Source of the DNA: Nitrospirota bacterium
GTDB taxonomy: Bacteria > Nitrospirota > Leptospirillia > Leptospirillales > Leptospirillaceae
Length of the DNA: 64,000 bases
Assembly: GCA_021820445.1 (NCBI GenBank)
Contig: JAKADN010000001.1
Coordinates: forward strand, 62,001 to 126,000
Reading direction: 5' to 3'
The number at the start of each line of letters is the position of its first letter. The first letter of the stretch is position 1. Below the pieces are notes generated by a model. That model ran no database searches and was not told the origin of the DNA. It saw only the letters and a program-made list of their open reading frames with translations. Positions 1-64,000 of the stretch are shown piece after piece. A program made the position numbers and the translations under genes.

Positions 1-687
1 TCCATCGGACTGATCCGTCGCCGGGACATGGTCTATCACCATCTGGCGCAAGGAAGCGATCCAGAGGGTCGGGACGAAATCCGGGACGACCGAACCCTCG
101 GACGGGTCTTTCTCGACTTTTTCAGGACCCCCGCCGTCAGGGTCCTGCTTCTCTCGACCGCCCTCTTTCAGGTCGCCAACGCCCCGGTCATGCCGCTTCT
201 CATGCTTTATCTGCGCTTTTTAAATGGCGGAAACGGGATGCTTGCCTGGGTCGTGATCCTGGCCCAGGCCACCATGATTCCCGTAGCCTGGGCCGCGGCC
301 CGGCTCAGCTCGCGGTGGGGCCACAAGCTCGTCTTTTCGCTGGCCTTTTTCATCATGCCGCTCCGGTCGATGATCTGCGCCTCCACCATGAACACGGAGA
401 TTCTCCTGGCGACGCAGATCCTGGACGGGGTCGCGGCAGGGATCTACGGGGTTTCGGTGGCCCTGATCGTGAGCGATCTGACCCGGGGAAGGAAGGGATT
501 CAATCTCCTGATGGGACTCTCCCAGATCGCCATGGCGTTGGGCTCGGTCGTGGGGCCGGCCCTCCAGGGGGTTTCGGTAGGGGATGTGGGGTTCCGCTTC
601 GCCTTTCTCGTCTTCGCCGGAATCGCCGCTCTGGCCGCGGGGATCTTCTCCCATTTCATGCCAGACCCCCCGCGCGCCGTTCCTTGA
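1..687 (+). CDS. MFS transporter, C-terminal part (5' end outside window)
   Basis: The reading frame is open from base 1, so the ORF-track start at base 28 is only the first internal Met and the gene begins upstream. The visible 228 residues hold about six hydrophobic membrane segments with short charged loops (for example between VAWAAARLSSRWGHK and the next helix). This fits the second six-helix half of a major facilitator. A cytoplasmic SxxxRRRD-type linker precedes it, as in the central loop of MFS proteins. The substrate cannot be told from sequence. No downstream partner is obvious; a degraded toxin-antitoxin region follows. Confidence 0.8.
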   Translation, partial: SIGLIRRRDMVYHHLAQGSDPEGRDEIRDDRTLGRVFLDFFRTPAVRVLLLSTALFQVANAPVMPLLMLYLRFLNGGNGMLAWVVILAQATMIPVAWAAARLSSRWGHKLVFSLAFFIMPLRSMICASTMNTEILLATQILDGVAAGIYGVSVALIVSDLTRGRKGFNLLMGLSQIAMALGSVVGPALQGVSVGDVGFRFAFLVFAGIAALAAGIFSHFMPDPPRAVP

Positions 688-884
688 GGGGGCCTTTTCC
701 GGGCGCTAGGGGTGGTTCTTCCCTCCAGTCCGGATGTCTTTGAAAGGGTCCGGAGGATCCTTGAGGCATCGGCCGCATAGGCCACGACAAGAATCGATAA
801 AAGAACCAGATCTTTCTCTTTCGGAAAAAATCGTCCCTGTTTCTGACATCCTGGAAATTTAAGGATATTTTTTCATATGATTTA

Positions 885-901
885 CATGGTAATAATCCAT
901 G
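885..901 (+). promoter_or_regulatory. Candidate operator: inverted repeat in front of the first antitoxin gene
   Basis: CATGG-TAATAAT-CCATG is a perfect 5-bp inverted repeat around an AT-rich, -10-like core, 20 bases upstream of the antitoxin ATG. VapB-type antitoxins usually autoregulate through such palindromes over their promoter. The assignment rests on symmetry and position only. Confidence 0.4.
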
Positions 902-921
902 GGCGTTATAAGGAGGCTCCC

Positions 922-1131
922 ATGTCAAAGGCCACCATTATATTGCCCAGAGAGCTTTTGAATGAGTTGATGTACCTCCTCCATGCCAAAAGCAAGACGG
1001 AGACCGTCATGAAGGCCGTTCTGGAGGAGATCCGACGAAAAAAAGTGGAAAGAGTCCAGTCAGTGGCCGGCTCCATGGAATTTGTGAGATCTGCGGAGAA
1101 ATTGCGCCACGGAGACGAGCGGCTTGGATAA
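922..1131 (+). CDS. VapB-type antitoxin (small DNA-binding protein)
   Basis: A 69-residue protein starting MSKATIILPRELLNELMYLL. It has the N-terminal ribbon-helix-helix-like pattern of VapB antitoxins and a charged C-terminal tail. The ATG at 922 is chosen over the track start at 877 because a strong AAGGAGG lies 6 bases upstream. The adjacent downstream DNA (8-nt overlap) encodes a recognisable but broken PIN-domain toxin, so this antitoxin now appears to be an orphan. In this family the antitoxin would neutralise VapC and repress its own promoter. The family call rests on length, fold pattern and neighbour; the exact subfamily is uncertain. Confidence 0.65.
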   Translation: MSKATIILPRELLNELMYLLHAKSKTETVMKAVLEEIRRKKVERVQSVAGSMEFVRSAEKLRHGDERLG

Positions 1132-1480
1132 GGTCTTGGTCGACACCTCCGTCTGGATTAAGTTTTTATTAAATCTGGTCATTTCTACACTCTCGTTTAG
1201 ACCCTCCTCGCCAAGGATAGGGCCTGTATGGTCGGGCCCATTTTTGCCGAACTGATGCAAGGATCGAAGACGGTAAAGGATTGGAAGTTTTAGGGAATTC
1301 ATCCATGCCTTCGCGTTGCTGCCGGAAAATCCTTCCCTTTGGAGAAAGGTTGGGGACCTGTCTTTCCGGCTCCGGAAGCAGGGAATGGCCCTGGGGCTGG
1401 CTGATTGCTTCATTGCCGTTTCCGCCCGGAAAGGGGGCGTGGCTCTTCTGAGTTTGGACAGCCTTTCTCCCTCATCAAAA
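1124..1480 (+). pseudogene. Broken vapC-like PIN-domain toxin
   Basis: Three frames carry consecutive pieces of a PIN-domain ribonuclease. LDKVLVDTSVWIKFLL starts from a TTG overlapping the antitoxin stop. GPIFAELMQGSKTVKDWKF follows in another frame, then a TAG stop. WRKVGDLSFRLRKQGMALGLADCFIAVSARKGGVALL resumes in the first frame. The pieces occur in the normal VapC order, including the first catalytic Asp (VDTSVW), the middle Glu (AEL) and the late Asp (LADCFIA). At least two frameshifts and a stop make a full-length toxin impossible. Confidence 0.75.
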
Positions 1481-1525
1481 AGGACGCAACGATTCGTCCT
1501 TACGGCCAGGATGGATCGCCTTTCC

Positions 1526-2203
1526 TCACCGGATGATCATCATCTGATTTCCTCCCCGCTGGAACTCGTAGGGAACCGGTTCGATCGCGATGCGGTAGCC
1601 TTCTTCGGACAGGCTTTCCACGACAGGGTCCAGATGGCGTGACCAGACCGCCCCCAACTCCAGAAGAGGGAACACTCGGATCTCCCGGGCTACCCGGCGA
1701 AGCTCCCGGATTGACCGAAGATGGAAGTCGAGTGAGAGGTGGGGACTGTAGAGAAAGAGGTAATGGGAGCAGAGTGCGAGCCCGAATTCGCCCGTCCGGA
1801 AGGGGAGTTCCGGCAATGAGAGGTCGAGATACCGCCCGTCTTTGCGCCCCCGGGGATAGTCTTCCAGGAAGGCGTTCATGGCGTCCATTCGGGTCTGACC
1901 CAGAGACTCGACGGAAGGAATCGTTTTCCAAACGAATTCGTGGGCATTCTTCCGGGTTTCGGAAAGAACGGTGTCGAAGACCTGATCGATCCGGGTCCGG
2001 ATCTCTCCACAGGAGAATCGGTAAAGGGGATCGACCGAGACGACCGCTCCTCCCCGGGATGTGAGTCCCGCGTTGAAGCTCGCCGGACCATCGGCGCACC
2101 CCAGGATCCGTTCTGCAAGATCCCCCTCCGAAAGAGCAAACATCTCCCGGTATTCCTCGTAGGATCGCCCCCAGGGAACGATCTCGTCAAGGGTGAAAGC
2201 CAC
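1526..2203 (-). CDS. Predicted class I SAM-dependent methyltransferase-like protein
   Basis: A 225-residue soluble protein. Around residues 30-60 it has a Rossmann-like opening (RILGCADGPASFNAGLTSRGGAVVSVDPLY) resembling methyltransferase motif I with an acidic residue ending strand 2. Later come a motif-IV-like FGLALCSHYLFLY and a post-motif segment (LRRVAREIRVFPLLEL) typical of SAM-dependent methyltransferases. The substrate is unknown. It stands alone between two decayed toxin-antitoxin loci and is divergent from the first. The start is the first Met; an AGGAGCC sequence lies just upstream. The methyltransferase fold is likely, but catalytic activity is not shown by the sequence. Confidence 0.65.
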   Translation of the reverse strand: MAFTLDEIVPWGRSYEEYREMFALSEGDLAERILGCADGPASFNAGLTSRGGAVVSVDPLYRFSCGEIRTRIDQVFDTVLSETRKNAHEFVWKTIPSVESLGQTRMDAMNAFLEDYPRGRKDGRYLDLSLPELPFRTGEFGLALCSHYLFLYSPHLSLDFHLRSIRELRRVAREIRVFPLLELGAVWSRHLDPVVESLSEEGYRIAIEPVPYEFQRGGNQMMIIR

Positions 2204-2587
2204 ACAGGCTCCTTTCTAAAAAGGGAAATTTGTTCGGAGTTCCCGATTTCCCAGCGACCGGGACTTTAAGAAAAGACCCTTCAGGAACACCTTCACTGTG
2301 TTTGCAAATCCATTCGGATCGTCCTCATGGACTGCGTGCCCTCCGTGTGTCAGGGGTCACGAGCCGACGTCGGACCGCTGCAGGGCCATTTGGTCAGGTT
2401 TCGCTTGTGTTGTGACCCTGCACTCCCGCCGGTCAAGAGTTCCGGAGATCGGGGTCAAGCTAGTCGGCCCATATGAAATGAGGCCGCCTTGACACATTCA
2501 CGTCACATTTTTCTGAGGCTCATCCTTACCGGGTCCTCTCGGATCGGAGTTTTTCTTCAGCTCTGGCTTTGACGGGAATCTGAAAGC
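2204..2587. other. Non-coding stretch, no gene recognised
   Basis: About 380 bases between the methyltransferase-like gene and the second decayed toxin gene. Only short ORFs with no family resemblance occur (for example 2298-2492). An isolated TTGACA at 2489 has no good -10 partner. The stretch may be eroded accessory DNA; nothing specific can be supported. Confidence 0.5.
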
Positions 2588-2955
2588 TCACAGCCTTGCA
2601 AAGGAGATCTTCAGGGAAAGGGAGACCGAATGGAGCCTCCTGTCCCGAGTCCAGAGGGATCCCCTTTCAGAAAGTGAAACCGAAGAAAGGAGATGGGCAT
2701 CAAGATAGCCGATCCCTTTTCCGGAGATTCCTCGATGTTCGATGAAAAACAGAAATTCTTCTTCGGTGGAGGAAGGAGCCCGGGGCAGATTTTGAAGGAA
2801 CTCAAGAATCTCCTTCCGATTCTTCAGATTTCAACAGGCGAGTTCCCCGACGATAAAAGGGTGGATCAGGACCTGGCCTGCTTCGAGAAGGTCCTGAAGG
2901 ACAGGACTTCCTTGCGCAAATGATCGATCCAGACAGAGGTATCGACAAGAACCAC
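2588..2955 (-). pseudogene. Broken vapC toxin of the second TA locus
   Basis: Directly after the antitoxin stop, a GTG-initiated frame reads VVLVDTSVWIDHLRK, the canonical VapC N-terminus. After a frameshift the homology continues as SPVLQDLLEAGQVLIHPFIVGELAC, then an in-frame TGA, then NLKNRKEILEFLQNLPRAPSSTEEEFLFFIEHRGISGKGIGYLDAHLLSSVSLSERGSLWTRDRRL. All PIN-domain blocks are present in order, but one frameshift and one nonsense codon inactivate the gene. The shadow ORFs on the plus strand here (2693-2923) are not real. Confidence 0.85.
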
Positions 2956-2959
2956 GCGG

Positions 2960-3160
2960 CTAGGTCCGACGGCTTGGCCGGCGTCGGGGAACGGACTTTA
3001 GTTGGGGTTCGCTCCCTCCCAAAAGAGCGAGGCGTCTTGCTCTTTCCCGCTCGATCAACGCTTTGAGCCCCTCTCGCACCAGTGCTGTTTTTTCGTTCGC
3101 CCCACTTATTTTTTTGGGCTTGGCGAGAAGTTCGTCGTCAATGTTCAAGGTCGTTCTCAC
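2960..3160 (-). CDS. vapB: VapB-type antitoxin (type II TA)
   Basis: A 66-residue protein MRTTLNIDDELL...EKTALVREGLKALIERERARRLALLGG. It matches the well-known VapB/DUF2191-type antitoxin pattern: an N-terminal strand for DNA binding, a central helix, and a C-terminal tail that wraps the toxin. The start is GTG at 3160 with an AAGGA sequence upstream. It lies 4 bases before the GTG of a vapC gene that is broken by a frameshift and a stop, so the antitoxin has no functional partner in this locus. It could still act on related toxins elsewhere; that is speculation. Confidence 0.8.
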   Translation of the reverse strand: MRTTLNIDDELLAKPKKISGANEKTALVREGLKALIERERARRLALLGGSEPQLKSVPRRRPSRRT

Positions 3161-3189
3161 ATTTTTTCCTTATTGTTGCATCAAAAAAG

Positions 3190-3203
3190 TCATCAATTGA
3201 TGA
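3190..3203. promoter_or_regulatory. Perfect palindrome upstream of vapB, candidate autoregulatory operator
   Basis: TCATCAATTGATGA is a 14-base perfect palindrome located 30 bases upstream of the vapB GTG. Its position and symmetry suit a binding site for the VapB (or former VapBC) repressor. No strong -35/-10 pair was identified with it. Confidence 0.45.
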
Positions 3204-3434
3204 TGATTATTATGACATAACGCCTGACCCCGACAAAGGTTGTGCTCTCTCCTCACAGTCGCGAGCTTGACCATCGGCTTTGGCCCGGACGAAAAGTTTC
3301 ATCCCGGGTTGGCGGAACAGCAAGCCGGGGATCCTGTCAGCACAGGGTAGCGGTCAGGTCATTTTCAGGGGAGAAGGTTTTGAGGAGGCCGGAGAGGGAG
3401 CCCCGGAACGTTTTCGGGCCAAGGAGGGGTTTGA

Positions 3435-3887
3435 TTACTGACGATTGCCGGTCCCCTTCGGGACGGTGGGCAAGAGAAGGATTTTCTGGATCAGGGCGCC
3501 CTTCGGCGTCTCCCGATAATCGATCTCGAGGTCCGTCCCTTTTTTGAGGGCCCTGACCCCCACCGTCCGGCCCCCGGAGTAGACCATCGTGTCGGGGACC
3601 AGAACCCCTCCGAAGAGGAAGACAAGAAAAGGGTCCTTCCCCAGGGTGGCGGTCAGGGTCATAGGGTGGTGTGACAGATCCAGGCTGTCGAGGCGGCCAA
3701 CAAAACGCCGCAGGGAGGGAGATCTGGCTTCGGGCTTCTTCAGACCCGGATGGGCAACCGGTGGATGGAGCTCGGCCGACGCGATTCCAGGCAAGAGAAG
3801 GAGCACCAGAAGAAGGGCCGGGAGTCCGAAGCGCCGTCCTGCGGGAAGGAGAAACTGTGAAAGGGGGAGGCGGCCAGGGGGATTCAT
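3435..3887 (-). CDS. Hypothetical secreted protein coupled to glgX
   Basis: A 150-residue protein of unknown family. A hydrophobic segment ([21 protein letters not shown], residues about 20-40) ending in an AxA-type site indicates a Sec signal peptide. The mature part is small and beta-rich ([33 protein letters not shown]), and resembles small periplasmic OB- or metal-binding-type domains without a firm match. Its ATG overlaps the glgX stop by 4 bases (ATGA), so it is the last gene of the trehalose/glycogen operon and probably translationally coupled. Why a secreted protein belongs to this operon is unclear. Confidence 0.65.
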
Positions 3888-6085
3888 GGAGAGGAACCGT
3901 TACCCCCGGCAGGAATCGGGCGTGGGAGAGGCCGGGCGACCTCTGCTCCGGATTTGCTTTCCTGCAGGACGAAGAGGGCCATCGACCGCCCCGGGGTATC
4001 ATAAGGGCGCCCTCCCCGAAAAAAGCTCCGGCGGGGAGGGAGGGCCCCCGGACGGGGGTGGGCGGTGTCGAGAAGAAGGGACCAGTGGGCGCCCTTCCGG
4101 TGGGCGGGCAGGATGAAGGAGACGGTGTCGTAGTGGGCGTTGAAGAGGATGAGGAGGGTGTCTCCCGACAGGGGACGCCCCCGGCTGTCCCGCTCATCGA
4201 TCAGGTCTCCCGAGAGTCTGACCCCCAGGGTCCGGACAAAATCGGCGTTCCACTCCTCGTCGGTCATCTCGTGGCCGGTGGGGGAGAACCAGGAGATGTC
4301 CTTGATCTCCGAGCCGCGGATCTTGCGCCCGTGGAAGAACTTCCTCCGCCGGAGGACAGGGGAGGAGCGGCGGAGGGCGATCATGAAGCGGGTGAAGGCG
4401 AGAAGGTTTTTCTGGTCGGCCGTCAGGGTCCAGTCATACCAGGAGAGGTCGTTGTCCTGGCAGTAGGCGTTGTTGTTTCCCCGCTGGGTCCGGGCGATCT
4501 CGTCGCCGCCGCAGAGCATCGGGACTCCCTGGGAGACCATGAGGGTTGCGATGAAGTTCCGCATCTGGCGGAGCCTGAGATCGCGGATCTCAGGTTTGTC
4601 GGTCGGGCCCTCTTCTCCGCAGTTCCAGCTGATGTTGTCGTTGTTTCCGTCACGGTTTTCCTCGAGATTGGCCTCGTTGTGCTTGTCGTTGTAACTCACG
4701 AGGTCGTTTAAGGTGAATCCGTCGTGGGCGGTGACGAAGTTGATGCTCGCGTGGGGGCGTCGTCCCTCCTGCTCATAGAGATCGCTGCTTCCGGAGAGGC
4801 GGGTGGCGAGTTCCGCCACCTGGCGCCCGTCCCCTTTCCAGAAGCGACGGATCGTGTCCCGGTACAGCCCGTTCCATTCAGTCCAGAGTGAGGGAAAGTT
4901 CCCGACCTGGTAGCCGCCTTCTCCCACGTCCCACGGTTCGGCGATCAGCTTCACCTGGGAGACGACAGGGTCCTGCTGGATGACGTCGAAGAAGGCGGAG
5001 AGCTTGTCGACCTCGTGGAGCTCCCGGGCCAGGGCGCTGGCCAGGTCGAACCGGAATCCGTCCACATGCATCTCGAGGATCCAGTAGCGGAGGCTGTCCA
5101 TGATCATCTGGAGGACCTGGGGATGGCGCATGTTCAGGGTGTTTCCGCACCCGGTGTAGTCCATGTAGTACCGGGGCTCCTTTTCCATCAGGCGGTAGTA
5201 GGTCGGGTTGTCGATTCCCCGGAGCGACAGGGTGGGACCCAGGTGGTTTCCCTCGCAGGTGTGGTTGTAGACCACGTCGAGGATGACCTCGATGCCCGCG
5301 TCGTGGAGCGTCCGGACCATCCGCTTGAACTCGTTCGAGGGAGACATGGTTCCCGAGCCGTAGCGGTTGTCCGGGGCAAAGTAGGAGAGGGTGTTGTATC
5401 CCCAGTAGTTGGTGAGCCCCCGGGTGACGAGTGTGTGCTCACTCGCGTGTTGGTGGACCGGCAGAAGTTCGACGGCGGTGATCCCCAGATCCGTGAGATA
5501 GTCGACGACCGGTTCGCTGGCGAGCCCGGCGTAAGTGCCGCGAAGCTCCGGCGGAAGATCCGGGTGCAAGGCGGTGAGCCCCTTGACGTGGGTTTCGTAG
5601 ATGACCGTCTCCGACCAGGGGGTCCGGGGAGGCCGGTCGGTCCCCCAGACGTAGGCCGGATCGAGAACGACCGCGAGAGGGGCCCCTGCGGCATTGTCCC
5701 GGGTGTCCATCACCTTGTCCCCTTCGGGATGGCCGAGAGGATAGGCGAAGAGCGTGTCGTCCCACCGGACCCTCCGGGCGATCTCCTTGGCATAGGGATC
5801 CAGAACGACCTTGTTCGGATTGAACCTAAGTCCTCTGTCGGGATCGTAGGCTCCATGGACCCGATAACCGTAAATCAGCCCCGGCCGGGCATCGGGAAGG
5901 TAGAGGTGCCAGATGTGGTTGGTCCGCTCGGAGAGGGGAATGCGGATCGATTCGGCGGTGGCGGAGCCGTCGGGAAAGAGGCAGAGTTCCACCCCTTCCG
6001 CGTTCTCGGAAAAAAGGGAGAAGTTGACCCCTTTTCCGTCCCAGGTGGCTCCCAGGGGAAAGGGTTTTCCGGGCATGGTCCTCAC
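3884..6085 (-). CDS. glgX: Glycogen debranching enzyme GlgX (GH13 isoamylase type)
   Basis: Hydrolyses alpha-1,6 branches of glycogen limit dextrin in the cytoplasm, supplying linear maltodextrins to TreY. The 733 residues match the family length. An N-terminal CBM48-like domain ([28 protein letters not shown]) is followed by the GH13 barrel: region I DVVYNH (270-275), region [10 protein letters not shown] with nucleophile Asp about 347, region III AEPWD with acid Glu about 383, region IV TAHDG about 460. The start GTG (6085) overlaps the treS stop as GTGA; an ATG at 6076 is the alternative. All catalytic residues are intact. Confidence 0.93.
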
Positions 6086-7872
6086 GGTCCCTGTCCTTCG
6101 GGCCCGGCCGTGGAGCGGCGCCCGGACCGGGGAGATCCCGAAGCGCGCGTCTTTTTTTTCGGATTCTCAGGCGACTGGACATCTCCCAGACGACGGTGGG
6201 GGTGGGAGTGGGGGGCTCCTTGAGTGCGGCCGGGAGGGTGCAATGCGAGCCAGAAGAACCCATAGGGACTCACCGTGAAGTGAAATCGGGAATTCCGGAT
6301 GGGGGGGAAGGGATTGTTGCCGAAAAGCTCCACGGGAACATGGTTCCGGAATCGGGAGAGGTCGACCGTCACTGATTCGGTGCGGTCCGAGAGGTTGTTG
6401 AGGATCAGGACGACATCGTCCCCCAGCTCGCGCAGATAGGCCAGAACACTCCGGTTTCGGGTATTCAGGATGGTCAACCGCCCGCGCCCGAACAGTCTGG
6501 TCGCCTGCCGGACGGCCAGCATCTGCCGGAGGGTGTTGAGGGGGCTGGTGGGATAGCGGGCCTGGTTTTCCACATTGACGACCTGGTAGCCGTAGATGGG
6601 GTTCTGGATGACCGGAGCGTAAAGGTCGGAGGGGTTGGCCCGGGAAAATCCTCCATTCCGGTCGGAGGACCATTGCATCGGGGTCCGGACTCCGTTCCGG
6701 TCCCCGAGATGGACATTGTCTCCCATGCCGATTTCGTCGCCATAGTAAAGAATGGGTGTTCCGGGAAGGGTCAGGAGCAGGCTGTGCATGAGGTCGATCT
6801 TCCGGCGGTCGTTCTGCATGAGGGGAGCGAGCCTCCGCCGGATCCCGATGTTGAGCCGCATCCGCGGATCCTGGGCGTAGGTGGACCACAGGTAGTCGCG
6901 CTCCTGGTCGCTCACCATCTCGAGGGTCAGCTCGTCGTGGTTTCTGAGGAAGATCGCCCATTGGCAGCTCTCCGGAATGGGCGGGGTCTGCTCGAGGATG
7001 TCGATGACGGGCTTCCGGTCTCCCCGGGCGATGGCGATGAAGAGCCGGGGCATGAGGGGGAAGTGGTAGGCCATGTGGAACTCGTCGCCGTTTCCGAAGT
7101 AGGGAAGGACGTCCTGGGGCCACTGGTTGGCCTCGGCCAGAAGCATCCGGCCGGGGAACTCACGGTCGACCTCGGCCCGGAGGCGCTTCATGAAGGCGTG
7201 GGTCTCCGGAAGGTTCTCGCAGTTCGTGCCCTCCCGCTCGTAGAGATAGGGAACGGCGTCGCAGCGGAGGCCGTCCACCCCGAGGGAGAACCAGAACTTG
7301 ACCACCTTCAGAAGCTCCTCCTGGACCATGGGATTGTCGAAGTTCAGGTCGGGCTGGTGGTGAAAGAAACGGTGCCAGTAGTACTGGCGCGTGCGGGGCT
7401 CCCAGGTCCAGTTCGACTTCTCCGTGTCGCTGAAAATGATCCGGGTTTCCTTGTAGCGGTCCGGGGTGTCGCTCCAGACGTAGTAGTCCCGGAAGGGAGA
7501 GGAGCGGGAGGAGGCGGCGGAAATGAACCAGGGATGGGTGTTGGAGGTGTGGTTCAGCACCAGCTCCGTGATGACGCGGATCCCACGGTCATGGGCCGCC
7601 GAGAGGAAGCGCTGGAACTCCTCCATCGTTCCGTAGGGGGGGTAGAGGGCGTAGTAGTTCCGGATGTCGTAGCCGTCGTCCCGAAGCGGGGAGTCGGTGA
7701 AAGGAAGGAGCCAGAGGGCCGTGACGCCCAGGTCCTGAAGATAGTCGAGGCGTCCCGTCAGTCCGGCAAAGTCTCCGATTCCGTCGGCGTTGGAGTCGAA
7801 AAAAGACTTGACCGGGATTTCGTAGATGATGACGTCCTTGTACCAGTCGGAGGCTCCTCCGAGGGTTGTCAT
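6082..7872 (-). CDS. treS: Trehalose synthase TreS (maltose alpha-D-glucosyltransferase)
   Basis: Interconverts maltose and trehalose by intramolecular transglucosylation (GH13 family 16). The 596-residue protein shows [19 protein letters not shown], region I LVLNHTS (N107, H108), region [12 protein letters not shown] (nucleophile D205), region [12 protein letters not shown] (acid E247) and region [10 protein letters not shown] (H312, D313). [18 protein letters not shown] is typical of TreS. No maltokinase domain is fused. The last 45 residues (after LALHPPGR) are rich in Pro, Arg, Ser and Lys and look disordered, an unusual tail. ATG overlaps the upstream stop by 4 bases. A catalytically degenerate paralogue is encoded immediately upstream. 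Confidence 0.93.
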
Positions 7873-9536
7873 GGGGTGGCCTCCGCTTTTTTCTTCCGGA
7901 CCGGACGGCGGCCGGGAAGGAGTTCGAGCCAGATGAAGGAGTAGGGGGTCATCGTGACGAGATAGGGATGGCGGGGAATTTTCGGGAACAGGGCTCCCCC
8001 GAAAAGTTCACGGGGGAGAAGGGAGGCAAATTTTCCGAGTTTGAGCTCCCCGCTGACGGAGTTCTTCGAGAGATTGTGGACCAGGAGGCAGGTTTCGTCG
8101 CCCGCCCGGCGGGTAAAGGCGAAGAGAGCGGGGTGAGTGGTTTCGACGATGCCGAACTGGCCCTGGCTCCAGAGGGCGGGCTGTCGGTTCCGCACCTCGA
8201 TCATCCTCCGGACGTTCCAGAGATGGGAATCGGCGAATCGTTCCTGGCTCTCCACGTTGACCATCGTGTAGCTGTAAAGGGGGTCGTCGATGACCGGATT
8301 GTAGAGCTCTTCCGGGTCGGCGGCGGAAAATCCCGCGTTGCGGTCCGAAGACCACTGCATGGGGGTGCGGACGGGGTTTCGGCCCGGGAGGTGGGGATGG
8401 TCCCCCATGCCGATCTCGTCGCCGTAATAGAGGACGGGAAGACCGGGAAAGGTGAAGAAGAGGCTGGCTGCGAGCTGGATCCTGCGGCGTCCGTTCTCCA
8501 TGATCCGGGCCACGCGGGCCAGGACCGGGCGCTCCTCCGAGGAGACCTCCTCGAGGGGGAAGATCGCGTCCCCTCCGTCCTCCTCGAGAAACTTTTCGAA
8601 GGTCTCTTCGGAGCGTTCCCGGAGGTCGAGGGTCCATCGGATCGGAAGATCCTTCCGGGTGTGGAACTCGCGTTCGCCCGAGGCGATGGCCTGTTCGAGG
8701 GCCTCTTTGTTTTCCTCCTTCACCGACCGGATGACCGAGGGAAAGAATCCGTTGTAGTGGTAGAAGAGTCGGGGATCCTGGGAGAAGGCGCCCCGGGGGG
8801 GCGCGCTTGTCTCGAAGAGGAAGACCCGATCGGGAAAAGAGCTCCGGAGGGGAGCGAGGATCCCCGAAAGCTGCCGGAAGGGGTCGGTGACCAGCTCGAT
8901 TCCCTCTTTGCCCAGACGGTGGAGCCGGCCCGATCCCGCGAGCCGGAATCCGTCGAATCCCAGGGTGAACCAGTGCTCGAAGACCCTCCGGATCTCCTCG
9001 CAGATATCCGGGTCCCCGTAGTTGATCGCCGGTTCGTCCTTGTGGTCCTGGTACCAGTAGTACTGGCCCGTCTCGTCGTCCTTGGCCCAGTTCGAGATTT
9101 CCGGCGTCTCCTGGTCCGGGGAGGAAGGGAGCTTGAGGCGGTTCGACCAGAAGAAGCTCTTCCTCAGGTATCGGGAGCTTCGGTCCCGGGATTCGAGAAA
9201 CCAGGTGTGCCGGTCGCTGGTCGCATTGATCGGAAGGGAGGCCAGGACCTTGAGCCCCTTGGCGTGGGCGGCCTCGATGACGACCAGAAGTTCGGAGAGC
9301 GATCCCAGGGAGGCGTCCGGACGCATCCAGTCGGTCAGGGGGTGGCGGCTGTTGCCGGAGAAGGACTGGAAGGGGCAGTTCAACAGGATCCCCTTCACCC
9401 CGAGGCGGGCGATGTAGTCCATCCGTTCGAGAATCCCCCGGAAGTCCCCCACCCCGTCTCCGGATTTGTCATAGAAGCTTCGGATGTAGATTTCGTAAAG
9501 GATCCCGCGGGAGATCCAGAGCTCGGTGTCGTCCAT
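7869..9536 (-). CDS. TreS-like GH13 pseudoenzyme (catalytic residues lost)
   Basis: A 555-residue protein aligns end to end with the neighbouring Tre[74 protein letters not shown], and the C-terminal beta domain. At the active site, region I LVLNHTS becomes LPINATS (His to Ala), and region II GLRCDA becomes GFRLAG (nucleophile Asp to Ala, residue about 200). Region IV RNHDEL becomes TLDLRE (His and transition-state Asp lost). Only the region III Glu (FLFETS) remains. The frame is intact and uses the operon's overlap style (TGATG with treY, ATGA with treS, AAGGAGGG upstream), so it looks maintained. A structural, regulatory or sugar-binding role is inferred. Confidence 0.88.
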   Translation of the reverse strand: MDDTELWISRGILYEIYIRSFYDKSGDGVGDFRGILERMDYIARLGVKGILLNCPFQSFSGNSRHPLTDWMRPDASLGSLSELLVVIEAAHAKGLKVLASLPINATSDRHTWFLESRDRSSRYLRKSFFWSNRLKLPSSPDQETPEISNWAKDDETGQYYWYQDHKDEPAINYGDPDICEEIRRVFEHWFTLGFDGFRLAGSGRLHRLGKEGIELVTDPFRQLSGILAPLRSSFPDRVFLFETSAPPRGAFSQDPRLFYHYNGFFPSVIRSVKEENKEALEQAIASGEREFHTRKDLPIRWTLDLRERSEETFEKFLEEDGGDAIFPLEEVSSEERPVLARVARIMENGRRRIQLAASLFFTFPGLPVLYYGDEIGMGDHPHLPGRNPVRTPMQWSSDRNAGFSAADPEELYNPVIDDPLYSYTMVNVESQERFADSHLWNVRRMIEVRNRQPALWSQGQFGIVETTHPALFAFTRRAGDETCLLVHNLSKNSVSGELKLGKFASLLPRELFGGALFPKIPRHPYLVTMTPYSFIWLELLPGRRPVRKKKAEATP

Positions 9537-12433
9537 CAATGGCCCTCCTTGGGGGAGACCGGTCCGGGCCCCCGGAAAAGGACGGTGAACACTGTGCCTC
9601 CCATCGCAGAATCCAGAGGGAGCCCCTCGCGTCCGCCGGATTGGCGGGGAGCGATTTTTCGTCCCGTCAGCAGGTGGGTCCAGGGATCGCTTTCCCCCTC
9701 CGGCAGGGGAATCGACCCCACCGGCCTTTTACGGGAGAGCAGTCCGCCCCCTTCCTCGAGGCTCCCGGCCACGCGACGATCGACCACCACGAGAAGGTCC
9801 CGGTCGGGAAGGCTTCGCCTGAACCCCAGCATACCATGATCTTCTTCCCATTCCGGGGGAAAGGGGCGATAGTCTCCTTCGAGAAAGAGGGAGGGGTGGC
9901 TCTTTCTGAGATTTAAGAGGATCCAGGTAAGAAAAAGCTTGATGCGGCCGTCGGTCCAGTGGGTCAAAAATCGCCGGAAGGCGTATTCCGGATTGGCGGT
10001 CCATTGGTCTATGACGGACTTCAGAAGGCGGGTCCTTCTGGAAAAGTCGACGGGCCGGCGGTTGTCGGGGTCGACCAGGGAGAGGTCCCAGAGTTCGTCC
10101 CCGCGGTAAAGGTCGAAGACTCCCGGAGAGGCGGCTTTGAGAACGATCTGGGAGAGCGAGATGGCGGCCCCTTCCTGAGCGAGGACCCTCTGGAGGGACA
10201 GAAAGTCCTTCAGAAAGGGGGACGGCCTCTCGGGACGGAGAATCTCCCGGAGAAAGCGGCAGACCGCCTCCTCGTAAACGAGGTCTGGGGTGATCCAGTT
10301 GGTGTGGCGCTTGGACTCCCGGAGGGCTTTGACCACATAAGCCTCCAGACGCTGTCCAAAATCCGGTTCCTCCCGGCCGGGAAGGGGCCAGGCCCCGATC
10401 AGGGTCTGGTAGAGAAAATGTTCGAGGGAAGGGTCGGGGACAGCGGCATCGCTTTTGTCCCGGGTTCTCAGATCCCGATTCATGACCCGCCATTTTTCGA
10501 CCCGTTCGATCCACAGGGCGGCGTGGCCGGAAAGGGCCGTGATCCGGGCCCGGAGATCGGCGCTTCGCTTGGTGTCGTGGGTGGAGGTCGTGGAAAGGGA
10601 GAGGGGGAGCCGTTCGAGCCGGTCCCGGTTGAAGCGGTGGAACGCATCGGGTCCCTGGGGAGGGAGGCCCGGATCGTTTCCCACTTCATTGGCGGAGATC
10701 AGGGGGGTATAGAGGTAAAAGGAGGTGTCCTCGATTCCCTTGGCCATGACGGCCCCCGAAAACTGTTGCCACTTGAGGACGAAGTCTGTCCATCGATTCC
10801 GTTTCTCGTGACTGCTTCCGGCAGGAAAATCAAGAGTCAGAAGCCGTTCGAAAAAGCGGAAAAGCCCCGCCCTTCGGGAGGGATGGCGCAGCCGGGCAAG
10901 GTCGAGCGCCCGTTCGATCCGGGCCCGGGCCTCTTCGGGGACGCTGCCATCCCGGATATAGGTCCGGTAGACCTCAAGGCAGGCCGTCACCTCGACCAGT
11001 CCGGCCTGAAGCTCGCGGAATCCCGTTTCCCGCACGTCGCGCTCCTCCATGGCGATCCATTCAAGGAGGAGGGTCAGCCGGCGCAGTTCACCCCCCATGA
11101 GGGTTTCCGCCACAAATTTTTTTTGCTGGTAGGCGATGTCCGAAAAGGAGCGGTCGGGGGCGAGAACGGTTTCGTACCATTCCGAGAGCTGCCGGGCCCC
11201 TTCCGGGTCTGTGAAGAGTCCGGACAGGAAGGCCGCGAACTCATAGCCGGTCGTTCCCAAGACCGTCCAGTCCGGCAGGGATTCGTCCCGGGCCAGAATC
11301 TTCTCCACCCAGATGAGGGGGGGCCATTCCGGCCGCTCCTCCTGGAGGAGGCGCGAGAGGCGGTGGAGGTAGTCGGCGGGGTCCCGGAGCCCATCGACGT
11401 GGTCGACACGGACCCCGTCGATCCATCCGTTCCGGCTCCACTCCCGGACGAGCCGGTGGAAGGCATCGAAGACACGGTCATCCTCCATTCGGACTCCGGC
11501 GAGGTCCGCCACATCGAAGAAGCGCCGATAATTCAGGGTTCGCGTCACCGTTTTCCAGTGGGACAGCCAGTAGGCCTGGGCGGAAAGAAGGGCGTCCATC
11601 CGGTCGAAGGAGGAGGAAATCCCCCGGATTCCCCGATATTCGGCCAGAACCCGTTCCAGGGCCTCCCGGAACAGGTCGTTGCTCTGGTACAGCCGTTTCA
11701 GAAGAAGGTGGAGCGTCCGTCGGGAGCGGGATCTGAGGCGCCGGGACAGGGGATCGGAACGACGTTCGGGAAGGGATTCCGTGCGTTTTAACAAAAGGTC
11801 GAGAGTGTTTCGGAGCAATTCGGCATCAGGGCGAGATCCGGAGGGAAGAGCCTCCTTGATCTCCCGGAAGACCGGGGCCAGCGTGGCCGGGTCGACGGGG
11901 AAAAGGGTCTCGTAGTAGCGGACGGCGAAGCCGTTTTTACCGTAGACCAGTTCGAGTTCCTGGTTTTCCAGAACTTTCCGGTAGGAGTCGCCGAGAACCG
12001 GCAGGCTGAGCCGGTGCTCGAGGGCGCGCTGGGGCGGGTTCCAGTCCACGTCGAAGAACATGGAAAAGGGGGAGGCTTCTCCGTTTTCAAGAAGATCCCG
12101 CCACCAGGGATTTTCATAGTGGGCGGCCATGTGGTTGGGGACGATGTCCAGAATCAGACCCATTCCCCGGCTCCGGAGTGTCCGGGACAGGTGCTCCATG
12201 TCGGCGGGAGTTCCGATCTCGGGGTTTTGCCGGGTGGGGTCGATGAGGTCGTAGCCGTGTCCGCTCCCCGAACGGGCGGCGAAGAGGGGGGAGGCGTAGA
12301 TCGTGGTGACACCCAAGCGCTCGAGATAGGGAACGAGGCGTGCGGCCGCTGTCAGGCGGAAGTTCCGGGAAAAGCCCAGTCGGCAGGTGGCAAGAGGAAG
12401 CGGCCCCGTCTCCCCGGTGAAATAGGGCTTCAT
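9533..12433 (-). CDS. treY: Maltooligosyl trehalose synthase TreY
   Basis: Converts the reducing-end alpha-1,4 linkage of maltodextrins to alpha,alpha-1,1, giving maltooligosyl-trehalose, the substrate of TreZ. The 965 residues are somewhat longer than many TreY proteins. GH13 features: YASPLFAARSGSGHGYDLIDPTRQNPE, region I DIVPNHMA, region II GVRVDHVDGLRDP, region III IWVEKIL, and the TreY-typical TSTHDTKRSADLRARI. Starts at ATG 12433, overlapping the treZ stop as ATGA. It ends in the TGATG that starts the pseudo-TreS gene. Long plus-strand ORFs here are antisense shadows caused by high GC. (The track gives the end as 9536; the last bases overlap the next start.). Confidence 0.92.
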
Positions 12434-14355
12434 GGGCTGGTCTCGGTCAGAAGGAGGATCCGGTAGGGCTCGAGAAGGAGTTCCGTCTGGTCGGCAGGAG
12501 AGAAGGTGGAGGCCTTTCCTCCGAAGAAAGGACCCGAGTCGAGAAGAAGGGAGAGGACCCCTACCTTCCAGTCGGTCGGGAAAAATGGAGCCGGGAGGGT
12601 CCGGGGCTCCCGGGAAGCGTTGGCCAGAAGGAGGATCCGTGGTTTGTTAACCTCTCCCCGCATGAGGAAGAGGAGGCCGTCTCCGGGAGAGAAAACACGG
12701 TTTTGGGGAGTTCCGATCGGGTCAGGAGGGAGAAGGGCCGGAGAGGTCCTCCGGATTTCGGCGAGACGGGAGGTCCAGCCCAGGAGGGATTGCTGGAAGG
12801 GAGAGAGGGAGGCTCCCGGGTCGGTCAGGGTCAACCGGGAGCGGTCGAAGGTCTCGGGGGACTGGGGGTCCGGCACCTCTCCCGACCAGCCGAAGGCGGA
12901 GAACTCCTTCTTCCGGCCTTCGCGCACCGCCTGCACGAGGTCGGCGTCTCCGTGGTCCGTGAAGTAGAGGAAGGGGCGCGTCTCTCCGTATTCCTCCCCC
13001 ATGAAGAGCAAGGGGAGTCCGGGAGAGAGGAGGACCAGGGCGGCCACGAGGGGAAGAGCCTCCGGCGGAAGAAGGGTCGAGAGGCGGTCTCCGTTCCTGC
13101 GGTTGCCTGTTTGGTCGTGGTTCTGGGCAAAAAAGACGAAGGAGCGAGCGGGAAGGTCTTCGGAGGGGGATCCCCGCCGGCACCGGAAAGAGGGTGAAGG
13201 CTGCCCCTGGTAGACGAAGCCCTTCGAAAGGGCGAGGACGAGGTCCTCCGTTTCGGAAAAGTCCTGATAATAGCCGTCCCTCTCGCCGGTGAAGTGGACA
13301 TGGAGGGCGTGGTGGAAGTCGTCGCTCCACTGGGCGTCGAATCCCAGTCCGCCTCTTGAGACGGGGAGGACCGTCCGGCGGTCGTTGGCGTTCGATTCGG
13401 CGACGAGATGGAGGATACGGCCCCGGCGGGAGGCGATGTTTTTTGCCAGATGCGACACGTCGGCCAGAAAGGGATGGGGGGACTGGTCGCGGATGGCATG
13501 GATCGCGTCGAGACGGAATCCGTCCAGATCGAAGAGAACGGCGAGGGTTCTCAGGTTCTCGAGAAAGAAGTGCCGGACATGGTCGCTCTCCGGTCCGTCG
13601 AAGTTCAGCGCCTCTCCCCAGGGAGTCCGGGTCGTCTCCGAGAAATAGGGTCCGAAGGACGAGAGGTAGTTGCCTTCCGGCCCCAGGTGGTTGAAGACGA
13701 CGTCGAGAAAGACCGACAAGCCTCGCCGGTGCGCCTCCCGAACGAGGCGGAAAAGGCCGTCCGGGCCCCCGTAGGACCATTGGACGGCATAGGGGAAGAC
13801 TCCGTCATACCCCCAGTTCCGGACGCCGGGGAACTGGGCCACCGGCATGAGTTCGATGGCGGTCACGCCGGTCCGTGCGAGGTGGTCGAGAGAGGGGAGG
13901 ATCCCCTCGAATGAGGAGGAGGGCGAAAAGGTTCCGACGTGAAGCTCGTAAAAGAGGAGATCCGCAAGGGAGTGGCCGGGAAAGGGGTGCGGGGGAGCCT
14001 CCGGGGGCCCCCAGACGGTCGAGGGTCCATGGACGCCCTCCCGCTGGAGACGGGAGGCCGGATCGGGACGGAGGATCTCCCCGTCGATCAGGTAGCGGTA
14101 GGTGGTCCCGGGGAGGGCTCCCTCGAGGAAGGTTCGGAAATAGCCGTTTTCCTCCCGCTCCAGACGATGGCGGGAGGGTGTCCCCGGCCCTTCCACGATG
14201 AGATCGAGGGTCCGGACCCGGGGGGCCCAGACCCGGAAGAGCGTCCCGGAAACATCCGGAACGGCCCCCAGGGGGCCAAGGTCGCGGGGGCCGGCCTGGC
14301 TTCCCGGTGGGCGTGAAAAATCCTTCTCGCGATCGGTCGTTTCCTCGCGCTCCAT
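12430..14355 (-). CDS. treZ: Malto-oligosyltrehalose trehalohydrolase TreZ
   Basis: Releases trehalose from the maltooligosyl-trehalose made by TreY. The 641-residue protein has the N-terminal beta domain (TLFRVWAPRVRTLDLIVEG) and then ELHVGTFSPSSSFEG. The GH13 blocks are DVVFNHLGPEGNY (region I), DGFRLDAIHAI (nucleophile Asp), LVAESNANDRR (acid Glu) and FFAQNHDQTGN (region IV). FMGEEYGETRPFLYFTDH is typical of TreZ and GlgB relatives. ATG 14355 has an AAAAAGGAGA ribosome site. It is the promoter-proximal gene of the six-gene minus-strand operon. Confidence 0.93.
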   Translation of the reverse strand: MEREETTDREKDFSRPPGSQAGPRDLGPLGAVPDVSGTLFRVWAPRVRTLDLIVEGPGTPSRHRLEREENGYFRTFLEGALPGTTYRYLIDGEILRPDPASRLQREGVHGPSTVWGPPEAPPHPFPGHSLADLLFYELHVGTFSPSSSFEGILPSLDHLARTGVTAIELMPVAQFPGVRNWGYDGVFPYAVQWSYGGPDGLFRLVREAHRRGLSVFLDVVFNHLGPEGNYLSSFGPYFSETTRTPWGEALNFDGPESDHVRHFFLENLRTLAVLFDLDGFRLDAIHAIRDQSPHPFLADVSHLAKNIASRRGRILHLVAESNANDRRTVLPVSRGGLGFDAQWSDDFHHALHVHFTGERDGYYQDFSETEDLVLALSKGFVYQGQPSPSFRCRRGSPSEDLPARSFVFFAQNHDQTGNRRNGDRLSTLLPPEALPLVAALVLLSPGLPLLFMGEEYGETRPFLYFTDHGDADLVQAVREGRKKEFSAFGWSGEVPDPQSPETFDRSRLTLTDPGASLSPFQQSLLGWTSRLAEIRRTSPALLPPDPIGTPQNRVFSPGDGLLFLMRGEVNKPRILLLANASREPRTLPAPFFPTDWKVGVLSLLLDSGPFFGGKASTFSPADQTELLLEPYRILLLTETSP

Positions 14356-14375
14356 TCCGTCTCCTTTTTCAGCGA

Positions 14376-14404
14376 ATCTTACCCGATTGGTCCGGGTCCT
14401 TCAA
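14376..14404 (-). promoter_or_regulatory. Predicted sigma-70-type promoter of the trehalose operon
   Basis: On the minus strand TTGAAG, a 17-base spacer, and TAAGAT lie 20 bases upstream of the treZ ATG. Spacing is optimal, and each hexamer matches the consensus at four positions. The expected 5' leader would be very short. Confidence 0.5.
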
Positions 14405-14513
14405 CAGGATCCATTGGACGCGGGCAGTAGGAGGCCTTTAGAATGGAGGTCACGAATTTCTGAAAGGCCCACGACAACGTCAATTGGATATTTTCTGGAA
14501 AGAGAGGACATTC

Positions 14514-16553
14514 ATGGCCAATCGCCTGGGACGGGAAACCAGTCCCTATCTTCGTCAGCACGCCGACAATCCGGTGGACTGGTATCCCTGGGGAGAGGAG
14601 GCCTGGAAGGCGGCGGGAGAGACCGGCAAGCCGGTCCTTCTCTCCATCGGGTACGCGGCCTGCCACTGGTGCCATGTCATGGCCCACGAGTCCTTCGAGG
14701 ATCCCGAAACGGCCCGCCTGATGAACGACCTGTTCGTCAACATCAAGGTGGACCGGGAGGAGCGCCCCGACCTTGACCATATCTACCAGACCGCCCACCA
14801 GCTTCTGGCCCGGCGCGGGGGAGGATGGCCCCTCACCATCTTCTTGACCGGACGCAAGGTCCCCTTCGCTGCCGGAACCTACTTTCCCAAGACCGGACGA
14901 TTCGGCCTTCCCGGATTCTCCGAGGTTCTGAACCGGATCCACGGCTTCTATGTCGAGCACAGGGACCAGCTCGAAAGTCCGGACAACCGGTCGGTCGTGG
15001 AGACACTGGATCTCCTGGTCCCGAAGCGCACGGAGGGTGTTGTTCTGTCGGCCGCTCCCGTCGAAGCCCTTCGGGCCCATTTGCGGCAGCTCTTCGACGC
15101 TCAGGACGGAGGGTTCGGGGGGGCTCCGAAGTTCCCCCACGCCCAGGGTCTGGCCTTTCTGCTCGACTCCCCCGAAGCCGGGGACCGGGAAATGGCCCTC
15201 TTCACCCTTCGCAAGATGGGGCGCGGGGGGATCTACGACCAGATCGGAGGAGGGTTCGCACGGTACAGCGTCGATGATCGTTGGGAAATCCCCCATTTCG
15301 AAAAAATGCTTTACGACAACGGCCCCCTTCTCGGGCTCTACGCCCGGGCCTACGACCTGTCGAAAGATCCCTTCTTCCGGAGGGTGGCGGAGGAGACGGT
15401 TGCCTGGGCCGATCGGGAGATGAGGGCCCCTGAAAGCCTCTGGTATGCCTCCCTCGATGCCGACGCCGAAGGAGAAGAAGGGAAGTTTGCACGATGGAGC
15501 CGTGAGGAAATAGAGGCGGTTCTGTCGGAGGAGGAGAGGCGGGTCGCCGACGCCTGCTTCGGATTCGGCCTTCCCCCCAATTTCGAGCACCAGTACTGGA
15601 ATCCCGTCCTCGTCCGGACCCCCGAGGAGTATGCCCAGGAGGAAGGGAGGAATCCGGAGGAGGTCCGTCGCCTTCTGGAATCGGCCCGCAAGCGTCTTTT
15701 CGAGATCCGGGAAGGCCGCGTACGCCCCGGCCGCGACGAAAAGATCCTGACCTCCTGGAACGCCCTCTACCTGCGGGGGCTCCTCGAGGCCGGAAGGATC
15801 CTCGAGCGGCCGGACTGGATCGAACGCGCCCTGGCCGGCTTTTCCGCCATTCGGACCCATTTGTGGAAGGACGGTCGTCTTCTGGCCGTCCGGACCCTGG
15901 GAGAGAGCCGCCTCCCCGCCTATCTCGACGACTACGCCTTCCTGCTCGAGGCCCTTCTGGAAAGTCTCTCGGCCGCCTACTCCGAAGATCGGCTGGCCTG
16001 GGCGAAGGAGATTGCCGGGGTCCTTCTGGACCAGTTCGAAGACCGTGCGGAGGGAGGTTTTTTCTTTACCGCTCGCGATCATGAAGAACTCCTCTGCCGG
16101 ATCAAGACCGGCCACGACCAGTCCCTTCCCAACGGAAACGGGGTCGCTGTCCGGAGCCTCCTCCGTCTCGGATCCCTTCTCGGGGATCTCCCCATGCTCG
16201 AAGCGGCAGAAAGGAGCCTCACGCTCTTCGCGGGGACCTTCAACACCCGGCCGGAGGGTTTCGACACCCTTCTTTCCGCCCTTTCCTACCGACTCTCCGG
16301 GGCTCCGACGGTGGTTCTCCAGGGGCCGAATGCCGCCTCCTGGCAGTCGCAGGCAAGGTCTGCCGGATCTCCGGCATGGATCGTTCTCTCTCGGGAAGGA
16401 ACTCCAGTCTCCGGGAAGGCTCCGGGGGCAACAGGGGTCACCCGGGCCTGGATCTGCGGAACCTTCGGATGCCTTGCCCCGGTCGATGGGGATTCCGGGC
16501 ATTTTCTGTCGGAGCTGGCGGCGATTGGAACGGCTGGAGGAAGCCATGCTTGA
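14514..16553 (+). CDS. Thioredoxin-fold DUF255 protein (YyaL / SPATA20 family)
   Basis: About 679 residues. The N-terminus [29 protein letters not shown] and [20 protein letters not shown] (CxxC-type pair at about 50 and 53) are the signature of the widespread DUF255/YyaL family: a thioredoxin-like domain followed by an alpha/alpha-toroid resembling N-acylglucosamine epimerases. Its biochemical role is not established. The start is set at ATG 14514, where the family homology begins and an AGAGAGGA site precedes it, rather than the upstream TTG at 14484. Cytoplasmic. It overlaps the downstream esterase by 8 bases, so the two are probably co-transcribed. Confidence 0.85.
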
Positions 16554-17202
16554 TGCGGTGATCCTCGAGACGGGGCCAGATCCCCGATGGGCGGTGATCT
16601 GGCTCCACGGACTGGGCGCCGACGGCCATGACTTCGAGGGAATCGTTCCTGAGATTCCTCTTCCTCCCGTTCCCCTCCGCTTCATCTTCCCGCACGCTCC
16701 GGTCATGCGGGTCAGGGTCAACGGAGGGGCCCCCATGCGGGCCTGGTATGACGTCGCACTGGCCGACCTCTCCCGCTATCCCGACCTCGTGGGAATGAAT
16801 CGGTCCGTGAGCCACCTGCAGGCGCTCGCGAAGAGGGAGGAGGAGCGTGGAATTCCCCCGGAACGGATCATCCTGGCCGGCTTCTCCCAGGGAGGAGTGA
16901 TCGTTCTTCTGACCGTCTTCGGGGATCCAAGGATTCGATGGGGAGGTGTCCTGGCCCTGTCCACCTATCTCCCTCTCGATTCGGGGCTTCTCCTCTCGGA
17001 TAGTCCGACCCCTCTTTTCATGGCGCACGGCACGGAAGATCCCGTCGTTCCATTCCGCCTCGGCCGGAAGACCTTCGAGACGCTCGAGGGGCTGGGAACA
17101 AAAGGAGCCCGGAAATGGGAGCAGTATGCGATGGGCCATTCCGTCTGCCTCCCGGAGATCGGGGACATCGGCTCCTGGATGGGCGGGATCCTTGAGTCGT
17201 GA
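16546..17202 (+). CDS. Carboxylesterase/phospholipase-family alpha/beta hydrolase
   Basis: A 218-residue esterase of the YpfH/EstB (abhydrolase 2) family. [22 protein letters not shown] carries the oxyanion-hole [29 protein letters not shown] is the classic family block. AGFSQGG is the nucleophile elbow (Ser), GTEDPVVP supplies the Asp, and MGHSV the His. It likely hydrolyses short acyl or aryl esters; the natural substrate is unknown. ATG 16546 lies inside the end of the DUF255 gene (ATGCTTGA overlap) with CTGGAGG upstream. The track ORF from 16012 is an artefactual extension into the neighbour. Confidence 0.87.
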
Positions 17203-17297
17203 AAAAACGGCCTTGAGCGACCGGTCTGATTCGTTCGGACTCCCGTCCCTCCCCGAGATGTTGAGTCCCTGCCCCGCATCGCGATAGGATAGAGCCC

Positions 17298-17759
17298 ATG
17301 CTCCCATCCCCTCGCAGGAGGTATCCGCCCATCAAAGAGATGTCCAGGTGTTCCCGAAGCGGGCGTCTTGCGCTTTCTCTGGCGATTCCGGTCTTTATAG
17401 GCCAGCTTTTCGTCTTCTCCGGCCTAGCCGAAGCGGGAGCCAAAGGTTCCGTCCAAGGGCCCGTCCTGACCTCTCTCTCCGTCCACGGATCGGTTGTGAC
17501 CCTTCGGTTCAGAATCCCCAAAAGGCCGGCCGGCCGTTTTCTTCATCTTTCTGTCGACAGGGGGCGTCTCCTGGGGCGCAGGATCGAACCGGAGGGGATC
17601 CTCGAGATTTGCGTGGGCCATCTTCGGGCCGGCCGGCATCGCCTGGGATTCGAGCTTGCGGGAAAGGACCAGATCGTCAAGACCGATGAGGTGCCGGTTC
17701 GGGTCGTCGTCCCCGGAGGAGCTCCTTTTTCCTGTCCGTCGACGGGAAAAGGCTCCTGA
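17298..17759 (+). CDS. Hypothetical secreted protein
   Basis: Up to 153 residues, no recognised family. A hydrophobic stretch (LALSLAIPVFIGQLFVFSGLAEAGA) ends in an AxA-like cleavage site, indicating export. The mature part is beta-rich, with an Ig-like alternation (VLTSLSVHGSVVTLRFRIP ... GRHRLGFELAGKDQIVKTDEVPVRVVVPGG). The start is uncertain. ATG 17298 has a weak ribosome site, whereas a strong AGGAGG (17316-17321) sits 18 bases before ATG 17340, too far for ideal spacing. It precedes def by 20 bases. Confidence 0.55.
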   Translation: MLPSPRRRYPPIKEMSRCSRSGRLALSLAIPVFIGQLFVFSGLAEAGAKGSVQGPVLTSLSVHGSVVTLRFRIPKRPAGRFLHLSVDRGRLLGRRIEPEGILEICVGHLRAGRHRLGFELAGKDQIVKTDEVPVRVVVPGGAPFSCPSTGKGS

Positions 17760-17779
17760 GGCCGGGTCAGGAAGACTGT

Positions 17780-18307
17780 ATGCCGGTTCGTCCTCTGGTG
17801 GGGCACAGGGAGCCATTTCTGAGGGCCGTTGCTCGCATGGCCGATCCCGCTTCGAGCGAAGTGCGGGAGGCGGTGGCGGATCTTCGGGAGACTTTGGCGA
17901 CGCAGCGGGGAATTGCCATGGCCGCTCCCCAGATCGGGATTTCCTTGCGTCTTTTCGTCTGGAACCTGAAACGGCCCCGGGATCAGGGAGGTCCCCCCGC
18001 AAAGGGGGTTCTCGTCAATCCGGAGATCCTGGAGCGCACCGGTTCGGTTCCGGTGGTGGAGGGGTGTCTCTCCTTTCCCGGCCTGGACCTGTCCATCCGC
18101 CGTCCGGAAAAAGTGACTGTCGCCGGATTCGATGAGAAGGGCGACCGAGTGGTCTATACCGGGTCGGGGCTCTTCGCCCGGATGGTCGAGCACGAGGTCG
18201 ACCATCTCGAAGGAATTCTTCTACCGGATCGTCAACCCGCCCTCTCGCGTCTTTTGTCCCACTGGCGGCGGACGCGGTGGGAGGAAAGATGGGAGAAACA
18301 GCCGTGA
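17780..18307 (+). CDS. def: Peptide deformylase
   Basis: Removes the formyl group from the N-terminal Met of nascent proteins; a cytoplasmic metalloenzyme. The 175 residues carry the three family motifs: GIAMAAPQIG (44-53; motif 1, usually GxGLAAPQ, here with Met for Leu), EGCLSFPG (Cys96 metal ligand) and HEVDHLEG (His138, Glu139, His142). It is followed directly by fmt, whose product adds the formyl group, with overlapping ends, the usual bacterial pairing. Confidence 0.95.
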   Translation: MPVRPLVGHREPFLRAVARMADPASSEVREAVADLRETLATQRGIAMAAPQIGISLRLFVWNLKRPRDQGGPPAKGVLVNPEILERTGSVPVVEGCLSFPGLDLSIRRPEKVTVAGFDEKGDRVVYTGSGLFARMVEHEVDHLEGILLPDRQPALSRLLSHWRRTRWEERWEKQP

Positions 18308-19278
18308 CCGATGTTTCGGGGATCCGGACGGTCTTCATGGGAAGTCCCGACTTTGCCGTTCCATTTCTTTCGGCTCTCGTCGACCGGGGCTTCGATCTCC
18401 GGGGGGTCGTGACCCAGCCCGATCGTCCCCGGGGCCGGGGACAGGCTCTGACCCCCGTTCCTGTCCGGGCCTGGGCCCTGGAAAAGGGGATTCCGACCGT
18501 CGCTCCCACGTCCCTCCGAATTCCAGAAGGGCGACAATTCCTTCGGGACTGGTGCCCGGATCTGATCGTGGTGGTGGCTTATGGTAAAATACTTCCAGAG
18601 GAGGTTCTGGCAGCTCCACGGTGGGGGTGCGTGAATGTCCATGCCAGTCTTCTACCGGCCTTGAGGGGAGCTTCTCCCATAGTCTGGGCCATCCGGAACA
18701 GGTTGACCGTTTCAGGCCTGTCCCTGATGCTTCTGGACAGGGGGATGGATACGGGTCCCGTGCTCGACCGGCTTGAAATCCCGTTGGCTCCGGATGAGAC
18801 GTCGGTCTCCCTTTCGGAACGGATGATCGAAAAAGGACCGGAGTTTCTGATTCTGGGGCTCGAGCGCTATCTCGCGGGCCTTCTTCGTCCCATCCCCCAG
18901 CCGGCCGAAGGATCCCTGGCCCCGATCCTCCGGAAGGAGGATGGCCGGTTGCCTCTGGAATCGTCAGCGCTGGAGGTCGACGCGCATGTCCGGGCGATGA
19001 ATCCGTGGCCCGGAGCGATTGTCGGATCCTCTCTTGGCCGGCTCAGAATCGGGTCGGGACGGGTTCTTCGGGAGGCCGGGAGGGAATCAGTCGCAGGCCA
19101 GGTTCTGTCCCAGGCTCCAGAGGGAATCGATGTGGCCTGCGGAAATGGCGTCTACCGGATCCATTCCCTCCAGAGGGAAGGGGGCCGGATGCTCCCGGTT
19201 TCCGAGTTCCTGTCGGGGCGGAGGTTTGCGCCCGGAGAAATTCTTGACTTTGTTCCCCGCGAGCCGTCGGAGAGTTGA
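18304..19278 (+). CDS. fmt: Methionyl-tRNA formyltransferase
   Basis: Transfers formyl from 10-formyl-THF to initiator Met-tRNA. VFMGSPDFAVPFL at the N-terminus, VNVHASLLPALRGASPIVWAI (catalytic His and Asn region, HxSLLP signature) and LDRGMDTGPVL are diagnostic. A C-terminal OB-like domain follows. The start is ambiguous. GTG 18304 overlaps the def stop as GTGA with GGGAGA 7 bases upstream. ATG 18289 (after GGGAGG) and GTG 18277 (track start) are also in frame. Length is about 324 residues, normal for Fmt. Confidence 0.94.
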   Translation: MTDVSGIRTVFMGSPDFAVPFLSALVDRGFDLRGVVTQPDRPRGRGQALTPVPVRAWALEKGIPTVAPTSLRIPEGRQFLRDWCPDLIVVVAYGKILPEEVLAAPRWGCVNVHASLLPALRGASPIVWAIRNRLTVSGLSLMLLDRGMDTGPVLDRLEIPLAPDETSVSLSERMIEKGPEFLILGLERYLAGLLRPIPQPAEGSLAPILRKEDGRLPLESSALEVDAHVRAMNPWPGAIVGSSLGRLRIGSGRVLREAGRESVAGQVLSQAPEGIDVACGNGVYRIHSLQREGGRMLPVSEFLSGRRFAPGEILDFVPREPSES

Positions 19279-19316
19279 AGGAATAATGACGGCCACTTTA
19301 CTGGAGTTGTGAAAGA

Positions 19317-20201
19317 ATGTTCAATTCGCTCAAGACCGTCCTTCTCCTCGGGCTTCTGACCGGATTTCTCCTTTTCATCGGAAAACAGCTGGGAGGACAG
19401 ACGGGGATGGTCATTGCCCTCGTCCTTTCGGTCGGAATGAATTTCTTTTCCTGGTGGTTTTCCGACAGGATCGTCCTTTCGATGTACCAGGCCCATGAGG
19501 TGACCGGGGAGAACGGCAATCCCCAAATCGCGGAGATCCAGCAACTTCTTGTCGCGTTGGCCCGGCGGGGTGGGATTCCCGTTCCTCGCCTCTATATCAT
19601 CGACGATCCGTCTCCCAACGCCTTCGCGACCGGTCGCGATCCTTCCCACGCGGCGGTGGCGGTCACGACCGGGATCATGGACCTCATGACGCCGGAAGAG
19701 CTGTCAGGGGTTCTTGGCCACGAACTGACCCATGTGATCAACCGGGACACCCTGACTTCGACGGTGGCCGCCTCCATCGCGGGAGCGGTGACGATGCTCG
19801 CGAACATGGCCCAGTGGGCCGCCATCTTCGGTGGCCGTGAACGGGAGGAGAGGGAGGGCGGTGGATTCGGGGACCTTCTGATGATCATTCTGGCTCCGAT
19901 TGCGGCCATGCTGGTGCAGATGGCGATTTCCCGGTCTCGCGAATTCGCGGCGGACGAAGGCGGAGCGAGGCTTTGCGGAAATCCCCTCTTTCTGGCCCGT
20001 GCCCTGGCCAAACTCGAAAGAGGGATCGATGCCGTTCCCATGGCGGCCAATCCGTCGACGGCCCACATGTTCATCCTGGAACCCTTCCATGCCGGAGGGC
20101 TGGTCGCCCTGTTCTCGACGCATCCCCCCACGGAGGAACGCATCCGGCGGCTCGAGGCCATGGCCGGCTCCCATACCTCCCTTTCCCGGCATGCTTTCTA
20201 G
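19317..20201 (+). CDS. htpX: HtpX-type membrane metalloprotease
   Basis: Membrane-bound M48 zinc protease involved in quality control of membrane proteins. 294 residues: two N-terminal transmembrane helices (LKTVLLLGLLTGFLLFIG and GMVIALVLSVGMNFFSWWF), the HELTH zinc motif at 135-139, a further hydrophobic hairpin, and the third ligand Glu in SREFAADEGGARL. The length equals that of E. coli HtpX. It sits between fmt and rpe, where many bacteria have an rRNA methyltransferase (rsmB) instead. Confidence 0.95.
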   Translation: MFNSLKTVLLLGLLTGFLLFIGKQLGGQTGMVIALVLSVGMNFFSWWFSDRIVLSMYQAHEVTGENGNPQIAEIQQLLVALARRGGIPVPRLYIIDDPSPNAFATGRDPSHAAVAVTTGIMDLMTPEELSGVLGHELTHVINRDTLTSTVAASIAGAVTMLANMAQWAAIFGGREREEREGGGFGDLLMIILAPIAAMLVQMAISRSREFAADEGGARLCGNPLFLARALAKLERGIDAVPMAANPSTAHMFILEPFHAGGLVALFSTHPPTEERIRRLEAMAGSHTSLSRHAF

Positions 20202-20888
20202 ATGATACGTTCAAGGAATGGCCGAGAGGTCCTGATCGCCCCATCCATTCTGTCCGCCGATTTCCTCGCCCTGGGAGAGGAGGTCCGGGAAGCGTCCGCG
20301 GCGGGGGCCGACCTCCTGCACCTGGACATGATGGATGGCCATTTCGTCCCCAATCTCACCTTTGGCCCTCCCGTCGTCGAGAGGCTCAGGACAATCACCT
20401 CCGTTCCCCTGGAAGCCCATCTGATGGTGGAGAGTCCCGAGATTTATCTTCCAGATCTTGCGACCGGGGGAATGCACCGTGTGACCGTCCACTGGGAGGC
20501 CTCGTCCCATCTCCATTATGTCCTCTCCCGGATCAGGGATCTCGGAATGCGGGCGGGGATTGCGCTCTCTCCGGCAACACCCGTGTCCATGGTGGCCGAT
20601 ATCCTGGACATGATCGACCTGGTTCTCGTCATGACGGTGAATCCCGGCTTCGGGGGACAGTCCTTTATCGGACATTCCTTCGAAAAAATCGCCGCCATGC
20701 GGGCCCTTCTGGACAGTCGTGGCGCGGCGCACGTGAGGCTGGAGGTCGACGGGGGGATAAAGCCCGCCAATATCGCCCAGGTGGTGGACTGCGGAGCCGA
20801 CACCATCGTCATGGGTTCCGCCATTTTTGGCGACACACCCTGCGAAACGGTCTTCCGGGAAATCCGGAAGCGTCTCGAAACGAGTTAA
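20202..20888 (+). CDS. rpe: Ribulose-phosphate 3-epimerase
   Basis: Interconverts ribulose-5-P and xylulose-5-P in the pentose phosphate and Calvin-type pathways. TIM barrel of 228 residues: IAPSILSADF, HLDMMDGHFVPNLTFGP (metal ligands His and Asp), EAHLMVESP, VMTVNPGFGGQSF and LEVDGGIKPANI are all family signatures. ATG directly follows the htpX stop with no gap, indicating translational coupling. Confidence 0.95.
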   Translation: MIRSRNGREVLIAPSILSADFLALGEEVREASAAGADLLHLDMMDGHFVPNLTFGPPVVERLRTITSVPLEAHLMVESPEIYLPDLATGGMHRVTVHWEASSHLHYVLSRIRDLGMRAGIALSPATPVSMVADILDMIDLVLVMTVNPGFGGQSFIGHSFEKIAAMRALLDSRGAAHVRLEVDGGIKPANIAQVVDCGADTIVMGSAIFGDTPCETVFREIRKRLETS

Positions 20889-20976
20889 ATTCCATTAATC
20901 ATTTTTGCTTGAATAATATTTCTCCCGGAATCTTTCAGAGCCGATCTCTTCCGTCGTGAAAGAAGCGCTCCTCGTG

Positions 20977-21006
20977 TTGCATTTTTCATGCGTGCTGGGG
21001 TAAGTT
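20977..21006 (+). promoter_or_regulatory. Possible promoter upstream of the RDD gene and mre cluster
   Basis: TTGCAT, 18 bases, TAAGTT in the 137-base gap after rpe. The predicted transcript would start only about 13 bases before the RDD-protein ATG. Moderate match only. Confidence 0.3.
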
Positions 21007-21025
21007 TTGTTTTGCGAAGAATTTT

Positions 21026-21562
21026 ATGGCATTTCTGGCCGGGTTGAAGGAGGAAGGGGTGGAGATCAGGGAACCGTCCGATCGTTTTTCCTACCTTTTT
21101 GACAGGTTCCTGGCCAAGTTTGTCGACTACCTGCTGGCCCTCTCTCTTGAACATGCCGGTTTTTTGCTGGGGAGCTCCTGGTTGGCCTGGCTTGCGGCGA
21201 CAGCTTACATCCTTGTTGCCGACGGACTTCCTGGCGGTAAAAGTCTCGGGAAAAGATTGAGCGGACTGTGGGTTTCGGGACGTTCGGGAGACCCGTGCAG
21301 TTTTTACGAATCCACCATCCGCAACATTCCGCTGGGGTTGGCCTACATTCTGTCCCAGATTCCTTGGATCGGCTGGGCCCTGGGACTTCTTGTCGCCTCC
21401 GTCGAAGGTCTGATTCTGGCTGGAATGCCGTCCGACCGGCGGTTCGGTGACGATCTGGTGGGAACGATGGTGAGAAAGGGCGCATTCGGGGGGATTGAGA
21501 GACGGCAGGACAAGGCCGCGGAGGTCACCCGCGCTGAGACAACGGAGTCGACGACTCCCTAA
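21026..21562 (+). CDS. RDD-family membrane protein
   Basis: 178 residues with three to four hydrophobic segments. The first segment starts with the RDD-like RFLAKFVDYLLAL, then VADGLPGGKSLGKRLSGLWV (the conserved GxSxGK block of RDD proteins), SFYESTIRNIPLGLAYIL and MPSDRRFGDDLVGTMV. RDD proteins are polytopic inner-membrane proteins whose function is mostly unknown; some have been linked to Na+/H+ exchange. It lies 19 bases before mreB and is probably part of the same transcript. Confidence 0.75.
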   Translation: MAFLAGLKEEGVEIREPSDRFSYLFDRFLAKFVDYLLALSLEHAGFLLGSSWLAWLAATAYILVADGLPGGKSLGKRLSGLWVSGRSGDPCSFYESTIRNIPLGLAYILSQIPWIGWALGLLVASVEGLILAGMPSDRRFGDDLVGTMVRKGAFGGIERRQDKAAEVTRAETTESTTP

Positions 21563-21581
21563 AGAATAAAGGAAAAACATC

Positions 21582-22613
21582 TTGGGGCTCATCGCAAATC
21601 TTTTCGGTTTTCTTTCCCAGGATCTGGCAATCGATCTTGGCACGGCCAACACCCTTGTCTATGTGCGTGACCAGGGGATCGTCATCAACGAACCATCGAT
21701 CGTGGCGATGGACCAGAAATCAGGCTCGGTCCTCGCGATCGGCCGGGAAGCCAAAAAAATGCTTGGACGGACTCCAGGGAACATCGTGGCTGTCCGGCCT
21801 GTCCGGAACGGCGTCATCGACAATCCCGACATTGCCCAGCAGATGCTGTCCTATTTTATCAACAAGGTCCACCGTCGTTCGGCGTTTGTCCGGCCTCGGA
21901 TGGTGATCTGCGTTCCCTCCAGGATCTCGATGGTTGCCCAGAGGGCTGTCAAGGATTCGGCCCGAATGGCCGGTGCACGAGAGGTCTATCTGATCGAGGA
22001 GCCTCTTGCCGCGGCGATCGGGGCAGGACTTCCGATCATGGAGCCCTCCGGGAACATGGTGATCGACATCGGGGGAGGAACGACGGATGTCGCGGTGATT
22101 TCCCTTGGAGGAACGGTCTACAGCGAGTCTATCAAGGTGGCCGGCGACAAGATGGATGAGGACATCATCGCCTACATCAAGAAGCAGCACAATCTTCTGA
22201 TCGGGGACTCGATGGCGGAACGGATCAAAATGGAGATTGGGTCCGCCTGCCCCCAGAAGGAAGGCCATGTCATGATTATCAAGGGGAGAGACCTCATTAC
22301 CGGTCTTCCGAAGACCCTCAAGATCACCGAGGAGGAAATTCGGGGAGCCCTGTCCGATACCATCAACAGTATCGTGACGATCGTGCAGAAGACACTGGAA
22401 AACACACCTCCCGAGCTATCCGCGGACATCATCGACCGCGGAATCGTCCTGACGGGGGGGGGATCCATGTTGCGTGGGCTTGATCTCCGGATCCGTGATG
22501 AAATCCGTCTTCCTATCATCACGGTGGACGATCCGCTGACGACGGTCGTGATCGGGACGGGGAAGACCCTCGAAGAACTCGATGTCCTGAGGAAGGTCAC
22601 ACTCGGAGACTAG
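21582..22613 (+). CDS. mreB: Rod-shape-determining actin homologue MreB
   Basis: Bacterial actin that directs lateral wall synthesis at the inner membrane. The 343-residue protein shows phosphate-1 DLGTANTLVYV, connect-1/phosphate-2 VIDIGGGTTDVAVI, and the adenosine motif VLTGGGSMLRGLD. The start is TTG 21582, with AAGGAAA upstream, giving MGLIANLFGF, an amphipathic membrane-binding N-terminus. First gene of an mreBCD-mrdA-rodA cluster. Confidence 0.96.
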   Translation: MGLIANLFGFLSQDLAIDLGTANTLVYVRDQGIVINEPSIVAMDQKSGSVLAIGREAKKMLGRTPGNIVAVRPVRNGVIDNPDIAQQMLSYFINKVHRRSAFVRPRMVICVPSRISMVAQRAVKDSARMAGAREVYLIEEPLAAAIGAGLPIMEPSGNMVIDIGGGTTDVAVISLGGTVYSESIKVAGDKMDEDIIAYIKKQHNLLIGDSMAERIKMEIGSACPQKEGHVMIIKGRDLITGLPKTLKITEEEIRGALSDTINSIVTIVQKTLENTPPELSADIIDRGIVLTGGGSMLRGLDLRIRDEIRLPIITVDDPLTTVVIGTGKTLEELDVLRKVTLGD

Positions 22614-22621
22614 GCGAAACG

Positions 22622-23482
22622 GTGCGACCTTCACTGAAACGACCCTCATCCTTCAAGGCCGTTCCGGTACTTCTGATATCGCTTGCGGTTCTGGTTATCC
22701 TGGGGTTCTATCCGGAGTTTTTCCGGCGTTGGATTCTGGATCCTCCCCTGAACATGCTTCGCCTTGCTTTCTCGGGGGCCACGGGGTTGTCGCGGGGATC
22801 GACGGGACTCTGGACCCATTATCTGGACCTTGCCAGGAGCGAAGAAGAAAACCGGAAACTCCGCCTCGAAGTTGAAAGTCTTCGGAGATCGCTCGACCAT
22901 TACCGAAGTCTTTCCGCAAGGAACGAGGATCTCCTGGCCCTCCTCGATTTGAAGAAAAGGACGCCGCAGAAGGGAATCGCCTGCCACGTGATCGCGGACA
23001 ATCCGACGATCGCTCCCCGAACCCTTCTGCTCGATTGCGGCTCCAGAAGAGGGGTTCAAGTCCGGGATGGCGTCATTGGGACCCATGGGGTGGTGGGATA
23101 TGTGGTGAGGGTCTTTTCCGGCTTCTCGCAGGTTCTTTGGGTCGAAGATCCCCTCTTCGCTCTGGAAGGACGTCTTTTGGATTCCGGTCAGAGCGGACTT
23201 GTGAGAGGGCGGGGCTCGGGCCATTTTCTGAAGCTTGAATACATACCTGCCATGACGTCCCTTGAGAATGGGTCGCATGTTGTGACGACGGGAGAGGATG
23301 GCTTCTTCCCTCCGGAGGAACCGATTGGAACCGTTGTCAGGAGTCTGAATCCCGGCCATCAGATCTTTCGCTCGGTCAGGCTCGAAAGCGCCGAAAGGCT
23401 GGACTCTCTTTGGGCGGTCATGGTTCTTGTTCCTCCGCTCGAGTGGACAGAAAAGCCTCTGCTCGGGAAGAGGCAGCCATGA
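22622..23482 (+). CDS. mreC: Rod-shape-determining protein MreC
   Basis: Bitopic periplasmic scaffold that activates PBP2/RodA. 286 residues: one transmembrane helix (AVPVLLISLAVLVILGFYP, residues about 14-32), a coiled coil (EENRKLRLEVESLRRSLDHYRSLSARNEDLLALL), then the MreC double beta-barrel (IADNPTIAPRTLLLDCGSRRGVQVRDGV, GVVGYVVRV, LRSLNPGH-like). GTG start 22622, 8 bases after mreB. Overlaps mreD as ATGA. Confidence 0.93.
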   Translation: MRPSLKRPSSFKAVPVLLISLAVLVILGFYPEFFRRWILDPPLNMLRLAFSGATGLSRGSTGLWTHYLDLARSEEENRKLRLEVESLRRSLDHYRSLSARNEDLLALLDLKKRTPQKGIACHVIADNPTIAPRTLLLDCGSRRGVQVRDGVIGTHGVVGYVVRVFSGFSQVLWVEDPLFALEGRLLDSGQSGLVRGRGSGHFLKLEYIPAMTSLENGSHVVTTGEDGFFPPEEPIGTVVRSLNPGHQIFRSVRLESAERLDSLWAVMVLVPPLEWTEKPLLGKRQP

Positions 23483-23994
23483 ACCTTCCGCTCAGGACCA
23501 TTCTCCTGGTCGTTTTCATGGTCATGGCGATTTCCGGGCTTCGGTGGTTCCCGACCCTTGCGGCGGGAATCAATCCCGTTCCCCTGTTTCTTTTTTTTCT
23601 TCTCCGGAGAAGGGAGAAGTACGGGTTTCTGGTTCTGGGAGGGGTGGCCGGTCTTCTTGCCGCTCTCGTTTCCTACGGACCCGGGTTGTTCTGGGTTCTT
23701 CTGTATGTTTCTGAAGCCTGGATTATTTCACGGCTTTCGGAGGCATCGACCCGTTCAGGCGTCCGGCAATACGTTCTGGTTTGGATTGTTCTCGCGATCG
23801 ATATGGGGGTTGGACTTCTGCTTCGGAAGCTTCTTGAATTCCCCCTGGAGATACAACTATTAAGAGATTGGCTGGTGATGGAAGGGGCGACGGGCTTCCT
23901 GGGGATGTTTCTGGTGTTTGTGATGCGCTCCCTTGGTTGGACGTCCGATCCTCCTTCCCGAAAACAACATGGCATCGGAATTCCGCTTTCATAA
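23479..23994 (+). CDS. mreD: Rod-shape-determining protein MreD
   Basis: 171-residue polytopic inner-membrane protein with about five hydrophobic segments, placed between mreC and the PBP2 gene as usual for MreD. Sequence conservation in this family is weak, so the call relies on position, size and topology. ATG 23479 overlaps the mreC stop (ATGA); the track start at 23410 lies inside mreC. The 3' end overlaps the start of the PBP2 gene by 26 bases. Confidence 0.82.
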   Translation: MNLPLRTILLVVFMVMAISGLRWFPTLAAGINPVPLFLFFLLRRREKYGFLVLGGVAGLLAALVSYGPGLFWVLLYVSEAWIISRLSEASTRSGVRQYVLVWIVLAIDMGVGLLLRKLLEFPLEIQLLRDWLVMEGATGFLGMFLVFVMRSLGWTSDPPSRKQHGIGIPLS

Positions 23995-25813
23995 AAATGG
24001 GATCCTCGGGTCTCCGAGGGCGCGTCTCTACGGGTTGATTTTTGTCTTCTGGCTGGGCCTTTCGGTGGTCGTTGTCCGCCTTTATGTCGTGCAGGTGATC
24101 AAACACCACCATTATCTGGCTCTGGCCCGGGACAACGTCGTCAAGGTCGTGCCCATTCCACCCCTGCGGGGAGAGATCACAGACCGGAACGGAGTGGTTC
24201 TGGTGAGAAACGGACCCGACTTCGCGGTCTTCGAAATTCCGGGGGAGGTCGTCCACCCCCGAAGGGAACTGGCCTGGCTAGCCTACGACCTTGGCGTTCC
24301 CGAGAAAGTTCTCCGACATGCCCTTTCCCGTTTGGGCTACGTCCTTCCTTCCCATGTTCCCGTCCCCCTCCAGACAGGACTTTCAATGGCCCAGGTCGGC
24401 CGGGTCAACATGGATCTCTATCGCCTCCCGGGATTTTTCATTCAAGTTATGCCCAAACGCATCTACCCGGCGGACGATATGGCCGCCCATCTCCTGGGAT
24501 ATGTCGGATCCTTCACATCAGCTGATCTCAAGGGATCGTTCTATCGTCACCTTCCCCCTGGAACCGGAATCGGAAAGTCCGGCATCGAGAAGGAGTACGA
24601 TGCTCTCCTGCAGGGGGCGCCCGGCCTCCGTCGCCAGCTTGTCGACTCCCATGGGCGAATGATCCGGAACCTCAAGAACGATCCTCCCAAGGAGGGCCAT
24701 TCCCTCCGCCTCACCATCGACATGCGCCTTCAGATGACTGCAGAGAGATTTCTGGGAAACAGGAGGGGGGCTGTTGTGGCCCTCGATCCCAGAAATGGGG
24801 AGATCCTTGCTCTGGCAAGCCATCCGGCCTACGATTCGGAAGAGCTTTCGCAGGCCATGAGTTCCAGTCGCTGGAACGCTCTCGTCCATGCACCGGATCA
24901 TCCCCTGACGGACAGGGCGACCCAGGGGCTTTACCCTCCGGGCTCGGTCTTCAAGATCGTCACGACACTCGCCGGCCTTAGTGAACACAAGCTCGATCCG
25001 GACCAGCCGTTTCATTGTGCCGGGACTTTTCGCGTCGGCTCCGTGATTTTTCATGACTGGAAGAAGGGAGGCCACGGAATTCTCCACTTGCACCGGGCCA
25101 TAGAACAGTCTTGCGACATTTATTTTTATCATCTCGGAATGACCCTGGGTCCCGAACCGATCGCCAGGATGGCACGGTCTTTCGGATTGGGGAGCCGAAC
25201 GGGCATCGACCTTCCTGCCGAGCAGTCGGGTGTCGTGCCAGATCGGGAATGGAAGAAAAAATATTTACACACACCCTGGTATCCGGGAGAAACTCCCCCC
25301 ATGGCCATCGGTCAGGGCTTTTTGACCGTCACACCCCTGGAGATGGCCCGTCTGATGGGAGCCGTCGCGATGGAGGGAGCAATTTCCAGACCGCATCTTC
25401 TTCTCGGGGATTCCCGACAGGAGGGTCAGTCGAAGATTTCAGGTCTGACTTTCATTCCCGTACCGAAAAAGGACTTTGAAATCGTCAAGGCCGATCTCAG
25501 GGATGTGGTCGCGGCCCCTCACGGAACGGGGCATCCGGTGAATCTCCCCTTTTTTGCGATTGCCGGAAAGACCGGAACAGCCCAGGTCGTGAGCAACCGG
25601 GGGAAAAGCAAGGGGTACAAACCTCCCAAGGCGGATTCCTGGTTTGTGGGGTTCGGTCCCTTTGAAGATCCGAAGATTGTTGTCGCCGTTCTGATCGAAA
25701 ACGGAGGAGACGGCGGAGATGTGGCCGGGCCGGTGGCCCGGGAGGTTTTTCGCATGTTCTACATCACGCGGCTGGCTGCGAAGGGAAGCTCCAGGCCGGC
25801 TGTCGCATCCTGA
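23969..25813 (+). CDS. mrdA: Penicillin-binding protein 2 (elongasome transpeptidase)
   Basis: Class B PBP that cross-links peptidoglycan during elongation, working with RodA and MreC. 614 residues: N-terminal membrane anchor (ARLYGLIFVFWLGLSVVVVRLYVVQVI), the PBP dimer domain (PPLRGEITDRNGVVL), the transpeptidase SxxK motif YPPGSVFKIV, SxD motif EQSCDIYFY (the form usual for PBP2), and KTGTAQ. ATG 23969 is chosen over the upstream TTG at 23933. Essentially complete and canonical. Confidence 0.94.
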   Translation: MASEFRFHKNGILGSPRARLYGLIFVFWLGLSVVVVRLYVVQVIKHHHYLALARDNVVKVVPIPPLRGEITDRNGVVLVRNGPDFAVFEIPGEVVHPRRELAWLAYDLGVPEKVLRHALSRLGYVLPSHVPVPLQTGLSMAQVGRVNMDLYRLPGFFIQVMPKRIYPADDMAAHLLGYVGSFTSADLKGSFYRHLPPGTGIGKSGIEKEYDALLQGAPGLRRQLVDSHGRMIRNLKNDPPKEGHSLRLTIDMRLQMTAERFLGNRRGAVVALDPRNGEILALASHPAYDSEELSQAMSSSRWNALVHAPDHPLTDRATQGLYPPGSVFKIVTTLAGLSEHKLDPDQPFHCAGTFRVGSVIFHDWKKGGHGILHLHRAIEQSCDIYFYHLGMTLGPEPIARMARSFGLGSRTGIDLPAEQSGVVPDREWKKKYLHTPWYPGETPPMAIGQGFLTVTPLEMARLMGAVAMEGAISRPHLLLGDSRQEGQSKISGLTFIPVPKKDFEIVKADLRDVVAAPHGTGHPVNLPFFAIAGKTGTAQVVSNRGKSKGYKPPKADSWFVGFGPFEDPKIVVAVLIENGGDGGDVAGPVAREVFRMFYITRLAAKGSSRPAVAS

Positions 25814-25830
25814 GGAAGGAACACGGGAAT

Positions 25831-26922
25831 TTGGTCGCCAAGCTGCTCGCTTATGTTGTCAGGGTGCATCCGGTGTTTCTGGTGGTTCTCTCTGCCATCA
25901 TGCTGATCGATCTTCTGACTCTTTTTTCCGTGTCCCCCTATCTGGCGGTCAAGCAGGGAATGTGGGAGTTGGCCGGTCTTCTGATGGGTTTGGGAATCCT
26001 GCTGGTTCCCTATCCGCTTTTCCTGCAGAATGCCCGGTGGATCTATGGGTTCGTCCTGGCGCTCCTTGCCATTGTTTTCATTGGGGGCCATGCGAGCCAC
26101 GGGGCCAGACGCTGGATCGGCCTGGGCTGGTTTCAGATCCAGCCTTCGGAATTCATGATCCTTGGGCTGATCCTTTTTCTGACATGGCTGTTCGTTCCGG
26201 GAAAAAGGGATATCCCCCTCTCTCCGGCTCTTTTTGCAGGGGGACTTCTGGCTTCTGTTGTCCCGGCCGTTCTCATCGCTCGTCAGCCGGATCTGGGAAC
26301 AGCCTTCGAGTTGATGATCATTTTTTCCGTCTATGTTTTTCTGAAGGGCATTCCTAGCCGGATCGTGACTCTGTCCATACTTGGAGGTCTGGCCTTCTTT
26401 CCGGTCCTCTGGGAAGGGGTCTGGTCCCATCTTCACGAGTTTCAGAAGGACCGGATCCGGGCCTTTATCAATCCGGCATCCGATCCGTCCGGTCTGGGAT
26501 ACCACACCATTCAGTCCATTGTCGCGGTCGGTTCGGGGGGATGGTTCGGGCAGGGAATGTCCGGAGCCACGCAGGTGCGCTATCAGTTTCTTCCCGGAGC
26601 CCACACCGATTTTGTTTTTGCCGTCTATACGGAAGAGTGGGGATTTGTCGGAGCCTTGTTTTTTCTGGCACTGGTCTCATATCTGGTCTGGTTTGGCTTT
26701 CGAACGGCCATGGAATGTCGCGATCCTTCCGGTTTTTACTTGGCCGCGGGCGTGACGGGATTCTTTCTGTTCTGTTTTCTGATTAATGTCTTGATGGTTC
26801 TGGGAATTTTGCCGGTTGTGGGAGTTCCCATGCCGCTCATGAGTTACGGAGGGTCGGCCATGATTGTCTCTTTGGGCGCCATGGCGCTTCTGATGAATGT
26901 CCGTCTCTACGCGAAAAGGTAG
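25831..26922 (+). CDS. rodA: Peptidoglycan glycosyltransferase RodA (SEDS family)
   Basis: Polymerises lipid II into glycan strands, partner of PBP2. 363 residues with about ten membrane helices. GARRWIGLGWFQIQPSEFM and RQPDLGTAFELM contain the catalytic Asp region. DRIRAFINPASDPSGLGYHTIQSIVAVGSGGWFGQGM and LPGAHTDFVFAVYTEEWGFVG are SEDS signatures, and the protein ends in GVPMPLMSYGGSAM. Start TTG 25831 with AGGAAGGA about 10 bases upstream. Last gene of the mre cluster. Confidence 0.95.
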   Translation: MVAKLLAYVVRVHPVFLVVLSAIMLIDLLTLFSVSPYLAVKQGMWELAGLLMGLGILLVPYPLFLQNARWIYGFVLALLAIVFIGGHASHGARRWIGLGWFQIQPSEFMILGLILFLTWLFVPGKRDIPLSPALFAGGLLASVVPAVLIARQPDLGTAFELMIIFSVYVFLKGIPSRIVTLSILGGLAFFPVLWEGVWSHLHEFQKDRIRAFINPASDPSGLGYHTIQSIVAVGSGGWFGQGMSGATQVRYQFLPGAHTDFVFAVYTEEWGFVGALFFLALVSYLVWFGFRTAMECRDPSGFYLAAGVTGFFLFCFLINVLMVLGILPVVGVPMPLMSYGGSAMIVSLGAMALLMNVRLYAKR

Positions 26923-27052
26923 GGCCGGTTTGTGTTCTCCGGGCAAGGATTGACTGAGCTCCAGGTGGCGAATCCCCCTTGGCGGGGAGAGGAATCCCGG
27001 TGTCCGATGATTGCAGTTTTGATTGTTCATAGAGGTTTCAGGAGGGTTGAGA

Positions 27053-28612
27053 ATGGGTTCGGAAATTTTGATTCATGTGACAGAGGAAGAAACAAAAGTG
27101 GCCATCATCGAAGGCAAGCGATTGGTCGAATATTTTTTTGACCGGAAGCAGGCCCAGGGTATTGTCGGAAACATATACAAGGGAAAGGTCAGCAAGGTCC
27201 TGCCGGGAATGCAGGCGGCCTTTGTGGATGTTGGGCTTGAAAAAGCGGCGTTTCTCTATGTGGACGATGTCTTTGTCGAGGGAGCCGAGATTCTTCCGGA
27301 TGCCCTTCGGGAGGAATCTCCCACCGGAGGGACCATCGAAGTGGAGGGCGCCGTCCCGGCCACACCGGAGGGGGAGACGGCTCCCGAGCCCGCCAAACGT
27401 TCAGGAAGGCGCCCGATCGAGGAATTGCTGAACGATGGACAGGAGCTCCTGATCCAGACGACAAAGGAACCGATCAGCACGAAGGGACCCCGTGCGACAA
27501 CCTACATTAGCCTTCCCGGAAGGTATCTTGTCTACATGCCCCAGGTCAATCACATCGGGGTCTCCCGCAGGATCACGAACGAAGCGGAACGGCAGAGGCT
27601 CAAGGAGATCGTGGGGGGCCTCCGGACCCACAAGGGAGGCTACATCATCCGAACGGTGGCAGAAGGGATGACCGAGGACGAAGCCCGGATGGATATGGTT
27701 TTTCTGGACATGCTGTGGGAGGACATCAAGGCGAAGAAAGAGGCCGTTCGTGCTCCTGCGCTCGTCCGTGTCGATCTCGATGTGGTGTTCAGGACAATCC
27801 GTGATTACCTGACCAATGAAGTGGACCGCCTCGTCATCGACAGTCCCAAGGAATACCAGAGGGTGATCGAATTTGTCCGGACCTATCTTCCTGCCTACGC
27901 GGACAAGATCGAATTATGGAACAGGAAGACCCTTCTATTTCAGGAGTATTCTGTCGACCAGCAAGTCGCCCGGGCTCTCGAGAAAAAGGTGTGGCTCAAA
28001 TCAGGGGGCTATCTCGTGATCGACAGGGCCGAGGCGCTGACTGTGGTGGATGTGAATACGGGGCGTTTCGTAGGAGACAAGGATCCCGAGGAGACAATCC
28101 TCAAGACCAATCTCGAGGCGGTGGAGGAGATCGCCCACCAATTGCGCCTTCGCAACATCGGCGGAATCATCATCCTCGACTTCATCGACATGGAGAAGGA
28201 AAAAAATCGTGAAAAGGTCTTCCAGGGATTGCAGGAATTGTTGACCCGGGACAAGGCCCGCACGAACGCTCTCAAGATTTCGGATCTCGGTCTCGTGGAG
28301 ATGTCGAGAAAGAGGGTCCGGGAAGATCTGGTCCATCTGCTGGGAGAAACATGTTCTTATTGTGACGGAAAGGGTTACGTCAAATCTGTCAGAACCATCA
28401 TTTACGAAATTTTTGAAGATCTTCGAAAGCTTCCGTCAGGGCGGGGCGCCAAGGACCGGCGGGTGATCCTCTATGTCCATCCCGATGTGGAGGCGGAACT
28501 TGCCTCGGAAAAAATCTTTCTGGATGCCGTTCAGCAGGTGATTCGGAGAAAGGTGATCATCAAGAGCGATCCCCTTTATCATATTGAAGAATTTGTCATC
28601 GTATCCCCTTGA
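27053..28612 (+). CDS. rng: Ribonuclease G/E
   Basis: Endoribonuclease for rRNA and mRNA processing. 519 residues. The S1 domain begins IYKGKVSKVLPGMQAAFVDVGLEKAAFLYVDD and is interrupted by an acidic, Pro-rich insertion of about 50 residues (EGAEILPDALREESP...EPAKRSGRRP). Next come SLPGRYLVYMP and the DNase I-like catalytic core ALTVVDVNTGRFVG with Asp ligands (IIILDFIDM). The Zn-link CSYCDGKGY provides the CxxC. It lacks the long RNase E C-terminal scaffold, so RNase G is preferred. ATG 27053 has AGGAGGG six bases upstream; the TTG at 27023 is not needed. Confidence 0.92.
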   Translation: MGSEILIHVTEEETKVAIIEGKRLVEYFFDRKQAQGIVGNIYKGKVSKVLPGMQAAFVDVGLEKAAFLYVDDVFVEGAEILPDALREESPTGGTIEVEGAVPATPEGETAPEPAKRSGRRPIEELLNDGQELLIQTTKEPISTKGPRATTYISLPGRYLVYMPQVNHIGVSRRITNEAERQRLKEIVGGLRTHKGGYIIRTVAEGMTEDEARMDMVFLDMLWEDIKAKKEAVRAPALVRVDLDVVFRTIRDYLTNEVDRLVIDSPKEYQRVIEFVRTYLPAYADKIELWNRKTLLFQEYSVDQQVARALEKKVWLKSGGYLVIDRAEALTVVDVNTGRFVGDKDPEETILKTNLEAVEEIAHQLRLRNIGGIIILDFIDMEKEKNREKVFQGLQELLTRDKARTNALKISDLGLVEMSRKRVREDLVHLLGETCSYCDGKGYVKSVRTIIYEIFEDLRKLPSGRGAKDRRVILYVHPDVEAELASEKIFLDAVQQVIRRKVIIKSDPLYHIEEFVIVSP

Positions 28613-28619
28613 GGTGACG

Positions 28620-29123
28620 ATGCGCGAAGGGAGTGTGTTCATGGGCCCAAGAAATCTGATGGCTGCCGGCAGGATCCTGTCGGGAATCCTGCTCGTGGTG
28701 GCCTTTCTCTCGGGAGGGTGTACCCGGACTTCATCCGACAATGGGCAGGTCCCAGGCAAGGTTGTAGGAACAGTCCTTCTTGACCCGAAGGTTCCTCTCT
28801 GGATGACCCACGGCTCGCTGGCCGTGGTGGCCCTGATGAAGGGCCCCACCTCTCCGGACTGGCTTCCTGTCGCCCGCGTGGTCTTCGTTCATCCGACATT
28901 TCCTGTCCCCTTCGAGATCTCCCAAAAGGACGTCCGTCTTACCGGGATCACCTTTCAGGGGCCTGTCCGCCTTGTGGCTCGCCTCTCTCTTGAGTCGGGC
29001 AGTTCCCTTGTTGCAAACGGGGAATATAGTGGAACGGTCCCTGTGGATGGCGCCGTCGGCGGACCTCCCGTCAGGATCGTGATCGACAGGGAATTGCCCT
29101 CCGTTTCCGGGAGTGGCCGGTAA
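28620..29123 (+). CDS. Lipoprotein resembling the C-terminal domain of cytochrome c maturation protein CcmI
   Basis: About 167 residues. A signal peptide with lipobox LSGGC (ILSGILLVVAFLSGGC) indicates a lipid-anchored periplasmic protein. The mature part GTVLLDPKVP...SLAVVALMKGPTSPDWLPVARVVF...FEISQKDVRLTGITFQGPVRLVARLSLESGSSLVANGEYSGT...VRIVIDREL follows the CcmI/NrfG tail pattern: FVFAR, P-LAV, LDD, hAR-S-SG, GDL-G, V-I. The TPR part of CcmI is absent. This is pattern recognition by eye, not an alignment score. The start is ATG 28620 or 28641. It partly overlaps no other gene and precedes folB by 3 bases. Confidence 0.6.
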   Translation: MREGSVFMGPRNLMAAGRILSGILLVVAFLSGGCTRTSSDNGQVPGKVVGTVLLDPKVPLWMTHGSLAVVALMKGPTSPDWLPVARVVFVHPTFPVPFEISQKDVRLTGITFQGPVRLVARLSLESGSSLVANGEYSGTVPVDGAVGGPPVRIVIDRELPSVSGSGR

Positions 29124-29126
29124 ACC

Positions 29127-29543
29127 ATGCCGAAGACGCTTTATTTCGAAAAACTCTCTCTCATGGTGAAGATAGGGACGGGATCGGAGGAAAGGGCCCG
29201 GCCCCAGAAGATTTTTATTTCGGGAAAGATTGAGTTGGCCGAGATTCCCTGGGGGAACGACCTGATCCAGAAAACGGTGGACTATGACCGTCTCATCAGG
29301 GAGATTGTTGCGAAAGGGGAAGGGTCGGAGTGTTGTCTCCTCGAGCGTCTGGGGGAAATTCTATCTGATCATGTATTGGGGCACTTCCCCGGGGCCTCGG
29401 AGGTCACGCTGTCCCTCTGGAAGGATCCTCCTCCCCTTCCGCTCGCCCTCGACCGTGTCGGCCTGACGATAAGGGAAAACAGGGCGGGATGGGAAGGTCG
29501 GCGGAGAAACGGCACCGAATCAAGCCAGGAAAGGGCGCCATGA
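29127..29543 (+). CDS. folB: Dihydroneopterin aldolase-like protein (FolB family)
   Basis: Would split 7,8-dihydroneopterin in folate synthesis. 138 residues: an N-terminal strand YFEKLSLMVKIGTGSEERARPQ (G-xxxE-R-xxQ block), ELAEIPWGNDLIQKTVDYDRLIREI (D-L-TVDY), LLERLGEILSDHVL (the conserved Glu) and VTLSLWKDPPPLP (catalytic Lys followed by Pro). All key positions are present. The C-terminal 20 residues are a polar extension. Other members of this fold act in queuosine or tetrahydromonapterin routes, so the exact substrate is not certain. Confidence 0.75.
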   Translation: MPKTLYFEKLSLMVKIGTGSEERARPQKIFISGKIELAEIPWGNDLIQKTVDYDRLIREIVAKGEGSECCLLERLGEILSDHVLGHFPGASEVTLSLWKDPPPLPLALDRVGLTIRENRAGWEGRRRNGTESSQERAP

Positions 29544-30379
29544 TCTTTCATCCCAATGTTTTTGGACTGCTTCTTTTGCAAACGACGGCCGGAGGCTGCT
29601 TTCTCATGACCTTTCTTTATCGGTATCCTTCGGTCAACCGGTCTTTTTACAGATTGCACGGACTCCTGTTCCTTCTGTTTGCGGGAGGTGCTCTTTTTGC
29701 TCTCGGTCCATCCGGATTGAGGATTCCCGCTTTTCATCCGGGCCGCCTGGACCAGTTGACTGTTTATCTGGTGATGCTGGGGACGGGAGGACTCCTGGCC
29801 TACAATGTCCTTCTCAACTTCATCTCCTGGGACAGAGGCCGTTCCATTTCGAGGCCGCTTCTGAATCTCTCGGCCATTCTGCTTTTGGGAGCCACAGGGA
29901 CAGCCACGCTCTTTCTCAACGCCTCCCTCTCCCTTTCCGCCTCGGGAATCCTCCTTCTCATGTCGATGTTCATCTCCACCTTTCTTCTCGGTGCCGTTCT
30001 CCTGGCCATGAACTGGGGGCATTTCTATCTGACCAACCCGACGCTTCCCATTGAACCTTTGGCCTTTCTGTCGCGCACACTCCTGGGATGCGCCGGACTG
30101 ACGGCCCTCACTTCGGGAATCATGACCGGTCTGAACTGGAAAGAGCATCCCGGATTTGCCGAGGGGCTCCTCCTTGAATCATTTCAGGGACTTTATCTGT
30201 GGGGACGTCTTCTCATCGGTGTTATCGGGGGACTTGTGATCTCTTACCTGGCATACAAGACGGTACGGATGCATTCGACACAGGCCGCAACCGGACTTCT
30301 CTATGTCGCCCTCCTCATGATTCTCTTCGGAGAGGCTTTTTCCCGCTTTCTCTTCCTCAACCTGGGAATTTTGATATGA
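29540..30379 (+). CDS. Polytopic membrane protein of unknown function
   Basis: 279 residues with about eight predicted transmembrane helices. The start ATG overlaps the folB stop (ATGA). A polar patch MNWGHFYLTNPTLPIEPLAF lies after helix 5, with a His that could bind a cofactor, and QGLYLWGRLLIGVIGGLVI follows near the end. No family could be named. It is translationally coupled to folB and the CcmI-tail-like lipoprotein; whether they share a function is unknown. Confidence 0.65.
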   Translation: MIFHPNVFGLLLLQTTAGGCFLMTFLYRYPSVNRSFYRLHGLLFLLFAGGALFALGPSGLRIPAFHPGRLDQLTVYLVMLGTGGLLAYNVLLNFISWDRGRSISRPLLNLSAILLLGATGTATLFLNASLSLSASGILLLMSMFISTFLLGAVLLAMNWGHFYLTNPTLPIEPLAFLSRTLLGCAGLTALTSGIMTGLNWKEHPGFAEGLLLESFQGLYLWGRLLIGVIGGLVISYLAYKTVRMHSTQAATGLLYVALLMILFGEAFSRFLFLNLGILI

Positions 30380-30438
30380 TAGCGAGAGTATAATGCCGGA
30401 AGAATTGAAAGCCCCGCACGGTATTTTGGACGGGTCAG

Positions 30439-30468
30439 TTGATTTGTCAGTAGGATTATCGATAGAAT
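30439..30468 (+). promoter_or_regulatory. Predicted promoter for the ferredoxin / radical SAM pair
   Basis: TTGATT, 18 bases, TAGAAT, in the 240-base gap after the membrane-protein gene. A transcript would start near 30475 and carry a leader of about 145 bases. That leader contains two copies of ATGGAGAGTGCCT (30502-30514 and 30549-30561). No other gene is seen in the gap. Confidence 0.45.
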
Positions 30469-30619
30469 AAGGGTCTTGTAGTAACCTCGGCCTCTTTTCC
30501 GATGGAGAGTGCCTTTTGAGCGAGGTCCTGGTTTCTCGGGCCCGGATAATGGAGAGTGCCTCGGGCGCGGGCCCGCGGTTTGTCTTCTTTCAAGCAAAGA
30601 AATGGTCAAGGAGGCCTGG

Positions 30620-30874
30620 ATGTCTATTCTGATTGCCGATAACTGCATTTCCTGCGGAGCCTGCCTTCCGGAGTGTCCGAATGACGCTATCAGCGAAGGG
30701 GATCCCATTTACGTGATCGATCCGGATCTCTGCACGGAATGCATCGGGTTCCACGATGAACCCCAGTGTGCTGCCGTTTGTCCCATTGACGAATGCTGCA
30801 TACCTGATCCCAATTACGTCGAAACAAAAGAGCAGCTTCTCGCGAAGAAAGACCGGATTCATCCGAACGGATAA
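30620..30874 (+). CDS. 2[4Fe-4S] ferredoxin (YfhL/Alvin type)
   Basis: 84-residue electron carrier. The first cluster motif is CISCGACLPECP. The second is CTECIGFHDEPQCAAVCP, with the eight-residue gap and C-terminal extension (DECCIPDPNYVETKEQLLAKK) characteristic of Alvin-type low-potential ferredoxins. The start is ATG 30620, preceded by AAGGAGG; the longer track ORF is not needed. It sits directly upstream of a B12-binding radical SAM gene and could supply its reducing electrons, which is inferred from position. Confidence 0.88.
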   Translation: MSILIADNCISCGACLPECPNDAISEGDPIYVIDPDLCTECIGFHDEPQCAAVCPIDECCIPDPNYVETKEQLLAKKDRIHPNG

Positions 30875-30882
30875 CGGGGTTC

Positions 30883-30909
30883 CCCCCCTTGCGCTTTCTC
30901 GCAGGGGGG
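30883..30909 (+). other. Strong intercistronic hairpin between ferredoxin and radical SAM genes
   Basis: CCCCCC-(T)-TGCG pairs with CGCA-GGGGGG around a CTTTCT loop, a 10-bp GC-rich stem with one bulge. No T-run follows, so it is not a typical terminator. A second small hairpin (CTCCC/GGGAG, 30910-30924) follows at once; its 3' arm is the ribosome-binding GGGAG of the radical SAM gene. Confidence 0.5.
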
Positions 30910-30930
30910 CTCCCCTGAAGGGAGCAATGA

Positions 30931-32814
30931 ATGGCCAGGAAATTTGTACTAGTCGAGCCGAAGTCGACCCATCTCCATGTTTATAGTTCGTTCACCATTC
31001 CGAGACTCGGAGTCATACTCCTGGGGACCATGCTGAGGAACAGGGGGTGGGATGTCCGGGTCTATATTGAGGATGTAGCGCCTGTTGACATGAAGGAAGT
31101 TCTTTCTGCAGACGTAGTGGGAATTTCGACTCTGACCTCCACGGCTCCCCAATCCTACCGGCTTGCGAATATCGTCCGTGAGGCTGGGATTCCCGTTGTC
31201 ATCGGCGGGACTCATGTGTCCTTCCTTCCGGATGAGGCCCTCGATTATTCGGATTATGTCGTGCGCGGTGAAGGGGAGGAAACGCTGTTTGAACTCCTGG
31301 AGGCCATGGATGGTCGTGGTGACATGGAGAAGATCCTCGGACTTTCCTACTGGAAAAACAACAGGAAAGCCCATAATCCTGACCGACCCCTCAAGGAAGA
31401 TCTCGACTCCAATCCCATTCCCGATTATGGCATTGTGGAGGGATGGGATACCCAAAAGAGAGGCCTGATTTCCATTGCGACCTCCAGGGGTTGCCCTTTC
31501 ACCTGCACATTCTGTTCTGTTCCGGGAATGTATGGCCACGGCTTCAGGATGCATTCCATCGATCGGGTCATTGAGGAGATTCGGGTCAATAACCCGAAAT
31601 ATGTCTTTTTTGCCGACGACCTGTTTACAGCCAACCGGAAAAGGACGAAGGATCTTCTGAAAAGAATGATCGCTGAAGGGCTGACTCCTGAATGGGGAGC
31701 CCAGATCAGGACGGAAACGGCCTTCGACCCGGAACTTCTTGAGCTTATGAAGGCCAGCAACTGCTTCAACGTCTTTATTGGGTTTGAATCGATCAACCCG
31801 CAGACGCTTGATCTTTTCAATAAACGTCAGACCTATGAAAAAATTGTCCGGTCGGTTGAGGCTTTCAACAAGCATGGGATTAGAATTCACGGGATGTTCG
31901 TGGTCGGGGCCGATACTGACGACAAGGCGACGATTTTTGAGACGGCCCGCCTCGCCAAGGAATGGAATCTTCAGTCAATCCAGCTGATGATCCTGACACC
32001 CTTACCAGGATCCCCGGATTTCGATCATTTCTATGCGACGGGTAACCGCGAACTGCTCTACAAGGACTGGAGCCTCTACGATGGGCACCATACGGTGTAC
32101 CGTCCGAAGAATATGACCGCCTACGAGCTAAATGAGGCGGCGATTGCGGCCATGGAGGATTTCTACTCCTGGAAAAACATTGCCCGAAGTGCGATGAGGC
32201 GAGACTATTATTCGACGCTGATCCAGTTTGGCGCAAAAAATCTTTTGAAGAACTGGCGACGGGAAAATAACAGCTTTCTTGAGGAGCTCCGATCGACAGT
32301 CTTTGAAAAAGCGGAGGAAGGAAAGGAGTCTTCCTCCCAAATTCCACGCACGAACCGTGTGGGAGTTCCGAGATTCATTCTCGACTCGGAACTGGGTTCA
32401 GGCCTTGTCGCGTTCTTTGCAAGGCTTGGCAGTTCAGTGGTCCCCTTTTCCGAAGTGCCTCCCGATGGGCAAGAGGATCCGACGGCCCTTTCTAGAATTC
32501 GGGGAAAGGTGGACTGTATCGTGTTGCCGGTGATGGAGCGGGCACGGCAGGGAGAAGAGGAGTTCTTCCAGAAGATCGAGAGTCTGAAACAATGGATGAA
32601 CCAGCACAAGCAGTCGGCTCCGACAGCCGTCTCCCTGTTTCTCGACAAACAAGATGGCTCCCTCTATTCCTCACTGGCTCAACTTGGAGCGTTTTTTACA
32701 AAAGATCTGGACAGAGTGCATCAGGCGTACAAGGAAACGATGACCGGTATCAGAACCATCAGTCCGACATCGGTTGATGAAGTGAAGCCGGTCATGGTCC
32801 AGTTGTCGTCCTAG
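30931..32814 (+). CDS. B12-binding-domain radical SAM protein
   Basis: 627 residues. Residues 1-140 form a cobalamin-binding-like Rossmann domain (GVILLGTMLRNRGWDVRVYIEDV, VVGISTLTSTAPQSYRLANIVR, VVIGGTHVSFLPDEALDYSDYVVRGEGEETLFELLE) without the DxHxxG base-off motif, as common in this class. The SAM barrel has the CxxxCxxC cluster CPFTCTFC (Cys178, 182, 185), FADDLFTAN, FIGFESINPQTL and GIRIHGMFVVGAD. The last 200 residues are not recognisable. Such enzymes do methylations, rearrangements or ring chemistry (for example on hopanoids, tetrapyrroles or lipids); the substrate here is unknown. Confidence 0.82.
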   Translation: MARKFVLVEPKSTHLHVYSSFTIPRLGVILLGTMLRNRGWDVRVYIEDVAPVDMKEVLSADVVGISTLTSTAPQSYRLANIVREAGIPVVIGGTHVSFLPDEALDYSDYVVRGEGEETLFELLEAMDGRGDMEKILGLSYWKNNRKAHNPDRPLKEDLDSNPIPDYGIVEGWDTQKRGLISIATSRGCPFTCTFCSVPGMYGHGFRMHSIDRVIEEIRVNNPKYVFFADDLFTANRKRTKDLLKRMIAEGLTPEWGAQIRTETAFDPELLELMKASNCFNVFIGFESINPQTLDLFNKRQTYEKIVRSVEAFNKHGIRIHGMFVVGADTDDKATIFETARLAKEWNLQSIQLMILTPLPGSPDFDHFYATGNRELLYKDWSLYDGHHTVYRPKNMTAYELNEAAIAAMEDFYSWKNIARSAMRRDYYSTLIQFGAKNLLKNWRRENNSFLEELRSTVFEKAEEGKESSSQIPRTNRVGVPRFILDSELGSGLVAFFARLGSSVVPFSEVPPDGQEDPTALSRIRGKVDCIVLPVMERARQGEEEFFQKIESLKQWMNQHKQSAPTAVSLFLDKQDGSLYSSLAQLGAFFTKDLDRVHQAYKETMTGIRTISPTSVDEVKPVMVQLSS

Positions 32815-32846
32815 GACACCTCTGAGCCGAAGGAGACTTTCAGTCG

Positions 32847-33293
32847 ATGGAAAAAATGACACGAATTGCAACCGCTGAAGAGCTCTCACAGAAAAAATGG
32901 TATGTTGTGGATGCCGACGGGCAGACCGTTGGAAGACTCTCGACAGCCGTTGCTCTTCTTCTGAGAGGCAAAAACAAGGTTTTCTTTACCCCTCATCAGG
33001 ATGCCGGGGACTTCGTCATCGTGATCAATGCCGCCAAAGTGGCATTTACCGGTAAAAAATGGACCCAGAAAATGTATTACCGCCACAGTGGCTACCCGGG
33101 TGGGTTCAAGTCGGCGACCGCGAAGGAAGTCCGGAGCCGGAATCCGGAGCACCTGGTCATCCATGCCGTGAAGGGCATGCTCCCCAAAAACAAGTTGTCC
33201 AATCAGTTTATGAGCCGGCTCAAGGTCTATGCGCAGGAAACGCATCCCCACCAGGCTCAGAATCCTGAAGTCTATGCCTTAGGAGGTCGTTGA
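32847..33293 (+). CDS. rplM: 50S ribosomal protein L13
   Basis: Large-subunit assembly protein of 148 residues. [64 protein letters not shown] and [32 protein letters not shown] are canonical L13 blocks. It precedes rpsI with overlapping stop/start, the universal rplM-rpsI arrangement. Confidence 0.97.
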
Positions 33294-33700
33294 TGGAAAG
33301 AGAACCGAACGAGGACGGACGGGGTTCTGCAACAGGGAAGCGCAAGACAGCCATTGCTCGGGTCAGGGTACAGGTTGGTACCGGTTTGATCCAGGTCAAT
33401 GACAGACCTCTGGAAGAATATTTTCCCCGGACACTCTGGACGACCCAGGTCAAAGCCCCCATCGAACTGACCAATATGGCCGGAAAGCTCGATGTTTTCG
33501 CAAAAGTGACGGGAGGGGGGTTGACGGGACAGGCTGAGGCCATCCGCCATGGAATTTCCCGCGCTCTTCTCGAAATCAATCCGGAGTTCCGTGACTCCTT
33601 GAAAAAAGAAGGCTTTCTGACTCGTGACGCCAGGGCCAAGGAGCGTAAAAAGTTCGGCCAGAAAGGCGCCAGAAAGCGTTTTCAATTTTCGAAACGCTAA
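33293..33700 (+). CDS. rpsI: 30S ribosomal protein S9
   Basis: 135 residues. [64 protein letters not shown] and the basic tail [17 protein letters not shown], which reaches toward the P-site tRNA, are characteristic. ATG 33293 overlaps the rplM stop (TGATG) with AGGAGG six bases upstream; the in-frame TTG at 33290 in the track is not used. Confidence 0.97.
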
Positions 33701-33726
33701 GCTTGAGTGGGTGTCCCACGAAGGAA

Positions 33727-33753
33727 GGGGAGACCGCGGTCTCCCCTTTTTTC
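33727..33753 (+). terminator. Rho-independent terminator after rpsI
   Basis: GGGGAGACCGCGGTCTCCCC is a perfect 20-base palindrome followed by TTTTTT, 27 bases past the rpsI stop. The argC ATG lies only 20 bases beyond, so argC must either be reached by read-through or use a promoter overlapping this region. Confidence 0.88.
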
Positions 33754-33772
33754 GTGCTGATTCTGGAGAAAA

Positions 33773-34804
33773 ATGCAGGAAAAATCGCGAGAAAAAGAAG
33801 TTCGTATCGGAATTGCGGGAGCGTCGGGATATGCAGGAGGGGAGTTACTTAATCTTCTTGCCTCCCATCGCTCCGCACGGGTGGTTCGTCTTGCCGGTGA
33901 ATCCCGGGCAGGTTCGAGAATCAGGGATCTTTTTCCCCATCTCGACTCTCCTGCAGTTCTGGAAAAAATTTCGGACGCCCCCCTTTGGGACGATGTCGAT
34001 GTCGTTTTTTTCGCCCTTCCCGCGGGGCAGAGCTTCTCCCTTGTCCCCCGCTATCTCGAGCGGGGAACGGTGGTCGTTGACCTTGGGCCCGACTACAGGC
34101 TGAAAGATCCCGAACTCTATCGCAGGGTTTATGGAATCGAGCATGGATTTCCCGAGGGGCTCCCCCAGGCCGTTTATGCCCTTCCTGAATGGACGGGACA
34201 GGCTCTCGCCAAAGCGCGCCTCGTGGCCTGTCCAGGATGCTTTCCGACTGGAGCCCTTTTGGGCATACTCCCTTTTCTCCGCTCAGGGCAAATCAGGCGG
34301 GATATGATCGTCGTGGATGGAAAGTCGGGGATCACGGGGGCAGGAAGGTCTCTCACACTTGAGACCCATTTTCCTGAAATTTCTGAAGGGGTTCTTGCCT
34401 ACAAGCTTCTTGATCACAGGCATGTTCCGGAGATGGAGCAGTCTCTGGAAGGAGGAAAAGTCACATTCGTTCCTCACCTGATGCCGTTCAATCGGGGAAT
34501 TCTGTCTACGATCTACATGGTTCTGGACCATCCCTGTTCCCAGGAGGAGATTGACCGGACGATTGATGAAAGCTATCGGGACAGCCCCTTTGTCCGAAGG
34601 GTGTCCTCCCCTCCAAACACAATGAGCGTGAGGGGAACGAACAATGTCCATCTCTATGCCAAAGTCCGGGAGGATCGTCTCGTTGTCCTGACGGCCATCG
34701 ACAATCTTGTGAGGGGAGCTGCGGGGCAGGCGATCCAGGCCATGAACCGAATTTTTGGATTTGAAGAACAAGAGGGATTGCGCCGGGGTGCGCTCTTCCC
34801 GTAA
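33773..34804 (+). CDS. argC: N-acetyl-gamma-glutamyl-phosphate reductase
   Basis: Third step of arginine synthesis, NADPH-dependent. 343 residues: IGIAGASGYAGGELLNLL (Rossmann), DLGPDYRLKDPELY, the catalytic ARLVACPGCFPTGALLGILPF (Cys) and VDGKSGITGAGRSL. The C-terminal HRHVPEMEQSL and FVPHLMPFNRGIL are family hallmarks. It is followed 35 bases later by argJ in the same pathway. The ATG sits close behind the rpsI terminator. Confidence 0.96.
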   Translation: MQEKSREKEVRIGIAGASGYAGGELLNLLASHRSARVVRLAGESRAGSRIRDLFPHLDSPAVLEKISDAPLWDDVDVVFFALPAGQSFSLVPRYLERGTVVVDLGPDYRLKDPELYRRVYGIEHGFPEGLPQAVYALPEWTGQALAKARLVACPGCFPTGALLGILPFLRSGQIRRDMIVVDGKSGITGAGRSLTLETHFPEISEGVLAYKLLDHRHVPEMEQSLEGGKVTFVPHLMPFNRGILSTIYMVLDHPCSQEEIDRTIDESYRDSPFVRRVSSPPNTMSVRGTNNVHLYAKVREDRLVVLTAIDNLVRGAAGQAIQAMNRIFGFEEQEGLRRGALFP

Positions 34805-34839
34805 CTTCAATAATTTCACTCTTTAATGGAAATGATGGC

Positions 34840-36057
34840 ATGGCCAGAAAAAAAATGGCGGGAGGAATCACCTTCCCGAAAGGATTTTCGGCAGGGGGCC
34901 TCTTCTCCGGTGTCAAGAAAAACGGAAAGCCGGATCTGGCACTGATTCTCTGTGAATCGGAGTGTCATGCAGCCGGCGTTTTTACGACGAACCAGATCAA
35001 GGCACCGGCCGTCAGGATCTCCCAGAGGCGCGTTCGGGGTTCCGGCATTCGCGCGATTATCGTCAACAGCGGAAACGCCAATGCGTGTAATGGCGAACAG
35101 GGAGAGAGGGACGCCCTTCTGATTTCCGAAAAGCTCTCGGGCCATCTGGGATGCGACCCCAGGAAAATTCTTATGGCTTCCACGGGAGTCATCGGGCGCC
35201 CGCTCAACATGGAAGCGATCCTTTCAGCTCTTCCCGCTCTGGTTGCCGGGGTTGATCCTCTTGGCCATGAAGCCTGTGCTCAAGCCATCATGACAACTGA
35301 TACACGCTCAAAGTCTGCGCAGGCCGAAGCCATCATAGGCGGTCGACCCGTCCGGGTTGGGGGTATCGCGAAAGGGGTGGGGATGATCCATCCCCAGATG
35401 GCCACCTTGCTTGTATTTCTGACAACCGATGCATCCGTGGAAAAAGGGGCTCTCCAGGGGGCTCTCGCTCAGGCTTCCGACAAGACTTTCAACGCCCTGA
35501 CCGTCGACGGGGATACGAGCACGAACGATACGGCCCTGATCCTGGCAAGCGGCCTTGCAGGAAATGCTCGTATTTCCAGAAACTCTTCTGAATACGAGGA
35601 TTTCTGTGCTCTTGTTCTCTCCGTCTGCCAGTCTCTTAGAGATCAGCTTGTCAGAGACGGGGAAGGTGTCACGAAGATTATCAGGATTCAGGTTTCGGGA
35701 GCCCGTTCCCGTGGAGACGCACGGAAGGTTGCCCAGGCCATTTCCCGCTCCCTTCTCGTCAAGACGGCCTTCTTTGGTGAGGATGTGAACTGGGGGAGAA
35801 TTATGGTTGCCATCGGAAACTCCGGTGTGAGGGTCTTCGAGGAGAAGATCGACATATTCATGGGGCCCGTTGCGCTTGTCCACAAGGGGGTTGGCCTCGG
35901 ACCTCTTCAGGAGGAAAAGGCCCTTGAGGTGATGAAGGGAAAGGAAATTACGCTGCGTGTCATGCTGGGACTTGGCTCAATGGAAGCGGAGTACTGGACC
36001 ACAGATCTGTCCATCGAATACGTCCGGATCAATGCCGGATACAAGGGAAGAACTTAG
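34840..36057 (+). CDS. argJ: Bifunctional glutamate N-acetyltransferase / ornithine acetyltransferase ArgJ
   Basis: Transfers the acetyl group from N-acetylornithine to glutamate, recycling it in arginine synthesis. 405 residues: AAGVFTTNQIKAPAVRISQ, AIIVNSGNANACNGEQG, STGVIGRPLNM, and KGVGMIHPQMATLLVFLTTDA with the self-cleavage site Ala-Thr whose Thr becomes the nucleophile. The C-terminus holds EDVNWGRIMVAIGNSG. The presence of argJ implies the cyclic acetyl pathway. Confidence 0.96.
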   Translation: MARKKMAGGITFPKGFSAGGLFSGVKKNGKPDLALILCESECHAAGVFTTNQIKAPAVRISQRRVRGSGIRAIIVNSGNANACNGEQGERDALLISEKLSGHLGCDPRKILMASTGVIGRPLNMEAILSALPALVAGVDPLGHEACAQAIMTTDTRSKSAQAEAIIGGRPVRVGGIAKGVGMIHPQMATLLVFLTTDASVEKGALQGALAQASDKTFNALTVDGDTSTNDTALILASGLAGNARISRNSSEYEDFCALVLSVCQSLRDQLVRDGEGVTKIIRIQVSGARSRGDARKVAQAISRSLLVKTAFFGEDVNWGRIMVAIGNSGVRVFEEKIDIFMGPVALVHKGVGLGPLQEEKALEVMKGKEITLRVMLGLGSMEAEYWTTDLSIEYVRINAGYKGRT

Positions 36058-36062
36058 GACGA

Positions 36063-36091
36063 TTGTTTGCTTAAGCATTTTGTGGTATAAA
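36063..36091 (+). promoter_or_regulatory. Predicted promoter of the rpsB-tsf-pyrH-frr operon
   Basis: TTGTTT, a 17-base spacer, then TATAAA, just after argJ. Transcription would start near 36098, giving a leader of about 235 bases before rpsB. Good hexamers and optimal spacing. Confidence 0.6.
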
Positions 36092-36097
36092 TAAATG

Positions 36098-36331
36098 TTT
36101 TTTAGAGGAAGGTGGCGTTTATTCCTCTCTGTCGGTTTTGCCCTGCTGGATGAGAGTGAGTTCCTGTAGGCAGATCAGGACAGCGGCCTTCGGCCAGAAT
36201 CGCCAAACACAAAAAACAGCGAACCCCGGAAAAAATCCGGAAAACCCATGGGTCCGCGCAGAAGATCCAAATCGCCATCCCACGCGGCGGGAACGGTTCG
36301 CAAAGGTCAACCCAATGATCAGGAGACATCA
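36098..36331 (+). promoter_or_regulatory. Long 5' leader of rpsB, possible S2 autoregulatory RNA
   Basis: About 235 untranslated bases with no convincing ORF. It holds small hairpins: GGCC-TTC-GGCC near 36185 and CCGGA-AAAAA-TCCGG near 36226. rpsB leaders in other bacteria bind S2 and regulate the operon; whether this RNA folds in that way cannot be judged by eye. The ribosome site AGGAGA precedes the ATG. Confidence 0.4.
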
Positions 36332-37105
36332 ATGGCTAATGTGACAATCAAGGAACTTCTGGATGCGGGTGTTCACTTCGGACACCAGACAAAGCGATGG
36401 AATCCGAAGATGAAGCGGTTCATCTATGGAGAGCGTAACGGAATCTACATCATTGATCTTCAGCAGACGACCCGCCGATACCGTCAGGCGACGCGGTTCA
36501 TCAAAAATATGGTGGCCGAGGGCAAGTCGGTCCTCTTCATTGCGACCAAGAAGCAGGCTCAGTCCATCATCCAGGAAGAGGCCGAGCGGTGCGGGATGTT
36601 TCATGTCACCCAGCGGTGGCTTGGGGGCATGCTGACAAATCATCAGACGATCCGGAAGTCGGTCGAACGTCTGAAGAAGATCGAATCGATGAAGGAAAGC
36701 GACCAGTGGGCACGCCTTCCGAAGAAGGAAGTGGCCCAGATCGAAAAGGAAGAATCCAAGCTTCGAGCGACTCTTTCGGGTATTCGTGGAATGGGACAGC
36801 TTCCTGGAGCCATCTTTGTCGTGGATCCCAAGAAAGAACATATCGCCATTCACGAAGCGAACCGGCTTGGGATTCCGGTGGTGGCCATGGTTGACACGAA
36901 CTGCGACCCCGATCTGATCGACTATCCGATCCCGGCCAATGATGACGCAATCCGGTCTATCCGCCTGATGGCCGAGGGAATCGCCGATGCCGTACTCGAA
37001 GGAGCGCTCTCCCGGCGATCACCCGGCAAGGCGGCCGCTGAGCCGGCCGCGGCCAATGCAGAGCTTGCGGAGGCTTTTTCGGCGGGTAATTCCGGAGAGA
37101 AATAA
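36332..37105 (+). CDS. rpsB: 30S ribosomal protein S2
   Basis: 257 residues. [84 protein letters not shown] and [39 protein letters not shown] are canonical. The start is ATG 36332; the longer track ORF from 36248 runs into the leader. It begins the usual rpsB-tsf-pyrH-frr cluster. An Ala-rich C-terminal tail is present. Confidence 0.97.
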
Positions 37106-37114
37106 ATAAGCGCG

Positions 37115-37146
37115 GCGGGAGGGGGATTTCCTCTCCCGCTTTCTCT
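37115..37146 (+). terminator. Terminator-like hairpin / attenuator between rpsB and tsf
   Basis: GCGGGAG-GGGGATTTCCT-CTCCCGC followed by TTTCTCT. It lies 9 bases after the rpsB stop and 60 before tsf. In many bacteria a partial terminator here lowers tsf relative to rpsB; the interrupted T-run suggests leaky termination. Confidence 0.65.
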
Positions 37147-37208
37147 CATCGTTAGGCTGGAGATGTCGGGAAGGATCTGAACGGAAAGAGACGGAGGAAC
37201 GGATCGAT

Positions 37209-38512
<1,304 letters not shown>

Positions 38513-38542
38513 AACCCAGGGAGTGTACAGCGGGAGGCTGAG

Positions 38543-39097
38543 ATGGATGCGGAACTGAAGGGCTTTGCGGAAAAAATGGATCACGCGGTGGAACATTTCC
38601 GAAAGGAAATCCAGACCCTGCGGACGGGTCGTCCTTCACTGACGCTCATCGAGCACATCCGGGTCGATTACTATGGAAATCAGGTTTCGCTCGACAAGGT
38701 GGCGGCTCTCAACATTGTCGACAACCGGATGATCACCATCACCCCATGGGAAACCAAGATTATCGGGGATATTGAAAAGTCGATCATGGCCGCAAACCTG
38801 GGGCTGACACCCCAGAATGATGGCAAGACGGTCAGGATCGTCGTTCCTCCAATGACCGAGGAACGGCGAAAGGAAATGGTCAAACTCCTCAAGAAAATGG
38901 CCGAGGAGGCAAAGGTCTCTCTTCGAAACATCCGCCGGGATGCAAATGAGGATATCAAGAAAAAAAACAAGGAAGGTCTCATCCAGGAAGACCGGGTAAA
39001 ACGGCTTCAGGACGAGGTTCAGAAGCTGGTCGACGGGGCGGGTTCCAAGGTGGACGAACATGCTCGCAAGAAGGAGCAGGAAATCCTGACAACCTGA
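38543..39097 (+). CDS. frr: Ribosome recycling factor
   Basis: Dissociates post-termination ribosomes with EF-G. 184 residues. RTGRPSLTLIEHIRVDYYGNQVSLDKVAALNIVDNRMITITPWE, VRIVVPPMTEERRKEMVKLLKKMAEEAKVSLRNIRRDANE and KNKEGLIQEDRVKRLQDEVQKL are classic RRF segments covering both domains. Ends 4 bases before alr. Confidence 0.97.
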   Translation: MDAELKGFAEKMDHAVEHFRKEIQTLRTGRPSLTLIEHIRVDYYGNQVSLDKVAALNIVDNRMITITPWETKIIGDIEKSIMAANLGLTPQNDGKTVRIVVPPMTEERRKEMVKLLKKMAEEAKVSLRNIRRDANEDIKKKNKEGLIQEDRVKRLQDEVQKLVDGAGSKVDEHARKKEQEILTT

Positions 39098-39101
39098 CAC
39101 G

Positions 39102-40325
39102 ATGAGACTTCTGGCCCCCATCTTGCACTCCCTTCCGGAGCCGGGGTTTCCGGAGGGCCGGACCCGGGTGACAGTCGATCTCGATCAATTTGTCCATAAT
39201 GTCCGGAAAGTTGAAGCGTTCCTCCAGCCTTACGAGGAGCTCCTTCCGGTCATCAAGGCCAACGCCTATGGCCATGGACTTCTTCCCATCATGAAGACCA
39301 TTTCTTCAATGGGAATCAACCGCGTGGCGGTGATGGGTGCCGACGAAGCCCTTTCCCTGAGAAGGGGAGGGTTTTCCGGAACGATCATTCTTCTCGGAGG
39401 ATTTTCCGGACCAGAACTTTCTCTTTGTTTTCAGGAACGGCTCACTCCCGTTCTCCATCATCCCGACCAGCTTCGACTCCTCGATCATGCGTCCTTCCCA
39501 GACACATTTTTGGATCTCCACCTCAAGATAGACTCTGGAATGGGGCGTCTCGGCTTTCTCCCTGAAGAAATACCGGAGATCCTCGACCTCCTTTCCCGGC
39601 TTCCCCAGGCGAGGGTAACGGGGATCATGACTCATTTTCCCCTCTCGGAGGATCGGAAAGACACCGAGGGCTGTGTCGACCTGTTTCGGAAAACACTCCT
39701 TCCTATAGTCGCCCATCCTTCAATGGCGAACCTTTCGGTCATTCATATGGCCAACAGTGCCGCTGTGATGCAGGGACTGACCTCGTTTCCGGTCACCCAT
39801 CCCTCAGGCCGCCGACTTTCCTTTTGGGCAAGACCTGGCCTTTTGCTCTATGGCCATCCCCCCCTTGGGGAACTCCCCGGCTGGAGCGACATTGCCCCGA
39901 TCTTCAAGGTCGAAGCGCGCCTTCTGTCGGTCAGAAGACTTCCCAAAGGACATTCCATCTCGTACGGAAGAACGGAGATTCTCGCCAGAGACAGCATTGT
40001 GGGGATTCTCGGCATGGGTTATGCCGATGGTCTGTCCCGGGGCCTCTCCGGCAAGGGCTGGGGGGTGGTCGACGGAAGGAAGGCCCCCTTTGCAGGAAGG
40101 GTTTGCATGGACATGGTGGCCGTCGATCTCACAGGTCTGCCTCGTGAGCCGAAGGTCGGAGAATGGGTCGGGATCATCGACCCGAAGGATCCCGAATCCA
40201 TGACGGTCGACCAGATGGCCCGCTGGATGGGAACGATTCCCTACGAGGTCCTCTGCCTACTCGGTCACCGGTCGGACAGGAGGTTTGTTGGAGATGCCGC
40301 AAGGTCTCTTCAAGATGCTAAATGA
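39102..40325 (+). CDS. alr: Alanine racemase
   Basis: PLP enzyme producing D-alanine for peptidoglycan. 407 residues: VTVDLDQFVHNVRKVEAFL, PVIKANAYGHGLLPI (PLP-Lys), KIDSGMGRLGF, GIMTHFPLSED, RPGLLLYGHPP, RLPKGHSISYGRT (catalytic Tyr), and GYADGLSRGLSGKG; C-terminal beta domain with GRVCMDMVAVDLTG. ATG follows frr closely, so alr is likely transcribed from the rpsB operon. Confidence 0.95.
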   Translation: MRLLAPILHSLPEPGFPEGRTRVTVDLDQFVHNVRKVEAFLQPYEELLPVIKANAYGHGLLPIMKTISSMGINRVAVMGADEALSLRRGGFSGTIILLGGFSGPELSLCFQERLTPVLHHPDQLRLLDHASFPDTFLDLHLKIDSGMGRLGFLPEEIPEILDLLSRLPQARVTGIMTHFPLSEDRKDTEGCVDLFRKTLLPIVAHPSMANLSVIHMANSAAVMQGLTSFPVTHPSGRRLSFWARPGLLLYGHPPLGELPGWSDIAPIFKVEARLLSVRRLPKGHSISYGRTEILARDSIVGILGMGYADGLSRGLSGKGWGVVDGRKAPFAGRVCMDMVAVDLTGLPREPKVGEWVGIIDPKDPESMTVDQMARWMGTIPYEVLCLLGHRSDRRFVGDAARSLQDAK

Positions 40326-41067
40326 TGGAATCACCGGTCTCCTGGCGGGATCCGGAGCCCTCTTTATTCTAGGCCTTCGGGGGATCCTGGGAGTGTTCCG
40401 GCCGGCCTTTCTATTCAGGAACTTTCTCGAGCAGCTTTTGAAAATCGGGGCTGATTCAACGATCGTAGTCGGAGTGACAGCCTTTTTTACAGGGATGGTT
40501 CTGGCTCTTCAAGCGTGGATAGGGTTCAGGAAGTTCAATGCCGAGAGTCTTGTCGGTGCCGTCGTGACGCTGTCGATGACCCGGGAACTCGGTCCGGTTA
40601 TCACGAGCCTCATGGTCACAGGACGTTCAGGGTCGGCGATGGCGGCAGAGCTTGGCAGTATGCGCGTCACCGAGCAGATCGATGCTCTGGAAAGTCTTGC
40701 CGTAAACCCTGTCGACTATCTCGTGACCCCGAGGTTCTATGCTTCCCTTGTGGCACTTCCCCTTCTGACGGCACTGGCCGATCTTATCGGGATCGGGGGA
40801 GGATATTTCGTTTCGGTCAAGTTGCTGGGCCTGTCTCCCCACCTCTATTTTCAGGAAATCCGACATTATGTCGAATTGCATGACTTCCTTTCCGGGATCG
40901 TCAAGGCCGTCTTTTTCGGTGGGATCCTTTCCTTGTGGGCGTGCCGGACGGGATTTATTGCCTCCGGAGGGGCGGCAGGGGTGGGTCGGGCGGTGACCCG
41001 ATCCGTCGTCAGTGCCTCCATGAGCATCCTCGTCATCGATTATTTTCTGACGGCATGGTTGTTCTGA
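40294..41067 (+). CDS. mlaE: MlaE-type ABC transporter permease
   Basis: Inner-membrane permease of the MCE lipid-transport system. About 257 residues: GADSTIVVGVTAFFTGMVLALQAWIGFRKFNAESLVGAVVTLSMTRELGPVITSLMVTGRSGSAMAAELGSMRVTEQIDALESLAVNPVDYLVTPR is the diagnostic MlaE block. About five helices. ATG 40294 with AGGAGG ten bases upstream is preferred over TTG 40285; it lies inside the 3' end of alr. Followed by mlaF- and mlaD-type genes. Confidence 0.93.
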   Translation: MPQGLFKMLNDGITGLLAGSGALFILGLRGILGVFRPAFLFRNFLEQLLKIGADSTIVVGVTAFFTGMVLALQAWIGFRKFNAESLVGAVVTLSMTRELGPVITSLMVTGRSGSAMAAELGSMRVTEQIDALESLAVNPVDYLVTPRFYASLVALPLLTALADLIGIGGGYFVSVKLLGLSPHLYFQEIRHYVELHDFLSGIVKAVFFGGILSLWACRTGFIASGGAAGVGRAVTRSVVSASMSILVIDYFLTAWLF

Positions 41068-41858
41068 TGTCTCCCCCAGCTTCGATCGCCATTTCGAACC
41101 TCAGCAAAAAATTCGGATCCCAGGAGGTTCTCCGGAACATCTCCTTTGAGGTTCCCCGAGGGCAGACTTATTGTATTATCGGAGGGTCCGGCCAAGGAAA
41201 GTCGGTTCTGCTCAAACATGTCATGCGGCTGTTGGCCCCCGATTCAGGGGATGTCCGGATCGACGGGGAATCGATCGTCGGACTCTCGGGAAAGCCCCTC
41301 GACGATGTCCGTAAAAAGATGGGAATGGTCTTCCAGGAGTCGGCGCTATTCGATTCGATGACCTGCCTTGAAAATGTCTCCTTTGGGCTGACGATGCATC
41401 GAAGAGATCTCTCCGCAAAAGAGGTCGAGCGAATTGCCCGCGATAAGATCCGTCTGGTCGGATTGTCACGGGTGGAATACAAATTCCCTTCCGAAATTTC
41501 CGGCGGAATGAAAAAAAGGGTCGGCATTGCCAGAGCCATTGCCCTGGAACCTGAAATTCTTCTTTATGACGAGCCGACCACGGGCCTCGACCCGATCCTG
41601 GCGAGCTCGATTGACGAGTTGATTATCAAAATGAAGGCGGAGCTTCATGTGACCAGCCTCGTCATTACCCATGACATGAACAGCGCTCTCAGGATTGCTG
41701 ACAGGATCCTGTTCCTCTATCAGGGAAAAATTCATTTCTCCGGAACATCCCAGGAAGTTCGGGAGACGAAGGACCCTGTTCTCGGACAGTTCGTCCGGGG
41801 TGAAACCGTCGGTCCCATTCCGGTTATTGCCGAAGTCGATTCGTCAACAAGATCATAA
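41067..41858 (+). CDS. mlaF: MlaF-type ABC transporter ATP-binding protein
   Basis: ATPase driving MCE lipid transport with MlaE. 263 residues: Walker A GGSGQGKSVLLKH, Q-loop VFQESALFDSMT (typical of MlaF), signature EISGGMKKRVGIARAIA, Walker B LLYDEPTTGLDPI and switch His VITHDM. It overlaps the mlaE stop (TGATG). The track ORF from 40935 begins too early. No mlaC or mlaB gene is adjacent. Confidence 0.94.
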   Translation: MSPPASIAISNLSKKFGSQEVLRNISFEVPRGQTYCIIGGSGQGKSVLLKHVMRLLAPDSGDVRIDGESIVGLSGKPLDDVRKKMGMVFQESALFDSMTCLENVSFGLTMHRRDLSAKEVERIARDKIRLVGLSRVEYKFPSEISGGMKKRVGIARAIALEPEILLYDEPTTGLDPILASSIDELIIKMKAELHVTSLVITHDMNSALRIADRILFLYQGKIHFSGTSQEVRETKDPVLGQFVRGETVGPIPVIAEVDSSTRS

Positions 41859-41904
41859 GACGTGTGTTGGGATTGTCACGATCTCTAATCGAAGGAGTCG
41901 GTCC

Positions 41905-43467
41905 TTGAAAGTGTCCGCCGAAACGCGGCTCGGTTTCTTTGTCCTGGTCGCGTTGGGGGTGATCGCCTTTCTTTCCATGCGCCTTGGCCATCACAAGTTG
42001 AAGCCGGACCACTCATTTGCTTTTTATGCCGAATTTTCCTCCGTGGACGGCCTTGAAAAAGGGACCGATGTCGAGGTGGCGGGCGTAAAGGTGGGAGAGG
42101 TCGATGCCATTACCCTGAGCCCTGCCGGCCTGGCTCGTGTCCGCATGCTGGTCAGCAAGAAAGTGGTAATCCCCTCCGATGCCCGGGCGATCATCTTTTC
42201 CAACGGCTTTTTGGGAAAGATGTATGTCGAGATCGAGCCCGGCCCTTCGGGGGTCAGACCTCGTCTCGACCCGGAAAGGGATCGGGAGCCTCCGGGAATC
42301 CTTCGCAGGATTTTTGGCGAAATTCCAGGGCCCGACAAGGCTTGGGCCGATGAGGGAAATACCCCCGCCTCGGGGGGGCCTCCTTCGACTGTCCCACCGT
42401 CTGCCTCTCCTCCAGGTTCCCGCGATCCGTCCCCTTCTGGAGAACTCAAGCCGGGTGCGACCCTGGTCGCCCCGGGAACCACCGTGAGCGTCAACAGGCT
42501 TGTCAAAAAGCTCAACAAGATCGCCGATGACATTCAGGCGGTCTCCAACTCCCTCAAAGGATCGATAGGGACATCCCAGGGAAAGGAGCAGCTCCGAAGG
42601 ACCCTCAAGCATCTGGACGAACTTACGACCAATCTCCGGGATTTTACGGTGAGCCTCAAGAAAAAATCTCCGGACATTCTCAACAAGGTCGACTCCATCG
42701 CCAACAAGATTGACAACGGGGTGGGGACAATCGGATCGCTGGTCAACAAGAACGACGTCTACGACAATGCTGACCAGTCCCTGGCCCATCTGAACAGTAT
42801 CCTGAAGAAGATCGACGAGGGACAGGGAACGATCGGAAAGCTGGTCAACAATCCGGACGTCTATGACAACCTGTCGAAAACCCTCAAAAAGCTGTCGGGG
42901 GTCACGAACAAGGCGGACCGCATGGAGCTGAACGTCTGGATGCGGGGTTTCTATATGCCGAGAGCCGGCACGGCCGAAGGCTTCTTCACGCTCGATCTCT
43001 ATCCCCGGTCGGACAAGTTTTACCGGATCCAGGTGGTGAGCACCACGAATCCCTACTACACCCAATCGACCCCCTACACCCAGATCAACGGAAACTATGT
43101 GGCAGGTCCGACTCAGATTACCGGGACAACCCAGGGTATCAAGTTCAGTGTGGAGTTCGGGGAGAAGTTCGGAGACTTCGACGTCAGGGCCGGTTTGATT
43201 CAGAACAGCTTCGGGTTCGGGGCCGACTACCAGATTTTAAAAAATCTCTTCCTCACCCTGACGGTTTACAATATCGGCACCTACGATCCGTTGACCCCCA
43301 ACCCCTATTCCCGTCTGTACCTGACCTACACGCTCTTCAACCATATCTGGCTCAACGCGGGATATTACAATGCCTTCAACTCGAGCGTGGCCTCTCCCCT
43401 GGTCGGTGGCGGGATCATTTTGAACGACGAAACCCTCAAGTATCTCATCGCGGGACATCTTCCCTGA
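41905..43467 (+). CDS. MCE-domain lipid-binding protein (MlaD-like) with a C-terminal beta-barrel-like region
   Basis: 520 residues from TTG 41905 (AAGGAG seven bases upstream). A transmembrane helix (9-26) precedes one MCE domain (about 37-112; VDGLEKGTDVEVAGVKVGEVDAITL, GFLGKMYVEIEPG). Then come a Pro/Ser-rich linker and a helical needle with repeated GVGTIGSLVNKNDVYDN / GQGTIGKLVNNPDVYDN units. The C-terminal 170 residues alternate like an outer-membrane barrel and end YSRLYLTYTLFNHIWLNAGYYN. The protein may span from inner to outer membrane. Residues for lipid binding cannot be assigned by eye. Confidence 0.85.
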   Translation: MKVSAETRLGFFVLVALGVIAFLSMRLGHHKLKPDHSFAFYAEFSSVDGLEKGTDVEVAGVKVGEVDAITLSPAGLARVRMLVSKKVVIPSDARAIIFSNGFLGKMYVEIEPGPSGVRPRLDPERDREPPGILRRIFGEIPGPDKAWADEGNTPASGGPPSTVPPSASPPGSRDPSPSGELKPGATLVAPGTTVSVNRLVKKLNKIADDIQAVSNSLKGSIGTSQGKEQLRRTLKHLDELTTNLRDFTVSLKKKSPDILNKVDSIANKIDNGVGTIGSLVNKNDVYDNADQSLAHLNSILKKIDEGQGTIGKLVNNPDVYDNLSKTLKKLSGVTNKADRMELNVWMRGFYMPRAGTAEGFFTLDLYPRSDKFYRIQVVSTTNPYYTQSTPYTQINGNYVAGPTQITGTTQGIKFSVEFGEKFGDFDVRAGLIQNSFGFGADYQILKNLFLTLTVYNIGTYDPLTPNPYSRLYLTYTLFNHIWLNAGYYNAFNSSVASPLVGGGIILNDETLKYLIAGHLP

Positions 43468-43490
43468 TCCAGCTTCAATCGCTTCAGAAT

Positions 43491-43519
43491 TTGACGAAAG
43501 GGCGTCGGATCAGTATTCT
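43491..43519 (+). promoter_or_regulatory. Predicted promoter of the cytochrome c maturation cluster
   Basis: TTGACG, 17-base spacer, TATTCT, in the 164-base gap between the MCE gene and resB. Near-consensus -35 and optimal spacing. The leader to resB would be about 105 bases. Confidence 0.6.
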
Positions 43520-43631
43520 GAAAGGACAGAAAAAGAGTTTGAAGGAACACTGGCAGGATAATCCCCCTAAGGTCCGGCTCTTTCGGCGGCAAAGGGGTGT
43601 GTTGTCTTTTTGATCATTCCAAGGATAGTTA

Positions 43632-45185
43632 ATGACAGAGCGATACAGTCCTGAAGAGCAGCAGGCTCTTGAGATCGAAGGGACGTCTGGTGTCGATGAC
43701 ACCAGTCATTCCTCGAGACCCTCCTCACCCTCTCCTGGTCAGGGAGCCCGTGATCATATTCTCATTCGTTTTCTATCTTCCCTGATCCTCGCCATCGTCC
43801 TCTTCCTGACGCTGGCTGTTCTAACGATCTTCGGGACATTCATCGAGCAGGGAAGGGATCCATCCTTCTATCTCACCTCCTATGGTCCCAAATGGGGGCC
43901 CTGGATCCTGAACCTCAAGATCGACAACATTTACCATAGCTGGTATTACACGAGTCTTCTGGCGCTCCTTTGCGTCAATGCCCTGACGTGCGTCTACCGG
44001 CGTTTTCCGGTGACCATCCGGTCCCTCTTCAGGGAACGGGTCAGCGTCAGCCGTGAATTTCTGAAAAAACAGAAAGAATATCAGGAGATAGAAATCGCAC
44101 GCTCTCCGGTTATTCCTTCAGAAGTCCCCTCCTTGGTGGCCGATACCCTCAAGGCCCGGCATTACCAGGTCCAGACCGCAGGTGACGGGAAGGAAACCGC
44201 GATATATGCTCACAAAGGGGTCCTCGGGCGTATCGGATCCCATGTGGCCCACCTGTCGGTCATCGTCATTCTGGCGGGAGGACTGCTGGGCAGTCTGACA
44301 GGTTTTCGCTTGTTCGGGACCTTCTATGTGCATACGACCACCTTCATTCCCCAGGGGGGATGGGATCTTCGGGTCAACAAGTTCTGGATCACCCATTACA
44401 AGAACGGTATGGTCAAGTCCTATTTTAGCGATGTGGACATCCTGAAGGATGGCAAGATCCTGAAGCACAAGATCATTCAGGTCAACCATCCGCTGTCATT
44501 CCAGGGACTTCGATTTTACCAGGCGAGCTTCGGCGAGGCACCGGACCGCCTGGAGTCGGCCGACGTTCTGGTCGTCGACAAGGAGAAAAAGCAGTTTATC
44601 GGACGATTCTCCCTGGCCTGGGACAAGGCAACGCCGATTCCCAGAACCCCTTACACCCTGAAGGCTGTCCGATACGTGTCGGATTTTGCCTTTGATCCCA
44701 AGACCGGTTCTGTCTTCACCCAGTCTGAAAAGCCCAAGAACCCTGCCGTCCAAATCGAGGTGTACCAGGACGGAAAACTTCTCGGAAGTCCTTGGTTGTT
44801 CTATAAGTTTCCCCAAGTTCAGGTTCTCAAGAGCGTTCCGGAATTTTTCATCTTCGGAGGATATCATGCCCCTTTCTATACAGGACTTGAACTAGCCAAA
44901 GATCCAGGCGTTCCTATCGTCTGGACCGGATCTTTCCTGCTTGTCGGAGGTCTTTTCCTGTCCTCCTTCATCTTCCATCGGAAGATCTGGCTTCGGGTTC
45001 GTCCGCACGGCGACGCTCTTTCCATCGCTGTCGGCGGATTCGGACACAAGGACAAGATCGGGTTTGAGCGAGAGTTCGAAGCGATTGTCGCAGATCTGAA
45101 GACGGCGTTGTCGCCCCCCGATCGTCCGGCTCCGGAACCAGTGTCCGGGGCAATGACCCAGAGACCCTCCCTTTCAAATGGATAG
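43632..45185 (+). CDS. resB: Cytochrome c biogenesis protein ResB (Ccs1)
   Basis: Half of the System II haem-lyase complex that attaches haem to periplasmic apocytochromes c. 517 residues: a polar N-tail, then helices (FLSSLILAIVLFLTLAVLTIFGTFIEQG), NIYHSWYYTSLLALLCVNALTCVYRRFP, GRIGSHVAHLSVIVILAGGLLGSLTGF, a large periplasmic region (QVNHPLSFQGLRFYQASFG) and a last helix before a cytoplasmic tail. The pattern HSWYYTSLL and SHVAHLSVI is typical of ResB, with candidate haem-ligand His residues. Partner ccsA follows 100 bases later. Confidence 0.94.
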   Translation: MTERYSPEEQQALEIEGTSGVDDTSHSSRPSSPSPGQGARDHILIRFLSSLILAIVLFLTLAVLTIFGTFIEQGRDPSFYLTSYGPKWGPWILNLKIDNIYHSWYYTSLLALLCVNALTCVYRRFPVTIRSLFRERVSVSREFLKKQKEYQEIEIARSPVIPSEVPSLVADTLKARHYQVQTAGDGKETAIYAHKGVLGRIGSHVAHLSVIVILAGGLLGSLTGFRLFGTFYVHTTTFIPQGGWDLRVNKFWITHYKNGMVKSYFSDVDILKDGKILKHKIIQVNHPLSFQGLRFYQASFGEAPDRLESADVLVVDKEKKQFIGRFSLAWDKATPIPRTPYTLKAVRYVSDFAFDPKTGSVFTQSEKPKNPAVQIEVYQDGKLLGSPWLFYKFPQVQVLKSVPEFFIFGGYHAPFYTGLELAKDPGVPIVWTGSFLLVGGLFLSSFIFHRKIWLRVRPHGDALSIAVGGFGHKDKIGFEREFEAIVADLKTALSPPDRPAPEPVSGAMTQRPSLSNG

Positions 45186-45287
45186 GCGGAGGGGAAAGTC
45201 ATGCAGGATGCGTCAACGAAAGAGACTCTCCCTGGAGTGGGAACTCCGGAGATCTTATATGTCGAAAACTGAGCAAGGAGACTGGTG

Positions 45288-46139
45288 ATGTCCCTTATTA
45301 ATTCTGTCGGATCGTCCTTCATACTCTACAACACCGTGATCGTCCTTTATCTTGCCGGAACCGTCGCTTACTTCCTTTTCCTGATCTCCCACCGGAAAGA
45401 GGTGGGTAAGATTGCGTCCACCGTGACGTTCTCGGGCTGGATCGTCAACACGGCCGCCCTTGTGGGACGCGGAGTTGCGGACCACCACGCTCCCTGGTCC
45501 AATCTCTACGAAACCCTGTTCCTGTTCTCATGGGCTTCTGTTCTCGGCTACATGGTCATGGAGTTCAAATACAAGGTTCGCGTTGCGGGAGCTTTTGTCC
45601 TGACACTCGTCATGTTTGCGGTGGGAGCTGCACGCATGCTCCCTTACCGTTATCAGATGGTCGAGCCCCTTAATCCCGCCCTCAATTCCTACTGGCTCAA
45701 AATTCATGTTTTCACGATGTTTCTTTCCTATGCCGCCTTTGGAATTTCGGCTGCGCTTGCGGGAATCTATCTCGCCAAGCGTCGCGCCGAAAAAAAAGGG
45801 TCTGTGGGCTGGATCCTTCAAGAATTTCCTTCTGCGGAGGACCTGGACGACCTGACCTACAAATCCGTTCTCGTCGGCTTCCCCCTTCTGACGCTCGGTG
45901 TCATCTTTGGGGCAATGTGGGCCTATGAGGCCTGGGGAGGCTACTGGTCCTGGGATCCCAAGGAGACGTGGTCCCTGATCACCTGGTTCGTTTATGCAGC
46001 CTACCTGCACGCCCGCATGACTCGAGGGCTTCGGGGTGCTCCGAGTGCCTACTTTTCGATACTCGGATTTGTCGCGGTCATCTTTTTGTATTGGGGCGTC
46101 AGCTTTATCATCCCGGGTCTCCATGCCTACGCGGCTTAA
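45288..46139 (+). CDS. ccsA: Cytochrome c biogenesis protein CcsA (ResC)
   Basis: The haem-handling partner of ResB. 283 residues with about eight helices. The WWD haem-binding motif is plain: WAYEAWGGYWSWDPKETWSLITWFVYAAYLHAR. Flanking His residues (KIHVFTMFLSYAAF and ADHHAPWSNLYETLFLFSW) serve as haem ligands in the family. ATG 45288, with AAGGAGA upstream, is preferred to GTG 45285. Confidence 0.95.
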   Translation: MSLINSVGSSFILYNTVIVLYLAGTVAYFLFLISHRKEVGKIASTVTFSGWIVNTAALVGRGVADHHAPWSNLYETLFLFSWASVLGYMVMEFKYKVRVAGAFVLTLVMFAVGAARMLPYRYQMVEPLNPALNSYWLKIHVFTMFLSYAAFGISAALAGIYLAKRRAEKKGSVGWILQEFPSAEDLDDLTYKSVLVGFPLLTLGVIFGAMWAYEAWGGYWSWDPKETWSLITWFVYAAYLHARMTRGLRGAPSAYFSILGFVAVIFLYWGVSFIIPGLHAYAA

Positions 46140-46157
46140 GGAGGCGGGAGGAACAAA

Positions 46158-46757
46158 ATGAAGGGCGGAATGAAGGAAAAGTGGCCTTACATTGTGGCAG
46201 CCGCTGTCGTCGTGCTCGTTATCGGCTATGTCGTCAAGACGGCGAACATCACTCCGGTTTCAGTTGGGATGGTCGCTCCCGACTTCACCCTCTCCACCGT
46301 CGATGGAAAAACCGTTCATCTGTCGGATCTCAGGGGGAAGGTCGTGATGCTCAACTTTTGGGCGACCTGGTGCAAACCGTGCCGTCAGGAAATGCCCTCC
46401 ATGGAAGAAATGTATCATGGATTCAAGAATCTGGCGGGGGAGCGGTTCGAGTTGATCGCGGTCAATGAGAACAACGTATTCTATCAGGGCAAGATCAGGC
46501 CGTTCCTCACCAAGTACGGAATCGACTTTCCTGTTCCGGTGGACCCTCTGGGGAAGCTGGATCATCTCTACAAGATCACGGGGGTTCCCGAAACATTCAT
46601 CATCGATCAGAAAGGGGTCGTGGCGGAGCATGTGATCGGTCCGCGCGACTGGAGAATGAAGGACAGTCTGGTGACCGTACACAGTCTTCTCGATCATGGA
46701 CCCAGCACTCCGGCAGCCTATCTTGCCGCCAAGAAGGATGCCGCATCAGGCTATTGA
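46158..46757 (+). CDS. TlpA/ResA-like membrane-anchored thiol-disulfide oxidoreductase
   Basis: 199 residues: N-terminal signal-anchor (WPYIVAAAVVVLVIGYVV), then PDFTLSTVDGKTVHLSDLRGKVVMLNFWATWCKPCRQEMPSMEEMY with the redox CxxC (WCKPC), and the cis-Pro region TGVPETFIID. ResA/CcmG-type proteins reduce apocytochrome c cysteines before haem attachment. Position after ccsA and before ccdA supports this role. Confidence 0.92.
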   Translation: MKGGMKEKWPYIVAAAVVVLVIGYVVKTANITPVSVGMVAPDFTLSTVDGKTVHLSDLRGKVVMLNFWATWCKPCRQEMPSMEEMYHGFKNLAGERFELIAVNENNVFYQGKIRPFLTKYGIDFPVPVDPLGKLDHLYKITGVPETFIIDQKGVVAEHVIGPRDWRMKDSLVTVHSLLDHGPSTPAAYLAAKKDAASGY

Positions 46758-46767
46758 CAGGGTTCCA

Positions 46768-47355
46768 ATGAGAAGGTTCGCCGTGACGGGGAGACTGGTT
46801 TCGGGCCCCTCCCAGTATGCGCTGGTTCTCGTTATCTTGGGCGTTCTTTTTTTTATCTGGGAATCGGGCGTCGGAATGCCATCGGCATCCGCAGCCGGGT
46901 TGGACAGTGGTTTCTCCCGACCTCCGGCCCTTCCCTCGATTGTCCTCAGAGATCTCAGGGGGCAACGGTTCAACACAGCGAATCTATCGGGCCAGCCGCT
47001 CCTGATTTTGAACTTCCTGGCTCCATGGTGCGCCCCCTGCCTGCGGGAAATCCCGTCCCTTTCGAGACTGGCCCGGTCTTCGGGGGGATTGATCCGGATT
47101 CAGGGAGTTTTGGAAGGGCCGGTCGGACCGGAATCCTTGAAAAAGTTTCTCGGGAAGGGGCATTTCCCCTTCTCAATCCTTTTGGATCCCTCGATGGCCT
47201 TTTCCCGGGCGATGGGTGTGCGCGGCCTTCCGACGACCTTTGTCGTCGACTCCGGAGGGCGCATCGTGAGCCGCGTCACCGGAGCGGTCGACTGGAATGA
47301 CCCGCGCGTTCGACGCTACCTGAGGAGTTTTATTTCATCAAAGGCGGGTTTCTGA
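46768..47355 (+). CDS. Second TlpA-family thiol-disulfide oxidoreductase
   Basis: 195 residues. A signal-anchor (YALVLVILGVLFFIWESG) is followed by LRDLRGQRFNTANLSGQPLLILNFLAPWCAPCLREIPSLSRLA (CxxC) and VRGLPTTFVVDSGGRI (cis-Pro). It is clearly paralogous to the preceding gene but divergent, so the two may act on different substrates or steps. ATG 46768 chosen; the track start at 46696 lies inside its neighbour. Its stop abuts the ccdA start. Confidence 0.9.
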   Translation: MRRFAVTGRLVSGPSQYALVLVILGVLFFIWESGVGMPSASAAGLDSGFSRPPALPSIVLRDLRGQRFNTANLSGQPLLILNFLAPWCAPCLREIPSLSRLARSSGGLIRIQGVLEGPVGPESLKKFLGKGHFPFSILLDPSMAFSRAMGVRGLPTTFVVDSGGRIVSRVTGAVDWNDPRVRRYLRSFISSKAGF

Positions 47356-48104
47356 TGTCGCATCAGCCGATTTCCTGGACTCTGGCATTCCTGGCAGGCC
47401 TTGTCTCCTTTGTCTCTCCATGCGTTCTTCCAATCGTTCCATCCTACGTCTCCTATATTACGGGGCTTTCCTTCGAAGAGCTGACGGGACGCTCTCAAAC
47501 ATTGTCTCGACAGGTGATCGTCCGTGAATCCCTTTTTCATGCGCTGATTTTCAGCCTTGGCTTTTCGACGCTCTTCATCGGGTTTGGGGCTTCGGCCTCT
47601 TTCCTGGGAGAACTGCTGCTGACCTATCAGGACGTCATTCGCAAACTCGGGGCGATCCTGATCATCCTCTTTGGCCTGTTCATCGCCGGCTGGCTCAGAA
47701 TTCCCTTTCTGAACAAGGAGCTTCATCTTCCCTTTCGAGGGAAGAAGGCCACTCTCTCCGGATCGTTTTTGGTCGGATTTGGGTTCGCCGCGGGATGGAC
47801 CCCCTGTGTCGGGCCGATTCTCGGAGCGATCCTCTTTTATGCGGGGACCCAGGGGACGGTGATGAAAGGGGTCGTCCTTCTCTCTTTCTATTCCCTGGGA
47901 TTGGCCATTCCCTTCATTCTTGCCTCTGTCCTTTTCAACCTTTTCCTGGGGAGTATGCGCTCCCTCCGGCAATGGATGCCCTGGATCACCCGGTTTTCAG
48001 GAGGGTTCCTGGTCGTCATGGGGGCTCTGATCTTTACGAACGCCTTCACCATTATTTCTGCCTTTCTCACCCAGCATCATATCGGCTGGACCCCCAACCT
48101 CTGA
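47355..48104 (+). CDS. ccdA: Cytochrome c biogenesis protein CcdA
   Basis: Carries reducing equivalents from cytoplasmic thioredoxin across the inner membrane to the TlpA-like proteins. 249 residues, about six helices, with the paired redox cysteines in FVSPCVLPIVPSYVSYITG and AGWTPCVGPILG, the CcdA signature (PCxxP). The ATG overlaps the previous stop by one base. Completes the System II reductive branch in this cluster. Confidence 0.95.
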   Translation: MSHQPISWTLAFLAGLVSFVSPCVLPIVPSYVSYITGLSFEELTGRSQTLSRQVIVRESLFHALIFSLGFSTLFIGFGASASFLGELLLTYQDVIRKLGAILIILFGLFIAGWLRIPFLNKELHLPFRGKKATLSGSFLVGFGFAAGWTPCVGPILGAILFYAGTQGTVMKGVVLLSFYSLGLAIPFILASVLFNLFLGSMRSLRQWMPWITRFSGGFLVVMGALIFTNAFTIISAFLTQHHIGWTPNL

Positions 48105-48117
48105 CTCAGGATCTTCG

Positions 48118-49362
48118 ATGACCCAAACAACCAATCCCTCGGACCAGAAGGACTCCCGGCCACTTGAGGTAGAGGTTCTGGTCGTGGGACTGGGCCCTGC
48201 TGGAAGCACGGCGCTCCGGACCTTGGTCGATGGCGGGGTCTCTGCCCTGGGAGTTGACAGGGCTGAATTTCCTCGGGAAAAGCCCTGTGGAGGGGGAGTC
48301 TCCGCCCGTACATTGCCGTATCTTCCCCCGAAACTTCTGGATGAGCTTCCCTACCAGACGACACAGGGGATCCGGCTTACCCTTCGGGGCACCCGGGAGC
48401 AATGCCAGGATTTCGGACGGCCGATCGCCTATCAGGTCCGGCGCGACCAGTTCGACCTTGCTCTCCTCGACAGGGCCCGCGCGTCCGGTGCCCGTATCAT
48501 GACCGGAGTCCGGAGCATCCAGCTGTCTCGCAAAGGGAATCGCTTCGAGGCGAAGATGGGGGAGAAGACCGTTCTGGCCAGGGCTGTCATGGCGGCGGAC
48601 GGAGCGACAAGCAAGGTTCTCCGGGATCTTGATCCCTCCTCCATGACGGAGACGAGGGACAATCCCCTTCTTCGACCCTGGACTTCCGCCGAGGGATGGG
48701 CCTCTCTCCGGGATCCTATCGACACGCGATATGTGGCCATCGACCTCGGACTTGTCGCGGGAGGGTATGCTTGGTCCTTTCCAAAAAAGGATTCTCTTTC
48801 TGGACTCGGAGTGGCCGGATTCCTCAAGCCTCTCGTCGATCCACGATCCGTGTTTGCAAGATATCTGGAATCGAGCCAGGCAAACCTTGATGGGGGAGGC
48901 GTCTTCACATGGCCCCTTCCGAACTTTCGTTCGGCCCGCCATGGCCGGGTTCCCGGACTTTTTCTCGTAGGAGACGCGGGCGGAATCGTCGATCCTTTCC
49001 TGGGAGAGGGAATTTATTATGCGGTTCTTTCAGGGACCAAGGCCGCGGAATCTTACATCCGGAGCCGGATCTCACCGGAGGCCGGCCCGGACCTCCCTGA
49101 ACGCTCAACTCATGATTATGTCAACTGGCTAAACAAGGAAATTTGGCCCGATTTCCGTCAGGGATCCCGGCTTGCCAAAACGATTTACCGGTTTCCAGGC
49201 TTCTTTTTTTCCTTGACGGGCAGATATCCCAAGCTTCTGGAGCTGTACGCCTCGATTCTGACGGGGGACAGGGACTATCGCTCTTTTTCCAGGGAAATCA
49301 TTGTCCGGGCCGTTAAGACACTCCTTCCGATACGGCGCCCCGCAGCCGGCCGCTTCCTGTGA
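48118..49362 (+). CDS. FAD-dependent oxidoreductase, geranylgeranyl-reductase family
   Basis: 414 residues. N-terminal dinucleotide site VEVLVVGLGPAGSTALRTLVDGG, the family motif EFPREKPCGGGVSARTL (PxxKxCGGG), YQVRRDQFDLALLDRA, VMAADGATSKV and FLVGDAGGIVDPFLGEGIYYAVLSGTKAA (second FAD motif). GGR-type enzymes saturate isoprenoid chains of lipids, quinones or chlorophyll. Here the substrate may be a quinone or lipid; this is inferred. Soluble or peripheral. Confidence 0.85.
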   Translation: MTQTTNPSDQKDSRPLEVEVLVVGLGPAGSTALRTLVDGGVSALGVDRAEFPREKPCGGGVSARTLPYLPPKLLDELPYQTTQGIRLTLRGTREQCQDFGRPIAYQVRRDQFDLALLDRARASGARIMTGVRSIQLSRKGNRFEAKMGEKTVLARAVMAADGATSKVLRDLDPSSMTETRDNPLLRPWTSAEGWASLRDPIDTRYVAIDLGLVAGGYAWSFPKKDSLSGLGVAGFLKPLVDPRSVFARYLESSQANLDGGGVFTWPLPNFRSARHGRVPGLFLVGDAGGIVDPFLGEGIYYAVLSGTKAAESYIRSRISPEAGPDLPERSTHDYVNWLNKEIWPDFRQGSRLAKTIYRFPGFFFSLTGRYPKLLELYASILTGDRDYRSFSREIIVRAVKTLLPIRRPAAGRFL

Positions 49363-50648
49363 TCCGCAGGGCTCCTGTGCTCAACCGTCTTGTCTCGGGA
49401 AGCCGCTCCCTGGCGACTCGCTCGGGTTCTGACGGAAAGATCCGGCTGGATCGTTCCTGGGCTTTTTACGGAGTCTACCTCTTCTCTGCAGCAGGATTTT
49501 CAGGGGGAGTTCCGGCCGGGGGGCTCTACGGGGCGGTCGTCCTGGGCCTCTCGACCGTATTTATGGCCCTTCTGGTGACCCTTCTTCATGAACTGGGCCA
49601 CCGAATGACGGCCCGGATTCTCCGTGTCCCCTACGATGGAAGCCGGCTTTCTTTCTGGGGAGGCTTTCCGGAGCACCGTGTCGATTTCGGGCCGCCAGGT
49701 CCGGCAGAGATCGCTGTCCGAGCCGCGGGGCCGGTCGTCAATCTTCTTCTATGGCAAATGTCCCTCTCGGTTCTGGCCTTCGCTGGAGGCGACTGGGCCT
49801 TTTTCTTTCCGCAGATCGCCTATCTTCTCCGGATATTCGCGAATCTGAACCTTCTCGTCGCCCTTCTGAACCTCTTCCCGGGCTTTCCTTTCGACGCGGG
49901 CGTCTTGATTGGGCTGGTTTTTTCCCAGGCGACGGGAAAAGATCGTCCTGGAATGGGGAGCCTTCCGGAAAAACTGGGATGGGCCGGCGGATTCATCCTC
50001 TCTCTGGCGGGACTTCTCCTGGTCGCCAGGGGGCTGCTGATTTCCGGATTCGGGGGACTGATTCTCGGGTATCTCGTGCTGAATATCCTCATGGACTTTC
50101 GGGAGAGGAACAGGATCGCCCAGATTCTGGAAGAGGAAGGCATTGAACGGTGGCTCCTTCCCGTACCCGCTCTCGTAAGACCGGAAATGTGGGTGCAGGA
50201 AGTGATCCTGGGCCCTTTCCTCCAGGGAGTCGAAGGTTGGGTCCCCGTCGTCTCGTCCGGGGAGGGGCGCTATCTGGGGGAGTTATCCTGGGAAATCCTG
50301 AGGACGCGGTCCTTTTCCCAGTGGGACGGTGTCCGGGTCTCTGATCTTCCCGGGATCGTTCCGGGCCCTGTCATCATTCAGGACGATTCCCCAAGCCGCA
50401 TTCTCGATCTCCTCGGCCGCCGCCCGGAGGGGCTCCCCGTCCTTCGAGAGGGACGTGTGTCGGGATGGATGAAGAGGGAACCCCTGGCCCGCTCAGCGAT
50501 GATCGAGGCCTATCTCGACCGGATTCCGATCCCTAAGTCAGGTCGAACGGATCGATCTGCCATTCCACCAGAATTTTCTTCCCCGGCCGGTAGTGTTCCC
50601 GGATCCGGGAAAGACGGTCATGGATCTCCCGGACCGTCGGAGCCTTGA
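49359..50648 (+). CDS. Site-2 protease family metalloprotease with C-terminal CBS-like region
   Basis: 429 residues, GTG start overlapping the previous stop (GTGA). Membrane core: LLVTLLHELGHRMTARIL (HExxH zinc motif), FPEHRVDFGPPGPAEIAVRAAGPVVNLLLW, and NLFPGFPFDAGVLIGLV (the NxxPxxPxDxG motif supplying the third ligand). The C-terminal part (residues about 260-390) looks like a pair of CBS-type modules (VPVVSSGEGRYLGELSWE, LPVLREGRVSGWMKRE). Rv2869c/YwhC-type S2P with CBS domains are known. The last 38 residues are encoded antisense to the 3' end of priA. Confidence 0.85.
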   Translation: MIRRAPVLNRLVSGSRSLATRSGSDGKIRLDRSWAFYGVYLFSAAGFSGGVPAGGLYGAVVLGLSTVFMALLVTLLHELGHRMTARILRVPYDGSRLSFWGGFPEHRVDFGPPGPAEIAVRAAGPVVNLLLWQMSLSVLAFAGGDWAFFFPQIAYLLRIFANLNLLVALLNLFPGFPFDAGVLIGLVFSQATGKDRPGMGSLPEKLGWAGGFILSLAGLLLVARGLLISGFGGLILGYLVLNILMDFRERNRIAQILEEEGIERWLLPVPALVRPEMWVQEVILGPFLQGVEGWVPVVSSGEGRYLGELSWEILRTRSFSQWDGVRVSDLPGIVPGPVIIQDDSPSRILDLLGRRPEGLPVLREGRVSGWMKREPLARSAMIEAYLDRIPIPKSGRTDRSAIPPEFSSPAGSVPGSGKDGHGSPGPSEP

Positions 50649-52536
50649 TCAGGATCTGTGCCCGATAACGATTTTTGAGACGGGCGGGAAGGGCGGGAAT
50701 CGGACCGAAGATCCCGTTTCCGGGAAGGGAAGGCCCGAAGGGAGAAGGTTCGGCCAGAACCTCCTGGATGATCTCCTCCGTGGCCGACGAGAGGATGACC
50801 GAGGCGACACGGCAAAAGGGAGGATAGCCCAGAAGCCGCCGCTCTTCGAGAAGGCTGGCGTGAAATGAGCGGATATCGTAGCCTTTGGCCCAGCCAAAAA
50901 TCGGATTCTCCGGCTCCCGTGTCACGATAATGACGCGTCCACCCTCCCGGTGGCGTCCAACGCGTCCCGCCAACTGAATCCATAGGCCGAAGGCCCGCTC
51001 GCTCGCCCGATAATCGGGGAAGGCCAGCATGCCATCCGCCTCCAGAACAACTCCCAGCGTGACGCCCGGGATATCGTGGCCTTTGGCGACCACCTGGGTT
51101 CCGATAAGAATCTCTCCCTCTCCTTTCCGGAACCTTTCGATTTTATTCCAGCCCTCCTCCTTCTGGTCCTGATCCAGCCGGACGACCCGGGCCTCCGGAT
51201 AAAGAGCCCGAAGGTCCTCTTCGAGCTTCTGGGTGGCGACTCCGCGAAGGTCCAGGTTGCGTCCCCGGCAGGCCGGACACAAAGTGGGAACGGCGAAGGA
51301 GGCCGCGCAGAAGTGGCAGATCATCCGGCGTTCGGGAACCTTGTGAAGAACGAGCCGGACGGAGCAGGAGGGACAGGAGACGTGGGCGTGGCAATCCCGG
51401 CAGAGGAGCGTGGGGACGTATCCCCGGCGGTTCAGCAGGATGACCGCCTGTTCCCCCCGGGAAAGCGTTCTTTCAAGGGCCTGGCGCACTTCGGAAGGGA
51501 GGGAAGTGGCGTCTCCCGAAGGGAGGACGAGGTCGATGGGTGGGAGGGAGAATCCCCCGATCCGGTGTGGGAGACGGATCGGGTGATATCGTCCCGAGGA
51601 GCTCTGGAACAGGGAGTCGGAAAGGGGGGTCGCAGATCCGAGAACGATCGGAATCCCCGCCTCCTGGGCCCGCTTGATGGCCAGGTTCCTCGCGTTGAAG
51701 GAGAGGCCTTCGTAGGCTTGGTAGGAGGGGTCGTGCTCTTCGTCCACGATGACCAGGCCCAGATTCGGAAGGGGGGCGAAAAGGGCGGACCGGGGTCCCA
51801 CGACGATCCGGGTTCTTCCCGAAAGAATGCGGGCCCATCCCCGTGCACGGGTGGCCGGAGTCTGGCGGCTATGGACCGGGACGGTCTCCGGTGAGACCTG
51901 CTCCATGGAGCCCTGCAGGGGACCCACGAGGCCGATTTCGGGGGTCAGGACAAGGACGGTCCCTCCTTCGGAAAGGACTTTGCCGGCCATCTCCTGGTAG
52001 AGGCGTGTCTTGCCCGATCCTGTGATTCCTTCGAGAAGAAAGGGGACAAAGCCTCCGGAAGCGCGTCGACCCTCCCATTCTGCAAAGGCCCGGTCCTGGT
52101 CGGGAGTCAGGGGCGACAGAGGGGCAAGAGGGGAAGGAGCCACTTCGTCCTTTGGCTCCATCAACTCCTTCCAGAAACGGGCTACCAGGGATCGTGGAGC
52201 CGAGAGCGACGGGGGAAGGGCGAAACGGACCAGAGAGCCAAGGGGAATCCGGTAATACCAGGATCCGAACTCGAGAAGCGGAAAAAGGGACTCCGGGAGA
52301 ATGGGTTGAGGATCGGGAAAATCGGCGATCTCCCGTGTTTCTCCGGTCCAGGGGGGGACCGATGCGGGCCAGACGATCCCGGTGACCAGACGACGTCCGA
52401 GGGGTACGATCACCCTTGTCCCGGCAAGGGGGAGGACGCGGCCTTCCGGAAGGCGGTATGTCAGGAAAGGGGATTCGAGGGGCTCGAGGGGCAGAACATT
52501 GACCTGACGGTCAGAGGGGCTTGATGTCGGGGGCAT
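50533..52536 (-). CDS. priA: Primosomal replication helicase PriA
   Basis: Restarts stalled replication forks. 667 residues: N-terminal DNA-binding domain, Walker A LLEGITGSGKTRLYQEM, DEEH box VIVDEEHDPSYQ, ARNLAIKRAQ, GSATPLSD, LLNRRGY, zinc-binding cysteines CRDCHAHVSCPSCSVRL ... CHFCAASFAVPTLCPACRG, and GTQVVAKGHDIPGVTL. The ATG overlaps the nrdR stop by 26 bases. The 3' end overlaps a convergent protease gene by 116 bases. Confidence 0.96.
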   Translation of the reverse strand: MPPTSSPSDRQVNVLPLEPLESPFLTYRLPEGRVLPLAGTRVIVPLGRRLVTGIVWPASVPPWTGETREIADFPDPQPILPESLFPLLEFGSWYYRIPLGSLVRFALPPSLSAPRSLVARFWKELMEPKDEVAPSPLAPLSPLTPDQDRAFAEWEGRRASGGFVPFLLEGITGSGKTRLYQEMAGKVLSEGGTVLVLTPEIGLVGPLQGSMEQVSPETVPVHSRQTPATRARGWARILSGRTRIVVGPRSALFAPLPNLGLVIVDEEHDPSYQAYEGLSFNARNLAIKRAQEAGIPIVLGSATPLSDSLFQSSSGRYHPIRLPHRIGGFSLPPIDLVLPSGDATSLPSEVRQALERTLSRGEQAVILLNRRGYVPTLLCRDCHAHVSCPSCSVRLVLHKVPERRMICHFCAASFAVPTLCPACRGRNLDLRGVATQKLEEDLRALYPEARVVRLDQDQKEEGWNKIERFRKGEGEILIGTQVVAKGHDIPGVTLGVVLEADGMLAFPDYRASERAFGLWIQLAGRVGRHREGGRVIIVTREPENPIFGWAKGYDIRSFHASLLEERRLLGYPPFCRVASVILSSATEEIIQEVLAEPSPFGPSLPGNGIFGPIPALPARLKNRYRAQILIKAPTVREIHDRLSRIREHYRPGKKILVEWQIDPFDLT

Positions 52537-52981
52537 GTTTCAGTCGGGAAATTTCGAGGGCAAACTCTTCCGGATCCCTGAAGTTCTTATAGACGGAAGC
52601 GAACCGGACATAGGCCACATGATCGATCCGGGAGAGATGGTCCATGACGAGTTCGCCGATCCTCTGGGAGGAAATCTCGGTCGAGGGAATTTCCGAGAGG
52701 GTCCGCTCGATGGTCCGGACGAGCTCCTCGATCGTTCCCGTCGGGACAGGCCTCTTCTGGAAGGCCCTCTGAAGCCCTTCCAGGAGCTTGTTCCGGTCGT
52801 AGGGCTCCCGCCTTCCGTCCTTCTTGACCACCATCGGCGCCGATTCCTGCACCCATTCGTAGGTGGTGAAACGATTCCGGCAGGAGGGGCATTCACGCCG
52901 ACGGCGGATGCCCCGTCCGTCGGCGGTCAGCCGTGAGTCGATCACCTTCGAGTCGGAGGTGCGGCAGAAGGGACAGTTCAT
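52511..52981 (-). CDS. nrdR: Transcriptional repressor NrdR
   Basis: Represses ribonucleotide reductase genes when dATP is bound. 156 residues. N-terminal zinc ribbon [17 protein letters not shown]...[17 protein letters not shown], then an ATP-cone ([61 protein letters not shown]). The start is placed at ATG 52981; the 200-residue track ORF adds an unconserved leader overlapping glyA. Confidence 0.96.
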
Positions 52982-54246
52982 GTACGGGAGGAAGAAGGAC
53001 TCTTCCGGATTTCTCCATAGATGGGAAAGCGCGAAAGAAGGTCGCCTACCTCTCCGGAAATGCGCCGAAGGACCTCTTCCTTGCCCCGGCTTTCGAGGGC
53101 CTGGCGGATCCATCCCCCGATCAGGAGCATTTCCTCGGGGCCCAGTCCGCGTGTTGTCGCCGCGGGAGTTCCGATGCGGATGCCGCTGGTGATCGTCGGG
53201 GGCTTGTCGTCGAAGGGAACCGCGTTCTTGTTCACGAAAATGCCGGCCTGGGACAGATAGTGTTCGGCGTCTTTTCCCGTCAGCCCCTGGGGTCTCAGGT
53301 CGATCAGGAGAAGGTGGTTGTCCGTCCCTCCGGTGAGCAGGCTGTAGCCGGCCTCCGACAGGGAGCGGGCGAGGACCCGGCAGTTTTCCAGAACCCGGCC
53401 CATGTAGTCCCGGAAGGAGGGGGCCAGGGCTTCGTTCAGCATCACCGCTTTGCCGGCCACGACATGCATCAGGGGTCCTCCCTGCATCATCGGAAAAACC
53501 GCCTTGTCGAGAGCCTTGGCCATGGGCTCGCGGGAGAAGGCCATGCCCCCGCGAGGGCCGCGGAGGGTTTTGTGCGTGGAGGTTGTGACGAAGTCGGCCA
53601 CGGGAAAGGGGGAAGGATGCAGGCCCGCGGCGACGAGGCCGGCGATGTGGGCCATATCCACGAGCAGGGTCGCCCCCACTTCGTCGGCGATCGCCCGGAA
53701 GGGGGCGAAGTCGATGGTCCGGGGATAGGAGCTCGCCCCGGCGATGATGATGCGCGGCCGGTGCTCCCGGGCCTGGGCCCGGAGCCCGTCGTAGTCGATC
53801 AGTCCGGTTTTCGGGTCGACCCCGTAGAAGACCGACTTGTAGTAGTGGCCTGAAAAGGAGACCTGGGAGCCGTGGGTCAGATGGCCGCCGTGGGCGAGGT
53901 TCATTCCGAGGATGGTGTCCCCGGGCTTGATCGCCGCAAGATAGACGGCCATGTTGGCCTGGGATCCGGAGTGGGGCTGGACATTCACGTGCTCCGCCCC
54001 GAAGAGGGTTCTGGCGCGGGAGATGGCCAGCTCCTCGACCTGGTCGACCGCCTCGCAGCCGGCGTAGTATCTTCGTCCGGGATAGCCTTCGGCATACTTG
54101 TTGGTCATGACCGAGCCGACCGCCTCGAGGATGGAGGGGCTGACATAGTTCTCGGAGGCGATCAGGATCAAGCGATCCTGTTCCCGCTTCACTTCGTTCA
54201 TGATCGCCTGATAGGTTTCGGGGTCTTTCTGTTCAAGCCAGAGCAT
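52978..54246 (-). CDS. glyA: Serine hydroxymethyltransferase
   Basis: PLP enzyme that makes glycine and 5,10-methylene-THF from serine. 422 residues from [103 protein letters not shown] (PLP Lys) and [15 protein letters not shown] are canonical. The ATG at 54246 matches the family start; the track's extra 15 residues are unlikely. Overlaps nrdR by 4 bases. Confidence 0.96.
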
Positions 54247-54339
54247 GGAATGTCGATCCTCTCTCGATAATGGGGCGGACAGGAGGGTCAACTCCCATCC
54301 GCCGGATGTCTGTATGCGGGGGACGGTGATTCCTGAAAA

Positions 54340-54804
54340 TCACGGACCCTCGAGGCGGGCGATCTTTTCCAGGCGACGGCCGTGACGGCCTCCCTCGAAA
54401 ACGGTCGCCAAAAAGATGTCGAACCAGGTGATGGCCTGATCGGGAGAAATCTCCCGGCCGCCCATGGCGATGATGTTGGCATTGTTGTGCTGCCGGGCGA
54501 GGCGGGCGGAGCTTTCGTTATAAAGAAGGGCGGCCCGGATCCCATGGATCTTGTTGGCGGCGATGCTCATTCCGATTCCGGTCCCGCAGACCAGAACGCC
54601 CAAGGAGGCAGGGTCGGAGACGACGGCCCTTGCCACTTTTTCAGCAAAATCGGGATAATCGACCGATTCGTCGGTGTAGGTCCCCAGATCCTCGACAACC
54701 AGCCCCCTCATCTTGGCGTGGGCGATGAGAATCTCCTTGAGTTCCCGTCCCGCATGATCTGAACCGAAGAAGATATGAGACGGTGCGGTGCTGACGTTTG
54801 GCAT
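54340..54804 (-). CDS. rpiB: Ribose-5-phosphate isomerase B
   Basis: Interconverts ribose-5-P and ribulose-5-P; pairs with rpe in the pentose phosphate network. 154 residues: FFGSDHAGRELKEIL, YTDESVDYPDFAEKVARAV, LVCGTGIGMSIAANKIHGIRAALLYN (active-site Cys), ARQHNNANIIAMGGREI. Upstream of glyA-nrdR-priA on the same strand. Confidence 0.95.
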   Translation of the reverse strand: MPNVSTAPSHIFFGSDHAGRELKEILIAHAKMRGLVVEDLGTYTDESVDYPDFAEKVARAVVSDPASLGVLVCGTGIGMSIAANKIHGIRAALLYNESSARLARQHNNANIIAMGGREISPDQAITWFDIFLATVFEGGRHGRRLEKIARLEGP

Positions 54805-54849
54805 TGAAGAGATCGTTTCGTTTGATTATTTTTGCGACAGATTTTGCCG

Positions 54850-54878
54850 GTGACAAATTTACCAGCTTATCTTAAAAT
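54850..54878 (+). promoter_or_regulatory. Predicted promoter for the FnIII-like lipoprotein gene, overlapping a minus-strand -10
   Basis: GTGACA, 17-base spacer, TAAAAT on the plus strand. At 54877-54882 the minus strand carries a perfect TATAAT, a possible -10 for rpiB with a poor -35. The two divergent promoters would overlap. Confidence 0.45.
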
Positions 54879-54958
54879 TATAGCATTGAAACGGATTGGA
54901 TGCGACCCTGACACCTCCGGGCAAGCGGGATAATTTCCGATGAAGGGATGGATAAAAG

Positions 54959-55432
54959 ATGGGGAAATGGGGGGTTCGTTTTGTCAGTCCGGGGATTTTC
55001 GCCCTTCTCCTCCTGTCCGGATGCACCGCGGATGCATGGAACAATCCCCACGGGCTTCTCGGAGGCCTGTTCTCTCCTTCGAAGCCCGGATCTTCGCAGA
55101 CGGTGACACCTTCCAGCTCTGAAACGACCACAAAAAGCGGGCATTCCAGTTTCGGAACCGAACTTCAGCCCCCCACCTTTTCCCATGTCGTTCCCCTGAG
55201 CGAGGGGGACGGAATCTATCTCGAGTGGCGGCGCGTGAGCGATGTCACCGATTATCTCGTCTATAACGGCAATCGCCTGGTCGAAGATGTCCCGACAAAT
55301 CAGGTCCGGATCACGGGACTCCTTCCCTGCACTCCCTACCAGTTCCGGATTTACAGTTCCAACGGAAAACGCGTCTCCAAAAACAGCCTTCTCGTGCGGG
55401 TTCATACCCGGGGCTGCCTCCGCACCCCTTAG
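54959..55432 (+). CDS. Lipoprotein with a fibronectin type III-like domain
   Basis: 157 residues. Signal peptide with lipobox LLLLSGC (GIFALLLLSGCTADA). A Ser/Thr-rich linker (SSQTVTPSSSETTTKSGHSS) leads to a domain of about 80 residues: GIYLEWRRVSDVTDYLVYNGNRLVEDVPTNQVRITGLLPCTPYQFRIYSSNGKRV. The W, Y-V-Y and TGL-P-T-Y-FRI pattern is that of FnIII repeats. It is followed by a Cys-containing end. Likely surface-anchored; partner unknown. It stands alone between oppositely directed genes. Confidence 0.65.
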   Translation: MGKWGVRFVSPGIFALLLLSGCTADAWNNPHGLLGGLFSPSKPGSSQTVTPSSSETTTKSGHSSFGTELQPPTFSHVVPLSEGDGIYLEWRRVSDVTDYLVYNGNRLVEDVPTNQVRITGLLPCTPYQFRIYSSNGKRVSKNSLLVRVHTRGCLRTP

Positions 55433-55448
55433 GGTCACTCAGGATTTG

Positions 55449-56111
55449 TCAGGAGAGGGAGCGGATGATCGGCCCCATGAGGCGCCGCATCCGGGACTGG
55501 GTTCGTTCGAGGCTCAGCGTCGCGTCCACCAGATGGAATCCGTACTCCTCCTTCATGGACTCGTACTCCGCAAGAACCCGCGACTGGAAGAGAGTATAGG
55601 ATTCCCGGGGATTGGTGGAGAGGTTCATATCCATTCCCGCCTCGTAGAACTTGATGGGGCGCGTCCGGGTGATGCGCTGATAGGAGGTCTCGGGGTCGAC
55701 GCGGAAGAAAAAGGTCAGGTCCGGAACGATGGCGAAGCTGAAATTCGAGACGAGCCATTTCCTGGGAATCCCCCGGGCACAGTCCCGGGCGATGGCGGTG
55801 AAGATATACCGGTCGGACAGGACGATCATTCCGGCTTCCATGGCCGGAAGAATCTCATAGGTATAGCGGAAGCTGAAGTCGGCGGCATGAAGCAGGCTGA
55901 AGGCGTAGGGTGTCAGAACCTGCTTCTTCTTGGCCTTGCGGATGACGGGGGAGATGTCGGGGCTCGAATTCCAGGAGCTTTTGAGAACGCCGAAGCCCCG
56001 GGACTGGAGATAGTCCGCGAGTAGATCCATCTGGGTGGACTTCCCCGAACCGTCGATTCCCTCGACGACGACGAGCCGTCCCGGATAGGAGTGTGGGGGC
56101 GTGTGGCTCAC
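55449..56111 (-). CDS. Thymidylate kinase-like P-loop kinase (paralogue 1)
   Basis: 220 residues from GTG 56111, which overlaps the upstream stop (GTGA). P-loop LVVVEGIDGSGKSTQMDLLADYL matches dTMP kinase. SDRYIFTAIA retains the DRY motif that binds nucleotide. FFRVDPETSYQRITRTR and [13 protein letters not shown] follow. The segment KKKQVLTPYAFSLLHAADFSFRYTYEILPAMEAG is longer than in classic Tmk. It may be dTMP kinase or a related nucleotide kinase; the paralogue just upstream shares the odd [11 protein letters not shown] segment. Confidence 0.75.
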   Translation of the reverse strand: MSHTPPHSYPGRLVVVEGIDGSGKSTQMDLLADYLQSRGFGVLKSSWNSSPDISPVIRKAKKKQVLTPYAFSLLHAADFSFRYTYEILPAMEAGMIVLSDRYIFTAIARDCARGIPRKWLVSNFSFAIVPDLTFFFRVDPETSYQRITRTRPIKFYEAGMDMNLSTNPRESYTLFQSRVLAEYESMKEEYGFHLVDATLSLERTQSRMRRLMGPIIRSLS

Positions 56112-56806
56112 CGGATCCCTTCCGAAAGGTCCCCCCCCTTGCGGTGGGCGACCAGAAGATTGTCGATCTTCGTCCGCAGTGACTTCTGCTGGCGATGGAT
56201 GGGGGCCATGGCGTCGATGGTCTCCATTCCGTGCTTCCTGGCCATTTCCCGGTAGAGCTCGATGAGGCGGCGCTGGTAGATGACGAAGGAGTCCTTCTTG
56301 CGGCTGGAAAGATTCATGTCCATTCCGGCCTCGTAGTAATCGAAGAAGCGTTCCTGACGGGTTTTCCAGTGGATTCTCTCGAGGAGGGACTCGACCGGCA
56401 GATCGAGGTAGAAGGTCTTTGCCGGAACAAGGGCGAAGTCGAAGATGTTCGCAATCCATTCCGGGGCGATCCCCCGGAGGATGGCCCGGCCGAAGACGGT
56501 GTAGACATACTGTTCGGCGATCACGAGCTGGCCGGCTTCCAGGGCCGGAATGATCTGGTGCTCGAAACGGTCGACGAAGTCGGCGGCGTAGAGGAAGCTG
56601 AATGTGAGGGGATCCAGAAAATTCTGTTGCTTGAGGTCGGAGATGGCCCGGCGAATGAGCTCGACGGTGTTGCAGGCTGAGACGACCACCGCCACCCCTC
56701 GGGACAGATAGTAATGCTTCAGAAGTTCGGCCTGTGTGGTTTTACCCGATCCGTCGGTGCCTTCGATGGCGATCAGGAGTCCGGGATACTGGGAGGTCCG
56801 TTCCAA
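56108..56806 (-). CDS. Thymidylate kinase-like P-loop kinase (paralogue 2, DRY motif lost)
   Basis: 232 residues. P-loop [24 protein letters not shown], then [50 protein letters not shown]. The DRY of Tmk is replaced by [70 protein letters not shown] resembles the C-terminal half of Tmk. It is clearly paralogous to the next gene and translationally coupled to it. Substrate specificity has probably changed. It is divergent from the hydrogenase operon. Confidence 0.75.
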
Positions 56807-56925
56807 CAGGAATCTTCCTTGGAGAGTGGGTGGTGTGCCCGGTCCGGGGCTCGATTCAAAAAGCTATCAGCCACGACTGGTAAAGTCAAGCAAGAGGGGC
56901 TCTTCCGGTTCCGGTTCGAGCAGGC

Positions 56926-56954
56926 TTGCATTCTGGTTTTGCGGGCGGTATAGT
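56926..56954 (+). promoter_or_regulatory. Predicted promoter of the hydrogenase operon
   Basis: TTGCAT, 17-base spacer, TATAGT in the 340-base divergent gap between the kinase pair and hyaA. Transcription would begin near 56961, giving a leader of about 185 bases. Apart from this nothing else was recognised in the gap. Confidence 0.55.
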
Positions 56955-57146
56955 TCGTGCGGAAACATTTCCCGGCCTGGAGCTCCTCTTCCGGCCCCTT
57001 TTCTTCTTCCCTCAGGCGATGAAGCCTGGGCTCATTTCGATCCAAACGTCACCGAAGACGACATCAACCTTCATTCATGCATTCATGGCATCCACGGAAA
57101 AAGTCCCGTTCCGGGGAGGGATCCCGCTTCATCTGAGGAGGTGACC

Positions 57147-58241
57147 ATGTCCGAGACTGTCTACGAGGTCATGCGAAGCCAGGGAATCACACGAAGAAGT
57201 TTTCTCAAGTTCTGCAGCGTCATGGCCGCCGGCCTGTCGCTGGGGCCGACCTATGTCTATGACATCGCCCGGGCCCTTGAAACCAAGCCGCGCGTCCCCG
57301 TGCTCTGGCTCCATGGACTCGAATGCACCTGCTGCAGCGAATCCTTCATCCGTTCTTCCCATCCCCTGGCCAAGGACGTCATCCTGTCGATGATCTCGCT
57401 GGACTACGACGACACCCTCATGGCGGCGGCGGGCTTCCAGGCGGAGGCCTGCATCGACGACATCATGCAGAAATACCCCGGAGAATACATCCTGGCCGTC
57501 GAGGGGAATCCCCCGTTGAACGAGGACGGGATGTACTGCATCGTCGGAGGGAAACCCTTCGTCGAGCAGCTCAAACGGGTTGCGGCGAAGGCCAAGGCCG
57601 TCATCGCCTGGGGCTCCTGTGCGTCGTGGGGTTGCGTCCAGGCCGCAAAGCCCAATCCGACGCAGGCCACGCCCATCCACAAGGTCCTGACCGACCACTC
57701 GGTGATCAAGATCCCCGGGTGTCCCCCCATCGCCGAGGTGATGACCGGCGTCATCACCTACATCACGGCCTTCGGCCGCCTTCCCGCCCTCGACAGGGAA
57801 GGACGACCCAAGATGTTTTACAGCCAGAGGATCCACGACAAGTGCTACCGGCGACCGAACTTCGACGCGGGCCAGTACGTCGAGCGATGGGACGACGAGG
57901 GGGCCCGGAAGGGGTATTGTCTCTACAAGGTCGGATGCAAGGGGCCGGTCACCTACAACGCCTGCTCCACGATCGGCTGGAACAACGGAGTCTCCTTCCC
58001 GATCAAGTCAGGCCACGGATGCATCGGGTGCTCCGAAAAGGATTTCTGGGACAAGGGGCCCTTCTACAAGCATCTGTCCCATATCGAGGGATTCGGGGTC
58101 GAGGCCGACGCCGACACCATCGGGATGGTCGCGCTGGGGGCGGCGGGCGCCGGAGTGGCGGCCCATGCGGTTCTCACAGGAATACGAAAACCCGGGCGGG
58201 AAGAGGCCCGGGACCAGCCAAACGACAAGGGCCAGGTCTGA
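57147..58241 (+). CDS. hyaA: [NiFe] hydrogenase small subunit (group 1d-type, O2-tolerant)
   Basis: Carries the Fe-S relay for periplasmic H2 oxidation. 364 residues. Twin-arginine signal [17 protein letters not shown] (16-21). The proximal cluster site has six cysteines: LECTCCSES (Cys60, 62, 63), [10 protein letters not shown] (Cys158, 163) and PGCPP (Cys192). The two extra cysteines (62 and 163) correspond to Cys19 and Cys120 of E. coli Hyd-1, which make the O2-tolerant [4Fe-3S] cluster. DKCYRR and GHGCIGC bind the other clusters; a C-terminal helix anchors it. ATG 57147 follows GAGGAGG; the 501-residue track ORF over-extends. Confidence 0.95.
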
Positions 58242-58274
58242 CGGAGAGTCACGACAAGGGAAGGAGCTTCTCCC

Positions 58275-60068
58275 ATGAGTGTCTACGAAACGCAGGGATT
58301 CCGCCTCGACAACTCGGGACGGCGGGTCGTGGTCGATCCCGTGACACGGATCGAAGGCCATCTGAGGTGCGAGGTCAACATCGACCACGACAACGTGATC
58401 CGGAACGCGGTCAGCTCGGGAACGATGTGGCGAGGGATCGAGACGATCCTCAGGGGGAGGGATCCCCGGGACGCCTGGGCCTTCACCCAGCGCATCTGCG
58501 GGGTCTGCACGGGGGTCCATGCCCTGGTCTCGGTGCGGACGGTGGAGGATGCCCTGGGGATCCGGATCCCCGAAAACGCGAACATCATCCGGAACCTCAT
58601 GCACGCCACCCTCTTTGCCCAGGACCACCTGGTCCACTTCTACCATCTCCACGCCATGGACTGGGTGGATGTTCCGGATGCGCTCAAGGCTGACCCCCGC
58701 GAGACATCCGCGATCGCCCAGAAGATTTCACGCTGGCCGAATTCTTCCCCGGGATACTTCAGGGACGTCCAGAACCGGCTCAAAAAGTTTGTCGAGTCGG
58801 GTCAGCTGGGTCCCTTCGCCAACGGGTACTGGGGCAATGCGTCCTACCGGCTCCCGTCGGCGGTCAACCTTCTGGCGGTGACGCACTATCTCGAGGCGCT
58901 CGATTTCCAGAAGGATATCGTCAAGATCCAGACCATCTTCGGGGGAAAGAACCCCCATCCCAACTGGCTGGTGGGAGGGGTTCCCTGCGCGATCAACATC
59001 GACGGGGACCTTGCGTCCGGAGCGCCCATCAATATGGAGCGGCTGAACTTCGTCTCCGGGATCATCGACCGGACGATCGCCTTCATTGACCAGGTCTACA
59101 TTCCGGATCTCGTCGCCATCGCCTCCTACTACAAGAACTGGCTCTACGGGGCCGGCTTGTCGGGGCAGAATGTCCTGGCTTACGGAGAGTTTCCCGACCG
59201 GGCCAACAATGACAGTCCCGACAACCTCCTCCTTCCCCGCGGGGCCATTGTGAACGGGGATCTCTCCACCGTTCATCCCGTCGATCTCCGCAACCCCGAA
59301 GAGGTGAAGGAGTACGTCGTCCATTCCTGGTATCGCTATCCCGACGAGACGAAGGGACTTCATCCCTGGGATGGAATCACCGATCCGCACTATGTCCTGG
59401 GGAAAAGGGCGAAAGGGACGCCCACGGACATCCAGGAGCTCGACGAAGAGGGAAAGTATTCCTTCATCAAGGCTCCCCGCTGGAATGGCCACGCCATGGA
59501 GGTCGGCCCCCTGGCCCGCTGGATCGTCGGCTACGCGCTTAAAAAACCGGAGTTCAAGGAGCCTGTCGACAATCTGCTCGGGACGCTCGGCCTCCCGGTT
59601 TCGGCCCTCTTTTCCACCCTGGGGAGAACGGCGGCCCGGGGTCTCGAGGCCTCCTGGGCCGCCCACAAGATGCGGTATTTCCACGACCGGCTCATGGCCA
59701 ACATCCGGGCCGGGGACACGTCGACCGCCAACACCGAAAAATGGGAGCCGTCCACATGGCCCCGGGAGTGCAAGGGGGTGGGGTCCGGCGAAGCGCCAAG
59801 GGGCGCTCTCGCCCACTGGCTCAGGATCCGGGACGAAAAGATCGAGAACTACCAGGCGGTGGTTCCGACGACATGGAATGCGTCTCCCCGCGACCCGAAG
59901 GGTCAGATCGGGGCCTACGAGGCGGCCCTCCTGAACACCCCGCTCTCGAATCCGAAGCAGCCGCTGGAGATCCTGCGGACCCTGCACAGCTTCGATCCCT
60001 GCCTGGCCTGTTCGACCCACATCATGGGCCCGGCCGGCGAACCTCTTCACAGCGTCAAAGTCTGCTGA
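58275..60068 (+). CDS. hyaB: [NiFe] hydrogenase large subunit
   Basis: Holds the NiFe(CN)2CO active site. 597 residues: [16 protein letters not shown]1 motif [10 protein letters not shown] (Cys75, Cys78), and L2 motif DPCLACSTH (Cys576, Cys579). The final 15 residues ([15 protein letters not shown]) after His582 would be removed by the HyaD protease during maturation. Close in style to E. coli HyaB. It follows hyaA by 33 bases. Confidence 0.96.
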
Positions 60069-60086
60069 GGCAGACGGGAGGGATCC

Positions 60087-60791
60087 ATGGGACGACACGA
60101 ACGCGAGGGGTTCCGGACGGCCCCCGAGGACGAACAGGGCGTTTTCTACGTCTATGAGGCCCCCGTGCGCCTCTGGCACTGGATCAACGCCGGCTCTGTC
60201 GTCGCCCTGGCGGTGACCGGCCTCTTGATCGCCCATCCCTTCCCGAGCCTCATGGGAGAGGCCAGCCACCACTTCCTGATGGGGGATGTCCGCTTTGTTC
60301 ATTTCGTGGCCGCGTGGCTTTTCGGGGGGGGATTTCTGATCCGGCTCCTCTGGGCCCTCGAGGGAAACGCCTATTCCCGGGAGCTGTTTCATCTGCCCCT
60401 GAAAGACCGCTCCTGGTGGGGTTCGCTTGGCTACGAGGCCCGTTGGAATCTCTTTCTCGAGGAGCGCGCCCGAAAGTATTACGGCCACAACCCCATGGCC
60501 CAGTTGGCCATGTTTTTCTTCTTTGTCCTGGGCAGCCTGCTCATGATCCTCACCGGGGGAGCCCTCTATGCCGAAGGCCTTGGAGACGGCTCCTGGGCCG
60601 ACCGCCTTTTCGGATGGGTCACGCCCCTCGTCGGTCAGCCCCAGGATCTTCGGACGCTCCACCATCTGGGAATGTGGCTCATCCTCGTCTTCGTGGCGGG
60701 TCACATCTACATGGCTGTTCGCGAGGATATCGTGGGGCGGCAGACTTCGGTCGGGACGATGATCAGCGGCTTCAGGATCTTCCGGAAGTAG
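60087..60791 (+). CDS. hyaC: Hydrogenase cytochrome b subunit
   Basis: Di-haem membrane subunit passing electrons from HyaA to quinone. 234 residues, four helices. VRLWHWINAGSVVALAVTGLLI, RFVHFVAAWLFGGGFLIRLLWA and LRTLHHLGMWLILVFVAGHIYMAVREDI contain the His ligands typical of HyaC/HupC. Directly downstream of the large subunit gene. Confidence 0.94.
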   Translation: MGRHEREGFRTAPEDEQGVFYVYEAPVRLWHWINAGSVVALAVTGLLIAHPFPSLMGEASHHFLMGDVRFVHFVAAWLFGGGFLIRLLWALEGNAYSRELFHLPLKDRSWWGSLGYEARWNLFLEERARKYYGHNPMAQLAMFFFFVLGSLLMILTGGALYAEGLGDGSWADRLFGWVTPLVGQPQDLRTLHHLGMWLILVFVAGHIYMAVREDIVGRQTSVGTMISGFRIFRK

Positions 60792-60802
60792 CGGAGGAAA
60801 GG

Positions 60803-61363
60803 GTGGAGGACAATATCCTGTCCGGGCGACGGATCCTTGTTCTTGGGATCGGAAACCTCCTTTGGGCCGACGAAGGGTTCGGGGTTCGCGCGGTGGAAGC
60901 CTTCGGCCGGGCCTACGAATATCCCAACTCCGTCCTCCTCATGGATGGCGGGACCCAGGGGCTCCTCTTGATGCCCCATATCCAGGAGGCCACCCATCTG
61001 CTGATCTTCGACGCCGTCGACTTCGGACAGCCTCCCGGGACGATGGTCACGAGAAGAAACGAGGAGGTTCCGGCCTACCTCCACTCCGGAAAGATGAGTC
61101 TTCACCAGACGGGATTCCAGGAGGTTCTGGTATTGTGCGATCTTTTGGGAAGTCGTCCTCCGGAGATGGCCCTCATCGGCCTCCAGCCCTTGGACTGGGA
61201 TACCTTCGGGGGGGATCTGACTACCCTGGCAAGGGAAAGCATCCCGACAGCCCTTGAGTCTGCGGTATCGGTCCTTCGGGAGTGGGGCGTCGAACCTCGG
61301 CTCCGCCGGGAGGGGGCCTGCGGGGAATTTCTATTTCCACGGGCCCTTCAGTCCTCCGTTTAG
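60803..61363 (+). CDS. hyaD: Hydrogenase maturation endopeptidase
   Basis: Cleaves the C-terminal peptide of HyaB after Ni insertion. 186 residues: RILVLGIGNLLWADEGFGVRAVEAF (metal-binding Glu/Asp region), LMDGGTQGLLLMPHIQEATHLLIFDAVDFG and KMSLHQTGFQEVLVLCDLLG (His ligand), all HyaD/HupD signatures. GTG 60803 is preceded by GGAGG; the track ORF from 60314 starts in hyaC and is too long. Confidence 0.94.
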   Translation: MEDNILSGRRILVLGIGNLLWADEGFGVRAVEAFGRAYEYPNSVLLMDGGTQGLLLMPHIQEATHLLIFDAVDFGQPPGTMVTRRNEEVPAYLHSGKMSLHQTGFQEVLVLCDLLGSRPPEMALIGLQPLDWDTFGGDLTTLARESIPTALESAVSVLREWGVEPRLRREGACGEFLFPRALQSSV

Positions 61364-61380
61364 AAGAAAAGGATCAGGCC

Positions 61381-61677
61381 GTGTGTCTGGGAATCCCCAT
61401 GCGTGTGATCTCCCCCTCTTCCGAGTTTTTACTCCAGGCGACCTGCGAGGGCCGCGGGGAGAAGAGGATCGTCAATCTCGCCCTCGTCGGTCCCCAGAGC
61501 GAGGGAAGCTTTGTCCTTGTCTTTTCCGGCCACGCACAGCGGGTCCTGGACCGAGAGGAGGCCCTTCAGATCGACCTGGCACTTGATGCCCTTGAGGCGG
61601 CCCTCTCGGGGGAGACGGATTTCGACCGATTTTTTCCGGAACTTCCCTCCGCCTCCGGCCGGAAAGATCAAGAATGA
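61381..61677 (+). CDS. hypC: Hydrogenase assembly chaperone HypC
   Basis: Small chaperone that delivers the Fe(CN)2CO unit. 98 residues starting VCLGIPMRVISPSSEF. Cys2 directly after the initiator is the conserved HypC residue, which fixes GTG 61381 as the start. GSFVLVFSGHAQRVLDREEALQIDLALDALEAAL fits the OB-fold and C-terminal helix. HypC or HupF paralogues are not distinguishable here. Overlaps the next gene by 4 bases. Confidence 0.85.
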   Translation: MCLGIPMRVISPSSEFLLQATCEGRGEKRIVNLALVGPQSEGSFVLVFSGHAQRVLDREEALQIDLALDALEAALSGETDFDRFFPELPSASGRKDQE

Positions 61678-62480
61678 CCGCCCGGCCTCCGGAGGAACGG
61701 CCGGAAGGGGAACCGGTCACCCGCACCCTGTTCTCGGCTCTCGAAAGAGTGGGCGCCGCTCTCGAACGGGCATTGGCGTCCCCTGCTCTTCCGCAGCGTC
61801 CCGAATTGGGGGATCTGACCCCCGGCGAACGCCGGAGGCTCGTCACCCTCCTGGGGGAGGGTGAGATCTCCGGATCGGTCCAAGCTTCTCCTGGGGAAGA
61901 CGGAGTGGCTCTTTATGTTCGGGAATCGTTCCACCCGGGGATCTGGATGATGGGGGTGAAACCTGAGAAGGACGAGGGGGTGGTTCTGTCCCATATCGAG
62001 GTCGGCCGGGCTCCCGGAATCCTGGTTCAGAGACCGGAGCCCTCCCCGTTCCTCGAATCGGGGGGTCTCGCCTCCGATGATCCGATCGCGGACCAGCTTC
62101 GGCCGGAGCTCATGAACGCCCTGCCTCTTATGATGGAAGCGGCCCAACATCTTGCGGAATACTCTCCGGACAAGAAGAACCACCGGATCTTTCTCAACAA
62201 GCTTCCTCTTTCGGAAGGGGACGCAAAATGGATCGACCGTGTCTGCGCGGGGGGGCGCATCGCCCTGGCGTCAAAGGGATATGGGGACTGTCGTGTGGTG
62301 TCGACCGGTTTTTCAGGGCTGTGGCGGGTCCTCTACAGTAATCCCGAGGGAATCCCTCTTCTCGATGCCCTTTGCGTCGCGGACATTCCCGACGAGATTG
62401 CCGCCGCCCCGGAAGACCTCTCCCAGTCCCTCGCGGACTATCGCGAGTTCCTGGAATGGGTCGCCCGGGACCTGTCGTGA
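61674..62480 (+). CDS. hyaF: Hydrogenase expression/maturation protein HyaF/HupH family
   Basis: 268 residues. The first half has LLGEGEISGSVQAS and YVRESFHPGIWMMGV, with VLSHIEVGRAPGIL. The second half has FLNKLPLSEGDAKWIDRVCAGGRIALASKGYGDCRVVSTGFSGLWRVLYSNPEGIPLLDALCVADIPDEI. These match the HupH/HyaF pattern (GEV, ES-F-GVW, SRGYGNCR, VWxVxYFN). In O2-tolerant systems HupH/HyaF helps maturation of the small subunit Fe-S cluster. It is 4-base overlapped on both sides. Confidence 0.85.
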   Translation: MTARPPEERPEGEPVTRTLFSALERVGAALERALASPALPQRPELGDLTPGERRRLVTLLGEGEISGSVQASPGEDGVALYVRESFHPGIWMMGVKPEKDEGVVLSHIEVGRAPGILVQRPEPSPFLESGGLASDDPIADQLRPELMNALPLMMEAAQHLAEYSPDKKNHRIFLNKLPLSEGDAKWIDRVCAGGRIALASKGYGDCRVVSTGFSGLWRVLYSNPEGIPLLDALCVADIPDEIAAAPEDLSQSLADYREFLEWVARDLS

Positions 62481-63643
62481 AGGAGTCGGAGCCAGGACCG
62501 GGGGAATGCCTCCGAGCCATTCTGGACCCGGAGGAGGGGACGGATTCTCCAATGCGTCTGACCCTTTTCCCGAGGGATCTGTCCCATCAGCGGCTTCTCG
62601 AAGGGGTGGAGGAAGGGGAGGCCCTGCGCCGCCTCCGGAGTCTGTTCCATCTTTGCGGAAAGGCCCAGGAGCGACTTGCTTTTCAAGCCCTCCGGGCCGC
62701 CCGGGGGAAGCCGCTCGAGGAGCCCTTTCAAGAGGGGGAGATCCTTCGGGAAAGCCTTTTCGAAAGCCTGCGCTCTCTCCTCCTGCCGATAAACGGCGAG
62801 GCGATCCTCCCTTTTACCGAAAAGGAAGCGTGGAGACATCTTCGGGATCTTGGAAGAAAGGACCGTCATTCGACGGAGAGCAGTTTTTTTACGGGATTTC
62901 GGACCCTTCTCGAAGGCGTCGTGCTGGGCGAGAGCGTCTTCCGGTTCCTGGCCCGTGGAACGGCCGGGGATTGGGACGACTGGCTCCGGGACAGGCGTAT
63001 GCTCTCACCGGTCGTCCGGAAGGCGGCTCTTCTGGCTCCCGAAGGGGAGGGGGCCATTCCCTTTCTCCCGGAGCTCTCCCTTCAGGATGCAGGTTGCCTG
63101 GAGCAGCTGGCCCGCGCCATGGACGACCGGGAATTCCTGTCATGGCCCCACCTGGAAGGGGAGGGGCGGGAGACCGGTCCTCTGGCCCGCGAAAGAGAGC
63201 ATCCTATGGTGTGGGATCTCTGGATGTCCGGACGCTCCCTGTCGGCCCGTTTGGCCGCCCGCCTGGTCGAGCTTGCCCGCTGGTCGAAGGGGGAGAAGGA
63301 CGGTGGGGGAGATAAAGCCAGGCTGGCGGAGATCCGTTCACGCTCACAGGGTGACGGGGTCGGTATCGCCTGGGGAGAGACCTCCCGGGGACTTTTGGTT
63401 CATCGGTGGACCCTAAGGGAAGGGCGGGTGAGGGGCGTCCGGATCCTGGCTCCCACGGAGTGGACCTTTTCTCCGGAAGGGGGCGCCTTCGCCTCCTGGT
63501 GTTCCGCCCTGTCCCGAAAGAGGAGCTCCGGAAGGGGCCTTCGGGCGCTCGTTGCGGATTCTCTCTGGGTCTTCGACCCCTGCGCCCCGGTTGTGGTAAG
63601 GGAGCGTGCTCTCACCGGGGGAATGGACGGTCGGGATGCATGA
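62477..63643 (+). CDS. hupK: HupK/HoxV-like hydrogenase accessory protein (degenerate large subunit)
   Basis: 388 residues from GTG 62477 (GTGA overlap). It resembles a hydrogenase large subunit that has lost its metal site. FHLCGKAQERLAFQALRAARG stands at the L1 position with one Cys, and LWVFDPCAPVVVRER at the end mimics the L2 DPC motif without the second Cys. LLEGVVLGESVFRFL and GIAWGETSRGLLVHRWTL-EGRV-IL-PTEW match the large-subunit core. HupK/HoxV is a scaffold for Fe(CN)2CO assembly in aerobic uptake hydrogenases. The match is by pattern and position. Confidence 0.75.
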   Translation: MKESEPGPGECLRAILDPEEGTDSPMRLTLFPRDLSHQRLLEGVEEGEALRRLRSLFHLCGKAQERLAFQALRAARGKPLEEPFQEGEILRESLFESLRSLLLPINGEAILPFTEKEAWRHLRDLGRKDRHSTESSFFTGFRTLLEGVVLGESVFRFLARGTAGDWDDWLRDRRMLSPVVRKAALLAPEGEGAIPFLPELSLQDAGCLEQLARAMDDREFLSWPHLEGEGRETGPLAREREHPMVWDLWMSGRSLSARLAARLVELARWSKGEKDGGGDKARLAEIRSRSQGDGVGIAWGETSRGLLVHRWTLREGRVRGVRILAPTEWTFSPEGGAFASWCSALSRKRSSGRGLRALVADSLWVFDPCAPVVVRERALTGGMDGRDA

Positions 63644-64000
63644 ACTCTCTCTGGTGATGAGTCTCCTGGAACTCTGCGAGGACGAGGCATCCCGGGGAGG
63701 ATTTGAACGGATCGATCGGATTGTCCTGGAGGTGGGGGCGCTTTCGGGGGTCTCGGTTCCCGCCCTGACCTTCAGCTTCGAATCTGCCGTCCTGGGAACG
63801 GTCTCGGAATTTGCCGAACTCGAGATCCGGGAGATTCCCGGAACCGGGTGGTGCTTTCACTGCGAAAAGACAGTGTCTCTGCAAGACCCCTTGCGGAGCT
63901 GTCCCGGATGCGGGGGCTCCGGGGTTCTTCCCACGGGAGGGATGGAGTTCCGTCTTTGCGAGCTGATCGTGCGCGACGACCGGTCCGGGAAAATACCGGA
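63636..64000 (+). CDS. hypA: Hydrogenase nickel incorporation protein HypA (3' end outside window)
   Basis: Starts MHELSLVMSLLELCEDEA at ATG 63636, overlapping the HupK stop by 8 bases. His2 is the essential nickel ligand of HypA. The zinc site is visible as GWCFHCEK and RSCPGCGG (two CxxC). The reading frame remains open to base 64000 (121 codons), so only the extreme C-terminus is missing. It was not in the ORF track because the stop lies beyond the window. Confidence 0.9.
   Translation, partial: MHELSLVMSLLELCEDEASRGGFERIDRIVLEVGALSGVSVPALTFSFESAVLGTVSEFAELEIREIPGTGWCFHCEKTVSLQDPLRSCPGCGGSGVLPTGGMEFRLCELIVRDDRSGKIP

Follow-up and report, generated by a model that had tools for sequence, protein, structure and literature searches.

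Why would a trehalose operon keep, next to a complete gene for trehalose synthase (TreS), a second gene for a TreS-like protein that has lost much of the catalytic machinery? The question was raised by a preliminary description of one stretch of DNA of 64,000 nucleotides (the window) from a member of the Leptospirillaceae. On the minus strand of the window the genes are arranged in the order treZ, treY, pseudo-treS, treS and glgX with successive overlaps of 1–4 bp (Table 1), pseudo-treS being our designation for the gene in question. Its limits and its unbroken frame had been given correctly: the ORF starts with ATG at 9536 and contains zero internal stops. Correct were also the reported start/stop overlaps, that with treS being a 4-bp ATGA; a 4-bp overlap between pseudo-treS and treS was found in 15 of 16 orthologous pairs. 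Genes for GlgE and a maltokinase are located near the pseudo-treS locus in the genome of the window. In the TreS of the window residues 552–596 are predicted to be disordered.

Table 1. Genes, subdomains and diagnostic codons of the pseudo-TreS locus (positions in the window).
Feature	Position	Strand	Remarks
GlgX/TreX, glycogen debranching enzyme	3884..6085	-	TIGR02100, 1038 bits
TreS, maltose alpha-D-glucosyltransferase, 596 aa	6082..7872	-	full catalytic residue set present
ATGA overlap, pseudo-TreS stop/TreS start	7869..7872	-	
Pseudo-TreS, 555 aa, TreS paralogue, predicted to be catalytically dead	7869..9536	-	basis: ORF, TIGR02456, alignment
C-terminal beta domain, residues ~452–541	7914..8183	-	PF16657; dimer-interface domain in TreS
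Subdomain S8, residues ~372–437	8226..8423	-	part of the dimer interface in TreS crystals; conservation as in TreS
Codons 308–309	8610..8615	-	Arg-Ser for region-IV His-Asp (TreS H312-D313), 17/17
Codon 242	8811..8813	-	general acid/base Glu (TreS E247) kept 16/17; Gly in G017
Codon 200	8937..8939	-	Ala for nucleophile Asp (TreS D205); 16 Ala + 1 Ser of 17
Codon 105	9222..9224	-	Ala for region-I His (TreS H108); Ala in 17/17 orthologues
TreY, malto-oligosyltrehalose synthase	9536..12433	-	TIGR02401, 834 bits
TreZ, malto-oligosyltrehalose trehalohydrolase	12430..14355	-	TIGR02402, 635 bits

Pseudo-TreS aligns with the adjacent TreS over its full length, as had been noted, with 34% identity and 53% positives in 558 columns. 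The model TIGR02456 (treS_nterm) covers residues 7–539 with 381 bits, which is below the curated equivalog cut-off of 678 bits, as compared to 894 bits for the adjacent TreS. The best matches among solved structures are likewise TreS proteins. In a full-length tree pseudo-TreS sits on a very long branch, and a common group with TreS of the same family is neither supported nor rejected (AU p = 0.09); for residues 370–546, which comprise subdomain S8 and the C domain, this grouping gave AU p = 0.57. As judged from these trees, pseudo-TreS may have originated by duplication inside the family.

The losses concern the centre of the active site. The nucleophile D205 of TreS corresponds to A200 and the region-I H108 to A105, both as originally described. 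The loss of the region-IV His-Asp was also confirmed, with the correction that not TLDLRE but LRERSEETFE is the aligned stretch, in which His-Asp has become Arg-Ser. The triad positions of pseudo-TreS are occupied by Ala, Glu and Ser and the His positions of regions I and IV by Ala and Arg, and at none of these positions does the alignment restore an intact Asp or His-Asp. That the acid/base Glu (E242) is retained had escaped the preliminary description. The −1-subsite residues D65, Y68 and D69 of TreS are N62, H65 and P66 in pseudo-TreS. From the +1 subsite, which in TreS from Deinococcus radiodurans is formed by Tyr213, Glu320 and Glu324 (PMC4257617), the tyrosine is lost, its position being taken by R204, and the two glutamates are kept as E310 and E314 in 17/17 orthologues. 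About 110 other TreS sequences that were inspected retain the residues lost from pseudo-TreS, with two exceptions, a locus that was misread and a sequence in which Thr takes the place of the nucleophile; since the 17 orthologues all show the same losses, neither chance nor a sequencing error can be their cause.

The nucleophile Asp is required for the retaining GH13 reaction, and no carboxylate is found beside the lost nucleophile of pseudo-TreS (R-L-A-G-S-G, the next residues being Gly and Ser), so that canonical TreS chemistry appears very unlikely for this protein. One may ask whether pseudo-TreS could instead have acquired a new enzymatic function that uses other catalytic residues, considering that 16 of 17 orthologues still have the acid/base Glu, that several new conserved carboxylates lie near the pocket and that BmaN1, a GH13 alpha-amylase with an aberrant triad, is active (PMC5347038). 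As in the BmaN1 group, the non-canonical triad residues of pseudo-TreS are conserved within the group; in BmaN1, however, the position right after the lost nucleophile is occupied by an Asp (PMC5347038), which is missing from pseudo-TreS. Moreover, both region-IV residues are gone, the S7 gate is the most diverged part of the protein (0.31, see below), and the orthologue in G017 has lost both the acid/base Glu and E307 but is otherwise conserved. We consider a new catalytic activity quite improbable.

Orthologues of pseudo-TreS were searched for among 41 relatives and 396 genomes of the window's phylum. They were found in 17 genomes from five genera, all belonging to the window's own family, the Leptospirillaceae; 16 of the genomes have an intact copy and in one, G005, the copy is split by a frameshift. 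(The 17 orthologous sequences that were aligned include two from G002.) Identity to pseudo-TreS of the window ranges from 55 to 100%. With a pseudo-TreS profile the intact orthologues score at least 974 bits and TreS proteins at most 445 bits, with no full-length protein in between. An ortholog-level match outside the family was found neither in the 396 genomes of the window's phylum nor in 297 sampled genomes of the phylum to which an acidobacterial locus belongs. The same negative result was obtained for 399 sampled genomes of the phylum of a rhizobial locus, in a search that was without a positive control and whose threshold even true TreS failed. A scan of genome contigs revealed, among the matches listed, no relative with more than 36% identity, and viral contigs yielded only distant fragments.

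The same substitutions are present throughout the 17 copies of the family, and pseudo-TreS is under purifying selection, as had been surmised in the preliminary description from the intact frame, the retained structural motifs and the start/stop overlaps. The dN/dS values are 0.05–0.22 versus 0.03–0.14 for TreS (Nei-Gojobori, the same 16 genome pairs, similar dS), and in the same genomes the value for pseudo-TreS is at most about 2.3 times that for TreS. Between genera pseudo-TreS is 55–71% and TreS 73–82% identical, which indicates that pseudo-TreS evolves faster. Across the 17 copies 182 residues (96 + 46 + 40) are invariant, a count that perhaps includes a few gap columns. The loss of catalytic residues, the frameshifted copy in G005 and the faster protein evolution would be expected of a pseudogene in decay or of an error in the sequence as well, but all other copies are intact ORFs with low dN/dS, common losses and the invariant residues just mentioned; the dN/dS values together with the 17 orthologues rule this explanation out. 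The core of the preliminary description, a pseudoenzyme maintained next to its active paralogue, is well supported.

Whenever one of the two genes, pseudo-treS or treS, is intact in a genome of the family, both are present and adjoining. From four genomes of the family, the assemblies of which are incomplete, both are absent as intact genes. The neighbours of the pair vary: in some genomes the order is treZ-treY-pseudo-treS-glgX and in G015 and G018 it is treZ-treY-pseudo-treS-glgE-maltokinase. In G017, and for the second copy in G002, the pair stands alone, the fetched stretch containing no further genes for trehalose or glycogen metabolism, from which it follows that the pair rather than the operon is the conserved unit.

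Which part of pseudo-TreS has been kept by selection? TreS from D. radiodurans is composed of the barrel, subdomain B, the S7 gate, the TreS-specific subdomain S8 and the C domain. Its dimer interface is built mainly from C and S8, and the opening and closing of the active site is the task of B and S7 (PMC4257617). The subdomain borders were taken from this structure and transferred by motif offsets. For each subdomain the identity to other TreS was determined for pseudo-TreS and for TreS of the family, and the ratio of the former to the latter was 0.49 for the barrel, 0.51 for B, 0.31 for S7, 0.91 for S8 and 0.94 for C. In absolute terms, the identity of pseudo-TreS to other TreS is 0.60 in S8 and 0.35 in C, as compared to 0.66 and 0.38 between TreS proteins. 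Where 95% or more of the TreS sequences agree on a residue, it is kept by all pseudo-TreS at 31 of 40 positions in S8 and C and at 41 of 124 positions elsewhere (Fisher p = 1e-6). S8 and C being conserved and barrel, B and S7 diverged, we infer that catalysis and gate were lost from pseudo-TreS and that the dimerisation module was retained.

An AlphaFold model of pseudo-TreS (pLDDT 76, pTM 0.81) has the TreS fold, with a TM-score of about 0.8 to TreS crystal structures; the model leans on distant TreS because its input was limited to sequences from the window and related loci. S7 and S8 are of low confidence in this model, and the control model of the TreS of the window surpasses it in S7 and, to a smaller degree, in S8 (S8 pLDDT about 39–56 in pseudo-TreS versus about 51–73 in TreS). 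Low confidence in S8 was set aside as a sign of partner-dependence, S8 being weaker also in the TreS control. The net charge is −7.6 for S8 of pseudo-TreS and +3.9 for the C domain of TreS, a complementarity that was dropped as evidence for a complex, since TreS homodimers would attract each other too.

We propose, with a probability of about 0.6, that pseudo-TreS associates with TreS in a hetero-oligomer, in which it would be the non-catalytic subunit and would stabilise or tune TreS. The GH13 reaction would have been lost in a TreS paralogue before the five genera of the family split, and the paralogue would have been kept by selection since. Co-translated with the active TreS, pseudo-TreS would pair with it via the TreS dimer interface (S8 and the C-terminal beta domain) and either stabilise it or tune the interconversion of maltose and trehalose. 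The selective preservation of S8 and C, the subdomains of dimerisation, is what makes this proposal the best fit. Their conservation would, however, serve a homodimer of pseudo-TreS equally well, and S8, which is also near the active site, could be conserved for folding; the low confidence of S8 in the model is a further point against the proposal.

The former active site has not been left to drift. In barrel, B and S7, 14 of 21 pocket positions (three of which we added to the published list) are invariant among pseudo-TreS, versus 95 of 344 other positions (p = 4e-4), a conservation that may be due in part to burial and packing. New invariant or near-invariant charged residues of pseudo-TreS are R64, H65, D164, K166, E168, R204, E307, R308 and E311, and the net charge of the barrel columns is −9.5 in TreS and +2.7 in pseudo-TreS. 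The rebuilt and strongly conserved pocket probably still has a ligand, which may be a sugar or an anionic sugar phosphate, and a regulatory signal could be transmitted through it.

These properties would also be expected of a homodimeric sensor or carrier that binds maltose, trehalose or a sugar phosphate without forming a complex with TreS: the altered pocket is stricter than the rest of the barrel and has acquired many conserved charged residues, the change in charge suits an anionic ligand, and the preserved S8/C interface permits homodimers. The strict pairing with TreS, the 4-bp overlaps and the stand-alone pairs indicate a shared complex instead, and a known GH13 sugar sensor of such a kind was not found in the papers searched, which makes an independent sensor or carrier unlikely in our opinion. 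The preliminary description had offered three roles, of which that of a hetero-oligomer subunit has turned out to fit best and that of a sensor to be compatible with it as an added role; for a glycan tether specific support was not obtained. A bolder form of the subunit proposal, which we regard as unlikely, is that the hetero-oligomer with TreS is obligate and that the dead subunit reads with its positive pocket a metabolite such as maltose-1-phosphate and thereby sets the direction of TreS, toward trehalose or toward GlgE glucan.

A maltokinase has also to be considered as partner. Pseudo-TreS could dock the kinase to TreS, replacing a docking surface that TreS of the family has lost. The maltokinase-contacting residues of mycobacterial TreS are known (PMC6509496), and at two of three contacts, P511 and R536, pseudo-TreS has P469 (16/17) and K491 (17/17), the family's TreS having mostly Arg and always Asp, respectively, at these sites; glgE and maltokinase genes, nearby in the genome of the window, are directly downstream in G015 and G018. 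At the third contact, R320, pseudo-TreS has Glu, Asp, Asn or Ser, however, and the maltokinase of the family lacks the partner Asp residues of Pep2 from Mycobacterium smegmatis. Such a docking function is very improbable.

The gene has apparently already been studied under another name. For Leptospirillum ferriphilum qPCR primers for treS1 with a 101-bp product were published and treS transcripts reported (PMC6828654). The primer treS1-F matches the pseudo-treS gene exactly in G002, G005 and G007, which belong to the window's genus; in the window it has a single mismatch. In G002 the reverse primer fits at the published 101-bp distance with three mismatches. This match and published descriptions of the locus are also the basis on which the family was identified as the Leptospirillaceae. 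The match of the primers and the reported transcripts indicate that in L. ferriphilum pseudo-treS is transcribed and has been counted as a trehalose synthase. The literature is to be corrected in that the transcript level of treS1 says nothing direct about trehalose synthesis. A paper describing a TreS pseudoenzyme was not found among the open-access papers searched. If the complex exists, it would represent a new control of the branch point between trehalose and maltose, in bacteria whose tolerance of osmotic stress is of importance in bioleaching, and the pair of pseudo-TreS and TreS is a clean natural experiment in which TreS dimerisation and catalysis are separated.

How does pseudo-TreS compare with known systems? 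Its closest relative in both sequence and structure is TreS (GH13_16, TIGR02456), with which it has in common the fold, the length, the subdomain order, the sequence of S8 and C domain and the operon context, and from which it differs by the absence of the nucleophile, the region-I His, the region-IV His-Asp, the −1-subsite Tyr and Asp and the S7 gate. Non-catalytic partner subunits with a GH13 fold are the SLC3 heavy chains (rBAT, 4F2hc), which are membrane-anchored animal proteins and only distant kin of pseudo-TreS; rBAT was among its sequence matches.

Dimers and tetramers of TreS are known, as is, from mycobacteria, its complex with maltokinase (PMC4257617, PMC6509496). The latter, TreS:Pep2, is a hetero-oligomer of the GlgE pathway that is built around TreS (PMC6509496), and glgE and maltokinase genes occur near pseudo-treS too. 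The partner proposed here is, however, a dead TreS rather than a kinase, and the docking residues on the kinase side are not conserved.

The preliminary description had called a dead GH13 protein in tandem with its active paralogue unusual, a statement that needs a qualifier, the plant isoamylase-type pair ISA1/ISA2 being a well-studied GH13 precedent (PMC3787081, PMC12510319). In Arabidopsis the catalytic subunit ISA1 is bound to the homologous ISA2, and the absence of either protein destabilises its partner (PMC3787081); the substitutions of noncatalytic ISA2 have been conserved in all of the green plants and algae (PMC12510319). Like ISA2 (GH13_11), pseudo-TreS is a GH13 paralogue without nucleophile and other catalytic residues that is found lineage-wide and kept together with its active paralogue. 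Unlike ISA2, for which the hetero-oligomer has been demonstrated and not, as in our case, deduced, it belongs to another GH13 subfamily, another pathway and a bacterial operon. By the leading mechanism a dead GH13 partner subunit would be of a known kind, and new would be its occurrence in the TreS enzyme family and in bacteria; pseudo-TreS and TreS would then be the bacterial counterpart of plant ISA2 and ISA1.

The C-domains of the active trehalose synthase TreS and its catalytically dead paralogue, pseudo-TreS, differ by a charge switch, D496 in TreS (window 6385-6387) versus K491 in pseudo-TreS. The residue is Asp in all 18 TreS of the family and Lys in all 17 pseudo-TreS, and most of the remaining TreS carry Arg or Lys there. 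The switch may mark a subunit contact. The C-terminal tail of TreS (residues 552-596, window 6085-6220) is of low complexity, with many Arg, Ser and Pro residues, and is predicted to be disordered (pLDDT about 30); the pseudo-TreS end is a short tail rich in Lys and Arg.

G002, a genome from the window's genus, harbors two divergent pseudo-TreS/TreS pairs (L024 and L025), one within a full operon and the other by itself, which suggests that the pair was transferred or duplicated as a single unit. In G005, of the same genus, a frameshift near codon 358 splits the pseudo-TreS gene (L027:931-2705), in which it differs from all other copies; this is either local decay or an assembly error.

In the TreS of a Saprospirales assembly (L080:5240-6847), Thr occupies the place of the nucleophile (VRLTSVMY), and both the acid/base and region IV are preserved. 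This may be either an error or a second loss that arose independently. Rhizobium sp. BK650 (G399, the genome containing L116) has a second TreS-like copy with two in-frame stops (G399:C15:135989-137617).

The TreS-maltokinase-GlgE route is present in the window's genome (see the table for the left flank). Beside the operon, two ORFs lie opposite each other; a family search with the 785-aa ORF gave no match, and this ORF is probably spurious.

Features flanking the tre operon
Feature	Position	Strand	Remark
GlgE gene and maltokinase-like gene	L042:7891-11432 (G000:C14)		just beyond the window's left edge
MFS-type transporter ORF	window 28-687		enters the window next after the GlgE/maltokinase-like genes; convergent with the tre operon
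785-aa ORF	window 14379-16736	minus	opposite the 689-aa ORF
689-aa ORF	window 14484-16553	plus	opposite the 785-aa ORF

In Leptospirillum ferriphilum a gene named treS1 has been quantified by qPCR (PMC6828654). The treS2 primers of that study found no convincing match among the loci compared; the treS1 primers match the dead paralogue at window 7869-9536, not the active TreS.
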